The translations under genes and the position numbers were made by a program. The notes below the pieces were generated by a model. It did no database searches. It was not told where the DNA came from and saw only the letters and a list, made by a program, of their open reading frames with translations. From NCBI RefSeq assembly GCF_900156875.1, contig NZ_LT707408.1, positions 1,085,009 through 1,149,008 on the forward strand: a stretch of 64,000 nucleotides of DNA, given 5' to 3'. This document shows positions 1 through 64,000 of this stretch, piece after piece. The first letter of the stretch is position 1; the number at the start of each line of letters is the position of its first letter. The stretch is from Robertmurraya dakarensis (GTDB taxonomy: Bacteria; Bacillota; Bacilli; Bacillales; Cytobacillaceae).

Positions 1-850
1 TCGACAAGAATATCTAAATGCAGATGTTGGGATTACAGGCTGTAACTTTGCAATTGCAGAAACGGGATCGGTTACATTGGTTACCAATGAAGGGAATGCG
101 GATTTAGTTATGGCATTGCCTAAGACGCAAATTACGGTAATGGGAATGGAAAGACTTGTTCCGACCTTTGAAGAAATGGAAGTGCTTGTTAGCTTATTAA
201 CGAGAAGTGCGGTAGGGCAGAAGTTGACAAGTTATATCACTACTGTTACGGGACCTAAGGAAGAAGGGGATGTAGATGGTCCTGAAGAGTTCCACCTTGT
301 TGTTGTAGACAATGGCAGATCTGGAATTCTTGGCGGTGAGTTCCAATCCGTCCTTCAATGTATCCGTTGTGCGGCCTGTGTGAACGCATGTCCTGTTTAC
401 CGTCATGTTGGCGGTCATAGCTATGGTTCAATCTATTCTGGTCCAATTGGAGCAGTATTATCACCACTTTTAGGCGGATATGATGACTTTAAAGAATTGC
501 CATATGCTTCAACTTTATGCGGGGCTTGTACGGAAGCTTGTCCGGTTAAAATTCCACTGCATGAGCTGCTGCATAAACACCGTCAAGTGATCGTAGAAAA
601 AGAAGGAAGGGCGCCAGTAAGTGAAAAATTATTAATGAAGGCTTACGCTTTTGGAGCATCTTCTCCGTCTTTATTTAAATTTGCCACTAAGATTGCTCCA
701 ACTGTTACATCACCTTTTACAGATGGAGATAAAATTACAAAAGGTCCAGGCCCATTAAAAGCATGGACAAATATTCGTGATTTCCCTGCACCAAATAAAG
801 AGAATTTCCGGGATTGGTTTAAAAATCGTCCAAAAGGAGGGGCTAATTAA
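1..850 (+). CDS. lutB: LutB, lactate utilisation iron-sulfur protein (5' end missing)
   Basis: C-terminal part of the L-lactate oxidation complex subunit LutB; the reading frame is open from base 2, so the gene starts upstream of the window. Two ferredoxin-like cysteine clusters are visible: [12 protein letters not shown] near base 360 and CGACTEACP near base 520, typical of the 4Fe-4S module of the LutB/YkgF family. Between them lie the conserved HVGGHSYG and [13 protein letters not shown] blocks. LutABC together oxidise L-lactate to pyruvate in the cytoplasm. The stop overlaps the lutC start by one base (TAATG), so the two are translationally coupled. Identification is firm; regulation (LutR, SinR in B. 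subtilis) cannot be judged because the promoter is outside the window. Confidence 0.93.
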
Positions 851-1566
851 TGAACGGAACTATTCAAAATCGTGATGCTTTCTTAGGTCATATTGCCAAC
901 CGACTTGGACGAGAGCGAAAAACAAGTGTTGAACGTCCTAAGTGGAAATATAATCCACAGGATGAAGTGCTTAAGAATGCTACACAGGATGAACTTGTGG
1001 AAGTGTTAAAAGAACAATGTAAAAACATTCATACAAATTTCGTCTTATCAAATTCGAAAGATCTTACAGAATCAATTAAAAAAGTGGTTAATGAATATGG
1101 TGGAGGACCAATCGTAGCTTGGAAAGATGAAAGGTTTGACCAATTCGGCTTAACGAATTTAATGAATAAAGAATGGCCTGAATCTGGAGTTGACCTTCAC
1201 TTCTGGGATCACACAAAAGGTAAAGAAAACATAGACAAAGCTAACTATGCTAATGTTGGAATCACAGTAAGTGATGTAACTTTAGCAGAATCTGGAACTG
1301 CTGTTTTATTCAGCAGTAAGGATAAAGGAAGGACGGTAAGTTTCCTTCCAGCCACTTCAATTGTTTTAATACCAAAGAGTACCATCGTCCCTAGAATGAC
1401 ACAAGCTGCACGAATTATTAGTGAAAAAGTTAGAAGTGGAGAAACAGTCGCTTCATGTATTAACTTTATCACAGGTCCAAGTAACTCGGCGGATATCGAG
1501 ATGATCCTTGTAGTGGGTGTTCATGGACCGATTAAAGCAACATATATCATTGTAGAAGATATGTAA
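850..1566 (+). CDS. lutC: LutC, lactate utilisation protein C
   Basis: 238-residue LUD-domain protein, the last subunit of the LutABC lactate oxidation complex. The N-terminus (NRDAFLGHIANRLGRER) and the domain block ADVTLAESGT-like VSDVTLAESGTAVL followed by SFLPATSIVLIPKS are characteristic of the LutC/YkgG family. It starts at the ATG overlapping the lutB stop, preceded by AAAAGGAGGGG. Length agrees with B. subtilis LutC. It is the last gene of its operon: a strong terminator follows directly. Nothing unusual in composition. Confidence 0.93.
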   Translation: MNGTIQNRDAFLGHIANRLGRERKTSVERPKWKYNPQDEVLKNATQDELVEVLKEQCKNIHTNFVLSNSKDLTESIKKVVNEYGGGPIVAWKDERFDQFGLTNLMNKEWPESGVDLHFWDHTKGKENIDKANYANVGITVSDVTLAESGTAVLFSSKDKGRTVSFLPATSIVLIPKSTIVPRMTQAARIISEKVRSGETVASCINFITGPSNSADIEMILVVGVHGPIKATYIIVEDM

Positions 1567-1577
1567 TAAAGTGAAGC

Positions 1578-1610
1578 AGAGACTTACACAATCGTGTAGG
1601 TCTCTTTTTT
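1578..1610 (+). terminator. Rho-independent terminator of lutBC
   Basis: 12-bp stem (1578-1589 with 1594-1605, one G-U pair), four-base loop, then six T residues. Confidence 0.9.
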
Positions 1611-1763
1611 ATGCAAGAACAAAGATTTTGCTATATGGATATAACACTAGTGAGACTACCCTGTTATAATACAATAATTTTTCTGTTATATAAACAAGGT
1701 GTATTGTAATATGTAGGTGTAATTGGAGTTTATTTTAACTGTTTCAGAAAAAAATATATTGTG

Positions 1764-1806
1764 TATGATTTTTATCACAGCAATTCTAATTATACTTATT
1801 TAAAAT
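1764..1806 (+). promoter_or_regulatory. FNR-type site and promoter of the 2-oxoacid:ferredoxin oxidoreductase operon
   Basis: TATGA-TTTTTA-TCACA at 1764-1779 differs from the Bacillus FNR box TGTGA-N6-TCACA at one position. A -10 hexamer TAAAAT lies at 1801-1806, placing the predicted start point at 1813 and the dyad centre (1771.5) at exactly -41.5, the class II activation distance. An alternative -10, TATACT at 1791-1796, would put the dyad over the -35 region instead. The match is seen; that FNR binds is inference. Confidence 0.6.
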
Positions 1807-1867
1807 ATGGAAGAGAGAGAAAATTATTTAAAATAAATAATCATTGTTACATATAAGGAGGGAGAAT

Positions 1868-2881
1868 ATGTCTATTTTACCGAAGAAGAATCAATTAGGT
1901 TTCTTTGAGATTCGTTTAGAATCGATCGGTGGTTTAGGTGCAAATTTAGCTGGTAAAATGCTGGCAGAAGCTGGAGTTTTGGGGCTTGGTCTTAACGGAT
2001 CTAACTTTTCTTCATATGGATCCGAAAAGAAAGGATCACCTGTAAAAAGTTTTATACGATTTTGCGATGCAGATGTTGAAATTCGTGACCACAGTCCAAT
2101 TGAACAACCGCATGTTATAGGCGTTTTTCATGAAGCACTATATAAAACGGTTGATGTGGTAAGTGGATTATCTGCGGATGGAATTGTATTAGTAAATTCG
2201 ACTAGAAATTTTGATGATATCAAAAATGATTTAAATATAAAATACGGTACTGTTGCCATTGTAGATGCATTAGGGATTGCTGTTGAGGAAAAAACAAAGG
2301 TTAACACAGCTATGCTTGGCGCTCTATTTCGCATTTGTGATTTCTTAGATCCTGAAGCAATGAAAAGTGTTATCAGGAAAACCTTTGAAAAGAAGTATCC
2401 TCATTTAGTAGAGCCTAATATTCGTACATTTGAGAGAGGCTTCAACGAAGTGCAATTTAAGCACTTTGAAACACCAGCAAATGCAAACGGAAAAGCCTTT
2501 AGTCGTCCACAGCCAGTTTTAGGTTATGAGACACAAACAATGGGCGGTGTTCTGACCTCTCAAGGAAACAGTATTCTTAAAGATTTAAGCGGCTCCCGTC
2601 AAGGGTTTTTACCTGAGTTTGATCAAGAACAATGTATTAACTGTGCGGCATGTGACAATGTTTGTCCGGACTTCTGTTTTGTTTGGGAAGAAGGAGAAGA
2701 TAAACGAGGAAGAAAGCAAATGTTCCTTAAAGGAATTGATTATCAATACTGTAAAGGCTGTTTAAAATGTGTTGAAGCATGTCCAACAACTGCATTAAAG
2801 GATCTTCGTGAAACGATCGGTTATGCAGATGCACACAGAGTGAAACAGAACTTTCCGTATGTAGCAGGGGGGATTTCTTGA
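1868..2881 (+). CDS. 2-oxoacid:ferredoxin oxidoreductase, fused gamma-delta subunit
   Basis: 337 residues. Residues about 10-200 form a POR gamma domain (IRLESIGGLGANLAGKMLAE, then NFSSYGSEKKGSPVKSF). The C-terminal third is a two-cluster ferredoxin domain with CINCAACDNVCP and CKGCLKCVEACP, equal to the delta subunit. With the next gene it should catalyse CoA-dependent oxidation of pyruvate or another 2-oxoacid with ferredoxin reduction in the cytoplasm. The start is the ATG at 1868, which has AAGGAGG 6 bases upstream; a longer frame from 1844 has no good site. The stop TGA overlaps the next ATG by one base. Substrate cannot be told from sequence: pyruvate is the default guess, 2-oxoglutarate or branched-chain acids are possible. 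Confidence 0.85.
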   Translation: MSILPKKNQLGFFEIRLESIGGLGANLAGKMLAEAGVLGLGLNGSNFSSYGSEKKGSPVKSFIRFCDADVEIRDHSPIEQPHVIGVFHEALYKTVDVVSGLSADGIVLVNSTRNFDDIKNDLNIKYGTVAIVDALGIAVEEKTKVNTAMLGALFRICDFLDPEAMKSVIRKTFEKKYPHLVEPNIRTFERGFNEVQFKHFETPANANGKAFSRPQPVLGYETQTMGGVLTSQGNSILKDLSGSRQGFLPEFDQEQCINCAACDNVCPDFCFVWEEGEDKRGRKQMFLKGIDYQYCKGCLKCVEACPTTALKDLRETIGYADAHRVKQNFPYVAGGIS

Positions 2882-5184
2882 TGGCTATTTTAGAAAGAGA
2901 ATTGAAGGTTACGGAAGAGAACACTGCGGCAGAACAAGTCATGACATTTGAATCTGGAAATGAAATGGCTGCTATGGCCGCAGCTCAGATTAATTATCAC
3001 ATAATGGGTTACTTTCCGATTACTCCATCAACAGAAGTTGCCCAATATTTAGATCAAATGAAGGCACGGGGCGAACACGATATCAAATTAATTGCAGCAG
3101 ATGGTGAACATGGGTCAGCCGGAATTTGTTACGGAGCAGCAGCAACAGGTGCCCGTGTCTTCAATGCTACGAGTGCAAATGGATTCTTGTATATGATCGA
3201 GCAGCTTCCAGTCCAATCTGGAACACGCTTTCCGATGGTTATAAATTTGGTCACAAGAGCTGTCAGCGGCCCACTAGATATTAGAGGGGATCATTCAGAT
3301 TTATACTTTGCTTTAAATACAGGCTGGGTCATTTTAACTGCTAAAACTCCGCAAGCTGTTTATGATATGAATATCATGGCATTGAAAATTGCGGAACATT
3401 CTAAAGTACGTTTACCAGTTATTGTGGCTTATGATGGCTTCTTTACTTCGCATCAAAAGAGAAAAGTGGAGTATTTTAAAGATCGTAAGGTTGTACAAGA
3501 TTTTGTCGGTGAATGTCCGACTGGCTATCATTTTGCCCGAGATCCGAAAAAGCCGGTTACAATCGGTGCTCATATGAATGGAGAAGATTTAACAAACAAT
3601 CACTTCCAGCAATCGCAAGCGATGTATGCTGCAGGCGATGTCTTCCAAGAAATTGCTGCAGAATATGAAAAATTATCTGGCCGTAAATATCCTGTACTTG
3701 ATCTTTATAAAATGGATGATGCAGATGTTGCTTTATTTTTATTAAACTCAGCAGCAGAATCAGCAAAAGATGTTGTCGATAAACTGCGCAGCCAGGGAAT
3801 AAAAGCTGGGGTTATTAGTCCGAATATTATTCGTCCATTTCCAGCAGAAGCTATAAAGGATGCCCTGAAAAATGTAAAAGCATTGTTAGTTGGTGAGAGA
3901 GCAGACTCTTATGGCGCACATGGTCCGAATTTAACGCATGAAGTAAAATCTGCCATTCAAGAAGATAAAGATAATAAAACAATTGTACTCAGCCGAGTAT
4001 TTGGACTTGGAGGAAAGGACTTCTATGCGGATGATGCCGAGAATTTCTTTTCAATGGCTATTGATGCGATGAAAAAAGGATATGCTGAAAAACCATTTGA
4101 TTATTATGGTCATGTTCCAGGAGATCCTAATAATGTATTAAAACCTGTTATAACGCCTCAGCACGGGGACGTTTTTAACTCAGGGTTAATCAAAGTTACA
4201 AAAGACGAAGAGACGAATAAGCTAAAGGTAAAAATGCCGCCGCTTCGTGCGTTAACATCGAAGCCAAAACGTCTTGCATCCGGACATGGTGCTTGTCCAG
4301 GCTGTGGTATTTTTGGCGGTTTAGAATTGTTCTTTAAAGGGATCGAAGGAGATGTCGTTGTCTTATTCCAAACAGGCTGTGCTTATGTTACGACAACGGC
4401 TTACCCGCATACATCTCATAAGCAAACGATGATGCATAACCTTTTCCAAAACGGAGCTGCTACATTATCAGGGACACTAGAAGCATTTCTTGAGTTGAAA
4501 CGAAGAGGTGAAGTAAATGTATCTGATGATGCAACCTTTGTTATGATTACAGGGGACGGCGGAATGGATATCGGAATGGGGTCAGCGATTGGAACTGCGC
4601 TTCGAAACCATAAATTAATTATTCTTGAATATGATAATGAAGGTTATATGAATACCGGATCGCAAATGTCTTACTCTACACCAATTGGAAATATGACAAG
4701 TACAACAAATGTAGGAAAAACACAAAAAGGTAAGGCATTCCATCATAAAGATACACCACAGATTATGGCATCAACGAATATTCCATATGTTTTTACGGGC
4801 ACAGAAGCATTTCCTCAGGATCTCGTTAAAAAGGCTGCAAAAGCTCAGTGGTATGCTCAAAATGTTGGTACTGTTTATGGGAAAATATTAATAACATGCC
4901 CATTAAACTGGAAATCTGAGGATCGTTATGGGAATACGATCATGGAGGCTGCAGTAAATTGTAATTTCTTCCCGCTTTATGAAGTGGAAGAAGGAGTTAC
5001 GAATATTACCTATAATCCTGAAGACAAAAAGAAGAAGATTCATCTCTCTGAATGGTTAAAATACATGGGTAAGACAAAGCATCTGTTAAAAGATGAAAAC
5101 AAGGCAATTTTATTTGATTTTGAGCAAGAAATAGAAAAAAGATGGCTGCGCTTAAAAGCTAAACATGAAAATCCATTTTTGTAA
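2881..5184 (+). CDS. 2-oxoacid:ferredoxin oxidoreductase, fused alpha-beta subunit
   Basis: 767 residues. The N-terminal half is the alpha subunit (MGYFPITPSTEVAQYLDQ, then the GDHSDLY block near residue 140). The C-terminal part from about residue 465 is the beta subunit, with GHGACPGCG and the thiamine diphosphate motif GDGGMDIGMG followed by NEGYMNTGSQMS. Four cysteines suited to the proximal 4Fe-4S cluster are visible: the CPGC pair, FQTGCAY and ITCPLNW. Such enzymes are oxygen-labile and couple 2-oxoacid decarboxylation to ferredoxin reduction. The ATG at 2881 follows AGGGGGG by 8-9 bases. Splitting the four classical domains into gamma-delta plus alpha-beta is less common than four separate genes or one NifJ-type chain. 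A hairpin terminator follows. Confidence 0.85.
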   Translation: MAILERELKVTEENTAAEQVMTFESGNEMAAMAAAQINYHIMGYFPITPSTEVAQYLDQMKARGEHDIKLIAADGEHGSAGICYGAAATGARVFNATSANGFLYMIEQLPVQSGTRFPMVINLVTRAVSGPLDIRGDHSDLYFALNTGWVILTAKTPQAVYDMNIMALKIAEHSKVRLPVIVAYDGFFTSHQKRKVEYFKDRKVVQDFVGECPTGYHFARDPKKPVTIGAHMNGEDLTNNHFQQSQAMYAAGDVFQEIAAEYEKLSGRKYPVLDLYKMDDADVALFLLNSAAESAKDVVDKLRSQGIKAGVISPNIIRPFPAEAIKDALKNVKALLVGERADSYGAHGPNLTHEVKSAIQEDKDNKTIVLSRVFGLGGKDFYADDAENFFSMAIDAMKKGYAEKPFDYYGHVPGDPNNVLKPVITPQHGDVFNSGLIKVTKDEETNKLKVKMPPLRALTSKPKRLASGHGACPGCGIFGGLELFFKGIEGDVVVLFQTGCAYVTTTAYPHTSHKQTMMHNLFQNGAATLSGTLEAFLELKRRGEVNVSDDATFVMITGDGGMDIGMGSAIGTALRNHKLIILEYDNEGYMNTGSQMSYSTPIGNMTSTTNVGKTQKGKAFHHKDTPQIMASTNIPYVFTGTEAFPQDLVKKAAKAQWYAQNVGTVYGKILITCPLNWKSEDRYGNTIMEAAVNCNFFPLYEVEEGVTNITYNPEDKKKKIHLSEWLKYMGKTKHLLKDENKAILFDFEQEIEKRWLRLKAKHENPFL

Positions 5185-5220
5185 GAAAGCTAAATCTATT
5201 TAATAAAATAATATTTGAAC

Positions 5221-5258
5221 AAGAGAAGATTCCTGCTGATTGGGTCTTCTCTTTTCTT
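5221..5258 (+). terminator. Terminator after the 2-oxoacid oxidoreductase operon
   Basis: Nine-base arms AAGAGAAGA (5221-5229) and TCTTCTCTT (5245-5253), 15-base loop, then a T-rich run. Confidence 0.65.
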
Positions 5259-5369
5259 TGAGATACCTCTTATAATCGTACAATCCAACATTTTTCTCGG
5301 AATTTTGCAGGTTTTTTCCTTTTTTTGTAGAATAAACAGATTATTGAAGTAGCTATGAGGAGGAGTACG

Positions 5370-6848
5370 GTGAAGGAGAGGAGATTTTTCGACGAGGACG
5401 AACAATCAGTAGCCGAGAAAAGTAGCATACGAGAACTTGAGAAAAAGAATGCTGAGTTATATAAGGATTTATTTATAGAGGCCATTGATGGGATTGTTTT
5501 CTGGAATGATGAAGGAGTTATAGATGCCAATGAATCTGCATGTAAAATATTTGAAAGCAGTATTGAAGATTTAAAGGGACGAAGAATATTTGAATTTGTT
5601 ATCGATCATGATGGTCGATATGATAAAGTCGTAAAGACATTAAGAACAGAAGGCTCTGTTCGAGATGAGTTATTATATATAATGCCGAACGGACAAAAGA
5701 AATATCTTGAATTCACATCAAAACTGAATGCTGTTGATGGAAACCATATGACTATTTTTCGAAATGTAACGGAAAGATATGAAATGGAACAGCAACTGAG
5801 GGAAAGAGAAAACAAGTTTCGAAATGTTTTTGAAGGTGCACTAGAGGGTTTCATTCTATGGAGAGATGACAATGAAGAAATTGTTGACGTTAATCCTTCC
5901 GCTGCAAAGATGCTAGATGTAATTAAGGAGGACCTAGTTGGGCAATCCTTCTTAAGCGCATTAGAGAATCTAGGGGTAACAAAAGAGAAAGCAGATGAAT
6001 ATTTAGATACTTTTAAAAGAGCTGGACAATCGGAAGGTGCAATCTCCTTTTCGTTAAAATCAGGTGTTAAAAAGCATTTTGAGTTCTCCATGAAGCATAA
6101 TGTTTTTTCCGATCTAAACTTAATCACTTTTAAGGATATTACTGAAAAATTGCAACTGGAAGAAGAGCTCAGAAAATCTGACACTTTGAATGTAATTGGG
6201 GAGCTTGCAGCCGGAATTGCACATGAAATTCGCAATCCGATGACAGCTTTAAAAGGCTTTATTCAATTGTTGGAACCTACGATAAAAGATAAACATTCCC
6301 TTTACTACGATGTCATTATAAACGAATTGAATAGAATTGATTCAATTATCAACGAATTCCTCATTTTGGCCAAACCGCAGGCAGTACAATATTCAGAAAG
6401 AGACATTGTACAAATTATGAGAGAGACGGTAGACTTATTAGGTGCACAAGCAGTACTTCATAATATACAAATCTGTATGGATTACGAATATAATATTCCT
6501 AATCTATTTTGTGAACCTAATCAATTAAAAAAGGTATTCATTAACTTGATTAAAAATGCAATTGAAGTTATGCCAGAAGGCGGTAAGATTACTATTTCCA
6601 TTAACCAGTTGAAAGGTGAAAAAATACATATATCTATTAAAGACGAGGGTTTTGGTATGACGCCTGAAAAGCTGCAAAAACTTGGGGAACCATTCTATAC
6701 AACAAAGGAAAAAGGAACCGGTTTAGGCTTAATGGTTTCATTCCGTATTATTGCTGAACATCAAGGAGTGATCGAGGTCGAAAGTGAGGAAGGTTTGGGA
6801 ACAATCTTTCATATCTATTTACCTCTTCAACAGGGAGGAAAAGATTAA
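5370..6848 (+). CDS. kinE: KinE-like sporulation histidine kinase
   Basis: Soluble sensor kinase of 492 residues with no membrane segment. Two PAS domains (roughly residues 30-140 and 150-270) precede the phosphoacceptor motif GIAHEIRNPMTALKGF (histidine near residue 285) and a HATPase domain with NLIKNAIE (N box), DEGFGM (G1) and KGTGLGL (G2). The histidine-box wording is that of the Spo0F-phosphorylating sporulation kinases. The start is GTG 5370, because GAGGAGG at 5357-5363 is a perfect ribosome site for it and would be inside the gene if ATG 5355 were used. It is shorter than B. subtilis KinE, which has more PAS modules. The one-base overlap with ogt reproduces the B. subtilis kinE-ogt pair. 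Confidence 0.8.
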   Translation: MKERRFFDEDEQSVAEKSSIRELEKKNAELYKDLFIEAIDGIVFWNDEGVIDANESACKIFESSIEDLKGRRIFEFVIDHDGRYDKVVKTLRTEGSVRDELLYIMPNGQKKYLEFTSKLNAVDGNHMTIFRNVTERYEMEQQLRERENKFRNVFEGALEGFILWRDDNEEIVDVNPSAAKMLDVIKEDLVGQSFLSALENLGVTKEKADEYLDTFKRAGQSEGAISFSLKSGVKKHFEFSMKHNVFSDLNLITFKDITEKLQLEEELRKSDTLNVIGELAAGIAHEIRNPMTALKGFIQLLEPTIKDKHSLYYDVIINELNRIDSIINEFLILAKPQAVQYSERDIVQIMRETVDLLGAQAVLHNIQICMDYEYNIPNLFCEPNQLKKVFINLIKNAIEVMPEGGKITISINQLKGEKIHISIKDEGFGMTPEKLQKLGEPFYTTKEKGTGLGLMVSFRIIAEHQGVIEVESEEGLGTIFHIYLPLQQGGKD

Positions 6849-7351
6849 TGTCAGAAACACGGAAGTACATTATTTGTCAAAGTCTAATCGGTGCTATTTA
6901 CATTGTGTCTCAAAGTCAAAAAATAGTGGCAGTTCATATGGGGGAGGATGATTTTAAAAAAGATGAAAACCAAGAAACTATAGAATTTGATCCCCAGGAT
7001 ACTCTACTGCTAACCGCTAAAGCACAGTTAGAAGAATACTTTTTAAATAAAAGAACAACATTTGACTTACCTGTTGAAAAAAACGGGACACCATTCCAAA
7101 TGTCTGTATGGGAAGTATTAAATGATATTCCTTATGGAGAAACAAGAAGCTACCAGGAAATTGCACAAGCAATCGGGAATGCTAAAGCTGTTAGAGCGAT
7201 CGGACAGGCAAATAAAGCTAACAGACTCCCGATCTTGGTTCCTTGTCATCGAGTGATTGGCAAGAATCAATCATTAACTGGTTATGCTGGAAAGAGAACA
7301 GATATAAAGGAAGAACTCCTTTTATTAGAAGGAGCTCACTTTCGTAAATAA
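6848..7351 (+). CDS. ogt: Ogt, methylated-DNA--protein-cysteine methyltransferase
   Basis: 167-residue suicide repair enzyme that moves the alkyl group of O6-alkylguanine to its own cysteine. The active site VPCHRVIG is intact (Cys133), with the helix-turn-helix arginine-finger region YGETRSYQEIAQAIG and the NR hinge (KANRLPILVPCHR). The start ATG overlaps the kinE stop by one base (TAATG) and is preceded by CAGGGAGG. Gene order kinE-ogt is the same as in B. subtilis. No adaptive-response regulator lies nearby, so constitutive Ogt rather than inducible Ada type. Confidence 0.92.
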   Translation: MSETRKYIICQSLIGAIYIVSQSQKIVAVHMGEDDFKKDENQETIEFDPQDTLLLTAKAQLEEYFLNKRTTFDLPVEKNGTPFQMSVWEVLNDIPYGETRSYQEIAQAIGNAKAVRAIGQANKANRLPILVPCHRVIGKNQSLTGYAGKRTDIKEELLLLEGAHFRK

Positions 7352-7655
7352 TATAAAAACAATTGACATAATAGAACGGGGGTGGCTGCTGCTAAGCGGT
7401 CACCCTATTAGTATGCAAAAAGGAATTAAGAATCTTTCATACAGAGAAAAAGCCATATAACGAAGTGCTAATAATGTCGAAATATTAGCGGGTAATCGCT
7501 TACATTTTTAGCTAAATTTTTTCGAGAAAAAAACTTTGTCTAATTTTGCGATTCTATTTACATTTCTAGAAATTCTTGTAATAATTCTTCAAGTAATGTA
7601 TTTTTATTAAGTTAAAGAGATAAAGGATAAGGGATAGAATTAGGAGGAAGAATTG
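7352..7655 (+). promoter_or_regulatory. ogt-spo0E intergenic region with candidate Spo0A box
   Basis: A weak GC hairpin without T-tract lies at 7380-7405. An exact Spo0A box TGTCGAA is at 7475-7481 and a one-mismatch relative, TGTCTAA, at 7537-7543. A seven-base match alone is weak evidence because one is expected about every 8 kb on two strands; its position ahead of a phosphorelay gene raises the odds. No open reading frame with a ribosome site was found here. Confidence 0.4.
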
Positions 7656-7895
7656 GTGGATCAGAATAATGAGGAAATGCTGGAGGAGATCCAAAAGAAG
7701 AGAGAGAAAATGATCGAATCTGCAAGAAAAAATGGTTTTACTAGTGTCGATACTATCCGTTACAGCCAAGAACTTGATAGACTTATATATGATTATCAAT
7801 GTACCTTTCAAAAAGCAAATCACCACACACAAGAAGTGAAAATTGTTTTTAAGCAAATGATGTTGATATGGCCAAAAGCATTGGTAAATGTGTAA
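7656..7895 (+). CDS. spo0E: Spo0E, Spo0A~P aspartyl-phosphate phosphatase
   Basis: 79-residue helical-hairpin protein of the Spo0E family, which dephosphorylates Spo0A~P and delays sporulation. The family signature SQELDRLIYDYQ sits in the second helix (SxxLD motif), after an acidic-basic first helix. AGGAGG at 7642-7647 favours the GTG at 7656 (8-base spacing) over the TTG at 7653 (5 bases). Its place between ogt and kinD corresponds, from memory, to true spo0E in B. subtilis rather than to a paralogue. The C-terminal tail beyond the hairpin, which lowers activity in B. subtilis Spo0E, is present but different. Followed by a terminator. Confidence 0.85.
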   Translation: MDQNNEEMLEEIQKKREKMIESARKNGFTSVDTIRYSQELDRLIYDYQCTFQKANHHTQEVKIVFKQMMLIWPKALVNV

Positions 7896-7964
7896 GCACA
7901 TCTTTGAAATAGTACCAGCAAGACTCTATTCATATGAAAATAACCGTAATCCAATCATATAAGC

Positions 7965-7995
7965 AAGGAAGGCTCTCGGAAGTCTTCCTTTTATT
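7965..7995 (+). terminator. Terminator of spo0E
   Basis: Ten-base arms 7965-7974 and 7981-7990 (one G-U pair), six-base loop, followed by TTATTTTG. Confidence 0.75.
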
Positions 7996-8125
7996 TTGTC
8001 CTTTTAAGAAAATTAAGAAAGTATATGGTTAGGAGTATCTGCTTCCAGACAATTAGTTAAGACTTGTTTCTTATGGAAGATTGTTAACCTTAAAGGTTCC
8101 TATGTTATTAAAAAGACTTCCCCTT

Positions 8126-8168
8126 TGTGATGGCTATCACAACCTTTAATTATGTAAGGGTATATAAT
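8126..8168 (+). promoter_or_regulatory. FNR box and promoter of the hemerythrin gene
   Basis: A perfect dyad TGTGA-TGGCTA-TCACA occupies 8126-8141. The consensus -10 TATAAT is at 8163-8168, giving a predicted start point at 8175 and a dyad centre (8133.5) at exactly -41.5. No good -35 is visible, as expected for an activator-dependent class II promoter. Placement also shows that upstream in-frame starts at 8127 and 8130 cannot be used, because they lie inside the operator and ahead of the start point. Confidence 0.75.
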
Positions 8169-8201
8169 AATAGCTATCCAATGTTGAAAGGGGAAAATGT
8201 C

Positions 8202-8729
8202 ATGCAAGGTTGTCCTAGTGGATTATTGGGGAACGAGATTGTTGAACTGTCAGAGGGCTTAGCTCAGTTGAAAAAGGAGCATCCGCCATTACTTGCCCTT
8301 TTATCTGACTTGTTAACACTTTGTAAAGAAGTGGAAGCGCAAGACGATAAGGAAAAGCTATTTTTACAATTGGCTGAAGATGTGAAATCTTTTTCGGAAA
8401 AATTAGAGTATCATTCAACCCGTGAAGAAGACTACTTATTCAGAAAGATGGAAGAATATCTTGGAGTAGGTGTAGGTCCTATAGTCGTGATGGAATATGA
8501 ACATGAAGAAGCGAAAAGAAATATTAATCAATTTTTGGATAATGCGAAAGAAAAAGAGCAGCTTTCAGCGGATGAAATAAAAGAAAATGTTTCCCTCATC
8601 ATAAATGCAAATTATACTTTAGTGAATCACTTTGCTAAAGAGGAAAATGTTCTTTATCCGATGGCTGAAAAAATGCTTTCAAGTGAGGAAAAAGAAGAAT
8701 TAAAACAAAAATTATGTAATGAAAAATAA
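8202..8729 (+). CDS. Hemerythrin-like di-iron protein
   Basis: 175-residue four-helix protein with the spaced His/Glu pattern of hemerythrin domains: KKEHPPLL, EYHSTREEDYLF, MEYEHEEAKRN and VNHFAKEENVLYP. Hemerythrins bind O2 or NO or donate iron for Fe-S repair; the Ric/DUF438-like pattern suggests protection against oxygen or nitric oxide. The start is ATG 8202 with AAAGGGG at 8187-8193; the frame can be read upstream to 8127 but that part is promoter. A short N-terminal MQGCPSG holds one cysteine. It is a single-gene unit between its FNR-type promoter and its own terminator, fitting a role under low oxygen or nitrite stress alongside nrfHA. Exact function unknown. Confidence 0.8.
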   Translation: MQGCPSGLLGNEIVELSEGLAQLKKEHPPLLALLSDLLTLCKEVEAQDDKEKLFLQLAEDVKSFSEKLEYHSTREEDYLFRKMEEYLGVGVGPIVVMEYEHEEAKRNINQFLDNAKEKEQLSADEIKENVSLIINANYTLVNHFAKEENVLYPMAEKMLSSEEKEELKQKLCNEK

Positions 8730-8756
8730 GGATGGGAAACCATCCTTATTTTTGTA
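8724..8756 (+). terminator. Terminator of the hemerythrin gene
   Basis: Twelve-base perfect arms 8724-8735 and 8740-8751 with a GAAA tetraloop, then TTTTT. The arm overlaps the stop codon. Confidence 0.9.
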
Positions 8757-8764
8757 TACCTAAG

Positions 8765-9988
8765 CTAATATTGCTTTCGGTCGTTAGGTAATAACAATGT
8801 TAACAAACCAATCAGTGGAAGGAAACCTGTTAAAATAATGGTTAATGAAAGACCAATTTTATCAGCTAAATAACCTAAAACAATCGATCCAATCGCTCCC
8901 ATTCCAAATGCCAGCCCAACAGTTAACCCTGACATCAGCCCGATTTTACCTGGAACAAGCTCCTGGGCGTAGACAACTGTTACAGAAAAACTTGACATTA
9001 AAATGAATCCCGTCACGACCAATAAAATGATAGCAAGAGCAGGGGAAGCAAAAGGGACTAAAATAGACAGTGGAGCAGCTCCTACTAACGAAAAAAGAAT
9101 TACATTTTTCTTACCAAAACGATCTGCTAAAGGACCACCGAAAAATGTTCCCACAGCTCCGGCAACTAAAAAGGCAAACAGGTACACTTGCGATTTTTCG
9201 ATTGAGAAACCATATGAATCGATGGTATAGAATGCGTAATAATTGGTAATGCCGGATACATACCAAGAACGGGCAAATATTAAGAGCATAAGTAAAACAA
9301 GATAAAAGATAATTTTGTTTGTAAAAGGATTGCTTGCAGTTCCTGATGCATTCACTTTACCTTTTGCATTCGCGTGCTCAATTCGCAGTTTCCCTGCATA
9401 CCAATTTGCGATGTAAATTAACAGTCCTACGGCTAAAGCTGCAACCAACGTAAACCATGCAGCACCAAATTGTCCTAAGGGTACAAGGATTAACGCTGTA
9501 ATCATGGGGGCTAAGGCTTGACCAGAGTTTCCTCCAACCTGATAGATAGACTGTGCTAAGCCTCTTCGCGGCCCAGCTGCCATATAAGCAACCCTGGATC
9601 CTTCTGGATGAAATACAGCTGATCCAAGTCCGATAAATAATACAGCTAACACGATCCATATGAAAGATGGCGCTAATGATAGTCCGAGTACACCAAATAA
9701 GGTAAATGTTAAGCCGATTGGCAGTGCATAGGGAATTGGCTTTTTGTCGGTGGCCATTCCAATTACTGGCTGCATAATCGATGAAACCATATTTAAGGAA
9801 AAAGCAATAATACCAAGTTGTGTAAAAGTGAGTCCCATTGAGTTTGCTAAAATCGGAAACATGGCCGGAATAACAGCTTGGATGGAGTCGTTTAATAAAT
9901 GACAGATCCCAATAATAAATAAAATCTTATAATTTGTAGCTTCTTGTTCTTTTTGTAGAGATTGGGAAGGTATAGCTGCTTGACTCAT
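8765..9988 (-). CDS. MFS transporter, fosmidomycin-resistance (Fsr) type
   Basis: 407 residues, about twelve hydrophobic segments. The family-specific block AVFHPEGSRVAYMAAGPRRG followed by LAQSIYQVGGNSGQALAP (residues about 125-165) and the loop DRFGKKNVI identify an Fsr/YfnC-like drug:H+ antiporter. These export fosmidomycin and unrelated compounds; the natural substrate is unknown. It starts at an ATG preceded by AAAGAAGGA on the minus strand. It stands alone, convergent with the hemerythrin gene and upstream of a repeat-like intergenic segment. Family assignment is good, substrate is not. Confidence 0.8.
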   Translation of the reverse strand: MSQAAIPSQSLQKEQEATNYKILFIIGICHLLNDSIQAVIPAMFPILANSMGLTFTQLGIIAFSLNMVSSIMQPVIGMATDKKPIPYALPIGLTFTLFGVLGLSLAPSFIWIVLAVLFIGLGSAVFHPEGSRVAYMAAGPRRGLAQSIYQVGGNSGQALAPMITALILVPLGQFGAAWFTLVAALAVGLLIYIANWYAGKLRIEHANAKGKVNASGTASNPFTNKIIFYLVLLMLLIFARSWYVSGITNYYAFYTIDSYGFSIEKSQVYLFAFLVAGAVGTFFGGPLADRFGKKNVILFSLVGAAPLSILVPFASPALAIILLVVTGFILMSSFSVTVVYAQELVPGKIGLMSGLTVGLAFGMGAIGSIVLGYLADKIGLSLTIILTGFLPLIGLLTLLLPNDRKQY

Positions 9989-10066
9989 CGTTCAATCCTT
10001 CTTTCCAAATTAATATAATGTTATTTTACTAGAAAAAATTTGAAAATGGAAAAAACTTTTAATGAC

Positions 10067-10099
10067 CATTTAAGGTACCCATTTAAGGTACCAGGTACC
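10067..10099. repeat. Short tandem repeat with GGTACC palindromes
   Basis: CATTTAAGGTACC occurs twice head to tail (10067-10079, 10080-10092) followed by a third, partial AGGTACC unit. The palindrome GGTACC therefore appears three times in 26 bases. The flank to about 10160 carries further repeat-like text (GTCTGTGGACAG, GGGGTGGACA). It resembles the dispersed palindromic intergenic elements seen in some Bacillus genomes, but only one copy is in this window. Confidence 0.5.
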
Positions 10100-10156
10100 G
10101 TCTGTGGACAGTTATGCCGTTTTGTGTTTCTGGGGTGGACATTAGGGTCGTTTTTC

Positions 10157-10191
10157 TAAAAAAAAGATGAACACTTGGTTCCGTGTTCATC
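10157..10191 (-). terminator. Terminator of kinD
   Basis: On the minus strand GATGAACAC, eight-base loop, GTGTTCATC, then at least eight T residues. Strong and correctly placed after the kinD stop. Confidence 0.92.
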
Positions 10192-10216
10192 CTCTAGAGA
10201 ATATAGTCTTTCTATA

Positions 10217-11725
10217 TCATTTTTCTTTAACCAACGGAAGTGTAATCTTTACAATAGTTCCGATTCCCTCTTCGCTCGATACGTCAATTTGTCCTCCGAA
10301 GGATTCTAGGAGTCGTTTACAGACAACAAGACCTAGGCCTGTACCGGTATCCTTTGACGTATAAAATGGTGTAAAGATTTTTTCAATCGCTTCTTTAGGA
10401 ATTCCAACACCGTTGTCTTGAATGATAATCTCTCCAACTTGCTTTTTTTTAGCTAAGTGTATAGTTAAGTTTCCACCATTATCCATAGACTCTACAGCAT
10501 TCTTGGTGATATTAAGAATGACCTGCTTCATTTGGTCTTTTGTACATTTTATAAAGATAGGTTCCGGTGGTACTGAACAAATGAGTTTGATATTTTTTAA
10601 ATTCGCTTCTGAAGATAAAATAGGGTGTAACTCCTTTAGGATTACATTCAAATTTTCCGTGTTCATTTTTTGAGCGGTGGGTTTGCCAAGGATTAAAAAT
10701 TCGCTGACAATTTCATTGATTCTGCTAATCTCTTGGTTAATCACATTAAAATAAAGCTGATCACTTTCAGAATTATACTTTTCGCTTAAAAGCTGAATAA
10801 GCCCTTTAATTCCTGTCAGTGGATTTCGAATTTCATGTGCAGTACTTGCAGCTAAGCTTCCGACTAATTCAAGTTTCTGTGCTTCATTTTCTTTCTTTTC
10901 AATAGCTGCCTCGCGTTTAAGCAGCATGTATTTGACGAAAAGAAAAGCTATATTGGACAGAAAAAAAATAATTCCAGTAATCAATAATGACGAGTAAACG
11001 ATGTCTTTAACGTCCGCGTCAGCTATTTTCACTCTAATGCTCCATGGAAGCCTATCGATAGGGGTAGAAATCCATTGACGATGATCATTTTCAGCATGCT
11101 CTTTGGGGGTGTTGAAATTCATAAGAACTTCTTGCTGGCTATTCATGACAAGCAATTCAGAATCAGGCGTTAGCACCTTCATAATATTTTCAACATAATC
11201 CACTCGTAATAAAAAAACGATCATCGCTGATAAATCTTTTTTCTCATCAACGATAGGAGCTGCAAGGCCGATCACATTTTGTCCATTATTCATAAAAAAA
11301 GTGTGATCAGAAATAATAACATCCTTTGTTTGAATGACTTCTTGAATATAATCTTCCTTTTTTAAATCATTTTTTCCCAATTCTTGATTTGAACCTGCTA
11401 AAATTGATCCATCCTTATCTAAAAGGTAAATACCTCCATACCTAGGTTCAGTTCGATGTGTGCGTATAAGAAGAGGTTCCATTTGACGATAGTCATCCAC
11501 AATGGAAGACGCTGTTAAAAGAAGCATTTCAAGAGTGGTAACGGACTCATTTACAAATTGATTCCAATGAGATGCATGGATTGAAGCAACCCAGTTAGCC
11601 TCTTCAACCCTAATTTGCTGATTTTCATTAAGTTCTTCTTTAATCAGAAGAAAGCTTCCAATGATCGTTGGCAGCAGGACTATCATCATATATAATAATA
11701 TATTTCGTTTCTGTTTATATTTCAT
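10217..11725 (-). CDS. kinD: KinD-like membrane sporulation histidine kinase
   Basis: 502 residues, close to the 506 of B. subtilis KinD. A membrane segment at about residues 8-28, an extracellular dCache sensor (residues 30-245, with the GGIYLLDKDGSILAGS block) and a second membrane segment at 246-266 lead to a cytoplasmic kinase. That has STAHEIRNPLTGIKG (His297), NITKNAVESM, DNGVGIP and DTGTGLGL. Histidine-box wording is that of Spo0F-directed kinases. It is divergent from mhqR, the same neighbour as in B. subtilis. B. subtilis KinD responds to small molecules such as malate or plant-derived compounds and links matrix formation to sporulation; the ligand here is unknown. Confidence 0.85.
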   Translation of the reverse strand: MKYKQKRNILLYMMIVLLPTIIGSFLLIKEELNENQQIRVEEANWVASIHASHWNQFVNESVTTLEMLLLTASSIVDDYRQMEPLLIRTHRTEPRYGGIYLLDKDGSILAGSNQELGKNDLKKEDYIQEVIQTKDVIISDHTFFMNNGQNVIGLAAPIVDEKKDLSAMIVFLLRVDYVENIMKVLTPDSELLVMNSQQEVLMNFNTPKEHAENDHRQWISTPIDRLPWSIRVKIADADVKDIVYSSLLITGIIFFLSNIAFLFVKYMLLKREAAIEKKENEAQKLELVGSLAASTAHEIRNPLTGIKGLIQLLSEKYNSESDQLYFNVINQEISRINEIVSEFLILGKPTAQKMNTENLNVILKELHPILSSEANLKNIKLICSVPPEPIFIKCTKDQMKQVILNITKNAVESMDNGGNLTIHLAKKKQVGEIIIQDNGVGIPKEAIEKIFTPFYTSKDTGTGLGLVVCKRLLESFGGQIDVSSEEGIGTIVKITLPLVKEK

Positions 11726-11907
11726 TAAAAAGTCCCCAAATAAAAGTTTTTCAACTACAATGAAATATTATACCATACCATTAAATTAAAATTTATTGTT
11801 ACAATCTTTAATGAACAATTTGACAGATTTTGTAGTAGTTTTTTATAATAGTTTTAAGTGAAAATATTAAATAATGCAAATTACCTATATAAAAAGGAAC
11901 TGAGAAA

Positions 11908-12348
11908 ATGAATATTGAGGATTCAAAGCAATCATTAAAATTGTTTATAGTCTTGTCTCGAGCATTTCGAGCAGTCAATGAACATGCAAATAAATTAATT
12001 CAAACATACGGGTTAAATCCTACTGAATTTGCTGTTCTGGAGCTGCTTTACCATAAAGGAGATCAGCCGCTTCAGCAAATTGGCGGGAAAATCCTCCTAG
12101 CTAGCGGCAGTATTACTTATGTGGTGGATAAGCTTGAGGATAAAGGGTATTTACAAAGAGTTGCTTGCCCAAATGATCGAAGGGTAACCTTTGCCCAAAT
12201 TACAGAAAGCGGTAAAGAGTTCATTGAAAGTGTATTTCCAGAGCATGAAAGAAAAATTCATGAACTAATGTCCGGATTATCATCAGAAGAAAAAGACACG
12301 GCTATTGAATTATTAAAAAAGCTGGGTTTGTCTGTAAGTAAATATTAA
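11908..12348 (+). CDS. mhqR: MhqR-like MarR-family repressor
   Basis: 146-residue winged-helix regulator. Central HTH: TEFAVLELLYHKGDQPLQQ then GSITYVVDKLEDKGYLQR; wing PNDRRVTFAQITESGKE. In B. subtilis MhqR (YkvE) senses quinones and 2-methylhydroquinone and represses azoreductase and dioxygenase genes. None of those targets is adjacent here, so its regulon is elsewhere. The single-domain length and the position beside kinD support orthology. Start ATG follows AAAAAGGAACTGAG. A strong terminator follows. Confidence 0.8.
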   Translation: MNIEDSKQSLKLFIVLSRAFRAVNEHANKLIQTYGLNPTEFAVLELLYHKGDQPLQQIGGKILLASGSITYVVDKLEDKGYLQRVACPNDRRVTFAQITESGKEFIESVFPEHERKIHELMSGLSSEEKDTAIELLKKLGLSVSKY

Positions 12349-12369
12349 GTCAAAAGTTTCGCCTTTTCC

Positions 12370-12394
12370 AGCCAACCAGTTGTTGGCTTTTTTT
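12370..12394 (+). terminator. Terminator of mhqR
   Basis: AGCCAAC and GTTGGCT arms (12370-12388) followed by seven T residues. Confidence 0.9.
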
Positions 12395-12491
12395 ATTGCA
12401 ATTCTGTATATTTATATAAATAGCGAATTTATATTCGGAGAGTATAGAAATATCACTAGAAACTTTACATATTGTCTTGGAGGGAATTTGT

Positions 12492-13727
12492 TTGTTCATT
12501 GCTATATTATTATTTCTGTTCATGTCCTTTTTTCTGTCTGGCAGTGAAACTGCTCTGACAGCTGTTAATAAAATGAAAGTCAAGACTAGAGCCGAAAATG
12601 ACGACCATAAAGCACAAAAATTATTAGCGATCATTTCAAAGCCTGACGAATTAATCAGTGCCATCCTAATAGGAAATAATGTTGCGAATATCATGCTGCC
12701 AACATTGGTAACCATTATCGCTCTTGAGTACGGGATAAATGTAGGGATTGCAACAGGGGTACTAACCGTTGTATTGATTATCTTTTGTGAAGTATTACCG
12801 AAATCAATAGCTGCGTCGCTTTCAGAAAAAATAGCATTCTTGGTGTTTCCCGTCATTTCATTTTTAATGTTTCTTTTAAAACCTTTAACTTTTTTGTTAG
12901 GGAAATTTACTGGTTTTGTAATAAAAATTCTAGCGAAAGATAATGCTGAGCAAGTTTCTATTTCGAAAGAAGAATTAATGACTATGGTGGATATTGCTAC
13001 AACAGAAGGGACATTCCAAAATGAAGAGACCACCAGAATCAAAGGGGTAATTGATTTTTATAATCTAGATGTACGTGATGCGTTAAAGACACCTAGAATG
13101 GACATAGTAGGAATCCCGTTAAATTCTACTTACGAAGAAGTAAGGGATATCGTTATCAGTAATAACTATACAAGGTATCCTGTATACAAAGAGGATATGG
13201 ATAATATTGTAGGCGTGTTCCATTCTAAACAGCTGCTAGCATGGGGGCTGGAACCGTCCAAGGTTTTGGAGGAATTTACAGATAACCATCCACTATTTGT
13301 GATAGAAGCTCTGTCAATTGAAAAGTTGTTTAAAATGATGCTCAAAGAGAAAAAACATTTGGCGATTGTTTTAGATGAATATGGTGGAACAAAAGGGATT
13401 ATTAGTCATGAAGATATTATTGAAGCAATGATCGGACAGGAAATTGAAGATGAAACAGACTTAGACGAAGAAGTGTTAATCGATGAACTGACAGATTCCC
13501 ACATCATTTGCCACGGGAAATTGGGAATCCGCCGCCTAAATGAAGTGTTCAAAACAAAAATTCCAGAAGATGAGGATATTTTAGCAGGGTTTTTATTTAA
13601 AGAGTTAGGACATTTCCCATTTGAAGGTGAGACATTAGAATATCATCATCTGCATTTTTTAGTTAAAAAAATTGAGGACAATAAACTCAAGCAAGTTCAA
13701 ATTACAAAAAAATCACATGTGAATTAA
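12492..13727 (+). CDS. CNNM/CorC-type membrane protein (hemolysin C family)
   Basis: 411 residues. The N-terminal CNNM (DUF21) membrane domain has SGSETALTAVNKMKVK and three or four hydrophobic segments to about residue 135. Two CBS domains follow (TPRMDIVGIPLN, SNNYTRYPVYKEDMDNIVG, DEYGGTKGIISHEDI), then a C-terminal CorC/HlyC transporter-associated domain. Members are linked to Mg2+ efflux or metal tolerance. GGAGGG at 12479-12484 selects TTG 12492 (7-base spacing); TTG 12477 would include the ribosome site. Transcribed in the same direction as the ccm operon but separated by a terminator. Ion specificity is not visible. Confidence 0.8.
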   Translation: MFIAILLFLFMSFFLSGSETALTAVNKMKVKTRAENDDHKAQKLLAIISKPDELISAILIGNNVANIMLPTLVTIIALEYGINVGIATGVLTVVLIIFCEVLPKSIAASLSEKIAFLVFPVISFLMFLLKPLTFLLGKFTGFVIKILAKDNAEQVSISKEELMTMVDIATTEGTFQNEETTRIKGVIDFYNLDVRDALKTPRMDIVGIPLNSTYEEVRDIVISNNYTRYPVYKEDMDNIVGVFHSKQLLAWGLEPSKVLEEFTDNHPLFVIEALSIEKLFKMMLKEKKHLAIVLDEYGGTKGIISHEDIIEAMIGQEIEDETDLDEEVLIDELTDSHIICHGKLGIRRLNEVFKTKIPEDEDILAGFLFKELGHFPFEGETLEYHHLHFLVKKIEDNKLKQVQITKKSHVN

Positions 13728-13729
13728 TC

Positions 13730-13776
13730 AAAGCTCTATTGAGGGATGTAATCCTATTCAATGGAGCTTTTTTTGC
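13730..13776 (+). terminator. Terminator of the CorC-type gene
   Basis: Thirteen-base arms 13730-13742 and 13757-13770 with one mismatch, then TTTTTGC. Confidence 0.85.
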
Positions 13777-13830
13777 ATTTTCTTGCAAAAATATAGTTGT
13801 TCACAAATTAGTAATACGATGTGAGGAATG

Positions 13831-13846
13831 CGTGATTTTTTTCACA
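13831..13846. promoter_or_regulatory. FNR-type dyad, distal, ahead of the ccm-nrf operon
   Basis: CGTGA-TTTTTT-TCACA, one mismatch from TGTGA-N6-TCACA. AT-rich candidate -10 elements (TAAATA 13871, TACTAT 13890) lie downstream, but none gives the ideal -41.5 spacing; the nearest is -44.5. Confidence 0.5.
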
Positions 13847-13975
13847 GATAGCAAATGTTCAAAAATGGTTTAAATATATATATAAGTTTTACTATTTTTA
13901 TCAATAATTTTAATAAAAAACGAAAGTCGGATTGTAACAGAACACGTTAATTTATGTTGTGGTTGAAACAAAAAA

Positions 13976-13991
13976 TGTGAAATTCTTCACA
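13976..13991. promoter_or_regulatory. FNR-type dyad, proximal, ahead of the ccm-nrf operon
   Basis: A perfect TGTGA-AATTCT-TCACA, 52 bases before the ATG at 14043. A -41.5 start point would require a -10 at 14013-14018 (TACGAA, poor); TAATAT at 14007-14012 fits the hexamer better but gives -35.5. Confidence 0.6.
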
Positions 13992-14042
13992 AATCGGTAT
14001 TGAAATTAATATTACGAAAAAGGAAAGAAAGGAAGTTCGTAA

Positions 14043-15008
14043 ATGAGAAAAACTTCATATATGACGGGTCTGATTTTAAGCCTGCTGTTAATGTGCCAGG
14101 GAAACATTTATGCAGAGGAGATAAATCCGCTCCAAATGGAGGAACTAACGATTCAAGTTCTGCCAGAGTACACTTATCATCCAAAAGATGAAAAGCAAAA
14201 TCATACACCATTACTCGTTGGATATCATGGATCATTAATAAACAATAGTAAAATTCCACAGAAAGGAAAAATTGAGATCCCCCTTCCAATGCATGAAAAA
14301 AACTTCAAAATTGGCTTCGTTGCTGATTATTCAAAGGATTTAAAAGAAATGTATGAAATTCAGTATGAGTTAGATGAAGAAGCTGGAATTATTTCGTGGG
14401 AAACGTCAGAGGAGATTGCACCAAAAGAATTATATAAATTTGTAATCGAGTACTATACAGACAGCATTAAAGAAGTTAAAGAAGTAAATAAATTAGAGTA
14501 CAGTTTCCAAAGCTTTGCTGATATTGGACTGCTGAACTTGATATTCGTAGAACCGCTAAAAACAGAAAGTTTTTCACTTGAGCCAGCTGCGGAATCACAT
14601 CAGAAAAATAGCTATAACATGAATATGTTTGTTTATCAGGTGCAAGGAATGAAACCAGGTGCCGAGAAGACCATTCAACTTGAATATGAACGTGCTGATG
14701 ATAGAACTACTTTTGAAATGTTGGAAGAAATGGCTGGTTCGTCTGGTGAGAAAGCGGCAGTAAAGAAAAATGAAGCACAAATTCCTGCAGGAAAAACCAT
14801 TGCTGTTGTTGGCGGTGTTTCTGTATCGGCAATCACTTTCCTGTTTATTTTATTGAAGAAACGTTCGAGAAATAGCGGACAGAAACCAAATGGTAAAAAA
14901 GATCCTTATGCTGAACTTAAAAAGGCAAAATTACGTAAGTTGTTAATCGATGGAAGTATAACAGAAGAAGAATATAATCAATTGCTTAATAGATTAGGAG
15001 GAAAGTAG
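14043..15008 (+). CDS. Exported membrane-anchored protein, first gene of the ccm-nrf operon, function unknown
   Basis: 321 residues, no recognised family. An N-terminal signal peptide (hydrophobic residues about 6-24, cleavage near IYAEE) is followed by a roughly 230-residue beta-rich extracytoplasmic domain without cysteines or haem motifs. A single C-terminal membrane segment (about 258-276) and a basic cytoplasmic tail end in ITEEEYNQLLNRLGGK, similar to short SHOCT-like C-terminal modules. RBS AGGAAAGAAAGGAAG precedes the ATG. It is one base from ccmE and first behind the FNR-type boxes, so a role in haem delivery, Ccm complex assembly or nitrite reduction outside the membrane is inferred from position only. 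Confidence 0.7.
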   Translation: MRKTSYMTGLILSLLLMCQGNIYAEEINPLQMEELTIQVLPEYTYHPKDEKQNHTPLLVGYHGSLINNSKIPQKGKIEIPLPMHEKNFKIGFVADYSKDLKEMYEIQYELDEEAGIISWETSEEIAPKELYKFVIEYYTDSIKEVKEVNKLEYSFQSFADIGLLNLIFVEPLKTESFSLEPAAESHQKNSYNMNMFVYQVQGMKPGAEKTIQLEYERADDRTTFEMLEEMAGSSGEKAAVKKNEAQIPAGKTIAVVGGVSVSAITFLFILLKKRSRNSGQKPNGKKDPYAELKKAKLRKLLIDGSITEEEYNQLLNRLGGK

Positions 15009-15009
15009 C

Positions 15010-15447
15010 GTGTCAAAAAACAAGAAAATCTTAACTGGGTTAATTTTGGGGGCAGCTGCTCTAATGATTATGATGTTTTCTTCTATGCCGAGTGCTGGAA
15101 GTAAAGAGATAACCATTTCAGATATTGTTGACAATAGAGATCAATATAAAGGCGATTATATTATGACGCAAGGCCTCTTAAATAAGGATTCTGTGCAATG
15201 GGACGCAGATAAGATTGAATTGGAATTTTCTATTTATGATGAAAACGATGTAACGCTGCCAGTTTTTCATAAAGGGATTAAGCCAGACAATTTTAGTGAC
15301 GACGTCATTGTCATTGTTGAAGGGTTTGTGAATGAAGAGGGTGTTTTTGAAGCAGAAAAAGTACAAACAAAATGTCCTTCAAAATATGAGGGGGAAGATA
15401 TGGAAAATTATGATGTTGAAACACATCAGGAGTTGTTAAATGACTAG
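15010..15447 (+). CDS. ccmE: CcmE, haem chaperone of cytochrome c maturation (cysteine type)
   Basis: 145 residues: N-terminal membrane anchor (about 7-25), then the OB-fold domain (EITISDIVDNRDQYKGDYIM, later VEGFVNEEGVFEAEKV). In Proteobacteria haem binds covalently to a histidine in HxxxY; here the motif is CPSKY, Cys122-xxx-Tyr126, the variant known from archaea and Desulfovibrio. It carries haem from CcmABCD to CcmF on the outer face of the membrane. GTG start with AGGAGG 8 bases upstream; two bases after the preceding stop. System I is not the usual cytochrome c assembly route of Bacillus. Confidence 0.88.
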   Translation: MSKNKKILTGLILGAAALMIMMFSSMPSAGSKEITISDIVDNRDQYKGDYIMTQGLLNKDSVQWDADKIELEFSIYDENDVTLPVFHKGIKPDNFSDDVIVIVEGFVNEEGVFEAEKVQTKCPSKYEGEDMENYDVETHQELLND

Positions 15448-15477
15448 CAAGAATAATACAGATAGGTGGGTTACTCC

Positions 15478-17457
15478 ATGTATGTGATAGGGAACACAGC
15501 GCTTTATCTTGGAATCTTGATATCAATTTATTCTCTCTTTGCCAACATTCTCGGCATAAGGAAGAAGAATAATAGATGGCTTGAAAGTGCTAGAGGCGGA
15601 GTTTTATCATTGGTATTGCTTTCGAGCGCAGCAAGTTTTCTACTGCTTTATATATTAGGAACAAGTCAGTTTCAATATAAATATGTAGCCGCTTATACTA
15701 GTGAAAATCTTCCAATGGTTTACAAGCTAACTGCTTTTTGGGCAGGAAATGCTGGATCACTTCTTTTATGGCTGCTGCTGCTTTGCTTATACGCAGGCTT
15801 TCTAGTGTTTTCGAAGGAAAAGAAAAATCCAATGATGCCGTATGCATCTAGCATTCTATTGCTTAATATTCTATTTTTTTTCCTCGTGATCTTAATGAGT
15901 GCGAACCCTTTTGAGATGTCGGAAACTATTCCAAGTGATGGAAAAGGCTTGAATCCGATGCTTCAGCATCCAGGGATGATTCTGCATCCTGTGACGCTAT
16001 ATCTAGGATACGTAGGTTTGGCTGTACCGTTTGCATTTGCTATTGCGGCACTAATGCTAAAACGTGTTGATGCTGAATGGATTAAATTGACTAGACGATG
16101 GACCTTGGTAGCTTGGTTGTTTTTAACACTCGGGAATATAATCGGTGGCTGGTGGGCCTATCTTGAACTTGGCTGGGGAGGATATTGGGCGTGGGACCCT
16201 GTAGAAAATGCGAGTTTTCTCCCATGGTTAACCGTTTCTGCTTTCCTGCATTCCGTGATGATTCAAGAACGTAAAGGTATGCTAAAGACATGGAATATCA
16301 GCTTGGTGATTCTGTCGTATGTGTTGACCCTGTTTGGAACGTTCCTAGTTCGAAGCGGAATATTAACGAGTGTTCATGCATTTGGTAATGGCAATCTCGG
16401 AACCTATTTCTTAATATTTATGGCTTTTATGGCATTGCTTTCTATCTATGTTGTGATGACAAGGTATCAATTAATTCGTAAAGAAACAAATCCTATTGAA
16501 TCTTATTTTTCAAAGGAAAGTTCGTTTCTATTAAATAATTTGATTTTAGTTGCAGGGGCATTCGCAGTGTTTTGGGGATCCATGTATCCGCTTATTTCAG
16601 AAGTAATTACAGGAACAAAGGTGAATGTTGGACCACCTTATTTCAATAAGGTTATGGCACCAATTATGCTTGGCCTTATTGTGTTGATGGCAATTTGTCC
16701 ATTAATTGCATGGCAAAAAGCAACAGTAGAGAAGTTTTTAAAAAATCTTATCTGGCCTCTTACGGCAGGGATTGTTACTGCTATCGTCCTTATAGCTGTC
16801 GGTGTGAAAGGTATTTTTCCAATCATAGGCTTAGCTTCTGCTGTATTTATGTTTGCAACGCATATTAAAGAGTTCGTAAGTGGAATTAAAGCTCGTATGA
16901 AAGCGACAAAAGAAAATGCTGCCAAAGCATCTCTTAGATTATTACTGAAAAATCAAAGGAGATATGGCGGATATATCGTGCATATTGGTATTGCAGTAAT
17001 AGCAATAGGGGTTATTTCCTCCACTGCTTATCCGAAAGATGTATTACAAACGGTTGAAACCGGTGAAAGTTTTAAAATCGGGCAATATGAACTAACTTTC
17101 AAAGGGCTGACAGAGCATACAGAAAATGGGAATGGAATCGTCGCTGCAACTCTTGATGTTAATCATAAAGGAGAAAGGGTTGGAGAGATAAAGCCAGAAA
17201 AAATATTTTATGAAACATGGCCTGAACCTTCATCGGAAGTGGCGATTAAAACAAATTTAACAGAAGATCTTTACGTAGTATTAAGTTCTTGGGAAGACAG
17301 GGATAAAGTGACACTGCAAGCAAAGGTAAATCCATTTGTCAGCTGGATTTGGACTGGAGGAATGATCATGGTCATTGGTACAGGAATCAGCCTGATTGGC
17401 GGAAGAACATCCCGGGCGTATAAATTAAAGCCAGGAACGCTTAAGGCTGGTGTGTAG
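15478..17457 (+). CDS. ccmF: CcmF, cytochrome c haem lyase subunit
   Basis: 659-residue polytopic membrane protein. The tryptophan-rich haem-handling WWD domain is present (GGWWAYLELGWGGYWAWDP, then VENASFLPWL, near residues 220-250), with conserved outer-face histidines in LQHPGMILHPVTLYLG and the C-terminal HIGIAVIAIGVI segment followed by a periplasmic-type domain. CcmF takes haem from CcmE and ligates it to apocytochrome CxxCH motifs. Start ATG 15478, because AGGTGGG at 15464-15470 gives 7-base spacing; GTG 15466 lies inside it. A single CcmF is encoded although NrfA needs a CxxCK haem attached, a job done by a dedicated NrfEFG set in enterobacteria. Confidence 0.92.
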   Translation: MYVIGNTALYLGILISIYSLFANILGIRKKNNRWLESARGGVLSLVLLSSAASFLLLYILGTSQFQYKYVAAYTSENLPMVYKLTAFWAGNAGSLLLWLLLLCLYAGFLVFSKEKKNPMMPYASSILLLNILFFFLVILMSANPFEMSETIPSDGKGLNPMLQHPGMILHPVTLYLGYVGLAVPFAFAIAALMLKRVDAEWIKLTRRWTLVAWLFLTLGNIIGGWWAYLELGWGGYWAWDPVENASFLPWLTVSAFLHSVMIQERKGMLKTWNISLVILSYVLTLFGTFLVRSGILTSVHAFGNGNLGTYFLIFMAFMALLSIYVVMTRYQLIRKETNPIESYFSKESSFLLNNLILVAGAFAVFWGSMYPLISEVITGTKVNVGPPYFNKVMAPIMLGLIVLMAICPLIAWQKATVEKFLKNLIWPLTAGIVTAIVLIAVGVKGIFPIIGLASAVFMFATHIKEFVSGIKARMKATKENAAKASLRLLLKNQRRYGGYIVHIGIAVIAIGVISSTAYPKDVLQTVETGESFKIGQYELTFKGLTEHTENGNGIVAATLDVNHKGERVGEIKPEKIFYETWPEPSSEVAIKTNLTEDLYVVLSSWEDRDKVTLQAKVNPFVSWIWTGGMIMVIGTGISLIGGRTSRAYKLKPGTLKAGV

Positions 17458-17458
17458 A

Positions 17459-17935
17459 ATGTATTCGAAGCGACTTTTGTTATTAATCGGAATTTTTCTT
17501 CTGGCAATCCCGGTTACTGCCTTAGCGAACAATGATTATAATTCAAAGGAATTTCAATCGATTATTTCCCAGCTGGATATGCAAGGACATGCGAACGATG
17601 AATTATCAACATGTAAAGTGAAGCAAATGTACTTTGAGGAAGTGGCCGAGATGCTTAACAATGGAATGACAGAATCAGAGATTCTGCAATCCTATGTTGA
17701 TGAATATGGCCAAGCCGCTTTAAGAGAGCCATCTCAAGATAAAAGTGGGCTTATCGCTTGGGGGATGCCTTTAGCTGGTCTTGGCGGAGGCTCAGTGATT
17801 GTTGCTTACTGGATAAAAAAGCTTAAAGGAAAAGAAAAAATGAACGAAGAGGGAGACCATCTTAAATGGGAATCTGAAATTGAAAAAGAAATGCTTGAAA
17901 AAATATTTGATGAAGAGCGCCGGAAGCATTTTTAG
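17459..17935 (+). CDS. ccmH: CcmH-like thiol protein with degenerate motif
   Basis: 158 residues: signal or anchor (1-24), a short CcmH/CycL-type helical domain, then a membrane segment (GLIAWGMPLAGLGGGSVIVAYW) and a charged tail. The family's redox motif LRCxxCQ is here LSTCKVKQ, with Cys52 only, so no disulfide within the motif is possible. The following MYFEEVAEMLNNGMTESEIL and YVDEYGQAALREP match the CcmH fold. It should hold reduced apocytochrome for CcmF. The reading frame overlaps the ccmF end if GTG 17450 is used; ATG 17459 is chosen but its ribosome site is weak, implying coupling. Family fairly sure, activity uncertain. Confidence 0.75.
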   Translation: MYSKRLLLLIGIFLLAIPVTALANNDYNSKEFQSIISQLDMQGHANDELSTCKVKQMYFEEVAEMLNNGMTESEILQSYVDEYGQAALREPSQDKSGLIAWGMPLAGLGGGSVIVAYWIKKLKGKEKMNEEGDHLKWESEIEKEMLEKIFDEERRKHF

Positions 17936-17946
17936 GAGCTGAAAAG

Positions 17947-18300
17947 ATGGATTATATATTTTTATTTCTATGTTCAATTATAATATTGACTTGCTTTTAT
18001 TTCGTTGCAGCACCATTCTTTTCGAAGGAAGAAGTAAGTTCTGATAATAGTATTCGAGAAGAGGTTAGTCTTGAATCCGTATACAGAGCTGTGAATGAAC
18101 TCGAAATGGATTTCTTAATGATGAAAATGGAAGAAAAAGACTATCTACAGTTGAAAGAGCAGTATCAACTACTCGCTGCCAATCTAATGAAGAAGGGTCA
18201 TCAACATACAAAGAAAAAATCAGGATTCGATGACAGTGCCCAGGCGGAGCTTGAGATTATGAAAGAGCTGCAAATACTGAGGAAATTTGGAGGAAGGTAA
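17947..18300 (+). CDS. CcmI-like small membrane protein
   Basis: 117 residues: one N-terminal membrane segment (about 3-22) and a cytoplasmic or extracytoplasmic coiled-coil (SVYRAVNELEMDFLMMKMEE then DYLQLKEQYQLLAANLMKKG). This hydrophobic start plus ELExDxxxxKxxxxDY pattern is that of the N-terminal module of CcmI/CycH proteins, without the C-terminal TPR domain. CcmI presents apocytochrome to CcmFH. RBS GGAGCTGAAAAG precedes ATG. Assignment rests on pattern and operon position. Confidence 0.6.
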   Translation: MDYIFLFLCSIIILTCFYFVAAPFFSKEEVSSDNSIREEVSLESVYRAVNELEMDFLMMKMEEKDYLQLKEQYQLLAANLMKKGHQHTKKKSGFDDSAQAELEIMKELQILRKFGGR

Positions 18301-18302
18301 TC

Positions 18303-18644
18303 ATGAACGTTCCTGCATTTCATCCAGAGTGGATTGTTACTTTTTGGTTAACAACACCCGGAATTAATAAAATAGACCCACATCTTGTATTAGCAGTTGT
18401 TTTGGCAGCCATTGGAGTGTATGTGTTTAAAATTAGAGCTGTAAAGACAAATAAAATGGAAAAAGATGAAGAGCAATTTAAGTATCTTTTATCGAAAAAA
18501 AATGTCATTGAAAAAGAATTAAAAGAGTTAGAAAGGCAATGTCTAGAACATTGTATTACAGACGAGCAGTTTAAGAATAAGAAAAGAGAATTGGAAAAGT
18601 ATCTTGTCGTTACGGAACAAGAGCTGCAACAATTCACTTTATGA
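18303..18644 (+). CDS. Membrane-anchored coiled-coil protein of the ccm operon
   Basis: 113 residues: amphiphilic start, one membrane segment (about 26-42) and a long coiled-coil (EKELKELERQCLEHCITDEQ) with two cysteines. Its organisation repeats that of the preceding gene (anchor plus the ERQxxEHxITDEQFKNKKRELE pattern), so it looks like a second CcmI-N-like protein. The two may act as a split apocytochrome-binding module. ATG follows GGAGGAAGGTAATC; its TGA overlaps the ccmA ATG (ATGA). Confidence 0.55.
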   Translation: MNVPAFHPEWIVTFWLTTPGINKIDPHLVLAVVLAAIGVYVFKIRAVKTNKMEKDEEQFKYLLSKKNVIEKELKELERQCLEHCITDEQFKNKKRELEKYLVVTEQELQQFTL

Positions 18645-19363
18645 AAGAGTTGGAAATTATGCTTGAAATAAAGAATCTAACTAAAATACTCTCAGATAAA
18701 TTAATCCTTCGGGGTGTTTCACTGAAACTTAATAAAGGTGAAATTCTGGCCGTTGTCGGTCCAAATGGTGCTGGGAAAAGTACATTCTTTAAGTGTACTG
18801 TTGGACTCCTGCAGCCAAGTGGCGGTGAAATTATCGTTGATGGTGAAATCATTAAAAAGAAATCAGCAGCAACCAGGAAAAAGATTGGTTTTCTAGGGCA
18901 TGAATCCTTTCTTTACAGTACGCTAACCCCACTTGAAAATCTAAGGTTTTATGGGAAGTTATACAAAGTGAAGAGTATTGATTCAAAAGCAAATCAACTC
19001 TTAAAGGAAGTGGGACTGCATTTGTTTAAGGATGTCCCGATTAGGTCATTTTCAAGAGGTATGCTGCAAAGATTATCAATTGCAAGAGTAATGTTAGCAG
19101 ATCCAGAGATCCTTATGCTGGATGAGCCGCATACTGGCTTAGATCAAGATGCAGTTTCACTTCTAAATATGATTATAAAAGAGAAAAAGAATATAGGAAC
19201 ATCTGTCTTGCTTATTTCTCATGATTTTGAACAAGTACAAGCTTTAGCAGACAGTGTCGCGGTTTTAAAAAAAGGAAAAATTATTGATACCGCACCGTTG
19301 AATGCTGATTTAAATTTGGAAAAGATGAAGGATTGGTATTCAAGGGCGGTGTCAGAGGGATGA
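18641..19363 (+). CDS. ccmA: CcmA, ABC ATPase of haem-CcmE release
   Basis: 240-residue ABC ATP-binding subunit. Walker A GPNGAGKST (about residue 46), Q-loop region, signature SFSRGMLQRL, Walker B ILMLDEPHTGLDQD and the switch histidine in LLISHDF are all intact. With CcmB and CcmC it uses ATP to free holo-CcmE from the CcmC complex. ATG 18641 overlaps the preceding stop; ATG 18659 is an alternative start closer to the usual family N-terminus (MLEIKNLTK). Position between CcmI-like and CcmB genes confirms the assignment over a generic ABC protein. Confidence 0.85.
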   Translation: MKELEIMLEIKNLTKILSDKLILRGVSLKLNKGEILAVVGPNGAGKSTFFKCTVGLLQPSGGEIIVDGEIIKKKSAATRKKIGFLGHESFLYSTLTPLENLRFYGKLYKVKSIDSKANQLLKEVGLHLFKDVPIRSFSRGMLQRLSIARVMLADPEILMLDEPHTGLDQDAVSLLNMIIKEKKNIGTSVLLISHDFEQVQALADSVAVLKKGKIIDTAPLNADLNLEKMKDWYSRAVSEG

Positions 19364-20043
19364 AAGATATTCTTTCTGATGCTATTACGATCGCTGGAAA
19401 GGATCTTAGCAATGAATTCAAGACTAAACAAACGATTGGGACAATGGTGATTTTTTCAGCATTAGTGATCCTGGTTTTCAGCTTTGCTTTTGATCCGACT
19501 AATAATACAGTTAAGGCTGTTATTCCTGGCTTAATTTGGGTGATTACTATTTTCTCAGGGACTCTAGGATTAAACCGTTCTTTCGTTTCCGAATTAGAAA
19601 ATAATTGTCTTACTGGGTTAAGATCTGCTCCTATTGATGTAACAAGCATTTATTTAGGGAAGACATTGGCGAATTTTACGCTCGTTACGATTGTGCAGAC
19701 AATTAGTATTCCAGTTCTTTTTCTTTTGTTTAATTATCGGTTTACTGGCTCATTGCTTTGGTTCATTCTAATTGTTTTAAGCGGAACTTTTGGATTTATT
19801 GTAGTTGGTACCTTTTTATCAGCACTTGCAGCAAATGCAAAAAATAGTGAAATGCTATTGCCGGTATTACTTCTTCCACTATTAAGTCCGCTTATGATCG
19901 CAGCGGTTCAGGCAACAACGATCGTGCTCGTGAATGAACAAATCAGTGATGCTATCGGTTGGCTTCAGTTAATGACAGCGTATGATCTGCTGTTCTTAGG
20001 AGCATGTTTTTTATTATTCGAATTCATAATGGAGGGGTCATAA
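19360..20043 (+). CDS. ccmB: CcmB, membrane subunit of the CcmAB transporter
   Basis: 227 residues, six predicted membrane segments. Family blocks: AGKDLSNEFKTKQTIGTMVIF near the start, SELENNCLTGLRSAPID (cytoplasmic coupling loop) and LLPLLSPLMIAAVQAT. The ATG overlaps the ccmA TGA by four bases (ATGA). Partners CcmA and CcmC are adjacent, and the stop overlaps the ccmC start by one base (TAATG), so the ABC proteins are made in step. Confidence 0.88.
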   Translation: MKDILSDAITIAGKDLSNEFKTKQTIGTMVIFSALVILVFSFAFDPTNNTVKAVIPGLIWVITIFSGTLGLNRSFVSELENNCLTGLRSAPIDVTSIYLGKTLANFTLVTIVQTISIPVLFLLFNYRFTGSLLWFILIVLSGTFGFIVVGTFLSALAANAKNSEMLLPVLLLPLLSPLMIAAVQATTIVLVNEQISDAIGWLQLMTAYDLLFLGACFLLFEFIMEGS

Positions 20044-20753
20044 TGAAAGAGGTTTCCAGCTTAATTGACCGTATATTGTTTTATGCACTAGTTCCTTCTT
20101 TCTTTATATTATTATACTTAATTTTCATTTGGTCACCTGTTGAAAAGGTAATGGGTGTAACACAGAAAATCTTTTATTTCCATGTAGGAAGTGCCTGGGT
20201 TGCATTTCTCGCATTCTTTGTCGTTGGGTATTATAGTGTTCGAAATCTAATTAAGCCGAACATGAAGCATTTTATATTTGCTGGTGCTTCAGCAGAAATT
20301 GGTGTTCTTTTCACAACCATTACTTTAATAACCGGAATGATATGGGGAAGAGCAAGCTGGAATACTTGGTGGAGCTGGGAACCCCGGCTCGTTACTACAT
20401 TAATTCTATGGTTTATTTACGTAGCATATTTGTTTATAAGAAAAATGGATGGTTCCTGGGAGAAGATCGCTAAGCTCTCGTCCGTTTTTGGAATTATCGG
20501 CTGTTTAAATGTACCGATTGTTTTCATGGCGATTCGCTGGTGGAATTCAAAGCTGCATCCTATCGTATTTGGTGAAGGAAAAGGTCAATCTGGTGGTGGA
20601 ATTGAACCTGAGATGCTTATAACTCTTCTATTCTCAGTATTTACTATTTCATTATTATACGTTTTCCTTATGAGAAAAGGAGCAGAAATTGAGAGAATGC
20701 GTGTGATTGTCAGGAATCAAAAAAATAAATTGATGAATAAACTTGCAAGTTAA
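20043..20753 (+). CDS. ccmC: CcmC, haem-handling protein
   Basis: 236 residues, six membrane segments. The tryptophan-rich motif GRASWNTWWSWEPRLVTTL sits near residue 105 and the first haem-ligand histidine in YFHVGSAWVAF near residue 47; a second lies in NSKLHPIVF, as in the family. CcmC loads haem on CcmE. RBS GGAGGGG at 20031-20037 serves ATG 20043. It is distinguished from System II CcsA/ResC by length and by the neighbouring CcmA, B, D and E genes. Confidence 0.9.
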   Translation: MKEVSSLIDRILFYALVPSFFILLYLIFIWSPVEKVMGVTQKIFYFHVGSAWVAFLAFFVVGYYSVRNLIKPNMKHFIFAGASAEIGVLFTTITLITGMIWGRASWNTWWSWEPRLVTTLILWFIYVAYLFIRKMDGSWEKIAKLSSVFGIIGCLNVPIVFMAIRWWNSKLHPIVFGEGKGQSGGGIEPEMLITLLFSVFTISLLYVFLMRKGAEIERMRVIVRNQKNKLMNKLAS

Positions 20754-20770
20754 TTTAAGGAGGAAATAAG

Positions 20771-20902
20771 ATGAACTACTTATTTTTAGCAACTTCTGTT
20801 GTATGGGTACTAATCGCAGGGTATGTTGTTATTCTTGGCAAGAGGCAGAAAAAGTTACAAAAAGAAATTTTTCAACTAGAGGAATGGAATTCAGAACAAT
20901 AA
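20771..20902 (+). CDS. ccmD: CcmD, small membrane subunit
   Basis: 43-residue protein too short for most gene finders. A single membrane segment (YLFLATSVVWVLIAGYVVIL) is followed by a basic KRQKK stop-transfer and a short helical tail, the CcmD pattern. CcmD binds CcmC-CcmE and allows release of holo-CcmE. AAGGAGGAAATAAG gives an excellent ribosome site. Its place directly after ccmC is canonical. Confidence 0.85.
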   Translation: MNYLFLATSVVWVLIAGYVVILGKRQKKLQKEIFQLEEWNSEQ

Positions 20903-20918
20903 AAAGCAGGTGAAGAGG

Positions 20919-21425
20919 ATGGGCAAAAAACTTGTACCGATTTTGGTCATCGTTATCGTTGTTGGAGTCTTTGGCTTCCTTATGAATGGCCTGAGCGGGA
21001 AAGCATCCACAACCCCAGGCGATCAAGCAATTGACTTTGAATTAAAGGATATTGATGGAAAGAGTTATAGATTATCAGATTTAAGAGGTCAAACTGTTGT
21101 GTTAAACTTCTTTGCCACATGGTGCCAGCCTTGTATAGATGAAGCACCAGAACTTGAAGCCTTTGGCAATGATTACCCTGATGCAAAGTTAATTATTGTT
21201 GCCAGAGGAGAATCAAAAAAAAGAATGGAAAAGTATATAAATGAGACCGATTCCAAGCTCCTTTATTTACTTGATACGAAAGAGACCGTATCGAAGGATT
21301 ATAGTGTCATTGGGCAGCCTGAAACGATCATTATAAATAAAGATGGGACGATCGATGAAAGATTTACTGGTCCCACAACAAAAGATAATTTGATTAAGTT
21401 AATAGAAGAAAACGTCTCTCTTTAG
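20919..21425 (+). CDS. CcmG/ResA-like membrane thioredoxin
   Basis: 168 residues: N-terminal anchor (about 4-23), then a TlpA-type thioredoxin fold with WCQPC (FFATWCQPCIDEAPE) and the cis-proline region VIGQPETIIINKDG. It reduces the CxxCH cysteines of apocytochromes outside the membrane, receiving electrons from CcdA-type proteins. AGGTGA at 20908-20913 selects ATG 20919. It follows ccmD directly, hence CcmG by position, while sequence style is like Bacillus ResA. Confidence 0.85.
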   Translation: MGKKLVPILVIVIVVGVFGFLMNGLSGKASTTPGDQAIDFELKDIDGKSYRLSDLRGQTVVLNFFATWCQPCIDEAPELEAFGNDYPDAKLIIVARGESKKRMEKYINETDSKLLYLLDTKETVSKDYSVIGQPETIIINKDGTIDERFTGPTTKDNLIKLIEENVSL

Positions 21426-21431
21426 CCATGT

Positions 21432-21454
21432 TTAAAACACAAAATGTGTTTTAA
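21432..21454. promoter_or_regulatory. AT-rich dyad between ccmG-like gene and nrfH
   Basis: Perfect ten-base arms TTAAAACACA (21432-21441) and TGTGTTTTAA (21445-21454) around AAA. No T-tract follows, so it is not a good terminator. It may be an operator, a processing or stabilising hairpin, or a weak attenuator in the only sizeable gap of the operon. Confidence 0.5.
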
Positions 21455-21486
21455 TAGATTAATTTTTTGGCAGGGGAGGTGATGAA

Positions 21487-21996
21487 ATGTTAAAGAAAAA
21501 GAAGCTGTGGTTATTCATAGGAGTGTTTGCGGGAATTATTCTATCTGTTGTAACCATTAAAACGTTTGCTTATACGGATAGTGCTGAGTTTTGCAGCAGC
21601 TGTCATATTATGACGAATGTACATGATTCCTTTTCAGAATCTACACATGCCAACTTAGCCTGCAGTGATTGCCATTTGCCACATGATACAATGGCAAATA
21701 AGTTATACAATAAGGCAAAAGCAGGATTGGGCCATGTGTATTTTAATACACTCGGTGAAGATAAAATTCCCGATGTACTGCACGCAACAGATAATTCAGA
21801 AGAAATTATCAATGATAACTGCATAGGCTGTCATGAAAGTACGTTAGACAATGTATCACATGATGCAAAGGAAAGCTGTTCAAGCTGTCATGAGGCCGTA
21901 CCACATGGAAATGATTTTAAGAACGAGGATTTTTTCCAGCCTGCTAAGCCAGGTGAGCTACTAGAAAATAAGGGAGGTACAATGAATAATGGCTAG
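21487..21996 (+). CDS. nrfH: NrfH, tetrahaem quinol dehydrogenase subunit
   Basis: 169 residues: one N-terminal membrane helix (about 7-25) and four haem-binding motifs, CSSCH (36), CSDCH (59), CIGCH (112) and CSSCH (131). This is the NapC/NirT-family NrfH pattern: it takes electrons from menaquinol and passes them to NrfA on the outside of the cell membrane. GGGGAGGTGATGAA provides a strong ribosome site. The stop overlaps the nrfA start by eight bases. Confidence 0.93.
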   Translation: MLKKKKLWLFIGVFAGIILSVVTIKTFAYTDSAEFCSSCHIMTNVHDSFSESTHANLACSDCHLPHDTMANKLYNKAKAGLGHVYFNTLGEDKIPDVLHATDNSEEIINDNCIGCHESTLDNVSHDAKESCSSCHEAVPHGNDFKNEDFFQPAKPGELLENKGGTMNNG

Positions 21997-23422
21997 GAAT
22001 TTTCAATGGGTTTCCTTGCTACTAGCTGCTATCGTTCTTATCGTTTCTGGCTGTTCTAGCTCTGATAGTGAAAAAGCATCAGCTGATACAGCAACAACCG
22101 GACTTGATAAAAATGAAATCAGCAATGAAGCATTCAAGGATATATTCCCGCTTCAATACGAGAGTTATATGAAAAACGAAGAAATGGAAGATACGACATA
22201 CAGCGGATCTGTGAAACGCAGTAAGTTCGATCATGATAAAGAACCATACTTACCAATCCTCTTCAATGGATATGGGTTTGCAATTGAGTATAATGAAGAT
22301 CGCGGGCATATTTATGCTAACGAAGATATTCGTGCAATTGCAAGGATCAATGATAAATCTGTCGGTTCTTGTCTTACGTGTAAATCAACTGCAGTTCCTC
22401 ATTTAATCGAGGAAATGGGTGATGATTACTGGGGTGGAAACTTTAATGAAACCATCTGGCCAGCAGCAGAAGCAATGGGACATTCACCAATCGGTTGTTC
22501 TGACTGTCATGATCCAGAAACAATGGACTTGCGAGTGACACGTCCGAGTTTCATTAAAGCCATGGAATCACAAGGAATTGATATGTCTAATCCAACAAAA
22601 AATGATATGCGTAATTATGTTTGCGGCCAATGTCACGTAGAATATTATTTTGCTCCTGAAAATAGTGAAGTAACATTCCCATGGGCAAATGGCTTTAAAC
22701 CGGAAGATATGTATGAATACTATGAAACGGTTGCTAAAGATCGTGGATTTAATCAAGACTGGATCCATAATGTTTCAGGAACGCCAATTCTAAAAGCGCA
22801 GCATCCTGACTTCGAAACGCATTTAGAAGGACCACACGGTCAAGCAGGTGTAACATGTGCCGATTGTCATATGCCATATGAGAGGGTTGATGGTAAGAAG
22901 AAAATTACTTCCCACTGGTGGACCTCACCGCTTAAGACAATGGAAGAGTCTTGCGCTACTTGCCATAGCAATCGGGATTTAGAGGACCTTGAAGAAAGGG
23001 TATTAACGATTCAAGAAACTCATATGGAACAACTCCATGCTTCAGAGGATATTTCGATAACGGCGCACTATTATATTAATAAAATGATCACATCTGGTGT
23101 AAGTGAAGAAAAGATTAAAGAAGCACAGGAACATGTCCGAAAAGGTCAATGGTTCTGGGATATTGTAGCAGCAGAAAGTGCAGCTGGTTTCCATAATCCT
23201 CAAGGAGCTATGGACACGCTTAAGCTTTCATCAGATGAGTCAAATAAAGCGATTAAGCTTGCAACTGAAGAGTTAGTCAAAAAAGGTGTAAGTATAGAGG
23301 AACTAGATAAAGAGATAGAAAAAGTGAAGAAGGCTGTATACGAGGAGACAGATAATTTCAAGAAGAAAGATCATGCAACAAATGATTATTTCCCTCCACA
23401 GCAGCCTGCTCCAAAAAAATAA
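21989..23422 (+). CDS. nrfA: NrfA, pentahaem ammonia-forming nitrite reductase
   Basis: 477-residue lipoprotein (lipobox IVSGC, Cys22) that reduces nitrite to ammonium with six electrons. Five haem motifs are visible: CLTCK (128, the lysine-ligated catalytic haem), CSDCH (170), CGQCH (212), CADCH (290) and CATCH (322). Catalytic-site blocks include VCGQCHVEYYF and KAQHPDFETHLEGPHG. Extracellular lipid anchoring suits a Gram-positive without periplasm. AGGGAGGT at 21971-21978 serves ATG 21989. Together with NrfH it gives dissimilatory nitrite reduction to ammonium, or nitrite and NO detoxification. Confidence 0.95.
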   Translation: MARNFQWVSLLLAAIVLIVSGCSSSDSEKASADTATTGLDKNEISNEAFKDIFPLQYESYMKNEEMEDTTYSGSVKRSKFDHDKEPYLPILFNGYGFAIEYNEDRGHIYANEDIRAIARINDKSVGSCLTCKSTAVPHLIEEMGDDYWGGNFNETIWPAAEAMGHSPIGCSDCHDPETMDLRVTRPSFIKAMESQGIDMSNPTKNDMRNYVCGQCHVEYYFAPENSEVTFPWANGFKPEDMYEYYETVAKDRGFNQDWIHNVSGTPILKAQHPDFETHLEGPHGQAGVTCADCHMPYERVDGKKKITSHWWTSPLKTMEESCATCHSNRDLEDLEERVLTIQETHMEQLHASEDISITAHYYINKMITSGVSEEKIKEAQEHVRKGQWFWDIVAAESAAGFHNPQGAMDTLKLSSDESNKAIKLATEELVKKGVSIEELDKEIEKVKKAVYEETDNFKKKDHATNDYFPPQQPAPKK

Positions 23423-23433
23423 TAATTTGATAG

Positions 23434-23477
23434 GAAAACACTGTGCATTTAGTAGTTATGTACAGTGTTTTCTTTAT
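23434..23477 (+). terminator. Terminator of the ccm-nrf operon
   Basis: Eleven-base arms GAAAACACTGT (23434-23444) and ACAGTGTTTTC (23462-23472) with a 17-base loop, followed by TTTATT. Confidence 0.7.
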
Positions 23478-23540
23478 TCTGACAGGAATCCTTAAAAGTG
23501 TCAATAAAAAGACATAAAATAGCGTGAAGTTTCTATTAAT

Positions 23541-23572
23541 AAAAAACGGTCCCAGCTAGAGTTGCGGGGACC
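23541..23572 (-). terminator. Terminator of clpE
   Basis: Minus strand: GGTCCC, thirteen-odd-base loop, GGGACC, then GTTTTTTATT. Confidence 0.8.
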
Positions 23573-23589
23573 ATAATGTTAGTAATTGT

Positions 23590-25740
23590 CTATTTCTTAA
23601 TAATCGATATACTGCCATCATGAAGGACAGCTCTTAATTCTTTTACATTTGGTTCATCTAAGATAAAATCTGTAATTTTATCTTCAAGCTGTTCTTGTAT
23701 GACCCTGCGCAATGGACGTGCTCCAAATGAAGGACTATAGCCTTTTTCAACAAGTATTTCTTTTACATCTTCTTCAACTGTAATGGTCATATCTTGCTCT
23801 TTTAACATCTCATCTAATTCGACCATCATTAAGTCAACAATTTTTAATAGATGTTGTTTCTCGAGTCCCTTAAACTGAATAATACTATCAAATCTGTTAA
23901 GGAACTCTGGTTTAAAGAAGCTGCCTAATGAGTCAAGTATATTAAGTTCTTCTTCGGAATGGTCCTTATCAAAACCAACTTTAATTTCTTTATGGCCTAC
24001 TCCAGCGTTACTTGTCATAATAATAACAGTGTCCTTAAAGCTGACCACTCTCCCTTGGCTATCCGTTAATCTGCCGTCATCTAGAATCTGCAGGAACATA
24101 TGCTGTACATCTGGATGAGCTTTTTCAATTTCATCCAATAGAATGATGCTATAAGGATTACGGCGAACCTTTTCTGTTAATTGGCCGGCTTCATCATGTC
24201 CCACATACCCTGGAGGAGAACCGATTAATTTAGAGACGCTATGCTTTTCCATATATTCACTCATGTCAAGACGGATCATGGCTTCTTTAGAACCAAACAG
24301 TTCCATTGCCAGCGATTTAGATAACTCAGTTTTCCCTACCCCTGTTGGTCCTACGAACAGGAATGAACCAATTGGACGGTTCTTTGCCTTTAACCCTGCT
24401 CTGCTTCTTCTGATTGCTTTCGTAACTTTTAAAACAGCTTCATCTTGACCAATTACTTTTTTTGCAAGATGATCATATAGATTTTTCATTTTTGTTTGTT
24501 CGTCTTCTTGTAGTTTACCAACGGGAATTCCTGTTTTCTTTTCAATTAAATGCTGGATATGTTCAGGACTAACAACAGGACGTTCCTGTTTAGCACTTGT
24601 GTTTAAGGATTTCTCCAGCTGTATTTCCTCTTCACGCAGCTTTGCAGCTTTTTCATAGTTTTCGGCTTTTAAGACAGCTTCTTTTTCTTTAGTAATCTCT
24701 TTCAAACGCTGTTCAATTTGTTCTGTTGAACGATAGTCTGATGCCAAGTTTAGTGTGGAACCAGCCTCATCCATTAAATCAATTGCTTTATCAGGAAGGA
24801 ATCGATCTTGTATATAGCGGTGTGATAGATATACACAAGCTTCCAATGCTTCTTCTGAAAATCTGACTTCATGAAAATCTTCGTATTTGGTCTTAAGACC
24901 TTTTAGTATTTCTTTAGCTTGTTCTACTGATGGTTCGTGAACATGAACTGGTTGGAAGCGGCGTTCTAACGCTGCATCTTTTTCAATGTTTCGATATTCT
25001 TTTAGAGTGGTTGCCCCTACTAATTGCAGTTCACCGCGTGCTAATGCAGGTTTTAAAATGTTTCCGGCGTCCATAGAACCCTCAGCTGATCCAGCTCCTA
25101 CCAGAAGATGTATTTCATCAATAAATAGAATGATGTTCTTCTTATGTTGAAGCTCGGCAATGATTCCCTTCATTCTTTCTTCGAACTGGCCTCGAATACC
25201 TGTGTTAGCCACAAGGGAAGCAACATCTAACAGGAAGACTTCTTTATTTTTTAATTTGTTTGGTACTTTACCGTCAGCAATTTTCGCTGCCAAATCTTCA
25301 GCAATAGCCGTCTTCCCAACACCTGGCTCACCGATTAAAACAGGATTATTCTTATTACGTCTATTTAGTATTTCGATTACGCGTTTTACTTCTTCTTCTC
25401 TGCCGATGACCGGATCAATGAGACCCGCCTTAGCTAGTCTAGTAAGGTTTCGTCCAAATTGATCAATGAACCCTCCATTTCCTCCTGTTGTTCCGGGAGG
25501 CGCGCCCTTCATGTCCTTTTGATCATGCTTGGAAGATTGAGAGAGCTTTTTGAAGAGCTCATCCATTGGAATACCGTTGTAAGGAGAGAATCCTGACATG
25601 CTTGGTCCAAAGGCAGATGTAATTTGTTCTCGTTCAGCTTTATAGCAGATTTGGCAAAGATGAACATCTTTCTCAACACCATTAACACTCATTGTTAAAT
25701 GTACATTTGCATTTGCTTGTTGACATTTTTGACAAAGCAT
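23590..25740 (-). CDS. clpE: ClpE, AAA+ unfoldase of the Clp protease
   Basis: 716 residues. An N-terminal zinc finger (MLCQKCQ and LCQICYK) distinguishes ClpE from ClpC. AAA1 has GEPGVGKTA and [10 protein letters not shown]; a UVR-like coiled-coil linker ([12 protein letters not shown] region) precedes AAA2 with [24 protein letters not shown] and the sensor-2 block GARPLRR. It unfolds substrates for ClpP after heat or antibiotic stress. Two CtsR boxes flank its promoter. The neighbouring ykvI reproduces the B. subtilis clpE-ykvI order. Confidence 0.95.
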
Positions 25741-25779
25741 TTCACAAACCTCCTAAATATATTAATGTCTTACTTTGAC

Positions 25780-25837
25780 TTTGACTATATTTGACCTTCT
25801 GTGACTTTATTATACTTTGACCTTTTTTGACTTTCAA
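25780..25837 (-). promoter_or_regulatory. clpE promoter with two CtsR operators
   Basis: On the minus strand: -35 TTGAAA (25832-25837), 17-base spacer, -10 TATAAT (25809-25814). Two CtsR boxes match RGTCAAANANRGTCAAA exactly: AGTCAAAAAAGGTCAAA at 25816-25832, filling the spacer, and GGTCAAATATAGTCAAA at 25780-25796, just downstream of the start point. Repression by CtsR and heat induction are strongly implied. Confidence 0.92.
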
Positions 25838-25942
25838 GTGCTTTTTAAAAAAATTTTTATGAACAAATATTTATCGGATTCTATAAATGCTCGTCATTGT
25901 TTGTCCTGAATTTCATATATTGAAAAGGAAGGAGGCTATGGA

Positions 25943-26983
25943 ATGAAGACAAACTGGGGGGCAGCCTTTCAAATTGCAGCAGTTTATGTTGGAACCGTAG
26001 TAGGGGCAGGTTTTGCCACAGGTAGAGAGATTGTAGAATTTTTTTCCCGCTTCGGTTTTATAGGTCTGATCGGCATATTAATGAGTGGTTATATTTTAAT
26101 TTTTCAAGGCTCAAAACTAATGAGAATTTCTGCTCGTATTGGAGCTAAATCGTACCAAGAATTTAACGAGTATTTGTTCGGAAAAATATTGGGGACGATC
26201 ATTAATTTATTAATGCTTGTTATGTTACTAGGGGTATGTGCAGTCATGCTCTCAGGTGCTGGAGCCGTTTTTGATGAACAGCTTGGAGTCTCAAAAAACA
26301 TCGGGCTGGTCATCACAATAGGACTGTCAGTACTTGTCATGCTAGTTGGAATCAAAGGGTTATTTGCAGTTAATACTTTTGTTGTTCCGATGATGATAGC
26401 CTTTAGCTTTATGCTTATGATTTTATCGATGAAGCTGCCCAATTTTATGGATCAGCTATTATATATTCCATTTGCAGAAGACGGCTGGAAATCTGTAGTC
26501 GCACCTTTTTCATACACGGCATTTAATTTAGCTCTTGCACAAGCCGTATTAGTACCTGTTGCTTCAGAGATTAAAGACGATCAGACGGTGAAATGGGGAG
26601 GGATACTTGGCGGAATTGCTCTGACAGTTATTTTGCTTTCTAGTCATTTTACTCTTGTTATGCTGCCTAATGTAGAATTGTATAAAATTCCTATGGCAGT
26701 GATTATGAAGAATCTAGCATCAGGGTTTTATTGGATCTTTATTTTAATCATTTATGGAGAGATTTTCACCTCAGTGATCGGAAATATCTTTGGGCTTGAA
26801 CGGCAAATAAAGAACTACATTCGTATTCCTAGTATGATGATCGTAACGATTATTTTTGCTATCACCTATTTTATTAGCTTAGTTGACTATGGTGTATTAT
26901 TATCCTACTTATATCCTGTATTTGGGTATATCAGTATCACTTTTATTGTATTGTTATGGATGAAACCGCTCCATGAAGGTTGA
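25943..26983 (+). CDS. ykvI: YkvI family membrane transporter
   Basis: 346 residues, about ten membrane segments, belonging to the YkvI branch of the LeuT/APC-like superfamily. The opening WGAAFQIAAVYVGTVVGAGF and ATGREIVEFFSRFG is highly conserved in this family. Substrate unknown; no enzyme genes adjoin it. Divergent from clpE, as in B. subtilis. GGAAGGAGG precedes the ATG. A hairpin terminator shared with the next, convergent gene follows. Confidence 0.8.
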   Translation: MKTNWGAAFQIAAVYVGTVVGAGFATGREIVEFFSRFGFIGLIGILMSGYILIFQGSKLMRISARIGAKSYQEFNEYLFGKILGTIINLLMLVMLLGVCAVMLSGAGAVFDEQLGVSKNIGLVITIGLSVLVMLVGIKGLFAVNTFVVPMMIAFSFMLMILSMKLPNFMDQLLYIPFAEDGWKSVVAPFSYTAFNLALAQAVLVPVASEIKDDQTVKWGGILGGIALTVILLSSHFTLVMLPNVELYKIPMAVIMKNLASGFYWIFILIIYGEIFTSVIGNIFGLERQIKNYIRIPSMMIVTIIFAITYFISLVDYGVLLSYLYPVFGYISITFIVLLWMKPLHEG

Positions 26984-26994
26984 GTTCCTTAAAA

Positions 26995-27024
26995 AGAAAA
27001 AAGACTCGATTTTCGAGTCTTTCC
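26995..27024. terminator. Bidirectional terminator, ykvI and lipoprotein gene
   Basis: AAGACTCGA (27001-27009), TTT, TCGAGTCTT (27013-27021), with an A-run before and T residues after. The minus-strand T-tract is the stronger. Confidence 0.85.
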
Positions 27025-27028
27025 TTCA

Positions 27029-27715
27029 TTAATTCTTTACGATTGTTTGGGCCATTTTTAAGAATGGATCTGTGTGGTCCTCGGTACTTTTCAAGAATAA
27101 TGTAAGTTTTAATGATAATTCATCATTTTTAATTAGATATGCTTTCACGACATCTGTATCGGAAGAAGCTTCAAAAGCTGTTCCATTTGTGAAGAATTCA
27201 TCATCAGGGAGTTCAATCGTTTTAACCTCATTATTAACAACAGCTAGCTGAGATTTTGCGGTATTGATCGCTGAATCCCAATCCGCATCATCCGGCAATA
27301 ACTCTATTCTCATAGAAATTTCATCGTCTTCAGACAAAAATACAATATCCTTATTTGGTTCTTCGGCGGTTAGTTCATAATCTGGCAATACGAACATAGA
27401 GTAATTTTGATTATCGCTTGTTTTTAGAAAAGCGGTCTCTTCTTGAGTTTCTCCATTAACATTATATTCAATATTTTGCTCTAATATACGGACAGTATCA
27501 TCTTCACTGCTATCGCTGCTGCCTTTATCATTAGCTTCTTCTATTTCGTCCGGTTCCTCAGAACTGCCATTTTCGGCTGTTTGCTCTTCCTCTTGGTTAA
27601 CTTGTCCAGAGTCACTGCCATCCTCTGATTCTGAAGGATTTTCCGTCGTCCCGCAAGCAGAGAGCAGCATTACAAGAATGGTTATAAAAGAGAATATCTT
27701 TAGGAATTTTTTCAT
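27029..27715 (-). CDS. Putative lipoprotein with acidic linker
   Basis: 228 residues. Lipoprotein signal with lipobox LLSAC (cysteine about 21). Residues about 22-75 are a low-complexity Ser/Glu/Asp linker (for example SEESEDGSDSGQ-like text), followed by a globular domain of about 150 residues with no family I recognise. The extracellular domain may tether to the membrane through the flexible linker. RBS GGGGGAGATAAC precedes ATG. Expressed alone; function unknown. Confidence 0.75.
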   Translation of the reverse strand: MKKFLKIFSFITILVMLLSACGTTENPSESEDGSDSGQVNQEEEQTAENGSSEEPDEIEEANDKGSSDSSEDDTVRILEQNIEYNVNGETQEETAFLKTSDNQNYSMFVLPDYELTAEEPNKDIVFLSEDDEISMRIELLPDDADWDSAINTAKSQLAVVNNEVKTIELPDDEFFTNGTAFEASSDTDVVKAYLIKNDELSLKLTLFLKSTEDHTDPFLKMAQTIVKN

Positions 27716-27853
27716 GTTATCTCCCCCTTATTTAGTATCATTTCAAAATATTAGACGTGATTTGTCTCAAATACGTTACATTTAAAAGAGACCATAGTAA
27801 TCATTATATTGATAGCATGCCCGTTTAGTTTTAAGGATAACATTAACAAGAGG

Positions 27854-28471
27854 TTAACTTAAAGGATAAATCACTAAAAGAAAAAGGTCGAATATTAAAT
27901 GTGACACAATCACTAGTGGAAGACTATTTTTCCAAGCGTAAAGATAGCCCCAGAATACGCCAGACACTAAGGCAGCAAAAGGCAGCATTGCGGACCCGGA
28001 ATATATTTGAGCAGACGCATACAGCAATGAAGCTAGAATCACACTGAAATGGACATTGTGATATTTATGCAATCTTTTTTGGACAAATCCTCTCCAAAAA
28101 AATTCCTCTCCGGGAATAATGACTAAAAAGAGAACGATATAATGCCAAAGTTGGCTTGGTGATAATTGTCTATAAAGTTGTGCAATATCTTTTGTCAGAG
28201 GGAGATTTGCTAATTGTATCAGAGAATTACCAGCCCAAAACAAACCATAAAGGATGATCCCTGAGATCAGTCCATAAAAAAGGTTTGTCAGGAACGTGAG
28301 CTGGTTTTCAATTTCTTCCATAAAGATTGAATAACTTATAAGAAATAACATTGCTGCCGTGAAAATATACCAAAACACATTTTTATCTTGAAAAGTAAAA
28401 TAAAGCAAGAGGTGAGCTAAAAAGAACCCAAGGATGAGCTTTTTATCAGTTAGCGGCTTAGGTATAATCAT
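27854..28471 (-). CDS. CPBP-family intramembrane metalloprotease
   Basis: 205 residues, about six or seven membrane segments. The Abi/CAAX-protease motifs are present: EEFFWRGFVQKRL (motif 1, EExxxR), an internal YASAQIYSG block and SHLIFDLF (motif 3). Such proteases process prenylated or small peptides, or confer bacteriocin self-immunity; the target is unknown. ATG 28471 has GAAAGGGG about ten bases upstream. No bacteriocin-like gene was found nearby. Confidence 0.75.
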   Translation of the reverse strand: MIIPKPLTDKKLILGFFLAHLLLYFTFQDKNVFWYIFTAAMLFLISYSIFMEEIENQLTFLTNLFYGLISGIILYGLFWAGNSLIQLANLPLTKDIAQLYRQLSPSQLWHYIVLFLVIIPGEEFFWRGFVQKRLHKYHNVHFSVILASLLYASAQIYSGSAMLPFAALVSGVFWGYLYAWKNSLPLVIVSHLIFDLFLLVIYPLS

Positions 28472-28662
28472 GATTCTAAAACCCCTTTCAAACAAACCAA
28501 GATATATTGTATCAAATAATAAAATATTTTGTTAGGTATTAGTCTGTAAGGTTGGAAAGTTTTGCAGCATTGTATTAGAAGGGGGTGTGACGGACTATCT
28601 ATAGTGTAGGATAAAAAACCTAATTTTAGTTCACGATAATAAAAATGAAAGGAGGGTAAGGA

Positions 28663-28773
28663 ATGACTAAATCGAAAAGAGAAAAAGAACGAGAGTGGAC
28701 AGTTAGGAAACAGGAACAAAACCCACATGGGAAAGTGAAATCTTTGAAGGAACTGTCGAAGGAAGAAGGATAA
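28663..28773 (+). CDS. Very small basic-acidic protein (DUF6254-like)
   Basis: 36 codons after an excellent ribosome site, AAAGGAGGG. The product begins MTKSKREKEREWTVRKQEQN and ends in KSLKELSKEEG, highly charged and without a hydrophobic core. It resembles a small conserved Bacillus family that I recall as DUF6254; role unknown. It lies directly upstream of the structured element at 28785-28845, so the two could be on one transcript. Confidence 0.65.
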   Translation: MTKSKREKEREWTVRKQEQNPHGKVKSLKELSKEEG

Positions 28774-28784
28774 ATCTGTTAATG

Positions 28785-28845
28785 AAAAAATGGCTGTAGA
28801 CAGCGGGAGAGTGCTAATCACCTCCTTTAACGTCGGCAGCCACTT
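28785..28845 (+). ncRNA. Candidate structured RNA displaying an anti-Shine-Dalgarno sequence
   Basis: Stem 28791-28801 (TGGCTGTAGAC) pairs with 28832-28842 (GTCGGCAGCCA) over ten of eleven positions, including one G-U, enclosing a 30-base loop. The loop carries ATCACCTCCTTT at 28817-28828, identical to the 3' tail of 16S rRNA. No T-tract follows, so it is not a simple terminator. On the opposite strand the same bases read as an ideal ribosome site, but no ATG, GTG or TTG follows at a usable distance. Strand and identity are inferred. Confidence 0.5.
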
Positions 28846-28916
28846 GATCATACATATAGAATTTATTATTACTATGTTAGCAACCTTAGGCTGGACGGTA
28901 GTAATAATTTCGTATT

Positions 28917-29105
28917 TTAAAAGGTAGAATTTTTGATAATTTTATAGTTTTTATGGTTGACAACGGTCCTTTGATCAAGTTCTAAATCTCGGTAATTTCC
29001 CATATAGGTTAAATCAACAATTACAGAGTTTTCATTTACTTTCTCTACAACACCTTGCAGACCATCTCTAAATTCAATAACGTTTCCGACTTCTGCCTTT
29101 TTCAA
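28917..29105 (-). CDS. ykvS: YkvS, DUF2187 family small protein
   Basis: 62 residues of the DUF2187 (YkvS/YdhK-like KOW-fold) family: KKAEVGNVIEFRDGLQGVVE then VNENSVIVDLTYMGNYR and VVNHKNYKII. The compact beta-barrel look (G-x-V-I-E-F, G-V-V-E-K) is KOW/SH3-like and may bind nucleic acid; the function is not established. GGAGAGAGG ribosome site on the minus strand. Gene order relative to clpE-ykvI agrees with the ykv region of B. subtilis. Confidence 0.8.
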   Translation of the reverse strand: MKKAEVGNVIEFRDGLQGVVEKVNENSVIVDLTYMGNYRDLELDQRTVVNHKNYKIIKNSTF

Positions 29106-29186
29106 TCAACCTCTCTCCTTTTTCTGCCAAATTTTATATTATTAACAGTTTGCACTAATTTCTCTCATTCGTAAAGAATCTTATGA

Positions 29187-29201
29187 AGTTTTCTGAAAAA
29201 T
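29187..29201. promoter_or_regulatory. CodY-like motif
   Basis: AGTTTTCTGAAAAAT matches 13 of 15 positions of AATTTTCWGAAAATT, between divergent ykvS and the next gene. Such matches arise by chance in AT-rich DNA. Confidence 0.3.
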
Positions 29202-29278
29202 TAACCATAAATAAGTATTTTTTGAAATAAGAGGGGATTTTATTTTATTATTTACTTATCGGGAAAGGAGTGGGGCAA

Positions 29279-29473
29279 TTGGACGAGCAGTTCATCAATG
29301 ACATGTTCGAAAAGCTAAAAAGAGGAGAAATGTCCGAATACTTCGTGAAAAAAGAGGACTTTTTATCGATTAGGGAGGTTCTTGTTAAAAGACCTGACTT
29401 TAAACATTTTAGAGGGATTGCAAGAAGAAACGGAGATGTCATTTATCAATATAGAGAAATAGCAAGAAGCTAA
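29279..29473 (+). CDS. Small conserved-looking hypothetical protein
   Basis: 64 residues, not recognised. AAAGGAG at 29264-29270 selects TTG 29279 (8-base spacing); GTG 29270 overlaps the ribosome site. The product is helical and charged at first (DEQFINDMFEKLKRGEMSEY), then KKEDFLSIREVLVKRPDFKH and a short beta end (GDVIYQYREIA). No cysteines or membrane segment. Stands alone between ykvS and a Spo0E-type gene. Possible small regulator; no function can be given. Confidence 0.6.
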   Translation: MDEQFINDMFEKLKRGEMSEYFVKKEDFLSIREVLVKRPDFKHFRGIARRNGDVIYQYREIARS

Positions 29474-29586
29474 AACCGAACGGATGTGGAATACATCAAA
29501 AATATTCCAATCTGTATATAAAGAACTATATTTTTTATTATAATCGTAGTAAAATATATGTAAATATATGTTAGAGGTGAATGCTG

Positions 29587-29772
29587 ATGAGTACTCTTCT
29601 TTCTGATAATAATCTAATTCGTTTAATTGAATGGAAACGGACTGAGATGATGGAAAGTGCTTCTAAAACAGGGATTCTAAGCAGCCAAACCATTAGGAAA
29701 AGCACGGAGCTTGATCAGCTGTTAAACCTGCAACAACATTTAGCTAGTCAATCACTGAATCATTCAAAATAA
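29587..29772 (+). CDS. Spo0E-family aspartyl-phosphate phosphatase paralogue
   Basis: 61 residues, a minimal helical hairpin with first helix LIRLIEWKRTEMMESASKTG and second helix carrying the signature RKSTELDQLLN (SxxLD). It is shorter than the spo0E product at 7.7 kb and resembles YnzD/YisI-type phosphatases that drain Spo0A~P under conditions unfavourable for sporulation. GAGGTGA at 29574-29580 supports ATG 29587 rather than ATG 29581. Monocistronic with a terminator. The exact response regulator target is not visible. Confidence 0.8.
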   Translation: MSTLLSDNNLIRLIEWKRTEMMESASKTGILSSQTIRKSTELDQLLNLQQHLASQSLNHSK

Positions 29773-29844
29773 AAATGAATGAAGAACAGTATATGATCAG
29801 TTTGATGGTACTATCAGTAGTCAGGTATAAAGTATAAAATGAAG

Positions 29845-29886
29845 AAACACCGGTCAATTATATAAAAGGACTGGTGTTTTTATTTT
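29845..29886. terminator. Bidirectional terminator, Spo0E paralogue and PilZ gene
   Basis: Eleven-base arms 29845-29855 and 29869-29879 with one mismatch, then TTATTTTTT on the plus strand. Confidence 0.8.
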
Positions 29887-30263
29887 TTAAGTTTAGTTTG
29901 ATGTGTTCTTCTAGAATATTCCTTCAATTCGTCAATTATCTCTTTCTTGGTTTCGATGTTATCAAGCCCCACTAAACCATAAGTTAAGGAAGAATGAGCA
30001 CCTAACTTTTTCCACTTTGGTTCAGCAAGCATGGTAATTTGTTTTTCATTTAAGACAAAAGTTAATTCCACTAAAAAACGTTTCTTTTCAATGGGCAAAT
30101 TAATATGTGTAGAGAACTTAACTCCGTTAGGACTCAAATCCAAAATTAGAACAGGCGCTTCCTTTGTATGGCCACTTATCCCATCTATCTGTAAAATCCT
30201 GAATGTCCCCTTGATGGGGTCTCCAAATGTAAAACGAAAAGGTTCTTCCCTGCGAAATAGCAT
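29880..30263 (-). CDS. PilZ-domain protein
   Basis: 127 residues. A PilZ-type beta-barrel is suggested by LILDLSPNGVKFSTHINLP (the D/NxSxxG motif) after an arginine-rich start (FRREEPFRF), and by the later GLVGLDN. The canonical RxxxR is not exact (RREEPFR), so c-di-GMP affinity is uncertain. ATG 30263 follows AAGGTGATC closely. Stand-alone PilZ proteins act as c-di-GMP receptors in motility or surface control; the EAL protein YkuI at 44.4 kb shows that this signal is used in the organism. Confidence 0.65.
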   Translation of the reverse strand: MLFRREEPFRFTFGDPIKGTFRILQIDGISGHTKEAPVLILDLSPNGVKFSTHINLPIEKKRFLVELTFVLNEKQITMLAEPKWKKLGAHSSLTYGLVGLDNIETKKEIIDELKEYSRRTHQTKLKK

Positions 30264-30640
30264 TTTGATCACCTTAGCCTATATGAAAATAGGAGCAATA
30301 TGTATCCTCTAGGTTTAATGAACTTGCAAGATTTTATTGGATAAATACATCCTCTATGTAAAATCATAATAATAAAAGGAAGATTTTTCAATAATTCACC
30401 ACAAAATTTTATAGATAATAAGTGAAAAAATTTATGCACTAGGGTCTGATGTAGCTGATCTTAAATTAATACACCATCCAAGCAGAATAGATAATGGAAG
30501 TTTTATATACATGAATAAGTTGTTATCGGAAAAAATAATCATAGTAAATAAAATTTTTCTTAATGAACGTTAGGGAGGTCTCCTAATCAAAGAAATGCCC
30601 ATTATTTTTGGATAATTGAATAAAAGGAGTATGATTATTT
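30264..30640. other. Intergenic region before ptsHI
   Basis: 377 AT-rich bases without a supported gene. A small dyad TTAG-G-GAG-GT-CTC-CTAA lies at 30570-30586, about 55 bases before ptsH. No clear cre site, antiterminator or consensus promoter was recognised; TTGTTA near 30520 is only a weak -35 candidate. Confidence 0.5.
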
Positions 30641-30907
30641 ATGGCAGAAAAACAATTTAAGGTTACCGCTGAATCAGGCATTCATGCGCGCCCTGCAACC
30701 CTTTTGGTTCAAACGGCAAGCAGATTCGATGCCGAAATTCTTCTTGTGTACAATGAAAAAAAGGTTAATTTAAAGTCGATTATGGGGGTGATGTCAGTTG
30801 GAGTGGGTAAAGATGCTGACATCACTATTATTGCTGAGGGAAACGATGCAGACGAAGCTCTAAGAAGTCTTGAAGAAACAATGATGAAAGAAGGGTTAAT
30901 CTCATAA
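30641..30907 (+). CDS. ptsH: HPr, phosphocarrier protein of the PTS
   Basis: 88 residues with the phosphorylation site histidine in [12 protein letters not shown] (His15) and the regulatory serine in [10 protein letters not shown] (Ser46), the HPr kinase target. It passes phosphate from enzyme I to sugar permeases, and as HPr-Ser46-P is the CcpA co-repressor. AAAGGAG precedes ATG. The TAA overlaps the ptsI ATG by one base. ptsG is not upstream here, unlike the B. subtilis ptsGHI operon. Confidence 0.97.
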
Positions 30908-32637
30908 TGAGTTTTTTAAAAGGAATTGCTGCTTCCAATGGCATTTCAATCGCAAAAGCTTACCACTTAGTTGAACCTAATCTTTCCTTTGAAAAGAAGA
31001 CAATAGAAAATCCTACAAAGGAAATTGAAAGATTTCAAAATGCATTAAATCGATCTACAACAGATCTCGAAAGTATTAGAGATCATGCTAAAGAGAATCT
31101 AGGAGAAGACAAAGCAGCCATATTCGATGCGCATCTACTTGTTCTTAACGATCCAGAACTGACGAATCCAATTGAAGACATGATAAAAACAGAAAAAGTA
31201 AATGCAGAACACGCATTAAAGGAAATCGCTGAACGATTTGTTTCCATGTTTGAAGCAATGGAAAATGAATACATGAAAGAACGAGCAGCGGATATTCGTG
31301 ATGTTACGAAACGGATACTAGCACATTTGTTAAACGTTCAGCTGCCAAATCCTAGTATGATTTCAGAAGAAGTCGTAATTGTGGCTGAGGACTTAACTCC
31401 ATCTGATACAGCGCAATTGAACCGTAAGTACGTTAAAGGGTTCACGACTGATATTGGCGGTCGAACATCCCATTCAGCTATTATGGCACGTTCTTTAGAA
31501 ATTCCTGCGGTTGTGGGAACGAGAACAGCAACAAAAGAAATTGAAAATGGGGATTTAGTGATCGTAGATGGATTAAAAGGGGAAGTACATATTAATCCTA
31601 CGCAAGAAGCTGTCGAACAATATAAAAAGGAATATGAAGCCTATGAAATACAAAAAGCAGAGTGGGCCAAGCTTGTTAATGAAAAGACAGTAACAGCGGA
31701 CGGTTACCGTGTTGAATTAGCTGCCAATATTGGTACTCCGAAAGATCTAAAAGGCGTCTTAGATAACGGTGGAGAGGCGGTAGGCCTGTATCGTACTGAA
31801 TTTCTTTACATGGGCAGAGATCATCTTCCTACAGAGGAAGAGCAGTTTGAATCATATAAGGCTGTCTTAGAGGGAATAAAAGAGAAACCAGTTGTAGTTC
31901 GTACATTAGACATCGGTGGAGATAAGGAACTGCCATATTTACAATTACCTAAAGAAATGAATCCGTTTTTAGGTTTCCGTGCCATTCGGCTATGCTTAGA
32001 GGAGCAAGATATTTTCCGCACACAATTAAGAGCATTGTTGAGAGCAAGTGTGTTCGGAAACTTAAAAATTATGTTTCCGATGATTGCGACAATAGATGAG
32101 TTCCGAGAAGCAAAAAGACTGCTGAAAGAAGAGAAGGAAAAGCTAACCAATGAAGGGGTAAAGGTAGCGGACAATATTGAGGTAGGAATAATGGTTGAAA
32201 TTCCTTCTACTGCAATAATTGCAGACGCTTTTGCCAAAGAGGTAGATTTCTTCAGTATTGGAACGAATGATTTAATACAGTATACGATGGCCGCAGATCG
32301 AATGAATGAACGTGTATCCTATTTGTATCAGCCTTATAGTCCATCCATACTTCGACTCGTGAAAATGGTCATTGATGCAGCTCATAAGGAAGGCAAGTGG
32401 GCAGGAATGTGTGGAGAAATGGCCGGTGATGAAACTGCGATTCCTATTCTCCTTGGTCTAGGTTTGGATGAATTTTCGATGAGTGCGACTTCAATTCTGA
32501 AAGCGCGGTCACAAATCCTGCAATTAGAGAAAACGGAGATGGAAAAACTAGCTCGCCGAGTTTTGGAAATGTCTACAACGGAAGAGGTTATACAGGCAGT
32601 TAATGAAGCCGTTAACGGTGATAAAAAAACGAGCTAG
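30907..32637 (+). CDS. ptsI: Enzyme I of the phosphotransferase system
   Basis: 576 residues. Active-site histidine in [19 protein letters not shown] (near residue 190), PEP-binding arginine block [22 protein letters not shown], and the C-terminal catalytic cysteine region [10 protein letters not shown]. It autophosphorylates from PEP and charges HPr in the cytoplasm. Co-transcribed with ptsH by one-base overlap. Terminator about 90 bases after the stop. Confidence 0.97.
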
Positions 32638-32641
32638 CTAG

Positions 32642-32666
32642 GTTTAGAAAGTGGATTTGCGGGTAT
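32642..32666 (+). promoter_or_regulatory. SigmaB-like promoter after ptsI
   Basis: GTTTAG-N13-GGGTAT differs from the SigmaB consensus (GTTTAA-N12-14-GGGTAT) at one base. A start near 32674 would run into the ptsI terminator after about 80 nt, giving a short RNA, or read through into the SDR gene. Confidence 0.4.
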
Positions 32667-32726
32667 AGTATGGTAAGCACTTAGGTTGATATCGTTAAGC
32701 TAAATCATTGTCATTTTCCCCCTATG

Positions 32727-32754
32727 GAACCGGTTGATAATCGGTTCTTTTTTC
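32727..32754 (+). terminator. Terminator of ptsHI
   Basis: GAACCG, nine-base loop, CGGTTC, then TTTTTT. Confidence 0.8.
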
Positions 32755-32797
32755 TATGCTTTCTTTTCTATATAATGGGGAGGAAGGAGGAGTAACA

Positions 32798-33583
32798 ATG
32801 AACTTTAATTTATCTGGTAAGACAGCATTGGTTGCAGCATCAAGTCAAGGACTGGGCAGGGCGATTGCCGAAGAACTGCTAAAAGAAGGTGCAAATGTGA
32901 TGATTTGTGGCCGCGATGAAGAAAAGCTTTCTGGAGTTCAAGAGGAACTTAAATCCATCGGAAAGGGGCAGGTCAACTATTTTAAGGTGGACTTAACGAA
33001 TAATGAAGAGATTGTCACTTTGGTTGATCATACTGTCAAGAAATATGGAGGAATTGATATTCTTGTTAATAATGCTGGTGGTCCTCCTGCCGGTTCATTC
33101 GATACAATTACAGATGAAATGTGGCAAAATGCCTTTGAATTGAACCTTCTATCTTTTATTCGTTTAATTAGGGAGTCCCTTCCATATCTGCGAAAACAAG
33201 GTGGAAAAATTATTAATGTCGCATCAACTTCGATCAAGGAACCGATACCTGGTCTAATTTTATCAAATACTTTTAGAACGGGTATTGCCGGTTTATCTAA
33301 GACATTGGCTGGAGAACTTGCAAAGGATGGAATTTTAATCAACACGGTTGCGCCAGGGCGTATTTCTACAGACCGTACAAAGCATTTAGATTCTGTCAGA
33401 GCCAAAGCACAAGGAATAACCGTAGAAGAGGCAGAAAAAAACTCAAAGGCAAACATTCCTTTAAAAAGATATGGAACACCAGAAGAGTTTGCTAAGGTTG
33501 TTACTTTCTTAGCCTCTGATGCAAATAGTTATATGACGGGAAGTTCATTTTTGGTAGATGGTGGAATGATTAAATCTCTTTAA
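32798..33583 (+). CDS. SDR-family protein with altered catalytic residues
   Basis: 261 residues, FabG-like Rossmann fold. The cofactor-binding glycine motif is ASSQGLGRAIAEELL and the central block is DILVNNAGGPP. The family's catalytic YxxxK is replaced: after the serine-rich VASTSIKEP strand, the expected position reads LSNTFRTG, with neither Tyr nor Lys. It belongs to the BKR-like SDR subgroup that is known to lack a perfect catalytic tetrad. C-terminal TGSSFLVDGG is normal. Start ATG 32798 after GGAAGGAGGAG; the frame open from 32756 has no ribosome site. Substrate unknown; it may act as a reductase with a different proton donor or only bind nucleotide. Confidence 0.8.
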   Translation: MNFNLSGKTALVAASSQGLGRAIAEELLKEGANVMICGRDEEKLSGVQEELKSIGKGQVNYFKVDLTNNEEIVTLVDHTVKKYGGIDILVNNAGGPPAGSFDTITDEMWQNAFELNLLSFIRLIRESLPYLRKQGGKIINVASTSIKEPIPGLILSNTFRTGIAGLSKTLAGELAKDGILINTVAPGRISTDRTKHLDSVRAKAQGITVEEAEKNSKANIPLKRYGTPEEFAKVVTFLASDANSYMTGSSFLVDGGMIKSL

Positions 33584-33659
33584 TTCTTCCAAAAAATCAC
33601 AATAAATGAGTTTAATGTAAAAGGTAATAGGAAATGGTAAATAGTAAGGAGGGGACGGC

Positions 33660-34118
33660 ATGGTCAAAAATGTTACGCTATCTTTACTAGTTAGTTGTTT
33701 TCTTTTACTTACGGGGTGTACTTCTGAAGCAAATCAGTCCATTGTTAATCGCTATGCGGAAGCATTATTAACAAAGAATAACGAATTACAATTTCGTTTC
33801 AAAATTAATGAAAAGATATTCACAGATGAAACAATGTATAAAATTAAAGTGTCCATACATAACGAAGAATTAGCTAATGCTCTAGGTGCAAAAGAAATCT
33901 ATTATGGGCAGGAATCAGTGTACGAGGGACTAACTCTAGAAGTAGATGAATCGAAAGAACAGGTTATCTACATGCAGCCAATTCCCTTAAGAAAAGATAT
34001 GCATACCTTTGAAATAGAGGAACTAATTGTTAATCAGCATGCTGTTTCAGTTGAAGTTTATACGGAGCAGGAAGTCATTGCAACGGCATTCTTGACTAAT
34101 TTTTCTTCACAATTATAA
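33660..34118 (+). CDS. Putative lipoprotein
   Basis: 152 residues with a lipoprotein signal (lipobox LLTGC, cysteine near residue 20). The remainder is a compact mixed alpha/beta domain (QFRFKINEKIFTDETMYKIK, then EVYTEQEVIATAFL) of no family I recognise. AAGGAGGGG gives a strong start at 33660. A terminator follows. Extracellular, membrane-tethered, function unknown. Confidence 0.75.
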   Translation: MVKNVTLSLLVSCFLLLTGCTSEANQSIVNRYAEALLTKNNELQFRFKINEKIFTDETMYKIKVSIHNEELANALGAKEIYYGQESVYEGLTLEVDESKEQVIYMQPIPLRKDMHTFEIEELIVNQHAVSVEVYTEQEVIATAFLTNFSSQL

Positions 34119-34134
34119 TATGTTGAATGTATTT

Positions 34135-34169
34135 AAGACCAAGTAAAGTGCTGCTTGGTCTTTTTTTTG
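34135..34169 (+). terminator. Terminator of the lipoprotein gene
   Basis: AAGACCAAG and CTTGGTCTT arms, ten-base loop, eight T residues. Confidence 0.9.
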
Positions 34170-34236
34170 TCCATGTATCTTAATGGGAAATTCAGTGGTA
34201 AAATAGTGGTGAATTATGCTGGAAGGGAGATTTAGC

Positions 34237-35118
34237 ATGCTAACAAATGAGAATACTGTGATTGGTTTTATTGGAACAGGTGTTATGGGGAAAAGTATGG
34301 CAAGCAATCTTTTACAAGCTGGGTACCCTATTATTGTTTATTCCAGAACAAAAGCGAAGGCGAAAGACTTGTTAGAAAATGGTGCAGAGTGGGCCGACTC
34401 TCCCATGGAGCTGGCTCAAAAGGCAAATGTCATTATTACAATCGTGGGTTACCCCTCAGATGTAGAAGAGGTCTATCTAGGTGAAAAAGGGATCATCCCA
34501 AATGGCAAAGAAAATACATATCTAATTGATATGACAACCTCTACACCAACATTAGCTAAAACAATATATGAAGCTGCCAAAAAGAAGGGGATGCATGCAC
34601 TTGATGCACCGGTCTCAGGTGGAGACATAGGAGCAAGAGAGGCACGCCTATCCATTATGATTGGAGGAGAAAAAGAGGATTTTCAAACAGTATTGCCAAT
34701 CTTAAAAGTTCTTGGTACAAACATTGTTTATCAAGGAATGCCTGGGGCAGGACAACATACTAAAATGTGTAATCAAATTGTGATCGCTTCTCAAATGATT
34801 GGGGTCAGTGAAGCGATTGCATATGCCGTTAAATCTGGCTTAGATCCAAATAATGTTTTGAAAAGCATAGAATCTGGGGCAGCTGGCAGCTGGTCACTTT
34901 CCAATTTAGCTCCTAAAATGATCTCGGGAGACTTTGAGCCAGGATTTTATATCAAGCATTTTATTAAAGATATGAAAATTGCCATAGAAGAAGCGGGGAA
35001 AATGGATATGGATACACCTGGACTTGAACTTGCTGTAACCTTATACAAAAAGTTAGCAGAGCAAGGAGAAGAGGATAGCGGGACACAAGCACTCTTCAAA
35101 TACTGGAATTTAAAGTAA
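34237..35118 (+). CDS. ykwC: YkwC, beta-hydroxyacid dehydrogenase family
   Basis: 293 residues. NAD(P)-binding GFIGTGVMGKSMASNLL at the N-terminus, substrate loop DAPVSGGDIGAREARLSIMIGG (conserved DxPVSGG) and catalytic lysine region GAGQHTKMCNQI match 3-hydroxyisobutyrate/tartronate semialdehyde dehydrogenases. GGAAGGGAGA places the start at ATG 34237. In B. subtilis ykwC lies upstream of kinA-patA; here patA follows after only a small gene. Physiological substrate unknown. Confidence 0.85.
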   Translation: MLTNENTVIGFIGTGVMGKSMASNLLQAGYPIIVYSRTKAKAKDLLENGAEWADSPMELAQKANVIITIVGYPSDVEEVYLGEKGIIPNGKENTYLIDMTTSTPTLAKTIYEAAKKKGMHALDAPVSGGDIGAREARLSIMIGGEKEDFQTVLPILKVLGTNIVYQGMPGAGQHTKMCNQIVIASQMIGVSEAIAYAVKSGLDPNNVLKSIESGAAGSWSLSNLAPKMISGDFEPGFYIKHFIKDMKIAIEEAGKMDMDTPGLELAVTLYKKLAEQGEEDSGTQALFKYWNLK

Positions 35119-35188
35119 CTTTTTTTCGTACATAGAATCCTGAGATTACATCAAAATAACAATGATTACATCTTAGGGGGTCTGTTAA

Positions 35189-35368
35189 ATGGCAAAGAAA
35201 AACAAAAAAAATGATGCAAAGCAAAAGAATAAAAAAGGCTTTGATTCAGCAGTATTAAATGAGGAATTTGCTCATGAAATGGGCAGTGCAGACACAAATA
35301 AGATCCATAAAGATAAGGCAAGGAAAGAGAAAGCACCAAAAAATAATGGTAAATATAGGGGACAATAA
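35189..35368 (+). CDS. Small lysine-rich protein
   Basis: 59 residues after TTAGGGGGTCTG. The product is rich in Lys, Asn and Gln (opens MAKKNKKNDAKQKNKKG, closes KEKAPKNNGKYRGQ) with a short acidic middle (NEEFAHEMG). This composition resembles minor small acid-soluble or other tiny sporulation proteins, but no family was recognised. It ends on the bidirectional terminator shared with patA, which supports it as a real transcription unit. Confidence 0.6.
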   Translation: MAKKNKKNDAKQKNKKGFDSAVLNEEFAHEMGSADTNKIHKDKARKEKAPKNNGKYRGQ

Positions 35369-35369
35369 A

Positions 35370-35402
35370 AAAGTGCGGGGCATTTGCCCTGCACTTTATT
35401 TA
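35370..35402. terminator. Bidirectional terminator, lysine-rich protein and patA
   Basis: Twelve-base arms 35370-35381 and 35386-35397 (one G-U pair) with a four-base loop; A-run before, TTTATT after. It overlaps the patA stop. Confidence 0.85.
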
Positions 35403-36547
35403 GAGCTTATTAGAAACTGCTCAATTCGATTAAGAGCTTCTTTTAACGTATCCATTGAATAAGCAAATGACAAGCGGAAGTAGCCTTCACCAAGGGAAGA
35501 AAAGGCGCTGCCAGGAACAACAGCTACTTTTGCTTTCTCAACTAGCTCTAGAGCAAATTCAAAGGAATTATGATAATTCCCAGGCAGCTTCACGAAAAAG
35601 TAGAAGGCACCATCCGGTTTGACGAGTTCAAATCCCATAGAATTCAATCGTTCATACATATACTCTCTTCGTTTTATGTATTCCTTTTTCATGACAAGTG
35701 CATCATCTTTCCCCACTGTTAATGCCTCGAGTGCAGCCATCTGAGAAATGGATGTAGCGCATGAAACGTTATACTGATGAACCTTTAGGATATGTTCTGC
35801 TAAATATTGAGGTGCAAATAGGAGTCCAATCCTCCAACCAGTCATTGAATGTGATTTTGATAATCCGTTAATCACAATTGTTTTATCTTTCAGGACGGTT
35901 CCAATTGAGAAATGATCTTGATCATAAACCAGTTCACTGTAAATTTCATCCGCTAATACAAAAATATCTTTATCCTCTAGGAATGCAGCTATTTCTAGAA
36001 TCTCACCTTTTGTGAGGCTTACCCCAGTTGGATTAGAAGGATATGGAAGGACAATACAACGTGTCTGTTCCGTGATGTATTTCTTAAGGATATCTAAGGT
36101 TAATCTAAATCCATTGCCTGTTGTATCTGCATAAACGGGCTTTGCACCGCATATCTGAATAATAGGTTCATAACCAGGATAGACAGGTCCCGGTAAAATC
36201 ACTTCAGATCCTGGAACTAAAATCGTACGAAAAGCAATATCAATTGCCTCACTAGCCCCAACGGTAACGATGATTTCTTTCTCTGGGTTATAGGTAAGCA
36301 GATATTTTTCTTGTACATAGTTTGCAGCAGCTTGTCGAAGCTCTGCTAACCCGGCGTTATGAGTGTAAGATGTATAGTTTTGATCTATTGCTTTTTTGCC
36401 TGCATCCTTAACATGCTCGGGCGTAGGAAAATCAGGTTGTCCAATTGTTAATGAAATCATATCCTTTGTTCCCGCTACCATGTTGGAAAACTTTCTAATA
36501 CCGGATATTTCTATTTGTTTCACATGGGGATTAATTAAATGTTCCAA
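35396..36547 (-). CDS. patA: PatA, N-acetyl-L,L-diaminopimelate aminotransferase
   Basis: 383-residue class I PLP aminotransferase. PLP lysine in VINGLSKSHSMTGWRIG, substrate/cofactor blocks PYPSNPTGVSLTKGE and DEIYSELVYD. In Bacilli PatA supplies the aminotransferase step of the acetylase branch of meso-diaminopimelate synthesis; partners DapH and DapL are at 55-57 kb in this window. TTG start with GGAGG nine bases upstream. The patA-cheV-ykyB neighbourhood matches B. subtilis, although kinA is not beside it. Confidence 0.88.
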   Translation of the reverse strand: MEHLINPHVKQIEISGIRKFSNMVAGTKDMISLTIGQPDFPTPEHVKDAGKKAIDQNYTSYTHNAGLAELRQAAANYVQEKYLLTYNPEKEIIVTVGASEAIDIAFRTILVPGSEVILPGPVYPGYEPIIQICGAKPVYADTTGNGFRLTLDILKKYITEQTRCIVLPYPSNPTGVSLTKGEILEIAAFLEDKDIFVLADEIYSELVYDQDHFSIGTVLKDKTIVINGLSKSHSMTGWRIGLLFAPQYLAEHILKVHQYNVSCATSISQMAALEALTVGKDDALVMKKEYIKRREYMYERLNSMGFELVKPDGAFYFFVKLPGNYHNSFEFALELVEKAKVAVVPGSAFSSLGEGYFRLSFAYSMDTLKEALNRIEQFLISSK

Positions 36548-36732
36548 TGAAATTAGCCTCCAGTCCGTTAGTTATTCTATCATGATATATCCAATGATCA
36601 TAAATATAAAGTAAAACTTCACTAAAATTGGACTAGCGTCAAATGATAAAAAGAAATCTTTTTGAAATAAGCGAAAAAAGTCTTGTTTATCTTTTCTAAA
36701 AGCGTTAATTTGAGCATATAGGAGGGGTTGTT

Positions 36733-37167
36733 ATGGGCAATACAGTATTGGTACCAATTGATGGTTCAGATTCATCCATTAAGGCTGTAGAATTTACCAT
36801 TTCGATCATGAAGCAAGGTGATCGGGTTGTACTGATGAATGTACAAAAGCCGCAGTATGATGGGTTTGAAAAAGTGGGCAATGTTTCTAAAGAACAGCTT
36901 GATGCTTTTTATTTAGATGAAGGAAGAAAAATCTTGACATCTGCAGAAGAGTTAATTAAAAAACAGGGGATTTCATATGAAAGTGTAGTAAGAATTGGTT
37001 TACCTTCGATTGAGATTACAAAAGTGGCGAAGGAAATCTCAGCACATTCCATCGTCATGGGTTCTAAAGGCATGAGCCCTGTCGTCAGCCATGCATTAGG
37101 CAGTGTTACATATAGTGTGATTCATCTAGCGGCATGCCCTGTTACAGTTGTGCCTTTAATGGACTAA
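36733..37167 (+). CDS. Universal stress protein, UspA family
   Basis: 144 residues. ATP-binding-type UspA fold: VLVPIDGSDSSIKAVEF at the N-terminus and the nucleotide loop IVMGSKGMSPVVSHALGSVT near the C-terminus (GxxG-x9-G(S/T)). Role in stress survival inferred from family. TAGGAGGGG ribosome site. Monocistronic. No SigmaB consensus was found directly upstream. Confidence 0.88.
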   Translation: MGNTVLVPIDGSDSSIKAVEFTISIMKQGDRVVLMNVQKPQYDGFEKVGNVSKEQLDAFYLDEGRKILTSAEELIKKQGISYESVVRIGLPSIEITKVAKEISAHSIVMGSKGMSPVVSHALGSVTYSVIHLAACPVTVVPLMD

Positions 37168-37192
37168 ATCCTTTATGTTGAAAGGAGCTGAA

Positions 37193-37219
37193 AAATGCCC
37201 CTAAAAACAAGGGGCATTT
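37193..37219. terminator. Bidirectional terminator after the Usp gene
   Basis: AAATGCCCCT (37193-37202) and AGGGGCATTT (37210-37219), seven-base loop. Serves the Usp gene and the convergent small gene, though T-tracts are short. Confidence 0.7.
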
Positions 37220-37242
37220 GCTGTTTCTATTTATTTTAATGC

Positions 37243-37446
37243 TTAATAGCCGTAATCCCAATCTACTTCATTTTCATGCCATAAAACAGGGGATACCTGC
37301 CCGAAATCAACCACTTTGCTGTCTAGTTTACAGTTGCAGTGATCACACCCACATTGGTCTTTGATTTCATCAAAAACTGATCGGTCAACATTCTCAATAA
37401 TGGTTACTTTTTGGTTTTTTTGAAAAAGAATGGCAGTGCCCTTCAT
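37243..37446 (-). CDS. Small cysteine-cluster protein
   Basis: 67 residues, not recognised. The centre holds four closely spaced cysteines and a histidine, DQCGCDHCNCK, suited to metal binding. The N-terminal half is basic and beta-rich (GTAILFQKNQKVTIIENV), and the C-terminus acidic-aromatic (ENEVDWDYGY). RBS AAGAGGTG is somewhat far from the ATG. A minus-strand promoter TGGACT-N17-TACAAT at 37515-37543 could drive it, with an FNR-like dyad (37550-37565) farther upstream. Confidence 0.6.
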   Translation of the reverse strand: MKGTAILFQKNQKVTIIENVDRSVFDEIKDQCGCDHCNCKLDSKVVDFGQVSPVLWHENEVDWDYGY

Positions 37447-37661
37447 TTCACTTTTGCACCTCTTTTAATTTATTAAGCAAACGGGAAAGTTTACTTTATT
37501 GTTTTTACATCTGCATTGTAGTGCGGATAAAAGCAAAAGTCCATAGGTTAGTGAAAAAATTCACATAAATATCAAATTAGCGATAATTATTTACAAAAGA
37601 TTCATAAAAAAAGTTTTCCATTCCAGGATTAACATTTTTACTATTTTTATTCACAATTTTT

Positions 37662-37688
37662 TAGGAATTATTTTAAATATGCCGAAAG
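37662..37688 (+). promoter_or_regulatory. Degenerate SigmaD-like promoter of cheV
   Basis: TAGG-N15-GCCGAAAG at 37662-37688, against the SigmaD consensus TAAA-N15-GCCGATAA: two of four and six of eight bases. B. subtilis cheV is SigmaD-dependent, which makes this weak match worth noting. Confidence 0.35.
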
Positions 37689-37756
37689 TAATGTTGGGCA
37701 TTCATGATATAGTAGTAATATAGATCTATCATGAATGAAGAGGAAGGAAGAAAAGA

Positions 37757-38662
37757 ATGGAAGGTAACAAGGGGATTTTACTCGAAAGCGGTACAAATGA
37801 GCTTGAAATAGTGGAATTTAGTATTGGGAATAATAAATTTGGGATAAATGTCATTAAAGTAAAAGAAATTATAAATCCGATTAACGTTACACATATCCCT
37901 CATAGCCATCCTAATGTAGAAGGAATCATTGAGCTTAGAGGAGAGGTTTTGCCTTTAGTGGATGTAGCAGCTGCACTTGGTTTTCCCCGTTCACAAGATC
38001 CAAAGCAGGATAAATTTATTGTTTCTGAATTTAATAAACAGAAAGTAGTTTTTCATGTACATACCGTAACCCAGATTCACCGGATCTCCTGGGATCAAAT
38101 TGAAAAACCGTCTGATATGTATAAGGGATCAGACAGTCAAGTTATCGGGGTCATTAAATTGCACGGGGAAATGATTTTACTACTGGATTTTGAAAAAATT
38201 GTCGTTGATATTAATCCTGAATCAGGGATTAATGTACAGCAGCTAAAAAAATTAGGAGTTCGTGAAAGATCAACGAAAAGATTAGTAGTTGCTGAGGATT
38301 CGTCCTTACTTAGAAAACTGCTTAGTGATACATTGGCTGAGGCGGGTTTTCATCAGGTGGAATTCTTTGAAAATGGCCGTGATGCGCTTCTCTATCTAGA
38401 GGATTTAGCCCAATCGAATAGAGATATAAGTGAAAGCGTACAGATTGTGATAACAGATATTGAGATGCCTCAAATGGATGGACACCATTTGACAAAGCGT
38501 ATTAAAGGACACCCTAAATTATCTAAATTACCGGTTATTATTTTCTCTTCTCTTATTACGGATGATCTTCGTCATAAAGGTCAGATGGTGGGAGCTGACG
38601 GGCAGGTATCTAAACCGGAAATAGCAGAACTAGTTCTATTAATTGATAAGTATATTCTATAA
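37757..38662 (+). CDS. cheV: CheV, chemotaxis coupling and adaptation protein
   Basis: 301 residues: an N-terminal CheW domain (EIVEFSIGNNKFGINVIKVK, then IPHSHPNVEGIIELRGEVLPL) and a C-terminal receiver domain with phosphoacceptor Asp in IVITDIEMPQMDGH, acidic pocket VVAEDSSLLRK and lysine in GQVSKPE. CheV couples chemoreceptors to CheA and adapts through phosphorylation. Start ATG after GAGGAAGGAAG. Order patA-cheV-ykyB as in B. subtilis. Confidence 0.93.
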   Translation: MEGNKGILLESGTNELEIVEFSIGNNKFGINVIKVKEIINPINVTHIPHSHPNVEGIIELRGEVLPLVDVAAALGFPRSQDPKQDKFIVSEFNKQKVVFHVHTVTQIHRISWDQIEKPSDMYKGSDSQVIGVIKLHGEMILLLDFEKIVVDINPESGINVQQLKKLGVRERSTKRLVVAEDSSLLRKLLSDTLAEAGFHQVEFFENGRDALLYLEDLAQSNRDISESVQIVITDIEMPQMDGHHLTKRIKGHPKLSKLPVIIFSSLITDDLRHKGQMVGADGQVSKPEIAELVLLIDKYIL

Positions 38663-38675
38663 TGACGTGAAATAA

Positions 38676-38708
38676 AAAGAAGCTAACGCGGAAAGCTAGC
38701 TTCTTTTT
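38676..38708. terminator. Terminator between cheV and ykyB
   Basis: AAGAAGCTA (38676-38684) and TAGCTTCTT (38696-38704), followed by TTTT; A-run on the other side suits the convergent ykyB. Confidence 0.8.
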
Positions 38709-38720
38709 TCCTGTCTAATA

Positions 38721-39185
38721 TTAAAAGTAGTTTTCACCGAGTCTTTTAAAGACAGGCTTTTGGTAACGCTTTTTTTTAGGCTGCTTTGGAAAGTCCTCTT
38801 TCGCACCTGTATAGCTTGACAGCAGTTTTTTTGCTTCGTTTAGAGAAATACGAGCTTTAGGATTTCTTACATTTTGATCTAGCTTTCCCAAATGAGGTAA
38901 TTGTTCAAAATCACTTTTTGAAGGTGGCAGGTGGAAAGAGTAGTTACCACAGACAATGAGTACATCCGATTGCTGTTGACTATATTTTGGGTTGTTAGAG
39001 AAGTGTAAACCAATTTTTCTTGCTTTTCCTTCTTTTAATAACTTTTGCAAGGCATCATGCTTTAATTTATATAAAAACTTTGGATTAGGAGCAGTTTTTG
39101 CATGACGATTAACGATGAAGAGAGCTTGTGAGAGGTTTTCAATCGTTGGATTTAATGGAGGAGAATAATTCCTTTCCCGATTCAA
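38721..39185 (-). CDS. ykyB: YkyB family protein
   Basis: 154 residues, the same length as B. subtilis YkyB. Conserved family blocks: ENLSQALFIVNRHAKTAPNP near the start and KHDALQKLLKEGKARKIGLH; the C-terminal tail is very basic (KQPKKKRYQKPVFKRLGENY). Function unknown. No membrane or signal segment. Divergent from ppx. Confidence 0.85.
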   Translation of the reverse strand: MNRERNYSPPLNPTIENLSQALFIVNRHAKTAPNPKFLYKLKHDALQKLLKEGKARKIGLHFSNNPKYSQQQSDVLIVCGNYSFHLPPSKSDFEQLPHLGKLDQNVRNPKARISLNEAKKLLSSYTGAKEDFPKQPKKKRYQKPVFKRLGENYF

Positions 39186-39365
39186 AGTAATGACTCCTTT
39201 CTAGCCTTTAAGTTTTTTTTCTTAATAATATTATAACCTTATTTTCAGTAAAAAGGAAAGGTTGTTATCATAATTGTGTAAATAATACCCAATATAAAAT
39301 AATCTATTATAAAATGATAAGTAATAAACTAGCTGAATACAGACTTTATGTAAAGGGAGTTTTGT

Positions 39366-40904
39366 ATGATTAAAAACAATAGGAAGACAGCAATAATTGA
39401 TATTGGTTCAAACACGATCCGCCTTGTTATTTATAATAAGAATGAATTTGGAAAGTTTAAAGAGACTGAAAATATTAAAGCTGCGGCCAGACTTCGCAGG
39501 CATTTAAATCAAAATGGGTACCTTGAAGAAGAAGGGATGCTCTCACTATTAAAGATCTTAAAAGGTTTTAAAGAAATACTAGATTTTCATAAAGTAAAGG
39601 AAGTTAAATGTGTCGCAACAGCTGCGATTAGACAGGCTCTTAATAAAAAGGAAATAACTCAACGTGTAAAAACAGAAACTGGTTTCGATGTAACCATTCT
39701 AACTGAAAATGAGGAAGCGTATTTCGGTTATTTTGCCGTCATTCACACTACGCCGATTGCTGATGCTGTAACAATAGATATCGGCGGAGGGAGCACAGAG
39801 ATTACATATTTTAAAGACCGTGAGCTTCAATACTCGCATAGTTTCCCCTTTGGTGTTGTATCACTAAGTCAACAGTTCATTAACGGTGATAAAATTACTG
39901 CTGTGGAAAAAAAACAGCTGCAAAACTATATAGTAGAATCCTTTAAAACTTTGCCGTGGTTAAAAGACCTAAACGTTCCGATAATTGCCATTGGAGGGAG
40001 TGCTAGAAATGTAGCACAAGTTCATCAAAATTTAAAGAACTATCCGTTATCAGGTATTCATCAGTATTCGATGAGCTTACAGGATTTGCAAGAAGTGCTT
40101 TCTTTAGTTGAAGGACTGCATGTCGATCAGCTTGCAAAGCTTGAAGGATTGGCTGCAGACAGAGCAGATATTATCCTTCCCGCCATTGAAGTTTTTGTTG
40201 AGCTCACTAACTATGTTGAATCTGATACCTTTTTGTTTAGCAGGAAGGGACTAAGAGATGGGATCTTCTTAAAGGAGTACAAGGAGCAAGGAGATAGAAT
40301 TCAATCTGAACAAATAGCCGGAGCCAGTATCGATGAGCTTGTTCATCATTATGGGATTCAAATAGATCATTCAAAGCATGTCTCATTCTTAGCAAAACAA
40401 ATTTATCAACAGATCTCTCAATTATGTCAGGTTGGTCATAGTGAGGAAAAAATACATTTAGTAGATTTAAGTGCACGCGTTTATTATCTTGGCGAATATG
40501 TTGATTCAGATGTTAGCAGCCAGCATACATTTTATTTATTAGCGAATACATCTATAGAAGGGTTATTACATAAGGATCGGTTGAAGTTAGCTCTCATTGC
40601 TTCATTCAAAAATAATACTCTTTTAAAGCAGTATTATGAACGCTTTCACGACTGGTTCTCAAAGGAAGAATTTCTGGAAATCAGGGTTGCTGGTGCGATT
40701 ACGAAACTGGCTGCAGCACTTGATGCCTCAAAAAGAGGAATTATCAAAGCAGCACATCTACAAATGGCGCAAGACGGCAAGATGGAATTCATACTACAAT
40801 GTTCAGGAGATGTCTTTGTGGAAAAATACCAAGCTGAAAAACAAGTCAGGCACTTAATGAAGGCGATTAAGAAGGATATACATTTGACATTTAGAAATTT
40901 ATAA
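39366..40904 (+). CDS. ppx: Exopolyphosphatase, Ppx/GppA family
   Basis: 512 residues. Sugar kinase/Hsp70-like ATPase fold: IIDIGSNTIRLVIY (phosphate 1), AVTIDIGGGSTEITYF (phosphate 2 with catalytic Glu upstream in VTILTENEEAYFGY), and IIAIGGSARNVAQ, then an HD-like C-terminal helical domain. It releases orthophosphate from polyphosphate chains, or hydrolyses pppGpp. AAGGGAG ribosome site. Followed 140 bases later by ppk with its own PhoP-type promoter, so the synthetic and degradative genes may be separately regulated. Confidence 0.9.
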   Translation: MIKNNRKTAIIDIGSNTIRLVIYNKNEFGKFKETENIKAAARLRRHLNQNGYLEEEGMLSLLKILKGFKEILDFHKVKEVKCVATAAIRQALNKKEITQRVKTETGFDVTILTENEEAYFGYFAVIHTTPIADAVTIDIGGGSTEITYFKDRELQYSHSFPFGVVSLSQQFINGDKITAVEKKQLQNYIVESFKTLPWLKDLNVPIIAIGGSARNVAQVHQNLKNYPLSGIHQYSMSLQDLQEVLSLVEGLHVDQLAKLEGLAADRADIILPAIEVFVELTNYVESDTFLFSRKGLRDGIFLKEYKEQGDRIQSEQIAGASIDELVHHYGIQIDHSKHVSFLAKQIYQQISQLCQVGHSEEKIHLVDLSARVYYLGEYVDSDVSSQHTFYLLANTSIEGLLHKDRLKLALIASFKNNTLLKQYYERFHDWFSKEEFLEIRVAGAITKLAAALDASKRGIIKAAHLQMAQDGKMEFILQCSGDVFVEKYQAEKQVRHLMKAIKKDIHLTFRNL

Positions 40905-40907
40905 AAA

Positions 40908-40958
40908 TTTACATACTGTTTACAATTGATTAACAAAAAACTGATACCCTTTTAATAT
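40908..40958 (+). promoter_or_regulatory. PhoP box and promoter of ppk
   Basis: Three hexamers matching TT[ACT]A[CT]A recur every 11 bases: TTTACA (40908), TTTACA (40919) and TTAACA (40930). A degenerate fourth, CTGATA, is at 40941. A -10-like TAATAT at 40953-40958 places the repeats from about -57 to -19, as in PhoP-activated B. subtilis promoters. Binding is inferred. Confidence 0.7.
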
Positions 40959-41048
40959 AAACGAAATAGATACAATATTCGTCATATTTCTACAAAAGTT
41001 TCCGGAGCATGATGAATGGGTACGAAATGTCAGTTGAGGTGCAAACAC

Positions 41049-43133
41049 ATGAGAGAGAATATTGATTTGAATTCCCCAGCTTATTACAATAATCGAGAGT
41101 TAAGTTGGCTTGCTTTTAATGAAAGAGTGCTTCAAGAAGCCCAAGACCACCGAAATCCATTATTGGAGAGGCTCAAATTTCTTGCGATTGTCAGCTCTAA
41201 TTTAGATGAATTTTTTATGGTGAGGGTTGCAGGTCTGAAAGATCAAGTCAAAGCCGGCTTTAACAAACCAGAAAATAAAGCAGGGATGACACCGAAACAA
41301 CAACTATCTGCAATTTCAATAAATGCCCATGAGCAAGTAGAGTCTCAATACTATACTTTGTTGAACGTGATACTGCCTGAATTAAGCAATAATGAAGTTT
41401 ATCTTTTTAATATTAATGAATTAAATGAAGATCAGCTTTATTTTCTAGAAGAGTATTTTGATGAACAGGTCTTTCCAGTGTTAACCCCTTTAGCTGTTGA
41501 TGCATACAGACCATTTCCAATTTTATTAAATAAGAGTCTAAATTTAGCTGTTAGTATTAAAGAAACTAATGATGATGCTCCTTGTAAGCTAGCCATTGTT
41601 CAGGTGCCGGCAGTACTAGATCGATTTATTAAAGTGCCCTCTGAGACTGGACAAATCTTTGTCCTGCTCGAAAATGTCATTTGTCATTTTATCTATAAAA
41701 TGTTTAAAGGGTTCCATGTTGAATCTGTAACACAATTTAGAATTACGAGAAATGCGGATCTTACCATTCACGAGGAAGGGGCAAGAGATCTGCTTTTAGA
41801 AATTGAAAAAGAATTAAAAAAACGTAAATGGGGGGCTGCTGTCCGCCTTGAAATGAGAAAGGATATTCAAGATGAGAAAGTGGTTTCTTATTTAATTGAT
41901 GAGCTTGAGATACATCAAAAAGATATTTATATTGTAGATGGACCGTTAGACCCAACATTTTTATTTTCTTTCTACAAGACTTTATCACAAACTATGGAAC
42001 ATTTGTGTTACCAGGCTTTTATCCCTCAGCCGCCGGTTGATTTGAAATCAAACGAGGATTTATTTAGTAAAGTACTAAGACAAGATTTGTTATTTCATCA
42101 CCCATATGAGTCCTTCCAACCTGTCATTGATTTTGTATCGGATGCAGCAGATGATCCTGATGTTCTCGCTATCAAGCAAACGCTTTACCGTGTCAGCGGT
42201 GATTCACCAGTGATTGAATCATTAAAACGCGCTGCAGAAAATGGCAAGCAAGTTACCGTCTTGGTGGAGCTAAAAGCTAGGTTTGATGAAGAAAACAATG
42301 TTCAGTGGGCTAAAGAACTAGAAAAAGCTGGTTGTCACGTCATTTATGGGATGACCCACTTGAAAACACATAGCAAAATTACTTTAGTTGTTAGAAGACG
42401 GAATGGGAAAATTGAAAGATTTGTTCATTTAGGAACGGGAAATTATAATGATCAAACAGCGAAAATTTATACAGATATGGGCTATATGACCGCAAAGCGG
42501 AAATTTGGAATTGATGCAACGAACTTTTTTAATTATTTGAGTGGCTACACGGAAAAGCCTGAGTACAACCATTTGGTCGTGTCTCCCCATGATATTAGAG
42601 ATAAATTTATTGACTTAATAGATCGAGAGATTGCTTATCATAGAAAATATGGAAACGGCCGCATCATTGCGAAGATGAATTCCCTAACAGATAAAGTGAT
42701 CATGAATAAGTTGTATGAGACTTCCCTCGCAGGTGTGAAAATTGATTTAATCGTGAGGGGGATCTGTTGTTTAAAGACTGGAGTGCCAAAGGTAAGTGAG
42801 AATATCCGCGTTATCAGTATTGTTGGCCGTTTTTTAGAGCATAGCAGAATTTACTACTTCCATCATAACGGAGAAGAAAAAATATACTTATCTTCTGCTG
42901 ATTTAATGACCAGAAATATGGACCGCAGAGTAGAAATACTCTTCCCGATTTTTGAGGGGGTCTTAAAGCAAAAGATCAAGCATGTTTTGAAGCTGCAGCT
43001 GAATGATAATCGAAAAGCTCGGGAACAATCTTCTTTAGGACATTATCAATACGTAACAAATGAAAACGAAGAGTTAAACAATCAATTGGTATTGATGAGA
43101 GAAGTGTACCAGCTGCAGGAGGATGAAGAATAG
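41049..43133 (+). CDS. ppk: Polyphosphate kinase 1
   Basis: 694 residues. N-terminal [17 protein letters not shown] is the PPK1 signature; the catalytic phospholipase-D-like domains contain the autophosphorylated histidine in [17 protein letters not shown] and the second histidine block [12 protein letters not shown]. It reversibly makes long-chain polyphosphate from ATP. GAGGTG at 41036-41041 selects ATG 41049; the frame opening at 41016 would lie upstream of this site. Paired with ppx; preceded by a PhoP-type promoter, implying induction on phosphate starvation. Confidence 0.95.
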
Positions 43134-43187
43134 AAAAATTAGTATAATTTTCGTAGTGACAATGAAACTCCCTATATAGGAATAAAT

Positions 43188-43217
43188 GAAAAAGAAGCTG
43201 TTGCAAGCTTCTTTTTC
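43188..43217. terminator. Bidirectional terminator, ppk and ykuE
   Basis: Twelve-base perfect arms GAAAAAGAAGCT and AGCTTCTTTTTC, six-base loop. Confidence 0.85.
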
Positions 43218-44088
43218 AATTTTTTGAGGAAAGCGTATAGATAGTAAGCTCTGGAGTTGATAAAAACCGAAATGGTAATCGTGTAGTTCCTAAACCGCGA
43301 TTGACGTAAAGTGTAAGGGGGTCATCTGTCCCAATCGTATAAGATCCTTCATAATATTTCTCTGCAAATGGGGGCTTTACGAGAGCACCCAGGAAAGGAA
43401 TTTTGATCTGCCCTCCATGACTATGCCCGCTTAGTTGCAGATGTATATTGTAGGAAGCGGCAATGTCTGCTAAATCTGGAGCATGAGAAAGAAGGATTTT
43501 ATAAGCTTCGTCTGGTACACCAGTCAGAGAGTTTTCAATATTGGGTTTTCCTAACATTGCATCATCGATACCAGCTATATAAATACGATCGCCGTTTAGG
43601 AGTTTAATTTCAGTTGATTGATTTAGTAAAAGCGTAAAACCTGCTTTTTCCATTATCTCCTTATAAATGTCTGACCCATACCCCCCGTGGTCATGATTTC
43701 CGTATATTGAGAACTTTCCAAAGGGAGCTTGAAGTTGATTTAATATAGGAACCACTTTTTCAATCTCTTTGTATTTATTCGGCTCGTCAAGCAGATCGCC
43801 TGTAAAAAAAAGAATATCAGGATTAAGGTCATTGATCTTGTCAACTATTTGCTTAAATTGCTCTAAATCATATTGAAAACCCAAGTGTGTATCACTAAAT
43901 TGAACCATTTTAAAACGCTCAAAACCATTCGGGACTTTAGGATGTTTAATTTGAATATGATTTATTTTTAATCGATAAGGCTCTATATGTCCAGCATAAT
44001 AATACCCACCTGCAGAAAGGCCTGTAACTGTAAGGAAGGTACCAAGGGCTTTTTTTATAAAATGTCTTCTTGAAACTTTTTCGGGCAT
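43216..44088 (-). CDS. ykuE: YkuE, Tat-exported metallophosphoesterase
   Basis: 290 residues. A twin-arginine signal, SRRHFIKKALG, followed by a hydrophobic segment, directs folded export. The calcineurin-like metal sites are complete: DTHLGF, GDLLDEP, GNHDHGG, and HLQLSGHSHGGQIKIP. B. subtilis YkuE is a Tat substrate found in the cell wall. Start at ATG 44088 places the RR motif near residue 7; the frame extends to 44109 without a better site. Substrate unknown; closeness to ppk-ppx may be coincidental. Confidence 0.88.
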   Translation of the reverse strand: MPEKVSRRHFIKKALGTFLTVTGLSAGGYYYAGHIEPYRLKINHIQIKHPKVPNGFERFKMVQFSDTHLGFQYDLEQFKQIVDKINDLNPDILFFTGDLLDEPNKYKEIEKVVPILNQLQAPFGKFSIYGNHDHGGYGSDIYKEIMEKAGFTLLLNQSTEIKLLNGDRIYIAGIDDAMLGKPNIENSLTGVPDEAYKILLSHAPDLADIAASYNIHLQLSGHSHGGQIKIPFLGALVKPPFAEKYYEGSYTIGTDDPLTLYVNRGLGTTRLPFRFLSTPELTIYTLSSKN

Positions 44089-44239
44089 ACTGTTCTCCCA
44101 ACCTATCACTGAAGTTCTATTCTATTATTCATTTATACTAACAAACAATAGAGAGAAAAAGAAGCATACTGTCTTGCCAAGAACCGGAAGAGTTTCCATA
44201 GGTAATATTTGTATGAAAAATAAACAAAAAGTGATAAAA

Positions 44240-44274
44240 TGTAAACGAAATTTACATAGCTATAACCATGTAAA
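44240..44274. promoter_or_regulatory. Nested inverted repeats upstream of ykuI
   Basis: TGTAAA (44240-44245), five bases, TTTACAT (44251-44257), ten bases, ATGTAAA (44268-44274). Each neighbour pair is inverted, so two dyads share the central arm. The first part is also one base from the relaxed cre pattern WTGNAANCGNWNNCW. Likely an operator between ykuE and ykuI. Confidence 0.4.
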
Positions 44275-44351
44275 ATGGTTGAATTTTCAAATCCTCTTTA
44301 AGCATATGGCAGCCAGTTCCTTTTGTCGTGAAAGGAGGATATAAGGAGTGT

Positions 44352-45572
44352 ATGAGTGTGGATGCATTGGATATCTTAACAGATTTAGATAATACAGTGC
44401 CTTTTTTTCAACCGATATTCAGTGCTGATGAACATCGTGTCATCGGTTATGAGATTTTAGGGAGATACAAAACCGAAGGAGAATATAAAAGCCTTGGTCC
44501 CTTTTTTCTGGACGAGAATATACCTGAAGAATACAGAATTGAAGTGGATAATCATATTCTAAAGAAGGCATTACAATTATGTCTTACCTTAGATAGCGAT
44601 ATCTTTATTTTTATAAATAGAGATGCAGATTTATTGATGCACGGAGATGAAGAGGAACTTCTTCAAATTCTTTTAGAATTCGAAGAAAAAGGGATTTCGA
44701 TGAATCGTATTGTTCTTGAAATATCGGAAAGAAATTATCATGGGGATATTGAGCATTTAGATCATTTACTTAATTATTACCGTACGTATGGGATTAGAAT
44801 TGCCGTAGATAAATTAGGAAATGACAGAAGCCACTTAGACAGAATTGGGCAAATTTCTCCCAATATCTTAAAAGTTGATTTGTTGGCTTTAAGGTCCACG
44901 AATACGTCCCCTGGTTTTCAAGATATTATTTATTCCTTGTCAATGCTTGCGAGAAAGATTGGAGCAACCCTGCTTTTTGAAAATATTGAAATGGTTTATC
45001 AGCTTGAGTATGCATGGAAAAATAGCGGACGCTATTACCAAGGTTTTTATTTGCATAAGCCAGTTCCGGATTTTGTTGATCGTGATATTCTAAAAGATCA
45101 ATTGAAAAAAGAATGTCAGCATTTTATATCGAATGAAAAGAAGAAGCTTGAAGCCCTTTATGAAATTACGGAAAGCTTCCAATTGAAGATTTCAGAGCTA
45201 CTACAGAAGTATCGAAGGTTGGATAGTTATGAAGTTTTACTAAATTCGCTAGTTAAGGACCTCGATCAAATGGCATTTAGAATGTATGTATGCGATGAGG
45301 ATGGTTTTCAAGAATCACCTAATATCTTTAAGGGAAAAGATGGCTGGGTTATTCAGCCGGAGTATTTACAAAAGAATTGGAGCTGGCGTCCTTACTTCCT
45401 AGAGAATATTTTAAAAATGCGAAAAGAAAAGAAAGGAATACTATCTGACTTATACAGTGATATTGAAACAGGGGAGATAATTCGGACCTTTTCTTATCCT
45501 TTTAATGAGAAGCATTATTTATTCATTGATTTATCGTATGAATATTTATATGAACAAATAGGGCTGCTATAA
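44352..45572 (+). CDS. ykuI: YkuI, EAL-domain c-di-GMP binding protein
   Basis: 406 residues (B. subtilis YkuI 407). The N-terminal EAL domain has GYEILGR in place of EAL, FINRD, VLEISERN, LKVDL and LLFENIE; the usual DDFGTG loop is replaced by VDKLGNDRSHL, as in YkuI, which binds c-di-GMP but shows little or no hydrolysis. The C-terminal half is the YkuI-specific PAS-like domain. ATG 44352 is chosen by family length; AAGGAG ends only three bases before it, so GTG 44358 (9-base spacing) is possible. Confidence 0.88.
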   Translation: MSVDALDILTDLDNTVPFFQPIFSADEHRVIGYEILGRYKTEGEYKSLGPFFLDENIPEEYRIEVDNHILKKALQLCLTLDSDIFIFINRDADLLMHGDEEELLQILLEFEEKGISMNRIVLEISERNYHGDIEHLDHLLNYYRTYGIRIAVDKLGNDRSHLDRIGQISPNILKVDLLALRSTNTSPGFQDIIYSLSMLARKIGATLLFENIEMVYQLEYAWKNSGRYYQGFYLHKPVPDFVDRDILKDQLKKECQHFISNEKKKLEALYEITESFQLKISELLQKYRRLDSYEVLLNSLVKDLDQMAFRMYVCDEDGFQESPNIFKGKDGWVIQPEYLQKNWSWRPYFLENILKMRKEKKGILSDLYSDIETGEIIRTFSYPFNEKHYLFIDLSYEYLYEQIGLL

Positions 45573-45680
45573 ATAAAGAGTTAAAAAGAAATCGTTTCCG
45601 ATAAAATAGTTCCTTCTTTTCGGATTTATCAGGGAGAAGAAGTCACGCAATAAGGATAAAATCAAGGATTTAAATGTGAA

Positions 45681-45718
45681 AAAATCTCACTTTCTATTTG
45701 GAAAGTGAGATTTTTATT
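45681..45718 (+). terminator. Terminator of ykuI and gap to the fucose island
   Basis: Fourteen-base perfect arms 45681-45694 and 45701-45714 with a six-base loop, then TATTTG. The rest of 45573-45938 holds no supported gene. Confidence 0.85.
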
Positions 45719-45938
45719 TGTATGAGTGAAATGAAATAAGAAACAAAACCTATCTCAAAGGAATAGTAGGAAGAAAAATCCCCTATAACATAAAATATAA
45801 TCTGTTTTCCGTGATTTATGGAACGTCCACAGGGTTATCTAAAGTTAGTAAAAGTATACAAAAAAGGTAATGAAAGTGGGTCACTTAATCTCCAGCTCCC
45901 TAGTCGTTAACCGTTAAACTTTATAAGAAGAAGATTAT

Positions 45939-46871
45939 TCATTTATGGTATTGACTAACGTACCAGTGATACACTTTTTCTATTCCTTCTTTTAAATTGG
46001 TGGAGGATGTCCACCCAGTACTTTTTAACAAACTTACATCAAGTAATTTTCTTGGTGTTCCATCCGGTTTAGTTAGATCATTGATAATATCACCATCATA
46101 TCCAACCACATCTTTTATTATATTTGCTAGTTTACCAATTTCTAAATCTTTCCCTGTTCCAACATTTACATGCATTTCATTATTATAATTTTTCATGAGA
46201 TGCACACAAGCATCCGCTAAATCATCAACAAATAAAAACTCTCTTTTTGGTTTTCCTGTCCCCCAAATCACTACTTGTTGATCTCCGTTGATTTTGGCTT
46301 CATGGAATTTTCTTATAAGTGCAGGCAGAACATGGGACGTTTTCAAATCAAAATTATCATTAATCCCATAGAGGTTTGTAGGCATGACTGAAATAAAGTT
46401 ACATCCAAACTGTTTTCGGTAAAATTTGCATAATGCTATACCACTCAATTTTGCCATGGCATAGGCTTCATTAGTAGACTCCAACGGGCCTGTAAGTAAG
46501 TACTCTTCCTTAATTGGTTGTGCAGCCATCTTCGGATATATACAAGATGAGCCTAAAAATAATAGCTTCTTAACTTTATATTTGTAAGCATTGTGAATAA
46601 CGTTTGCTTCGATCATAAGATTATTGTAGATAAACTCCGCTGGAAAAGTATCGTTAGCATAAATCCCTCCCACTTTTGCCGCAGCCAAAAATACAAACTC
46701 TGGTCTTTCTTCTTCAAAAAATTTCTCTACTTCATCTTGCCTTATTAAATTAAGTTCTTTTGAAGTCTTCGTGACAATATTCTTGTAACCAAGTTGATGT
46801 AGACGTCGAACAATTGCCGACCCTACCATACCGCTATGTCCAGCTACATAAATTTTACTGTCTAATTTCAT
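45939..46871 (-). CDS. fcl: GDP-L-fucose synthase
   Basis: 310 residues, extended SDR. GHSGMVGSAIVRRL binds NADPH; the catalytic triad is visible in LGSSCIYPKMA (Ser) and YAMAKLSG (YxxxK), with the characteristic VGGIYAN block. It epimerises and reduces GDP-4-keto-6-deoxymannose, made by the divergent gmd, to GDP-L-fucose. ATG 46871 has GGTGAGG only three bases upstream; GTG 46880 is an alternative. Divergent orientation to gmd is unusual, since the two are usually co-linear. Confidence 0.92.
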   Translation of the reverse strand: MKLDSKIYVAGHSGMVGSAIVRRLHQLGYKNIVTKTSKELNLIRQDEVEKFFEEERPEFVFLAAAKVGGIYANDTFPAEFIYNNLMIEANVIHNAYKYKVKKLLFLGSSCIYPKMAAQPIKEEYLLTGPLESTNEAYAMAKLSGIALCKFYRKQFGCNFISVMPTNLYGINDNFDLKTSHVLPALIRKFHEAKINGDQQVVIWGTGKPKREFLFVDDLADACVHLMKNYNNEMHVNVGTGKDLEIGKLANIIKDVVGYDGDIINDLTKPDGTPRKLLDVSLLKSTGWTSSTNLKEGIEKVYHWYVSQYHK

Positions 46872-47219
46872 TTTCCTCACCACCAGTCAAATTCATTTAA
46901 TTCCTTATACCAATAAACTGGTTCTGTATTTTTGTACTTCAACTTTAAGCAATCTTTTTTCTCCATCGATCATTACCATAACTCGGTAAACCTGTTACAT
47001 ATTAAATTCTTTGATATTAATAAATTATATGAATAATCAGAACCTTTCTGCAGGCTTCATTAATATAAATACAAGATATTGTATGCAAAGAAAATTCAGC
47101 TGTTATTTCTAGAGTCTATATTTTATAGATTGTTGAAAATTAATAAATTCGCCCTACCTCTTCTTTTGAGTGAAACATAAGTTATTGATATACAATGTAA
47201 AACTAGTGAGGTTTATATC
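46872..47219. other. Divergent intergenic region fcl-gmd
   Basis: 348 very AT-rich bases that must contain both promoters. Several TATAAT-like strings are present but none has a convincing -35. No gene, terminator or clear operator recognised. Confidence 0.5.
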
Positions 47220-48329
47220 ATGACAAAAGTAGCGTTAATTACAGGTATTACTGGTCAAGATGGGGCTTATCTTGCTCACCTTTTATTGAAAAAGGGCTAT
47301 GTTGTACACGGTTTAAAAAGGAGAAGTTCACTATCCAATACTGAGAGAATTAGGGAACTAATAACGAAAAATAATTATTTAAATTTTCAATTACATGATG
47401 GCGATATGGCTGATTCTACCAACTTAGTACGCATTATTAAAAAGATTGAACCTGATGAAATTTACAATTTAGCTGCCATGAGCCATGTTCACGTAAGTTT
47501 TGAAACTCCAGAATATGCAGCGAATGTGGACGGGATAGGAACGTTACGAATTTTGGAAGCCGTAAGAATATTGGGATTAATCAAAAAAACAAAAATATAT
47601 CAAGCTTCTACCTCAGAACTATATGGAAAGGTTCAAGAGGTACCTCAGAAGGAGAACACACCATTTTATCCAAGAAGCCCCTATGCTGTTGCAAAACTTT
47701 ACGGCTATTGGATAACAGTAAACTATCGAGAAGCATATGAAATGTTTGCGTGTAACGGAATTTTATTTAATCATGAAAGTCCCATCAGAGGAGAAGAATT
47801 TGTTACTAAAAAGATAACCAAAAGTGCAGCAAGAATCGCGTTGGGTTTACAAGAAAAGCTCTATTTAGGAAATTTGAATGCTAAAAGGGATTGGGGTCAT
47901 GCAAGAGATTATGCTGAGGCTATGTGGTTAATTCTTCAACAGAATAAACCAGATGATTATGTCATTTCAACCGGCATTACCACAGAGGTGAGAGAGTTTG
48001 TTAAGCTTTCATTTTCTCAACTAGGCATTGAAATAGAATTTAGAGGAGAAAAAGAAAACGAAAAAGGCTATGTGAGAGCTTGTCATGATTTAAACTACCA
48101 ATTACCAATTGGCAAAGAAGTAGTAGTTGTAGATCCCCAATTATATAGACCAACAGAAGTAGATTTGTTAATCGGTGATAGTACAAAAGCCAAAAAGAAA
48201 TTAGGGTGGTCACCTAAAATTAGTCTAAAAACGATAGTAAAAGAAATGATTGAACATGATTTAAAGGAAGCACGAAAAGAAAAAATCCTAGAGTCAGAAG
48301 GTTTTAGTCCTAATGTTTTTTTTGATTAA
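47220..48329 (+). CDS. gmd: GDP-mannose 4,6-dehydratase
   Basis: 369 residues, extended [18 protein letters not shown] cofactor motif, [25 protein letters not shown], catalytic Ser/Tyr/Lys in [14 protein letters not shown] and [10 protein letters not shown], and [17 protein letters not shown], diagnostic for Gmd. Converts GDP-D-mannose to GDP-4-keto-6-deoxy-D-mannose. Its substrate is supplied by the next gene and its product goes to Fcl on the other strand. Ribosome site AGTGAGG. Confidence 0.93.
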
Positions 48330-48395
48330 AAATAATCATGCCTAAGGTGAGAAAGTATAAGGTAATTTTTAAAAAAAGGAAAAAGGGGTAATCAT

Positions 48396-49772
48396 TTGAA
48401 ATTAATACTATTATCCGGAGGATCTGGTAAAAGACTTTGGCCGTTATCAAATGAATCAAGATCTAAACAATTTTTAAAACTTTTGAAGAATAAAGAGGGA
48501 CAACCTGAATCTATGGTCCAAAGAGTTTGGGAACAGCTTCAGTCCAATAGTTTAAAAGACAAAACCTATATTACAACAAGTAAAACGCAAGTCGATATCA
48601 TACAAAATCAGTTAGGGACAGATATACCATTAATTATCGAACCTCACAAAAGAGACACTTTTCCTGCTATAGCCTTATCCTGTTTATATTTATACTCAAA
48701 AGAAAAGATGCCTTTAAATGAAATAATTTGTGTACTGCCTGTTGATGCATATGTAGAAAATGAATACTTTGAAAAAATAAACCAATTAGATTCCATCGTT
48801 GAACAATCAAATTCAAATCTCGTCCTACTTGGGGCAACACCTACCTATCCATCAGAGAAGTATGGATATATTTTACCTGACAAAAAAGGAAAAAATAAAA
48901 AAAAACAACCTAATTATTTACCCGTAAGAAAGTTTATTGAAAAACCAAACGAAGCAACAGCCAAAAAATTAATTGAAGACGGTGCACTATGGAACTGTGG
49001 AGTTTTCGCTTTTAAACTTAGCTATATCATCTCTATAATCAAAGAAAATGGATGGCCAGCTAATTATGATCAGTTTTACGAGCTATACGGACAGTTACCC
49101 ACTAGGAGCTTTGATTATGAAGTAGTTGAAAAGGAAAGTCAAGTCACTGTAGTACATTATAATGGTAATTGGAAGGATCTTGGGACTTGGAATACTCTAA
49201 CAGAAGAAATGAATTCAAGCTTGTTAGGGAGAGGCATTGTAAGTGATGATTCATTAAATACCCATGTAATTAATGAATTAAATATCCCTGTTATCGCACA
49301 GGGGCTGACGAATCTTGTAATTGCATGTAGTTCAGATGGAATCTTAGTTTCGGACAAGTCTGCGAGTTCGAAAATTAAAGACTTAATTGCCCATTTCCAA
49401 GATAGACCGATGTTTGAAGAACGTCGCTGGGGTTACTACAGTGTACTAGATTACACCGAATATGAGAGTGGAGATAAAGTTTTAACTAAAAAAATTATCG
49501 TCAAACCTGGGAAGAATTTAAGTTATCAATATCATAATCATAGAATGGAAGTTTGGACAATTATAAAAGGGGAAGGAAAGTTCGTTCTCGACAATCAAAT
49601 CTTTGATGTTCAACCGGGTGATGTTTTGGAAATTCCCATAGGATCAAAGCATGGTATTAAAGCTGTTACTGAGTTAGAGGTAATTGAAGTCCAACTAGGT
49701 AAGAAACTTGTTGAAGAAGACATAACTCGCCTTTTTATGACATGGGAAGAATTAGAGGATAATCTTCAATGA
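48396..49772 (+). CDS. manC: Mannose-1-phosphate guanylyltransferase (ManC type)
   Basis: 458 residues, bifunctional-type layout. The N-terminal nucleotidyltransferase has LSGGSGKRLWPLSNESRSKQ, FIEKPN and WNCGVFAFK; the C-terminal cupin is of the mannose-6-phosphate isomerase type II family (YQYHNHRMEVWTIIKGEG, then PGDVLEIPIGSKH). Makes GDP-mannose from mannose 1-phosphate and GTP. TTG start with AAAAGGGG seven bases upstream. No phosphomannomutase gene is present in the island. Confidence 0.9.
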   Translation: MKLILLSGGSGKRLWPLSNESRSKQFLKLLKNKEGQPESMVQRVWEQLQSNSLKDKTYITTSKTQVDIIQNQLGTDIPLIIEPHKRDTFPAIALSCLYLYSKEKMPLNEIICVLPVDAYVENEYFEKINQLDSIVEQSNSNLVLLGATPTYPSEKYGYILPDKKGKNKKKQPNYLPVRKFIEKPNEATAKKLIEDGALWNCGVFAFKLSYIISIIKENGWPANYDQFYELYGQLPTRSFDYEVVEKESQVTVVHYNGNWKDLGTWNTLTEEMNSSLLGRGIVSDDSLNTHVINELNIPVIAQGLTNLVIACSSDGILVSDKSASSKIKDLIAHFQDRPMFEERRWGYYSVLDYTEYESGDKVLTKKIIVKPGKNLSYQYHNHRMEVWTIIKGEGKFVLDNQIFDVQPGDVLEIPIGSKHGIKAVTELEVIEVQLGKKLVEEDITRLFMTWEELEDNLQ

Positions 49773-49829
49773 ATAAGAAATTTTTATGCTCTTTCAAAAA
49801 TTGGAAGTATGTTGTTGGAGGTGAGTTTT

Positions 49830-50693
49830 ATGAAAAAACAAGTCATTGCTATGACAACTCTTGGTAAAAATGGAAGGTTTGGAAATCAAATTTTTCAGTA
49901 TGCTTTCTTAAAAATATATGGAAAAGTTTTTGGATTAGAAGTACAGACACCTAGATGGATTGGCAATTATTTATTCAATGCAAGAGACCCGAAAGTCTCT
50001 AAAAGATACCCAACTGTTGTCGAAGATGAATTTAAAAACGAAGTTAAAAATATAGGGACAATCGACGAAAATGTATTTGAACATGAAGAACCCCCGTACA
50101 CAAATGTTGATCTTTGGGGATATTTTCAATTTCATACAAGTCATATTTCATCATATAAAGATTATGTACGTTCCTTATTTACACCAGTACCATCGATTGA
50201 AAGCTTTTTGCAAAAGGGTATGACAAGGCTACGTTCAAAAGGTAAGACAATCATTGGGCTTCACCTTAGAAGAGGGGATTATCTACATTACAAAGATTCT
50301 GAACTGAGGGGATTTTTCTATGCAGCTCCTACTGAGTGGTACAAGGAATTATTAGAGCAAATCTGGCCTACGTTAGAAGAACCAGTTCTTTTTATTGCTA
50401 GCGATGATATAGATTCAGTAATACACGACTTCTCTGAATACAGCCCAATAACCTCAAACAATATCTTCGATCAGAGTGAAATGAATCAACTATTTCCAAA
50501 TTGTAATTTTTACCCTGACTTTTACTTATTAAGTCAATGCGATGTTATGGCAATCTCTAATAGTAGTTTTTCATTTGCTGCAAGCATGCTAAATGTAAAC
50601 GGGAAAAGTTTTTATCGACCCATATATAAAGCTAAAAGTTTAGTACCATATGATCCTTGGAGCTCACGGGTACTTTTATGGAGTCAACCTTAG
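49830..50693 (+). CDS. Glycosyltransferase family 11, alpha-1,2-fucosyltransferase-like
   Basis: 287 residues. GT11 motif I is IIGLHLRRGDYL and the N-terminal donor-site block is GRFGNQIFQYAFLK; the C-terminal SNSSFSFAASML (motif III) is also present. Transfers fucose from GDP-L-fucose to a sugar acceptor in the cytoplasm or at the membrane. Ribosome site GGAGGTGA fixes ATG 49830; the frame open from 49809 is upstream of it. No membrane helix. It ends the island, so the acceptor glycan must be made elsewhere. Confidence 0.87.
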   Translation: MKKQVIAMTTLGKNGRFGNQIFQYAFLKIYGKVFGLEVQTPRWIGNYLFNARDPKVSKRYPTVVEDEFKNEVKNIGTIDENVFEHEEPPYTNVDLWGYFQFHTSHISSYKDYVRSLFTPVPSIESFLQKGMTRLRSKGKTIIGLHLRRGDYLHYKDSELRGFFYAAPTEWYKELLEQIWPTLEEPVLFIASDDIDSVIHDFSEYSPITSNNIFDQSEMNQLFPNCNFYPDFYLLSQCDVMAISNSSFSFAASMLNVNGKSFYRPIYKAKSLVPYDPWSSRVLLWSQP

Positions 50694-50964
50694 CATATGA
50701 TCCTTTTACTAGAGTTTTTAGGATAATGTATTCTTCCGAAGCTACTTTAAGGAGAACTTTAGATGTTTTATAGGAAATAAATAGAGTGGTTTAAGCTATT
50801 AGATAATCATGACATGACATGATCATGTAATGTTATTTGTTCGAACGGGACAAACTGTTTGATCTTGTCGATGTTAAGTTATTTACTTTGAATTAACCAC
50901 CTGAGGAACATAAATTGTGAAACAAGATTCTTTTGGGTGCCACAGTGACAAATTCTAAGAAGGA
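50694..50964. other. Intergenic segment after the fucose island
   Basis: No supported gene. Contains the short repeat CATGACATGACATGATCATG at 50808-50827 and leads into the long palindrome at 50965. It might be an eroded boundary of the island. Confidence 0.4.
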
Positions 50965-51013
50965 TAAATCAAGAAGGGTCAAGGAGACAGGTTCCTTGAC
51001 CCTTCTTGATTTA
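50965..51013. repeat. Long perfect inverted repeat (21-bp arms)
   Basis: Arms 50965-50985 and 50993-51013 are perfect reverse complements around the loop GACAGGT. There is no T-tract, so it is not a normal terminator although it could end transcription. Its form, with a CCTTGACCC core, resembles the REP-like or MITE-like palindromes dispersed in Bacillus genomes. It marks the right edge of the fucose island. Confidence 0.7.
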
Positions 51014-51237
51014 GATAGACTGGCGGGACATAGGGGTAATAGATACGCCTTTCCTCTCATCTCCGAAATCTTTTTTTAATGTAGGGTAAGCTAATGCTTT
51101 GCATATAGTATCTCATTCCCATGAACAAACAGTTCTCTTATAATGTCCGGTGCTAACTGTTAAATTTAACAAGAATATTTACAAATGAATGTTGGAAAGG
51201 TAAGAGTAATACTTTCTTAAAGGTGGGGGGATTACCC

Positions 51238-51480
51238 ATGAGTATGTTCATATTAACCTTGACATTCATTTGTATCGGAATACTTGTATTTTCTCTAGGA
51301 TTTACACTGTCTGCAGCAAAGGGGCAAAAAGAGGTTAAGGGAGAATTAGATGCATCTATATCTTCCAATGTGAAGAGACATGTTTATATAAAAAACCCGG
51401 TTTTTTTAAGTTATGCCTTGGCCTTTTTGTTATGGTTTTTTGCGATCATATTTTTTGGTTTCTATACAGGCTGGTGGTGA
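51238..51480 (+). CDS. Small two-helix membrane protein
   Basis: 80 residues with two hydrophobic segments (about 3-25 and 59-77) joined by a polar loop (SAAKGQKEVKGELDASISSN). AGGTGGGGGG gives the start at ATG 51238. Aromatic C-terminus (FGFYTGWW). No family recognised. A strong terminator starts at its stop codon. Confidence 0.7.
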   Translation: MSMFILTLTFICIGILVFSLGFTLSAAKGQKEVKGELDASISSNVKRHVYIKNPVFLSYALAFLLWFFAIIFFGFYTGWW

Positions 51481-51512
51481 AAAAGCTGGTGCCCCGGAAG
51501 GCACCAGCTTTT
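51481..51512. terminator. Bidirectional terminator
   Basis: Thirteen-base perfect arms AAAAGCTGGTGCC and GGCACCAGCTTTT, six-base loop. Shared by the membrane protein gene and the convergent glutaredoxin gene. Confidence 0.92.
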
Positions 51513-51520
51513 GCATTCAA

Positions 51521-51763
51521 TCATATTTCAATCTTTAAAGCATCTTTTAATTTTTGAATGTCAAATCCTGTGATAATTGTATCCTCATCTATTACGATGG
51601 TGGGAGTGGAGTACGAATTATATTTCTTGATAAGATCATTTTTCGCATTTTGATCTTTCATAATATCTTTAATCTCGTAATTAAATCCGTATTCTGTTAA
51701 AAAGCGTTTTGTAATTTCACAGGGCGGGCAGTCCGGCTGTGAGTAAAGCGTGATTTTTGGCAA
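51521..51763 (-). CDS. Glutaredoxin-like protein
   Basis: 80 residues. Thioredoxin-fold glutaredoxin with CPPC (LYSQPDCPPCEITK), cis-proline in YSTPTIVIDED and the GFD end. Small thiol-disulfide oxidoreductase, NrdH/YtnI-like; in a bacillithiol organism it could be a redoxin for an unknown partner. No ribonucleotide reductase gene is nearby. Upstream lies the MBL-fold gene in the same direction. Confidence 0.85.
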   Translation of the reverse strand: MPKITLYSQPDCPPCEITKRFLTEYGFNYEIKDIMKDQNAKNDLIKKYNSYSTPTIVIDEDTIITGFDIQKLKDALKIEI

Positions 51764-51796
51764 AGCTGTTTACCCCCAGTTCTATACATGTACAGA

Positions 51797-52753
51797 TTAT
51801 TTAGTACTTTTTTTATGTAGATATTCAATTAATCCCATAGCACAGACCTCCATGTCAAGTTTAATGACTTCATGAACTTCATGATGGTCTGGGACTCCAA
51901 GTTCCTGCAAATGTCTTTTTATTCTTTGTACAAGGCCATTTGTGGTTGCCTCGATTTGTTGTTCAATCGTATCTGCTTGTTGGTATCCTTCCTCAGCTTT
52001 ATCCACGAATTGATCAAGCCAATAGGAGACCTGCTTGTAAACTTCATTCGGGTTTTTAGACATTCCATAGTGCCCGAAAAAGATATAATCTAATTGCAAA
52101 CTTTTAAACAATTCCATAGATTGAAGCATCTTGTCAGGATCAAACTGGTTAGGAGATGTGGTTGGTAAGTAAAATTCAATCCCATCACGCAAAAGCGGCT
52201 GATACAAAATTCCTGAAGTGTCTCCAGTGAACATTCCATTTACACCGGAATGATGTATGCTAAAGTGATGGTTTGCATGACCCGGGGTATCGTAAAAAGT
52301 AAGCGTGCAATTTTCACTTATGGAAAAAGAATCCTTATCATGCATCACCATTAATCGTTCCTTAGGAATTGGAAGAATCGGATTAAACAAAGAGTCGAAC
52401 TTTTCTCCATATACTGCTCTAGCTCCTGCAATCAATTTAGCAGGATCTGCTAAATGTCTTTCTCCTTTTGGGTGAACAATGACTTTTGCATTAGGGCACT
52501 CTTGTAGAAATAATCCCGCCCCTCCAGCATGATCAAGGTGAATATGTGTAACAATAATATACTTAATATCCTCTGGTGAAAAACCAAGCTCCGTTAATCC
52601 GCTTCGAATGTATGGGATAGAAGGACTAGCACTTGTCTCAATAATGGTCAATTCATCTTCAGCCAATACATATGTACCTGTACGTTGCTCTAACTGTAAA
52701 TCATGGCCGTCTATTAAATAGATCTTTTCTAAGAGTTGTTCCACATTCTTCAA
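51797..52753 (-). CDS. Metallo-beta-lactamase-fold hydrolase
   Basis: 318 residues. Metal site VTHIHLDHAGG (HxHxDH), then IVHPKGERHL, GHANHHFS, TGDTSG and FFGHYGMS; a C-terminal helical domain of about 90 residues follows. Similar to glyoxalase II-like or acyl-thioester/quinolone-type hydrolases; the substrate is unknown. AAGGGGGAT on the minus strand places the start at TTG 52753 (7-base spacing), shorter than the open frame to 52789. Could be co-transcribed with the glutaredoxin gene 34 bases downstream. Confidence 0.8.
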   Translation of the reverse strand: MKNVEQLLEKIYLIDGHDLQLEQRTGTYVLAEDELTIIETSASPSIPYIRSGLTELGFSPEDIKYIIVTHIHLDHAGGAGLFLQECPNAKVIVHPKGERHLADPAKLIAGARAVYGEKFDSLFNPILPIPKERLMVMHDKDSFSISENCTLTFYDTPGHANHHFSIHHSGVNGMFTGDTSGILYQPLLRDGIEFYLPTTSPNQFDPDKMLQSMELFKSLQLDYIFFGHYGMSKNPNEVYKQVSYWLDQFVDKAEEGYQQADTIEQQIEATTNGLVQRIKRHLQELGVPDHHEVHEVIKLDMEVCAMGLIEYLHKKSTK

Positions 52754-52934
52754 AAAAAATCCCCCTTTTTTCAGGTTTTTCTTGTGCAAAGCACTAACAT
52801 TATTTTATGCTGTAAATATTGGCATGTAAAGCGGAGGTAAGAATTTTCTGAAATTAATCTAAATGGATAGAAACATGTCAAAAGAGAAACCTATGAGTAA
52901 ATCAGCTTAGGTTTGTTTCGAAAGGAGAGGGAAT

Positions 52935-53171
52935 ATGTCACAGCTGCAAGGTATTATTACAAGATTAAAGAATCTCCAAGAGCAAGGAAGTAATGGCGAG
53001 CCTGCTCAGCGTTTTTTTGAAGTAAATGGAGAAAAAAAGTGTCAGGTTACATATCATCCGAAAACGGAGACGTACGAATTAGAAGTATACAATGAGAAGG
53101 AAAAGCCGAAGAGATATCAGTTTGATAATATCGATATGATTACTATTGAAATATTTGATTTAATCCAATAG
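52935..53171 (+). CDS. ykuJ: YkuJ family protein
   Basis: 78 residues of the YkuJ family (QLQGIITRLKNLQEQGSNGE, then YHPKTETYELEVYN and FDNIDMITIEIFDLIQ). Small alpha/beta cytoplasmic protein, function unknown. AAAGGAGAGGG ribosome site. In B. subtilis ykuI-ykuJ-(ykuK)-ykuL are contiguous; here the fucose island and three other genes separate ykuI from ykuJ. A CodY-like motif (52842-52856, 13 of 15) lies upstream. Confidence 0.85.
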   Translation: MSQLQGIITRLKNLQEQGSNGEPAQRFFEVNGEKKCQVTYHPKTETYELEVYNEKEKPKRYQFDNIDMITIEIFDLIQ

Positions 53172-53221
53172 GACTAAAGGCGAAGGTCATGATGCTGAAT
53201 TCACATCCTCGAGGTGAAAGT

Positions 53222-53365
53222 ATGATTCCAACAGTAAAGTGCCCGAACTGCTCATTTGAAGTTGAAATGAATCATGTATTAACGGCGCAATCGAACCAAA
53301 ACGTGATTTATCAATGTCCAAAATGTCTTTATGAAAAAAGAAATATTGAAACAAGTAAAGGATAG
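53222..53365 (+). CDS. Small zinc-ribbon protein
   Basis: 47 residues with two CxxC pairs, KCPNCSFEVE and YQCPKCLYEK, the layout of a rubredoxin-type zinc ribbon. GAGGTGA ends four bases before ATG 53222; an upstream in-frame ATG at 53189 would add eleven residues. Lies between ykuJ and darB, probably co-transcribed. Nucleic-acid or protein binding is possible; no function known to me. Confidence 0.65.
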   Translation: MIPTVKCPNCSFEVEMNHVLTAQSNQNVIYQCPKCLYEKRNIETSKG

Positions 53366-53438
53366 GCAATCATACGCATCCCAAATGAAACTGTGATAGA
53401 ATAAGATAGAATGAAAACATTAATGAGGGGTTTTCGCT

Positions 53439-53873
53439 ATGATTAGTCTTCACAGTGGAGAATTTTTAGAGATGAATATTCGGGATTATATGATTCCTTC
53501 AGAACGGGTTGCTCATGTTCAAATTAAAAATAGCTTAGAGCATGCTTTATTGGTACTTACAAAAAGCGGTTACACAGCTATTCCTGTGCTTGATCCTCAA
53601 TATAAATTACACGGATTAATCAGTACTCCGATTATAATGGAGGCTATACTTGGTCTTGAACGAATTGAATTCGAGAAGCTTGAGGAAAAGCCTGTTGAGG
53701 AAGTCATGAATAAGGATATCCCAAGAGTAACGCTAGACACTGGCGTGAAAGCATGTTTAGAATTGTTGATCAATCACCCATTTCTTTGTGTTGAAAGTAA
53801 GGAAGGCTATTTTGAGGGGATCCTTACAAGAAGGACGATATTGGAACAATTACACAAGAATTTTTCGTTATAA
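53439..53873 (+). CDS. darB: DarB (CbpB, YkuL), c-di-AMP-binding CBS protein
   Basis: 144 residues, a stand-alone CBS pair (DYMIPSERVAHVQIKNSLEH, TKSGYTAIPVLDPQYKLHG, then MNKDIPRVTLDTG). In B. subtilis DarB without c-di-AMP activates (p)ppGpp synthesis by Rel and pyruvate carboxylase, linking potassium and c-di-AMP status to the stringent response. GAGGGG precedes ATG. KtrC, another c-di-AMP target, lies 3 kb away. Followed by a terminator and ccpC, as in B. subtilis. Confidence 0.87.
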   Translation: MISLHSGEFLEMNIRDYMIPSERVAHVQIKNSLEHALLVLTKSGYTAIPVLDPQYKLHGLISTPIIMEAILGLERIEFEKLEEKPVEEVMNKDIPRVTLDTGVKACLELLINHPFLCVESKEGYFEGILTRRTILEQLHKNFSL

Positions 53874-53882
53874 TATTTACTG

Positions 53883-53913
53883 GGCCTCCTAATGAATAGG
53901 AGGCCGTAATTTT
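53883..53913 (+). terminator. Terminator of darB
   Basis: GGCCTCCTA (53883-53891) and TAGGAGGCC (53897-53905) with a five-base loop, then GTAATTTTTT. Confidence 0.85.
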
Positions 53914-53975
53914 TTATTAATAATACAATTACAGGAATTAATTTTGCTGAAAAACTGTAAAAAGAAGGTGTGAAT

Positions 53976-54866
53976 TTGTCAACACTATCTGCCTATCACC
54001 TCCTTTCTGTTTTAGCTTCAGAAATGAATATGCGCAGAGCAGCTGAAAGGTTGTTTGTATCACAGCCAGCTCTGTCACAGCGGCTGCAAAATATAGAGAA
54101 TGAGTGGGGTACAAAGCTGTTTATTCGATCTCAAAAAGGCTTATCACTAACCCCAGCAGGAGAACTTGTTATAAAGTTTGTTAACGAAGTCCTCGATAAA
54201 GAAGAGAAAGTCAAAGAATCCATTAACGCCATGAATTCAGAAGTATACGGAACTCTAAGAATCGCGGTTGCTTCAATTGTCGGGCAGAATTGGCTGCCCC
54301 AAGTCTTAAAAAAATTTGTCAATCGCTATCCACATGCGAAGATCTCCTTGGTGACGGGCTGGAGCAGTGAAATTTTAAAAGCTCTATACGAGGACCAAGT
54401 ACATATTGGGATTATTCGGGGGACACCAGACTGGAAAGGGATGAAAATTCATCTGTTTCAAGACAGCTTGTATCTAGTAGATAAAGAAATCACTTCACCT
54501 GAACAAGTGCTGGTGACCGATCGTCCTTTTATTCAATTCAAAAGTGATTCTAATTATTATCAAGAAATCCAAGATTGGTGGCATCGGCAATTCCAGACTC
54601 TTCCGAAAAGAACGATTGTTGTTGATCAAATCGAAACATGTAAACAGATGGCTTTTAACGGGATTGGATATGCGATTTTGCCAGCGATAACACTTCATGG
54701 CGGTGAACAGGATATCTTTAAAATTCCTTTGCTTGATGAAGATGGAAAACCACTGCATAGAGACACATGGCTTTTAGGGTATGAATCAGCTTTTCAGTTG
54801 AAGCAAGTGCAAGCTTTTGTCAGTATAATAAAAGAATTTTTACACGAGGAAAATAATGATATTTAG
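53976..54866 (+). CDS. ccpC: CcpC, LysR-type regulator of the TCA branch
   Basis: 296 residues. N-terminal winged HTH (NMRRAAERLFVSQPALSQRL, then KLFIRSQKGLSLTPAGE) and a substrate-binding domain with GWSSEILKALYEDQVHIGII and DQIETCKQMAFNGIGYAILP, closely matching remembered B. subtilis CcpC. It represses citB and citZ and responds to citrate. AAGGTG at 53965-53970 suits TTG 53976; GTG 53970 overlaps the site. The divergent or downstream target genes are not in the window. Confidence 0.87.
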   Translation: MSTLSAYHLLSVLASEMNMRRAAERLFVSQPALSQRLQNIENEWGTKLFIRSQKGLSLTPAGELVIKFVNEVLDKEEKVKESINAMNSEVYGTLRIAVASIVGQNWLPQVLKKFVNRYPHAKISLVTGWSSEILKALYEDQVHIGIIRGTPDWKGMKIHLFQDSLYLVDKEITSPEQVLVTDRPFIQFKSDSNYYQEIQDWWHRQFQTLPKRTIVVDQIETCKQMAFNGIGYAILPAITLHGGEQDIFKIPLLDEDGKPLHRDTWLLGYESAFQLKQVQAFVSIIKEFLHEENNDI

Positions 54867-54981
54867 GCTTGTCTTCATTGCTTTTGTCTGTTAAAGTAGT
54901 GTTCGGGAATAACCCTATTTATAGGATTTTTCTGGAAAATATTGAGAACCTATACATAATTTCGCAGGGAGGAACAAAAGT

Positions 54982-55695
54982 ATGAGCAAAATGATGGATG
55001 CTAACGAGATTATTTCGTTTATTGCGAATAGTAAAAAATCAACACCTGTAAAGGTATATGTTAAAGGGGACCTTGAAGGTATTGATTTTGGAGAGAATGC
55101 CAAAACTTTTATAACTGGAAATACTGGTGTGATTTTTGGTGAATGGAGTGAGGTTGGACCTGCGATTGAATCCAATAAAGAAAAAATTGAAGATTACGTA
55201 GTAGAAAATGATCGTCGAAATTCTGCAATTCCATTACTGGATATGAAAAACATTAATGCGCGTATTGAGCCAGGTGCGGTTATCCGTGACCAAGTAGAAA
55301 TTGGAGACAATGTTGTTATTATGATGGGTGCATCTATTAACATTGGTTCCGTAATTGGCGATGGAACTATGATTGACATGAATGTTGTACTTGGAGGAAG
55401 AGCAACAGTCGGGAAAAACTGTCATATTGGTGCGGGGACGGTCTTAGCAGGTGTCATTGAGCCCCCTTCTGCAAAACCAGTTGTTGTAGAAGATGATGTC
55501 CTAATTGGTGCAAATGTAGTCGTTCTCGAAGGTGTTAAAATTGGAAAAGGAGCAAGAGTAGCAGCTGGTGCTATTGTAATAGAGGATGTCCCGCCTAATA
55601 CACTAGTAGCAGGTGTACCTGCCCGTGTAATTAAAGAAATTGATGAGAAAACACTTTCGAAGACTGAAATTATGCAGGCCCTTCGTCAGATTTAG
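54982..55695 (+). CDS. dapH: DapH, tetrahydrodipicolinate N-acetyltransferase
   Basis: 237 residues. A short N-terminal alpha/beta part ([20 protein letters not shown]) is followed by hexapeptide repeats forming a left-handed beta-helix ([20 protein letters not shown], and later [13 protein letters not shown]). It acetylates tetrahydrodipicolinate in diaminopimelate and lysine synthesis. RBS CAGGGAGG. It is followed by dapL across a hairpin; patA at 36 kb supplies the aminotransferase step between them. Confidence 0.93.
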
Positions 55696-55731
55696 ATTAG
55701 AGATGGTCAAGTTCAAGGCCTAATTGGACTA

Positions 55732-55757
55732 AAAGCGTGGATAGCTATCCACGCTTT
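55732..55757 (+). terminator. Hairpin between dapH and dapL (partial terminator?)
   Basis: A 26-base perfect palindrome (arms 55732-55744 and 55745-55757), followed only by CTTAATAC. It sits inside an expected dapHL operon, so it probably lowers or processes the transcript rather than ending it fully. Confidence 0.6.
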
Positions 55758-55787
55758 CTTAATACGTTATTGTAAGGAGGCTGCAAT

Positions 55788-56909
55788 TTGGAGTTTGTTC
55801 AAATAAGAAGAGATTTACATAAAATACCGGAATTAGGTTTTCAAGAACACAAAACACAGCGCTATTTATTAAATTATCTTCATTCTTTGCCACAGGAAAG
55901 GCTCGAAATCAAGACATGGAGAACAGGGATATTTGTTAAAATAAATGGTCTCAATCCTGTTAAAATAATTGGTTATCGTACAGATATAGATGGTCTTCCC
56001 ATTGGCGAAGAAACCCAGCTGCCATTTGTATCAGAGCATCCAGGACAGATGCATGCATGCGGACATGACTTTCACATGAGTATTGCTCTAGGGGTGCTTA
56101 CTCATTTTGTAAATAATCCCATCGATGATTCCTTACTTTTTATCTTTCAGCCTGCAGAAGAGGGACCAGGTGGAGCGCAGCCTATGCTCGAATCTGATAT
56201 TATGAAGGCATGGAAGCCTGATATGATAATAGCCCTGCATATTGCACCAGAGTATCCAGTGGGATCTATTGCTGTTAAGGAAGGGTTATTGTTTGCTAAC
56301 ACATCTGAACTTTTCATTGATTTAAAAGGGAAAGGCGGCCATGCTGCATATCCTCATCAAACGAATGATATGGTCGTTGCTGCCAGCATGCTTGTTACAC
56401 AGCTGCAATCCATTATATCAAGAAATGTCAATCCCCTTGACAGTGCTGTTATTACCATCGGAAAAATAACGAGCGGAACGGTTCAAAATATCATTGCTGA
56501 AAATGCGAGGTTAGAAGGTACCATCCGAACTCTTTCTGTCGAGTCAATGGATATGGTTAAAAACCGGATAACTGCCCTTGTTAAAGGGATTGAAGCAGGT
56601 TATAACTGTGAAGCTGCTATTGATTATGGAAGTATGTATCACCAAGTCTATAACGAAGAAAAATTAACGAGAGAATTTATGGGATTTGTAGAACAACAGA
56701 CTGATATTGAGTTAATACACTGTGATAAAGCTATGACTGGTGAGGATTTTGGTTATATGCTTAAAGAAATTCCTGGATTTATGTTTTGGTTAGGAGTTGA
56801 CTCAAGTTATGGTTTACACCACTCAAAACTTAACCCTAATGAAAATGCGATTGGCAAAGCTATAACAACAATAACAAAATATATCGAATACAAAGGAAGC
56901 CAGGCCTAG
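55788..56909 (+). CDS. dapL: DapL (YkuR), N-acetyldiaminopimelate deacetylase
   Basis: 373-residue M20-family amidohydrolase. Metal ligands are visible in [29 protein letters not shown] and near the C-terminus [11 protein letters not shown]. Removes acetate from N-acetyl-L,L-diaminopimelate. TTG start with AAGGAGG seven bases upstream. Order dapH-dapL is that of ykuQ-ykuR. Confidence 0.92.
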
Positions 56910-56929
56910 TTTCAAGGTCCTGGTTTTTT
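56900..56929 (+). terminator. Terminator of dapHL
   Basis: CCAGGCCT and AGGTCCTGG arms with one bulge, followed by TTTTTTG. The left arm includes the dapL stop. Confidence 0.75.
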
Positions 56930-57008
56930 GTGTTTTCTTAGTCTGATGTATGTTCTACTATAGTTATATGGTAAAATGGAACATATTTTAACTTCCGGGG
57001 GAGTTTTT

Positions 57009-57668
57009 GTGAAAAAGGAATTTGCTGTAATTGGATTAGGGCGTTTCGGCGGCAGTATATGCCGTGAATTGGCCGAACAAGGAATGGAAGTTTTAGCAAT
57101 CGATAATAATGAAGATCGTGTTAATGAATTTGCTATGATTGCTTCACATGCAGTGGTGGGTGATACAACTGATGAATCCGTTCTAAAAGGGCTGGGAATT
57201 CGAAACTTTGACCACGTGATCGTTGCTATTGGTGATGATATTCAGGCGAGTATTTTAACGACCTTAATTTTGAAAGAATTGGGAGTAAAACATATCACGG
57301 TAAAAGCACAGAATGATTATCATGAAAAAGTGTTGAAGAAAATTGGCGCGGATAGTGTAGTACATCCAGAAAGAGATATGGGCAAGAGAATTGCGCATAA
57401 AATGGTATCGAAAAGTATATTAGATTACTTGGAACTATCAGATGAGCACAGCATCGTTGAAATTGTCGCTAGTGAAAAATTATCTGGGAATACAATTATT
57501 GAATTGGACATACGTGCAAAATACGGTATTAATATTGTTGCCATTAAAAGAGGAAAAGATATAATTGTCTCACCAAACGCAAATGAGATTATTCATGCAA
57601 ACGACATTTTAATTGTAATTGGGGCTGATTCAGATATAAATCGTTTTGAAAAGAAAGTTATGAGTTAA
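57009..57668 (+). CDS. ktrC: KtrC, RCK subunit of a K+ channel
   Basis: 219 residues. RCK-N Rossmann fold VIGLGRFGGSICRELAEQG, AIDNNEDRVNEFA and VVGDTTDESVLKGLG; an RCK-C domain follows from about residue 135. It gates a KtrD-type potassium channel in response to ATP/ADP and c-di-AMP. GGGGGAG selects GTG 57009. ktrD is not adjacent, as in B. subtilis where ktrC (ykqB) lies beside rnjA. Divided from rnjA by a strong convergent terminator. Confidence 0.92.
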   Translation: MKKEFAVIGLGRFGGSICRELAEQGMEVLAIDNNEDRVNEFAMIASHAVVGDTTDESVLKGLGIRNFDHVIVAIGDDIQASILTTLILKELGVKHITVKAQNDYHEKVLKKIGADSVVHPERDMGKRIAHKMVSKSILDYLELSDEHSIVEIVASEKLSGNTIIELDIRAKYGINIVAIKRGKDIIVSPNANEIIHANDILIVIGADSDINRFEKKVMS

Positions 57669-57687
57669 CTTGATTAAGCATATATAT

Positions 57688-57722
57688 AAAGAAGCACTCC
57701 TATATTCGGAGTGCTTCTTTGT
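57688..57722. terminator. Bidirectional terminator, ktrC and rnjA
   Basis: Thirteen-base perfect arms AAAGAAGCACTCC and GGAGTGCTTCTTT, seven-base loop. Confidence 0.93.
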
Positions 57723-57737
57723 TGAAGTATTAATTAA

Positions 57738-59405
57738 TTAAACTTCCATAATGATCGGAAGGATCATTGGACGACGTTTCGTTTTCTCATATAAAAACGG
57801 TGAAAGAGTGTCTGTAATCTCATTCTTGATTTCAGACCATTGCGTGGTTTTTCGTTCCATCACCTTGTTCAAATGCTTTGAAATTAAGCTTTGTGCATCG
57901 CTTATTAAATCACCTGATTCGCGCATATATACGAAACCGCGTGATATGATATCAGGTCCTGCAGCGATTTTGAAGTCCTTCATATTGATGCTGACGACGA
58001 CTACTACCAGGCCTTCTTCAGATAAAATACGACGATCACGTAATACGATATTTCCGATATCTCCGATGCCGCTTCCGTCAATATATACGTTGCCTGATGG
58101 GATTTTACCAGCTACTTGTGCGGTATCTTCACTTAAAGCAAGTACTTCACCATTGTCCATAATAAAACAGTTTTCTGGAGCAACTCCACAATCTGCCGCA
58201 AGTTTCATATGCATTTTTTGCATACGATATTCACCGTGGATTGGCATAAAGAATTTAGGCTTAATCAGACGAAGCATCAATTTTTGCTCCTCCTGGCCGC
58301 CGTGCCCTGAAGTATGGATATCACTTACTTTACCATGGATCACATCGGCCCCTGCTCTAAACAGCATATTAATTGTTCTGCTAACGCTGATTGTGTTGCC
58401 TGGAATAGGTGAAGATGAGAAAACGACAGTATCACCTGGGATTATTTGTATTTGACGATGTGTTCCGTTTGCAATCCGTGAAAGAGCAGCCATTGGTTCT
58501 CCTTGCGAACCTGTGCAAAGAATGGTAACTTGATTAACTGGAAGACGGTTAATTTGACCAGCATCAATAAATGTATCTTTTGGTGCCCTAATATATCCTA
58601 AGTCTTGTCCGATGGCGATGGCAGCTTCCATACTTCTGCCGAATACCGCAATTTTTCTGCCGTTTGCCACCGCTGCCTCTGTCACTTGCTGGAGACGGTG
58701 GATATTGGATGCAAAAGTTGCGAAGATAACCCGGCCGTCTACTTTTCTGAATATATCATGTATATTCTCTCCAACAATTCGTTCTGACATCGTGAAATTT
58801 GGGACTTCACTGTTCGTACTGTCAGATAATAAACATAGAACCCCTTCTTTACCGATCTCAGCCATTTTTGTTAGATTTGCAGGCTCTCCAACAGGGGTAA
58901 AATCAAACTTGAAATCACCTGTGTGAACTACTTGCCCTGGCGGCGTCTTCACGACAATCCCATAAGAGTCAGGAATGCTATGTGTAGTCCGAAAGAAAGT
59001 GACGGATGTTTTTCTGAATTTAATGATGTCATCTTCTTTAATTTCAATGAGCTTAGCCTGACGTAATAAACCATGTTCTTCTAATTTATTACGGATAAGT
59101 CCTAATGCCAATTTCCCTCCATAAACAGGAATATTGATTTGTTTTAATAAATAAGGTATTCCGCCAATATGATCCTCATGACCGTGAGTTACGAATAGCC
59201 CTTTTATTTTATCTTCATTTTTAACTAAGTAAGTATAATCAGGTATAACATAGTCAATTCCAAGCAGTTCATCCTCTGGAAATTTAATTCCAGCATCAAT
59301 TAAGATGATTTCGTCTTGGAACTGTACTCCATACGTGTTCTTACCGATTTCACCCAAACCGCCAAGTGCAAAGACAGCAGTTTGGTCATTTTTGACAAAT
59401 TTCAT
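57738..59405 (-). CDS. rnjA: Ribonuclease J1
   Basis: 555 residues. Beta-lactamase/beta-CASP nuclease: [17 protein letters not shown] metal site, HTGDFKFD, beta-CASP block [29 protein letters not shown] and [15 protein letters not shown], with a C-terminal dimerisation domain. 5'-3' exoribonuclease and endonuclease of mRNA turnover and rRNA maturation. Starts at ATG 59405, three bases after the rpoY stop, so co-translated. Confidence 0.96.
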
Positions 59406-59408
59406 AAA

Positions 59409-59621
59409 TTATCCTATCTCCAATACTTTAAAGTCTTCATTTTTTTGTTCATATTCTAAGAATGCACCTTGAACGGGCGTAACAAACTCTATATTATATG
59501 GACGGTCTGCCAATTTTGTACGCACTTCTCTTACGGATTCCGCTTCCACATATAATGACTTCGTTTTTTCTCGAACTGGAACTTCTTTCATTAATTCTTG
59601 ATAATACACTTTGAATACCAT
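59409..59621 (-). CDS. rpoY: RpoY, epsilon subunit of RNA polymerase
   Basis: 70 residues (YkzG family): [39 protein letters not shown] and the acidic end [15 protein letters not shown]. Small RNA polymerase-associated protein of Firmicutes. The rpoY-rnjA pair is conserved. AAGGAGAGAAATG-type ribosome site (minus strand). Confidence 0.93.
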
Positions 59622-59780
59622 ATTTCATTTCTCTCCTTATTCCGATAGTAGCTTTATTTATTATATAAGAAAAGGACAGCTATTTCATTCCTTTTCTTTT
59701 TTATGGGCAATTTTATAAATTTTGGTAACTGAGTAATGATTATGTAAATATATACTATATCTCAATTTACTATAAGGAAG

Positions 59781-59811
59781 GAGCCCTTCGCAAGTTAGAA
59801 GGGCTCTTTTT
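59781..59811 (+). terminator. Orphan terminator between rpoY and ykrA
   Basis: GAGCCCTTC (59781-59789) and GAAGGGCTC (59798-59806), eight-base loop, then TTTTTA. No plus-strand gene precedes it for more than 2 kb, so it may end a short unannotated RNA starting near 59700-59760 or stop antisense transcription. Confidence 0.8.
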
Positions 59812-59864
59812 AGGAATAATATAAAAGATTGTTTCCAGCTCTTTATTGCCGCTTTTGCTGGTGT

Positions 59865-59936
59865 TTATGCAATTGATTTTTTTCGAAGCAATTCTTTCCA
59901 CTGATCAACAAGCTTTTTTCTAAGCTTCTTTAACAT
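59865..59936 (-). CDS. 23-residue basic mini-protein
   Basis: Minus-strand ORF MLKKLRKKLVDQWKELLRKK followed by SIA. It has its own signals: AAGGAG at 59947-59952, extended as AAGGAGATGATC towards the anti-Shine-Dalgarno tail, and a perfect -10 TATAAT at 59962-59967. The product would be a basic amphipathic helix with one tryptophan. No family known to me. Too short to prove by composition. Confidence 0.55.
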   Translation of the reverse strand: MLKKLRKKLVDQWKELLRKKSIA

Positions 59937-60200
59937 TGTGGATCATCTCCTTACTTCTAGTATTATACGGTAATTGTCTAAAGTAAAGAAAAATTCGTCC
60001 GAGGTAGATTGTTTTTCTTACCTATATTATATGAAGAATTCAATCTTTCTCTCATGGATAAAAGTGGTCATTGAGGCAAAGGTAGTTTCACAAATAAAAT
60101 TGACAAAGGATGGAGAGGAAGTTTATCGTGGAAATACAATCAAGATGATAGATCAATACTAGTAGCAAAAAAAGAATGTTTGAAAGGGAATAGAGTAGAA

Positions 60201-60971
60201 ATGAAAAAAATTGTGTTTTTTGATATAGATGGTACATTACTGGACCATGATAAAAAATTACCGGCGAAAACAAAAGAAGCTATTCAGTTATTAAAAAGAT
60301 CTGAAACCTTTGTTGCGATTGCGACAGGCAGGGCACCCTTTATGTTTGAAAGTTTGAGAAAAGAATTGGATATAGACTCATTTGTCAGCTTTAATGGACA
60401 ATATGTTGTGTTCGAAAATGAAGTGATATATAAAAACCCGTTAGATCACAATGAATTAAACCGCTTAATATCATTTTCGAAAAGTAACAATCACCCGATC
60501 GTATTAATGAATGAAAAAACAATGAAAGCTACTGTCTCACATCATGATTTTATAAAAGAAAGCATGGCGAGTTTGAAATTTGCACACCCTGAAAAGGATG
60601 AGGATTTTTATTTGGATCGTGATATTTATCAGTCCTTGCTTTTTTGTAAAGAAGGGGAAGAAAATAAGTATATCGACGAATTTAATAATTTTCTGTTTTT
60701 AAGATGGCATCCTTTATCGACAGATGTCATTCCAATGGGTGGATCGAAGGCAGAAGGGATTAGTAAGATGATTGAAAGACTTGGGTTTGAACTAAAAGAT
60801 GTTTATGCTTTTGGAGATGGTTTGAATGACATTGAAATGATTAAGACAGTAGGAACTGGTGTGGCGTTGGGAAATGCTAAGGAAGAAGTTAAGAAGCATG
60901 CAGATTTGATTACGAAGGATGTAGGGGAAGATGGGATTTGGTATGGTTTAAAAGAACTCGATTTAATTTAA
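60201..60971 (+). CDS. ykrA: YkrA, Cof-type HAD phosphatase
   Basis: 256 residues. HAD motif I FFDIDGTLLDHDKKLP, motif II VAIATGRAP, and motif IV YAFGDGLNDIEMI with lysine in GGSKAEGISKM. C2B-type cap: Cof subfamily, hydrolysing phosphorylated sugars or nucleotides. ATG 60201 follows AGGGAATAGAGTAG; TTG 60180 lies before that site. Position between rnjA-rpoY and def matches B. subtilis ykrA. Confidence 0.88.
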   Translation: MKKIVFFDIDGTLLDHDKKLPAKTKEAIQLLKRSETFVAIATGRAPFMFESLRKELDIDSFVSFNGQYVVFENEVIYKNPLDHNELNRLISFSKSNNHPIVLMNEKTMKATVSHHDFIKESMASLKFAHPEKDEDFYLDRDIYQSLLFCKEGEENKYIDEFNNFLFLRWHPLSTDVIPMGGSKAEGISKMIERLGFELKDVYAFGDGLNDIEMIKTVGTGVALGNAKEEVKKHADLITKDVGEDGIWYGLKELDLI

Positions 60972-60998
60972 AGGAACTTCCTCTGGAAGTTCCTTTTT
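60970..60998. terminator. Bidirectional terminator, ykrA and def
   Basis: Twelve-base perfect arms AAAGGAACTTCC and GGAAGTTCCTTT around TCT, overlapping the ykrA stop region; TTTTTA follows. Confidence 0.9.
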
Positions 60999-61003
60999 AT
61001 AGG

Positions 61004-61558
61004 TTAACGATCGATCGCAATCGCGTTATCCACTGGTTTAAATGGATCCTCTTTATTGATATGATCATAAAACATAATTCCGTTCAAGTGATCAATTTCA
61101 TGTTGAATCACAATAGCTGTCAATCCTTTTAAGCGCAGTTTTACTTCTTCTCCATTAAGAGTTGTGGCTTTCACTGTAACCCTAGCATATCTGGGTACAT
61201 ACCCTGGTATGGATTCATCGACCGATAAACATCCTTCACCGGTAGATAAATAAGCTTTTTCAACTGAATGACTAATAATTTTTGGATTGAAAAGAGCATA
61301 GCTATGAAGCTGGTCTTTTTCGTCCGTAACATGAACGGCAATCATTCTTTTAGAGATGTTTATCTGTGGAGCAGCCAGTCCTACTCCTGGACGAAGTCCT
61401 TTTTCTTTTGCTGTTACAGGATCTTGACTCGCTTTTACGTATTCAAGCAAGCTGCTTAGTATTTTTTTATCTTCCTCGGAGGCAGGCTGGACAACCTCTT
61501 CCGCAACTTTTCTTAAAGTCGGATGCCCGTCCCGTATAATGTCTTCCATTGTTATCAT
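61004..61558 (-). CDS. def: Peptide deformylase
   Basis: 184 residues. The three PDF motifs are complete: [17 protein letters not shown] and [12 protein letters not shown]. Removes the N-formyl group from nascent proteins. The insertion before motif II and the length mark a type II (Gram-positive) enzyme, equal to YkrB/DefB. GGGAGTGA six bases before ATG 61558. In B. subtilis a second gene, defA, exists elsewhere. Confidence 0.95.
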
Positions 61559-61737
61559 CGTACTTCACTCCCATAAATAACTGCTTCTTACATTATAATA
61601 ACTTATTCTCCAAATGTCATATCATTCCCTGTGATTGGATAGGTTATCTAATAAGTTTTCCATTTTTTGGGGTTTCTCTATTGTAAAACAGTAGGACAGT
61701 CGCTATAGTAAGAATTGTCAATAAAGGAGGCGAAAAA

Positions 61738-62400
61738 GTGCTTTTTGTGAAGAGAATTTATCTTTATATTTTTCTATTAGGTGGATTTTTGACATTAACA
61801 GCATGTATGAACTCGAAAGCAACAGTGAATGAAATGTATGAAATATTAGAAAAAGTAGTTGAAACCGAAAAACAATTTGAAATGCAGCAAGAGCCCTTAG
61901 TTGAATTGGAAAAGAAAGAACAGGAATTATATAGTCAAATTATTGAACTAGGTATGAAAGAAAAAGAGCAGATTAAAGAGTTAGCGACGGAAGCCATAAA
62001 AATTGTTCAAGATAGAAAAGAGCATATGGACAAAGAGAAGGAAAGTTTAAGATCTTCGAAGCAGCAATTTGAATCGATTTTGCCGCTAATTGAAGAATTG
62101 GATGAAGAAACTTTACAAGGTCAGGCCAAACAGTTATACGATACTATGATGACTAGGTACGAATCACATGACAATTTATATGAACAATATTTAACTGGGT
62201 TAGAATTGGACCAAGAATTATATGAACTTTTTCAAAAAGGGAATGTACCGATAGAAACGCTAGAAGAGAAAGTTCTTAAAATTAATGAAGCATATGAGCA
62301 CGTATTAGAATCAAATAAAATATTTAATGAAAAAACGAAGGAATATAATGTAATAAAAGAAGAATTTTATGAAAGTGCAGGAATAGAAACAAAAAAATAA
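61738..62400 (+). CDS. ykyA: YkyA family lipoprotein
   Basis: 220 residues. Lipobox TLTAC (cysteine near 23), then an almost entirely helical, coiled-coil-rich extracellular domain (EKQFEMQQEPLVELEKKEQE). Belongs to the YkyA putative cell-wall-binding lipoprotein family found upstream of pdhA in Bacilli. GTG start with AAAGGAGG eight bases upstream. Function unknown; its conserved place before pdhABCD is notable. Confidence 0.85.
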   Translation: MLFVKRIYLYIFLLGGFLTLTACMNSKATVNEMYEILEKVVETEKQFEMQQEPLVELEKKEQELYSQIIELGMKEKEQIKELATEAIKIVQDRKEHMDKEKESLRSSKQQFESILPLIEELDEETLQGQAKQLYDTMMTRYESHDNLYEQYLTGLELDQELYELFQKGNVPIETLEEKVLKINEAYEHVLESNKIFNEKTKEYNVIKEEFYESAGIETKK

Positions 62401-62413
62401 CCCATCATAGTAG

Positions 62414-62441
62414 GAATCGGGATAACCGGTTCTTTTTTTTG
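62414..62441 (+). terminator. Terminator of ykyA
   Basis: GAATCGG, five-base loop, CCGGTTC, then eight T residues. Confidence 0.85.

Positions 62442-64000
<1,559 letters not shown>

Follow-up and report, generated by a model that had tools for sequence, protein, structure and literature searches.

One review places the Bacillota under System II cytochrome c maturation (PMC9145763), and another, from 2025, notes that B. subtilis uses System II and lacks nrf genes (PMC12285233). According to the latter, NrfHA complexes use System II, and the attachment of their CXXCK haem is unknown except in the case of Wolinella NrfI. A synthase specialised for CXXCK has been described before, in the cases of NrfI and E. 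coli NrfEFG (PMC3601427, PMC12285233). System I* (Allen 2006, via PMC3601427) is described as having a cysteine CcmE, as occurring also in Firmicutes and as including CcmH in about a third of cases. The linkage of ccm genes to nrfHA was already noted in 2012, in a sentence on Bacillus (Schinkia) azotoformans LMG 9581 that lists ccmEFHABC, or six of the eight genes of System I (Heylen and Keltjens 2012, PMC3475470).

The operon described here lies in a 64,000-nt stretch of Robertmurraya dakarensis DNA (the window) and is of the same kind as the B. azotoformans cluster (L207). The gene order differs, with nrfHA first (5′ of ccm) in B. azotoformans and last in the window operon, and two helper proteins termed P1 and P2 below, the form of CcmH and a dedication to CXXCK do not figure in that single-sentence account (PMC3475470). 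A CPSKY motif in CcmE is common to System I* and the window operon, which adds a ResA-like CcmG, P1 and P2, a CcmH without CxxC and a host that also has System II. The E. coli NrfEFG lyase is likewise of the CcmF/CcmH type, encoded alongside NrfA and believed to act on CXXCK (PMC12285233, PMC3601427); in contrast to it, the window operon supplies an exporter and a chaperone of its own, lacks a TPR protein NrfG, and has NrfH rather than NrfBCD as redox partner. Wolinella NrfI (CcsBA-type) is also a dedicated CXXCK synthase beside nrfHA (PMC12285233), but belongs to System II whereas the window set is System I. The small split resBC beside clostridial nrfA is an apparent NrfI counterpart.

The ccm-nrfHA operon

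Thirteen open genes on the same strand, overlapping or closely spaced, were read between 14043 and 23422 (Table 1). Judged from the sequence, this ccm-nrfHA unit is real and looks like a single operon with an FNR-type box in front and a terminator-like hairpin behind. The first-pass annotation had described a one-direction run of ccm and nrfHA genes ending in a terminator, and this description holds: every gene it named is open and on the same strand, and the inverted repeat is present. The first gene, P1, was not named there. A consensus terminator scanner did not list the inverted repeat, and promoter and terminator matches in the window were no more numerous than in shuffles. The palindrome TGTGA-N6-TCACA, which we take to be the Bacillus Fnr consensus, has two perfect matches in the window, one of them the box before P1; sites with at most one mismatch number six against 2.19 expected. 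Such boxes precede 42 of 56 nrfA-labelled loci but 9 of 65 other loci. The perfect box is compatible with anaerobic control of the operon.

Table 1. Features of the ccm-nrfHA operon (positions in the window)
Feature	Position	Strand	Remarks
FNR/CRP-type palindrome TGTGA-N6-TCACA	13976..13991	+	-67 to -52 from first ATG
P1	14043..15008	+	unrecognised family; precedes ccmE
ccmE, haem chaperone, cysteine type KCPSKYE	15010..15447	+	PF03100 82 bits
ccmF, haem lyase	15466..17457	+	PF16327 230.7 bits, PF01578 131.8 bits
ccmH, form without CxxC motif	17450..17935	+	PF03918 45.6 bits
small TM protein, earlier 'ccmI-like', motif NELEMDF..K	17947..18300	+	kept in relatives' clusters
P2, short form, TM and coiled coil	18303..18644	+	TIGR03142 21.3 bits, under cut-off 29.3
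ccmA, haem-exporter ATPase	18641..19363	+	TIGR01189 142 bits, cut-off 131.6
ccmB	19357..20043	+	PF03379 107.7 bits; ORF open from 19333, start putative
ccmC	20043..20753	+	PF01578 92.5 bits; ORF open from 20004, start putative
ccmD	20771..20902	+	TIGR04391 (CcmD family) 56.5 bits, cut-off 24; kept in relatives
ccmG position, ResA-like thioredoxin, CQPC	20910..21425	+	PF00578 88.3 bits
nrfH, tetrahaem quinol oxidase	21487..21996	+	PF03264 53 bits (NapC/NirT-type)
nrfA, pentahaem nitrite reductase, lipobox-like start	21989..23422	+	PF02335 413.9 bits
terminator-like inverted repeat	23434..23472	+	15-nt arms, 93% complementary, 9 nt between, then TTTATT

The Ccm set and NrfHA

Pfam or NCBIfam model cut-offs were passed by CcmA, B, C, D, E, F and H, NrfH and NrfA. 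A complete System I, as first annotated, is borne out for CcmA-F and CcmH at this level but fails in that CcmH lacks CxxC, CcmG is ResA-like and a TPR CcmI is missing; a nine-of-nine set is ruled out by the features of CcmH and CcmI. The cysteine of CcmE aligns with the cysteine of the CcmE structure 2kct and with the histidine of KHDENY in CcmE 1sr3, so that by alignment it replaces the haem-binding histidine, as in System I*. Every CcmE read from the compared loci has CP at this place. The operon thus encodes a Cys-CcmE, System I*-like Ccm set of a Bacillota type, with a predicted function in haem attachment.

CcmF matches the CcmF structure 6zmq (E 5.4e-111) and falls short of the cut-offs of the NrfE-type models TIGR00353 (nrfE/ccmF; 477.5 against 569.05 bits) and TIGR03145 (470.5 against 927.3), as well as of NF007691 (368.4 against 394 bits). 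CcmC scores 119.5 bits with TIGR01191 (cut-off 186). The protein at the CcmG position scores 108.6 bits with the ResA model NF002854 (cut-off 170) against 51.2 with the dsbE model TIGR00385 (cut-off 123.15). Although CcmH passes PF03918, it has one cysteine outside the signal peptide (LSTCKVKQ), and it found no relatives among solved structures at E 5. Pfam gave no TPR match (CcmI or NrfG) in the operon. NrfA carries CLTCK and four CXXCH motifs and is paired with a NapC/NirT-type NrfH, which reaches 117 bits with the equivalog model TIGR03153 (cut-off 134.2).

The paralogous proteins P1 and P2

Two genes had been annotated as ccmI-like. The first, the small TM protein, has no family, with no Pfam match over cut-off and no NCBIfam match. 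Residues 30-105 of the second match TIGR03142, the model of the CcmI N-terminus, under its cut-off; this protein lacks a TPR and is better described as a truncated paralogue of P1, the short form of P2. Full-length P2 (about 330 aa) is a beta-ectodomain/TM/coiled-coil protein, and alignment of the P1 family with full-length P2 by hhalign gave a probability of 99.1 (E 1.8e-18). P1 itself has a signal peptide, a beta-sandwich ectodomain, one TM helix and a short helical tail (AlphaFold2 model: pLDDT 85.3, pTM 0.65). No Pfam or NCBIfam model exceeded its cut-off with P1, SHOCT at the tail reaching 17.2 of 27 bits. Foldseek returned best E values of 1e-8 for P1 and 5.5e-6 for P2, with query TM-scores up to 0.43; since the matches, among them aminopeptidase N and ribophorin I, cover just the beta-sandwich plan, a function of P1 or P2 drawn from these folds was rejected.

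P1 is a conserved member of the cluster. It precedes ccmE in 78 of the 80 named loci (the best 80 out of 563 relatives). Of 12 Neobacillus-like loci in which nrfHA has no ccm genes next to it, 10 retain P1 in front of nrfHA. In the phylum sample P1 was sought in 80 chosen genomes of 378 (45 of the 81 with CcmE and 35 without). It is conceivable, though less likely than not, that P1 and full-length P2 form a new paralogous, membrane-anchored beta-sandwich pair of Gram-positive System I that takes the role of the Gram-negative TPR protein CcmI/NrfG and presents the apocytochrome, P1 being a substrate-side adaptor that chooses the client of the lyase, here CXXCK NrfA. Such an adaptor would explain why P1 is kept with Neobacillus nrfHA after loss of the adjacent ccm genes, a different ccm cluster taking over. 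Both paralogues are candidates for new components of a machine whose list of parts was considered complete.

System II and distribution across genomes

The first-pass annotation had expected an ordinary System II elsewhere in the genome and named its absence as a refutation, and System II is indeed present: ResB and ResC lie side by side on contig C11 (frames of 539 and 395 aa), and two DsbD_TM matches of CcdA size represent CcdA homologues. As five CBB3-type cytochromes c, ordinary System II clients, are also encoded elsewhere, two haem-attachment systems coexist in this genome, whose only CcmE is that of the nrf operon.

The arrangement recurs in many relatives with NrfHA and includes P1 and P2, neither of which clearly matches a curated family. 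In a sample of the order (397 genomes), NrfA and CcmE occur together in 30 genomes, NrfA alone in none, CcmE alone in three and neither in 364 (Fisher p 5e-42, the genomes not being independent). In 28 of the 30 the two genes share a contig and are no more than 15 kb apart; the earlier annotation had called for a count of this kind in the Bacillaceae. ResB is found in 32 of the 33 CcmE-bearing genomes. In a Neobacillus-like genus, CcmE is present in 40 of the 41 genomes with NrfA, the exception (G820) being 91% complete in 490 contigs; nrfA and ccmE lie within 15 kb in 0 of the 40, 21 pairs being on different contigs. Of 61 genomes of this genus, 13 encode CcmE but no NrfA.

In the phylum sample, 38 of 67 strong-NrfA genomes have CcmE and 29 do not. 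The 67 exclude 24 of 91 genomes with a best match of about 120 bits or less, taken as other multihaem proteins; one of these, G536, may have a broken NrfA. A ccm cluster adjoins nrfA in 13 of the 38, including the window genome and five ccmABCE-resBC hybrids. A small resB-resC adjoins nrfA in 13 of the 29 CcmE-less genomes (resC only in L149), and no Ccm or Res gene was seen around nrfA in 14. Both counts cover one nrfA stretch per genome, with short ones such as L158 (4.6 kb) and L159 (5.8 kb) among them; certain genomes carry a second nrfA. Thirteen of the 14 loci without a Ccm or Res gene encode CXXCK, the other (G582) having a broken frame, so CXXCK is not always accompanied by a linked synthase. 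The motif was found in 40 of 40 NrfA sequences of one set, in the 22 nrfA-bearing loci among the 80 named ones and in 12 of 12 further sequences. A contrast search gave no NrfA with CXXCH at haem 1 among the sequences read, which comprise the phylum loci apart from those of seven CcmE-bearing genomes (G486, G508, G517, G507, G438, G483 and G590).

The 80 named loci are no census, as they are the best 80 of 563 relatives of one CPS-form peptide pattern, with CPT-form CcmE outside its reach. Among them, 49 of the 58 without nrfA in view have a two-CXXCH frame (diheme cytochrome) beside the cluster. One nrf-type cluster (G016) lies beside a five-CXXCH cytochrome and has no NrfA. Since related clusters of the same family are found next to a diheme cytochrome and also where NrfA is absent, System I in the Bacillaceae is not for NrfHA alone. 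The unlinked Neobacillus genes, CcmE without NrfA and the diheme neighbours together indicate that such clusters can serve other clients. The earlier claim of a machine dedicated to NrfHA keeps the co-occurrence of CcmE with NrfA in its favour, while these findings speak against its generality.

Proposed role and alternatives

Probably, an FNR-type-controlled operon makes NrfHA together with a dedicated Cys-CcmE System I machine, while ResBC makes the ordinary cytochromes. CcmABCD would export haem and load CcmE; CcmF, with CcmH, P1 and P2, would join the haem to apo-NrfA and perhaps to NrfH; the ResA-like protein, supplied by CcdA, would keep the apoprotein cysteines reduced; and ResBC would continue to make ordinary cytochromes. 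The need for the Ccm set would lie in the CXXCK motif at the NrfA active site, since ordinary ResBC is not known to act on this motif. The presence of CcmE in every NrfA genome of the order sample, mostly beside nrfA, supports a dedicated machine, most simply one for the lysine-motif haem.

In a narrower form, Ccm would attach just the CXXCK haem and ResBC the eight CXXCH haems of NrfHA, by analogy with E. coli, where the work is split between NrfEFG and Ccm: E. coli Ccm reportedly needs no NrfEFG to attach haem at the four CXXCH motifs of NrfA, and NrfF, a paralogue of CcmH, is reported to be dispensable (PMC3601427). Such a division is a realistic prospect, at somewhat less than an even chance, as ResBC is present and most nrf-linked clusters, unlike the diheme-linked ones, have lost the CcmH CxxC and the P2 ectodomain. 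However, the operon encodes a full haem exporter and chaperone, and related clusters beside a diheme cytochrome presumably act on CXXCH motifs. Moreover, four nrf-linked clusters (L082, L085, L089 and L092) have a Cys-rich CcmH as their only form, so that CxxC loss is no rule for NrfA, and others (e.g., L086, L094, L102 and L215) have both forms. The first-pass annotation had assigned all nine haems of NrfHA to the Ccm set; it may make haem 1 alone. The 13 CXXCK loci without a linked synthase and a review in which System I is favoured at low haem availability (PMC9145763) would suit a scheme in which ResBC attaches all nine haems, including that of CXXCK, and System I just raises anaerobic output or haem affinity. 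This is unlikely, as the tie of NrfA to CcmE in the order sample is stricter than a matter of capacity predicts and a published System II host uses a special CXXCK synthase (PMC12285233, PMC3601427).

The diheme neighbours of nrfA-less loci and the Neobacillus-like genomes with CcmE alone might point to a general second System I that serves many anaerobic cytochromes, its nrf linkage being historical. We regard this as rather improbable for the window genome, whose single CcmE sits in the nrf operon; most nrf-linked clusters are also set apart by separate CcmF groups, a distinct CcmH/P2 form and an FNR-type box. Movement of ccm and nrf genes on a mobile block without functional need would account for the patchy occurrence of NrfA in the order sample, but is very improbable: the side of ccm on which nrfHA is found differs between CcmF groups (3′ in one, 5′ in another), distant Bacillota again have ccm or resBC next to nrfA, the neighbours scanned (CNNM/CorC-type and MarR-type genes before the operon, a Clp-type ATPase behind) include no mobile genes, and the G+C content of the operon resembles that of the whole window.

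On these data, ammonifying Bacillales keep a second, different haem-attachment machine. The ccm-linked, resBC-linked, hybrid and unlinked nrfA loci form a natural series for testing what enables a synthase to act on CXXCK, and B. subtilis, with System II and no nrf genes, is a ready test bed.

A CcmF tree, proposed in the first-pass annotation as a way to the donor lineage, names no donor: the nearest non-Bacillales rows are themselves Bacillota (L192, L191) in a tree without other phyla. When one origin of the nrf linkage was compared with several, a single clade of the nrf-linked Bacillales CcmF proteins (with G016 and without L267) was not rejected (p-AU 0.248).

The ccm-nrfHA operon and its host genome

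The operon comprises 13 open frames spaced by overlaps or short gaps. Domain scans back its ccmE, ccmF, ccmH, ccmA, ccmB, ccmC, ccmD, nrfH and nrfA genes and place a ResA-like thioredoxin in the ccmG position. NrfA carries the haem motif CLTCK followed by four CXXCH motifs and has a lipoprotein-like start, as described for other Firmicutes NrfA in the available text of PMC3475470. An inverted repeat with 15-nt arms lies 3′ of nrfA and precedes TTTATT. Of the named relatives in the compared sets, Robertmurraya siralis is the closest (CcmE 75%, CcmF 79%, NrfA 85%).

Coordinates of the features discussed (L and G numbers in the text denote individual loci and genomes)
Feature	Position	Strand	Comment
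ccm-nrfHA operon	14043-23422	+	
P1	14043-15008	+	first gene of the operon
P2, short form	18303-18644	+	paralogue of P1
FNR-type box of the operon	-67 to -52 relative to the first ATG		perfect TGTGA-N6-TCACA
Other FNR-type box	8126-8141		perfect
Hemerythrin-domain gene	8127-8729		

The first-pass annotation placed this machinery next to an ordinary System II elsewhere in the genome (5.48 Mb in 11 contigs, the window being internal to a 1.7 Mb contig), and System II is indeed present. ResB and ResC genes lie side by side on another contig, adjoined by a frame reading as ResA, and two DsbD_TM proteins of CcdA size are encoded. There are five CBB3-type cytochrome matches above cut-off and a single CcmE. 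A Cytochrom_C_asm search gives five matches, namely the window CcmF and CcmC, two pieces of one 395-aa ResC, and a 300-aa frame which we take to be HemX. In the order sample ResB accompanies CcmE in 32 of 33 genomes, the lone miss being G184 (90% complete, 6% contamination).

Association of NrfA with haem attachment genes

Among the 397 genomes of the order sample, NrfA is found in 30 and CcmE in 33, including all 30 with NrfA; G016, G120 and G273 have CcmE without NrfA. Fisher values on this co-occurrence overstate independence, since the genomes are kin. The adjacency of ccm to nrfHA, central to the first-pass annotation, holds in 28 of these 30 genomes (same contig, at most 15 kb apart), the exceptions being G168 with separate loci and G276 with a cluster close to a contig end, and breaks down in the Neobacillus-like genus of G168. 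There, 40 of 61 genomes have both genes, one NrfA only, 13 CcmE only and seven neither, and none of the 40 pairs lies within 15 kb (19 at 394-505 kb on the same contig, 21 on different contigs).

In the wider phylum, ccm accompanies nrfA in 13 of 38 CcmE-bearing genomes, one being the window's own and five resBC hybrids, and ccmE is not near nrfA in the other 25. A small resB-resC pair accompanies nrfA in 13 of 29 CcmE-less genomes (L138, L142, L143, L147, L149 with resC only, L152-L157, L159 and L165). These genes, of ~340-440 aa (resB) and ~260-285 aa (resC) in clostridial genomes, are possibly a split counterpart of Wolinella NrfI. The stretch fetched around nrfA holds no Ccm or Res gene in 14 of the other 16 CcmE-less genomes; in G740, also CcmE-less, a larger resB-resC lies ~4 kb from nrfA. 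The neighbours of nrfA in L139 are ccmB, ccmC and a short, 589-aa CcmF-like gene (CcmF_C 26.7 vs a cut-off of 28.7 bits), and CcmE was not found in its genome, G414.

Seven clusters of clostridial Bacillota (L169, L177-L180, L188 and L189; families f69 and f118) have ccmA-ccmB-ccmC-ccmE followed by resB-resC with no ccmF in view, an arrangement that seems to combine System I haem delivery with a System II synthase. CcmE and ResB are Pfam-confirmed in L177 and L188, and nrfA adjoins the cluster in L169 and L177-L180.

Two kinds of ccm cluster

A CcmE alignment retrieved 80 named loci, with nrfA in view in 22. These 22 have a CcmH without the CxCGCG motif, preceded by a Cys-rich CcmH in L209, L215, L218 and L244, and P2 is short (107-134 aa) in 20 of them, L267 having a full-length P2 and none being detected in L216. 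Four nrf-linked clusters of the order set have the Cys-rich CcmH alone (L082, L085, L089, L092). The other 58 loci, mostly from Neobacillus and kin, generally combine a Cys-rich CcmH with a P2 of ~330 aa unless cut by a contig end, with a two-CXXCH frame in view in 49; the frame scanned, that of L071, is identified by Pfam as a diheme cytochrome c. Exceptions are L194 and L219, which are contig-cut nrf-type clusters, and L208 and L210, which differ. Three groups are separated in the CcmF tree: one with nrfHA 3′ that includes the window (support 99/97), the diheme clusters (98/90) and one with nrfHA 5′ (83/96), in which G016 is nested. CcmF of L267, though nrfHA is 3′, is placed beside the diheme group (96/98).

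The diheme-type clusters L220, L226, L230 and L269 have no ccmABCD. Three of their genomes also hold an nrf-linked cluster with ccmABCD (L226; L230 with L198; L269 with L197), and none was seen for L220. CcmF of L226 is the same as that of L074, the second cluster of G220 (the first is L073). These clusters look to share the exporter of the nrf-linked cluster, as E. coli NrfEFG shares that of Ccm. A reduced cluster of ccmE, F, H, C and D, in which ccmA and ccmB were not found, stands behind a five-CXXCH cytochrome in L079 (G016) and likewise in L208 (Calidifontibacillus erzurumensis), probably one genome. An FTR1-type iron permease is encoded 5′ of the cluster in L079, and NrfA was not found in G016. 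The ccm clusters L087 (G120) and L096 (G273) have no multihaem gene in view; a CopC/CopD protein is encoded behind L087.

P1 and P2

No Pfam or NCBIfam model scores above cut-off on P1, in the window copy or in the relatives scanned. P1 lies before ccmE in 78 of the 80 named loci (not in L208 or L212); the order-set clusters L079, L087 and L096 likewise showed no P1 next to ccmE. Among 80 genomes picked from the wider phylum, 21 of the 45 with CcmE and 1 of the 35 without it encode full-length P1, so that about half of the CcmE genomes tested do not have it; CcmE-less G487 has a short match to the P1 tail only. It is immediately 5′ of ccmE in 20 of the 21 and heads a ccmF-ccmH cluster in G703.

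In the predicted model of P1 (pLDDT 85.3), a beta-sandwich ectodomain is followed by a TM helix and a helical tail. Full-length P2, likewise without a model above cut-off, is predicted to have the same plan (pLDDT 81.7, pTM 0.50) and by hhalign it is a homologue of P1 (probability 99.1, E 1.8e-18). In the window, P2 is the short form and retains the TM helix and coiled coil only. Its earlier label as ccmI-like has a basis, since this part resembles the CcmI N-terminal part, under the model's cut-off; the TPR part is absent.

In the Neobacillus-like genus, 12 nrfHA loci were fetched from the 41 genomes with NrfA. Ten of them carry a P1 of reduced length (264-285 aa) immediately 5′ of nrfH and no ccm genes (L274 and L275 do not), as does L070. 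In the NrfA tree, the seven Neobacillus-like sequences included are nested within a group that also contains nine window-type rows (98). From these loci and this nesting, an ancestor of the genus most likely had the window arrangement, lost the ccm block and kept P1, another ccm cluster supplying System I. This probable retention of P1 with nrfHA suggests that it may serve as an adaptor.

Proposed route of haem attachment to NrfA

In the proposed mechanism, CcmABCD would export haem and load Cys-CcmE, from which CcmF and CcmH, with P1, a small TM protein and the P2 remnant, would pass it to apo-NrfA; the ResA-like protein, supplied by CcdA, would reduce the apoprotein. The window CcmH, being without CxxC, cannot be a CxxC redox protein, which fits the dispensability for NrfA of E. 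coli NrfF, a CcmH paralogue, in the available part of PMC3601427. The CXXCK motif would most simply account for a second system, because CXXCK needs a special synthase in published hosts, NrfEFG or NrfI (available parts of PMC3601427 and PMC12285233), and ccm or small resB-resC genes stand beside nrfA in the phylum genomes counted above. No strict rule of linkage follows, given the genomes with distant ccmE and the CcmE-less genomes blank in the stretch fetched.

The nrfHA-ccm linkage itself was previously known, one sentence in the available text of PMC3475470 reporting it for B. azotoformans, and Cys-CcmE has been published for Firmicutes (PMC3601427, same portion). The literature matches listed (for several searches the best 10-20, with subscription papers outside) include no other account that treats Bacillales System I together with NrfHA, and the accessible portions of PMC4429474, PMC12285233, PMC9145763 and PMC8840924 hold no further treatment. 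P1 and P2, nameless and hence offering no term for a literature search, are possibly a new component.

An FNR-type box before the operon

The operon is likely to be under anaerobic control, judging from the FNR-type box before it. Boxes with at most one mismatch were counted in the 350 bp before each locus. Where nrfA is in view, 42 of 56 loci have one (15 perfect), seven of these 56 loci being nrfHA without ccm; the other loci have one in 9 of 65 cases (4 perfect), and random 350-bp segments of these loci in 111 of 3630 (38 perfect). The counts are not independent because at least eight genomes are present in both collections (L205/L083, L207/L093, L208/L079, L211/L091, L218/L102, L219/L097, L226/L074, L244/L094). 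The box is present in 26 of the 28 rows with nrfHA 3′ as in the window, L201 and L267 being without it; the remaining 12 of the 14 misses fall among the other 28 nrfA-labelled rows. All four perfect boxes among the 65 belong to contig-cut nrf-type clusters (L194, L219, L095, L097). The window's only other perfect box overlaps a hemerythrin-domain gene at its start, and genes of this class are often linked to NO or iron-sulphur repair.
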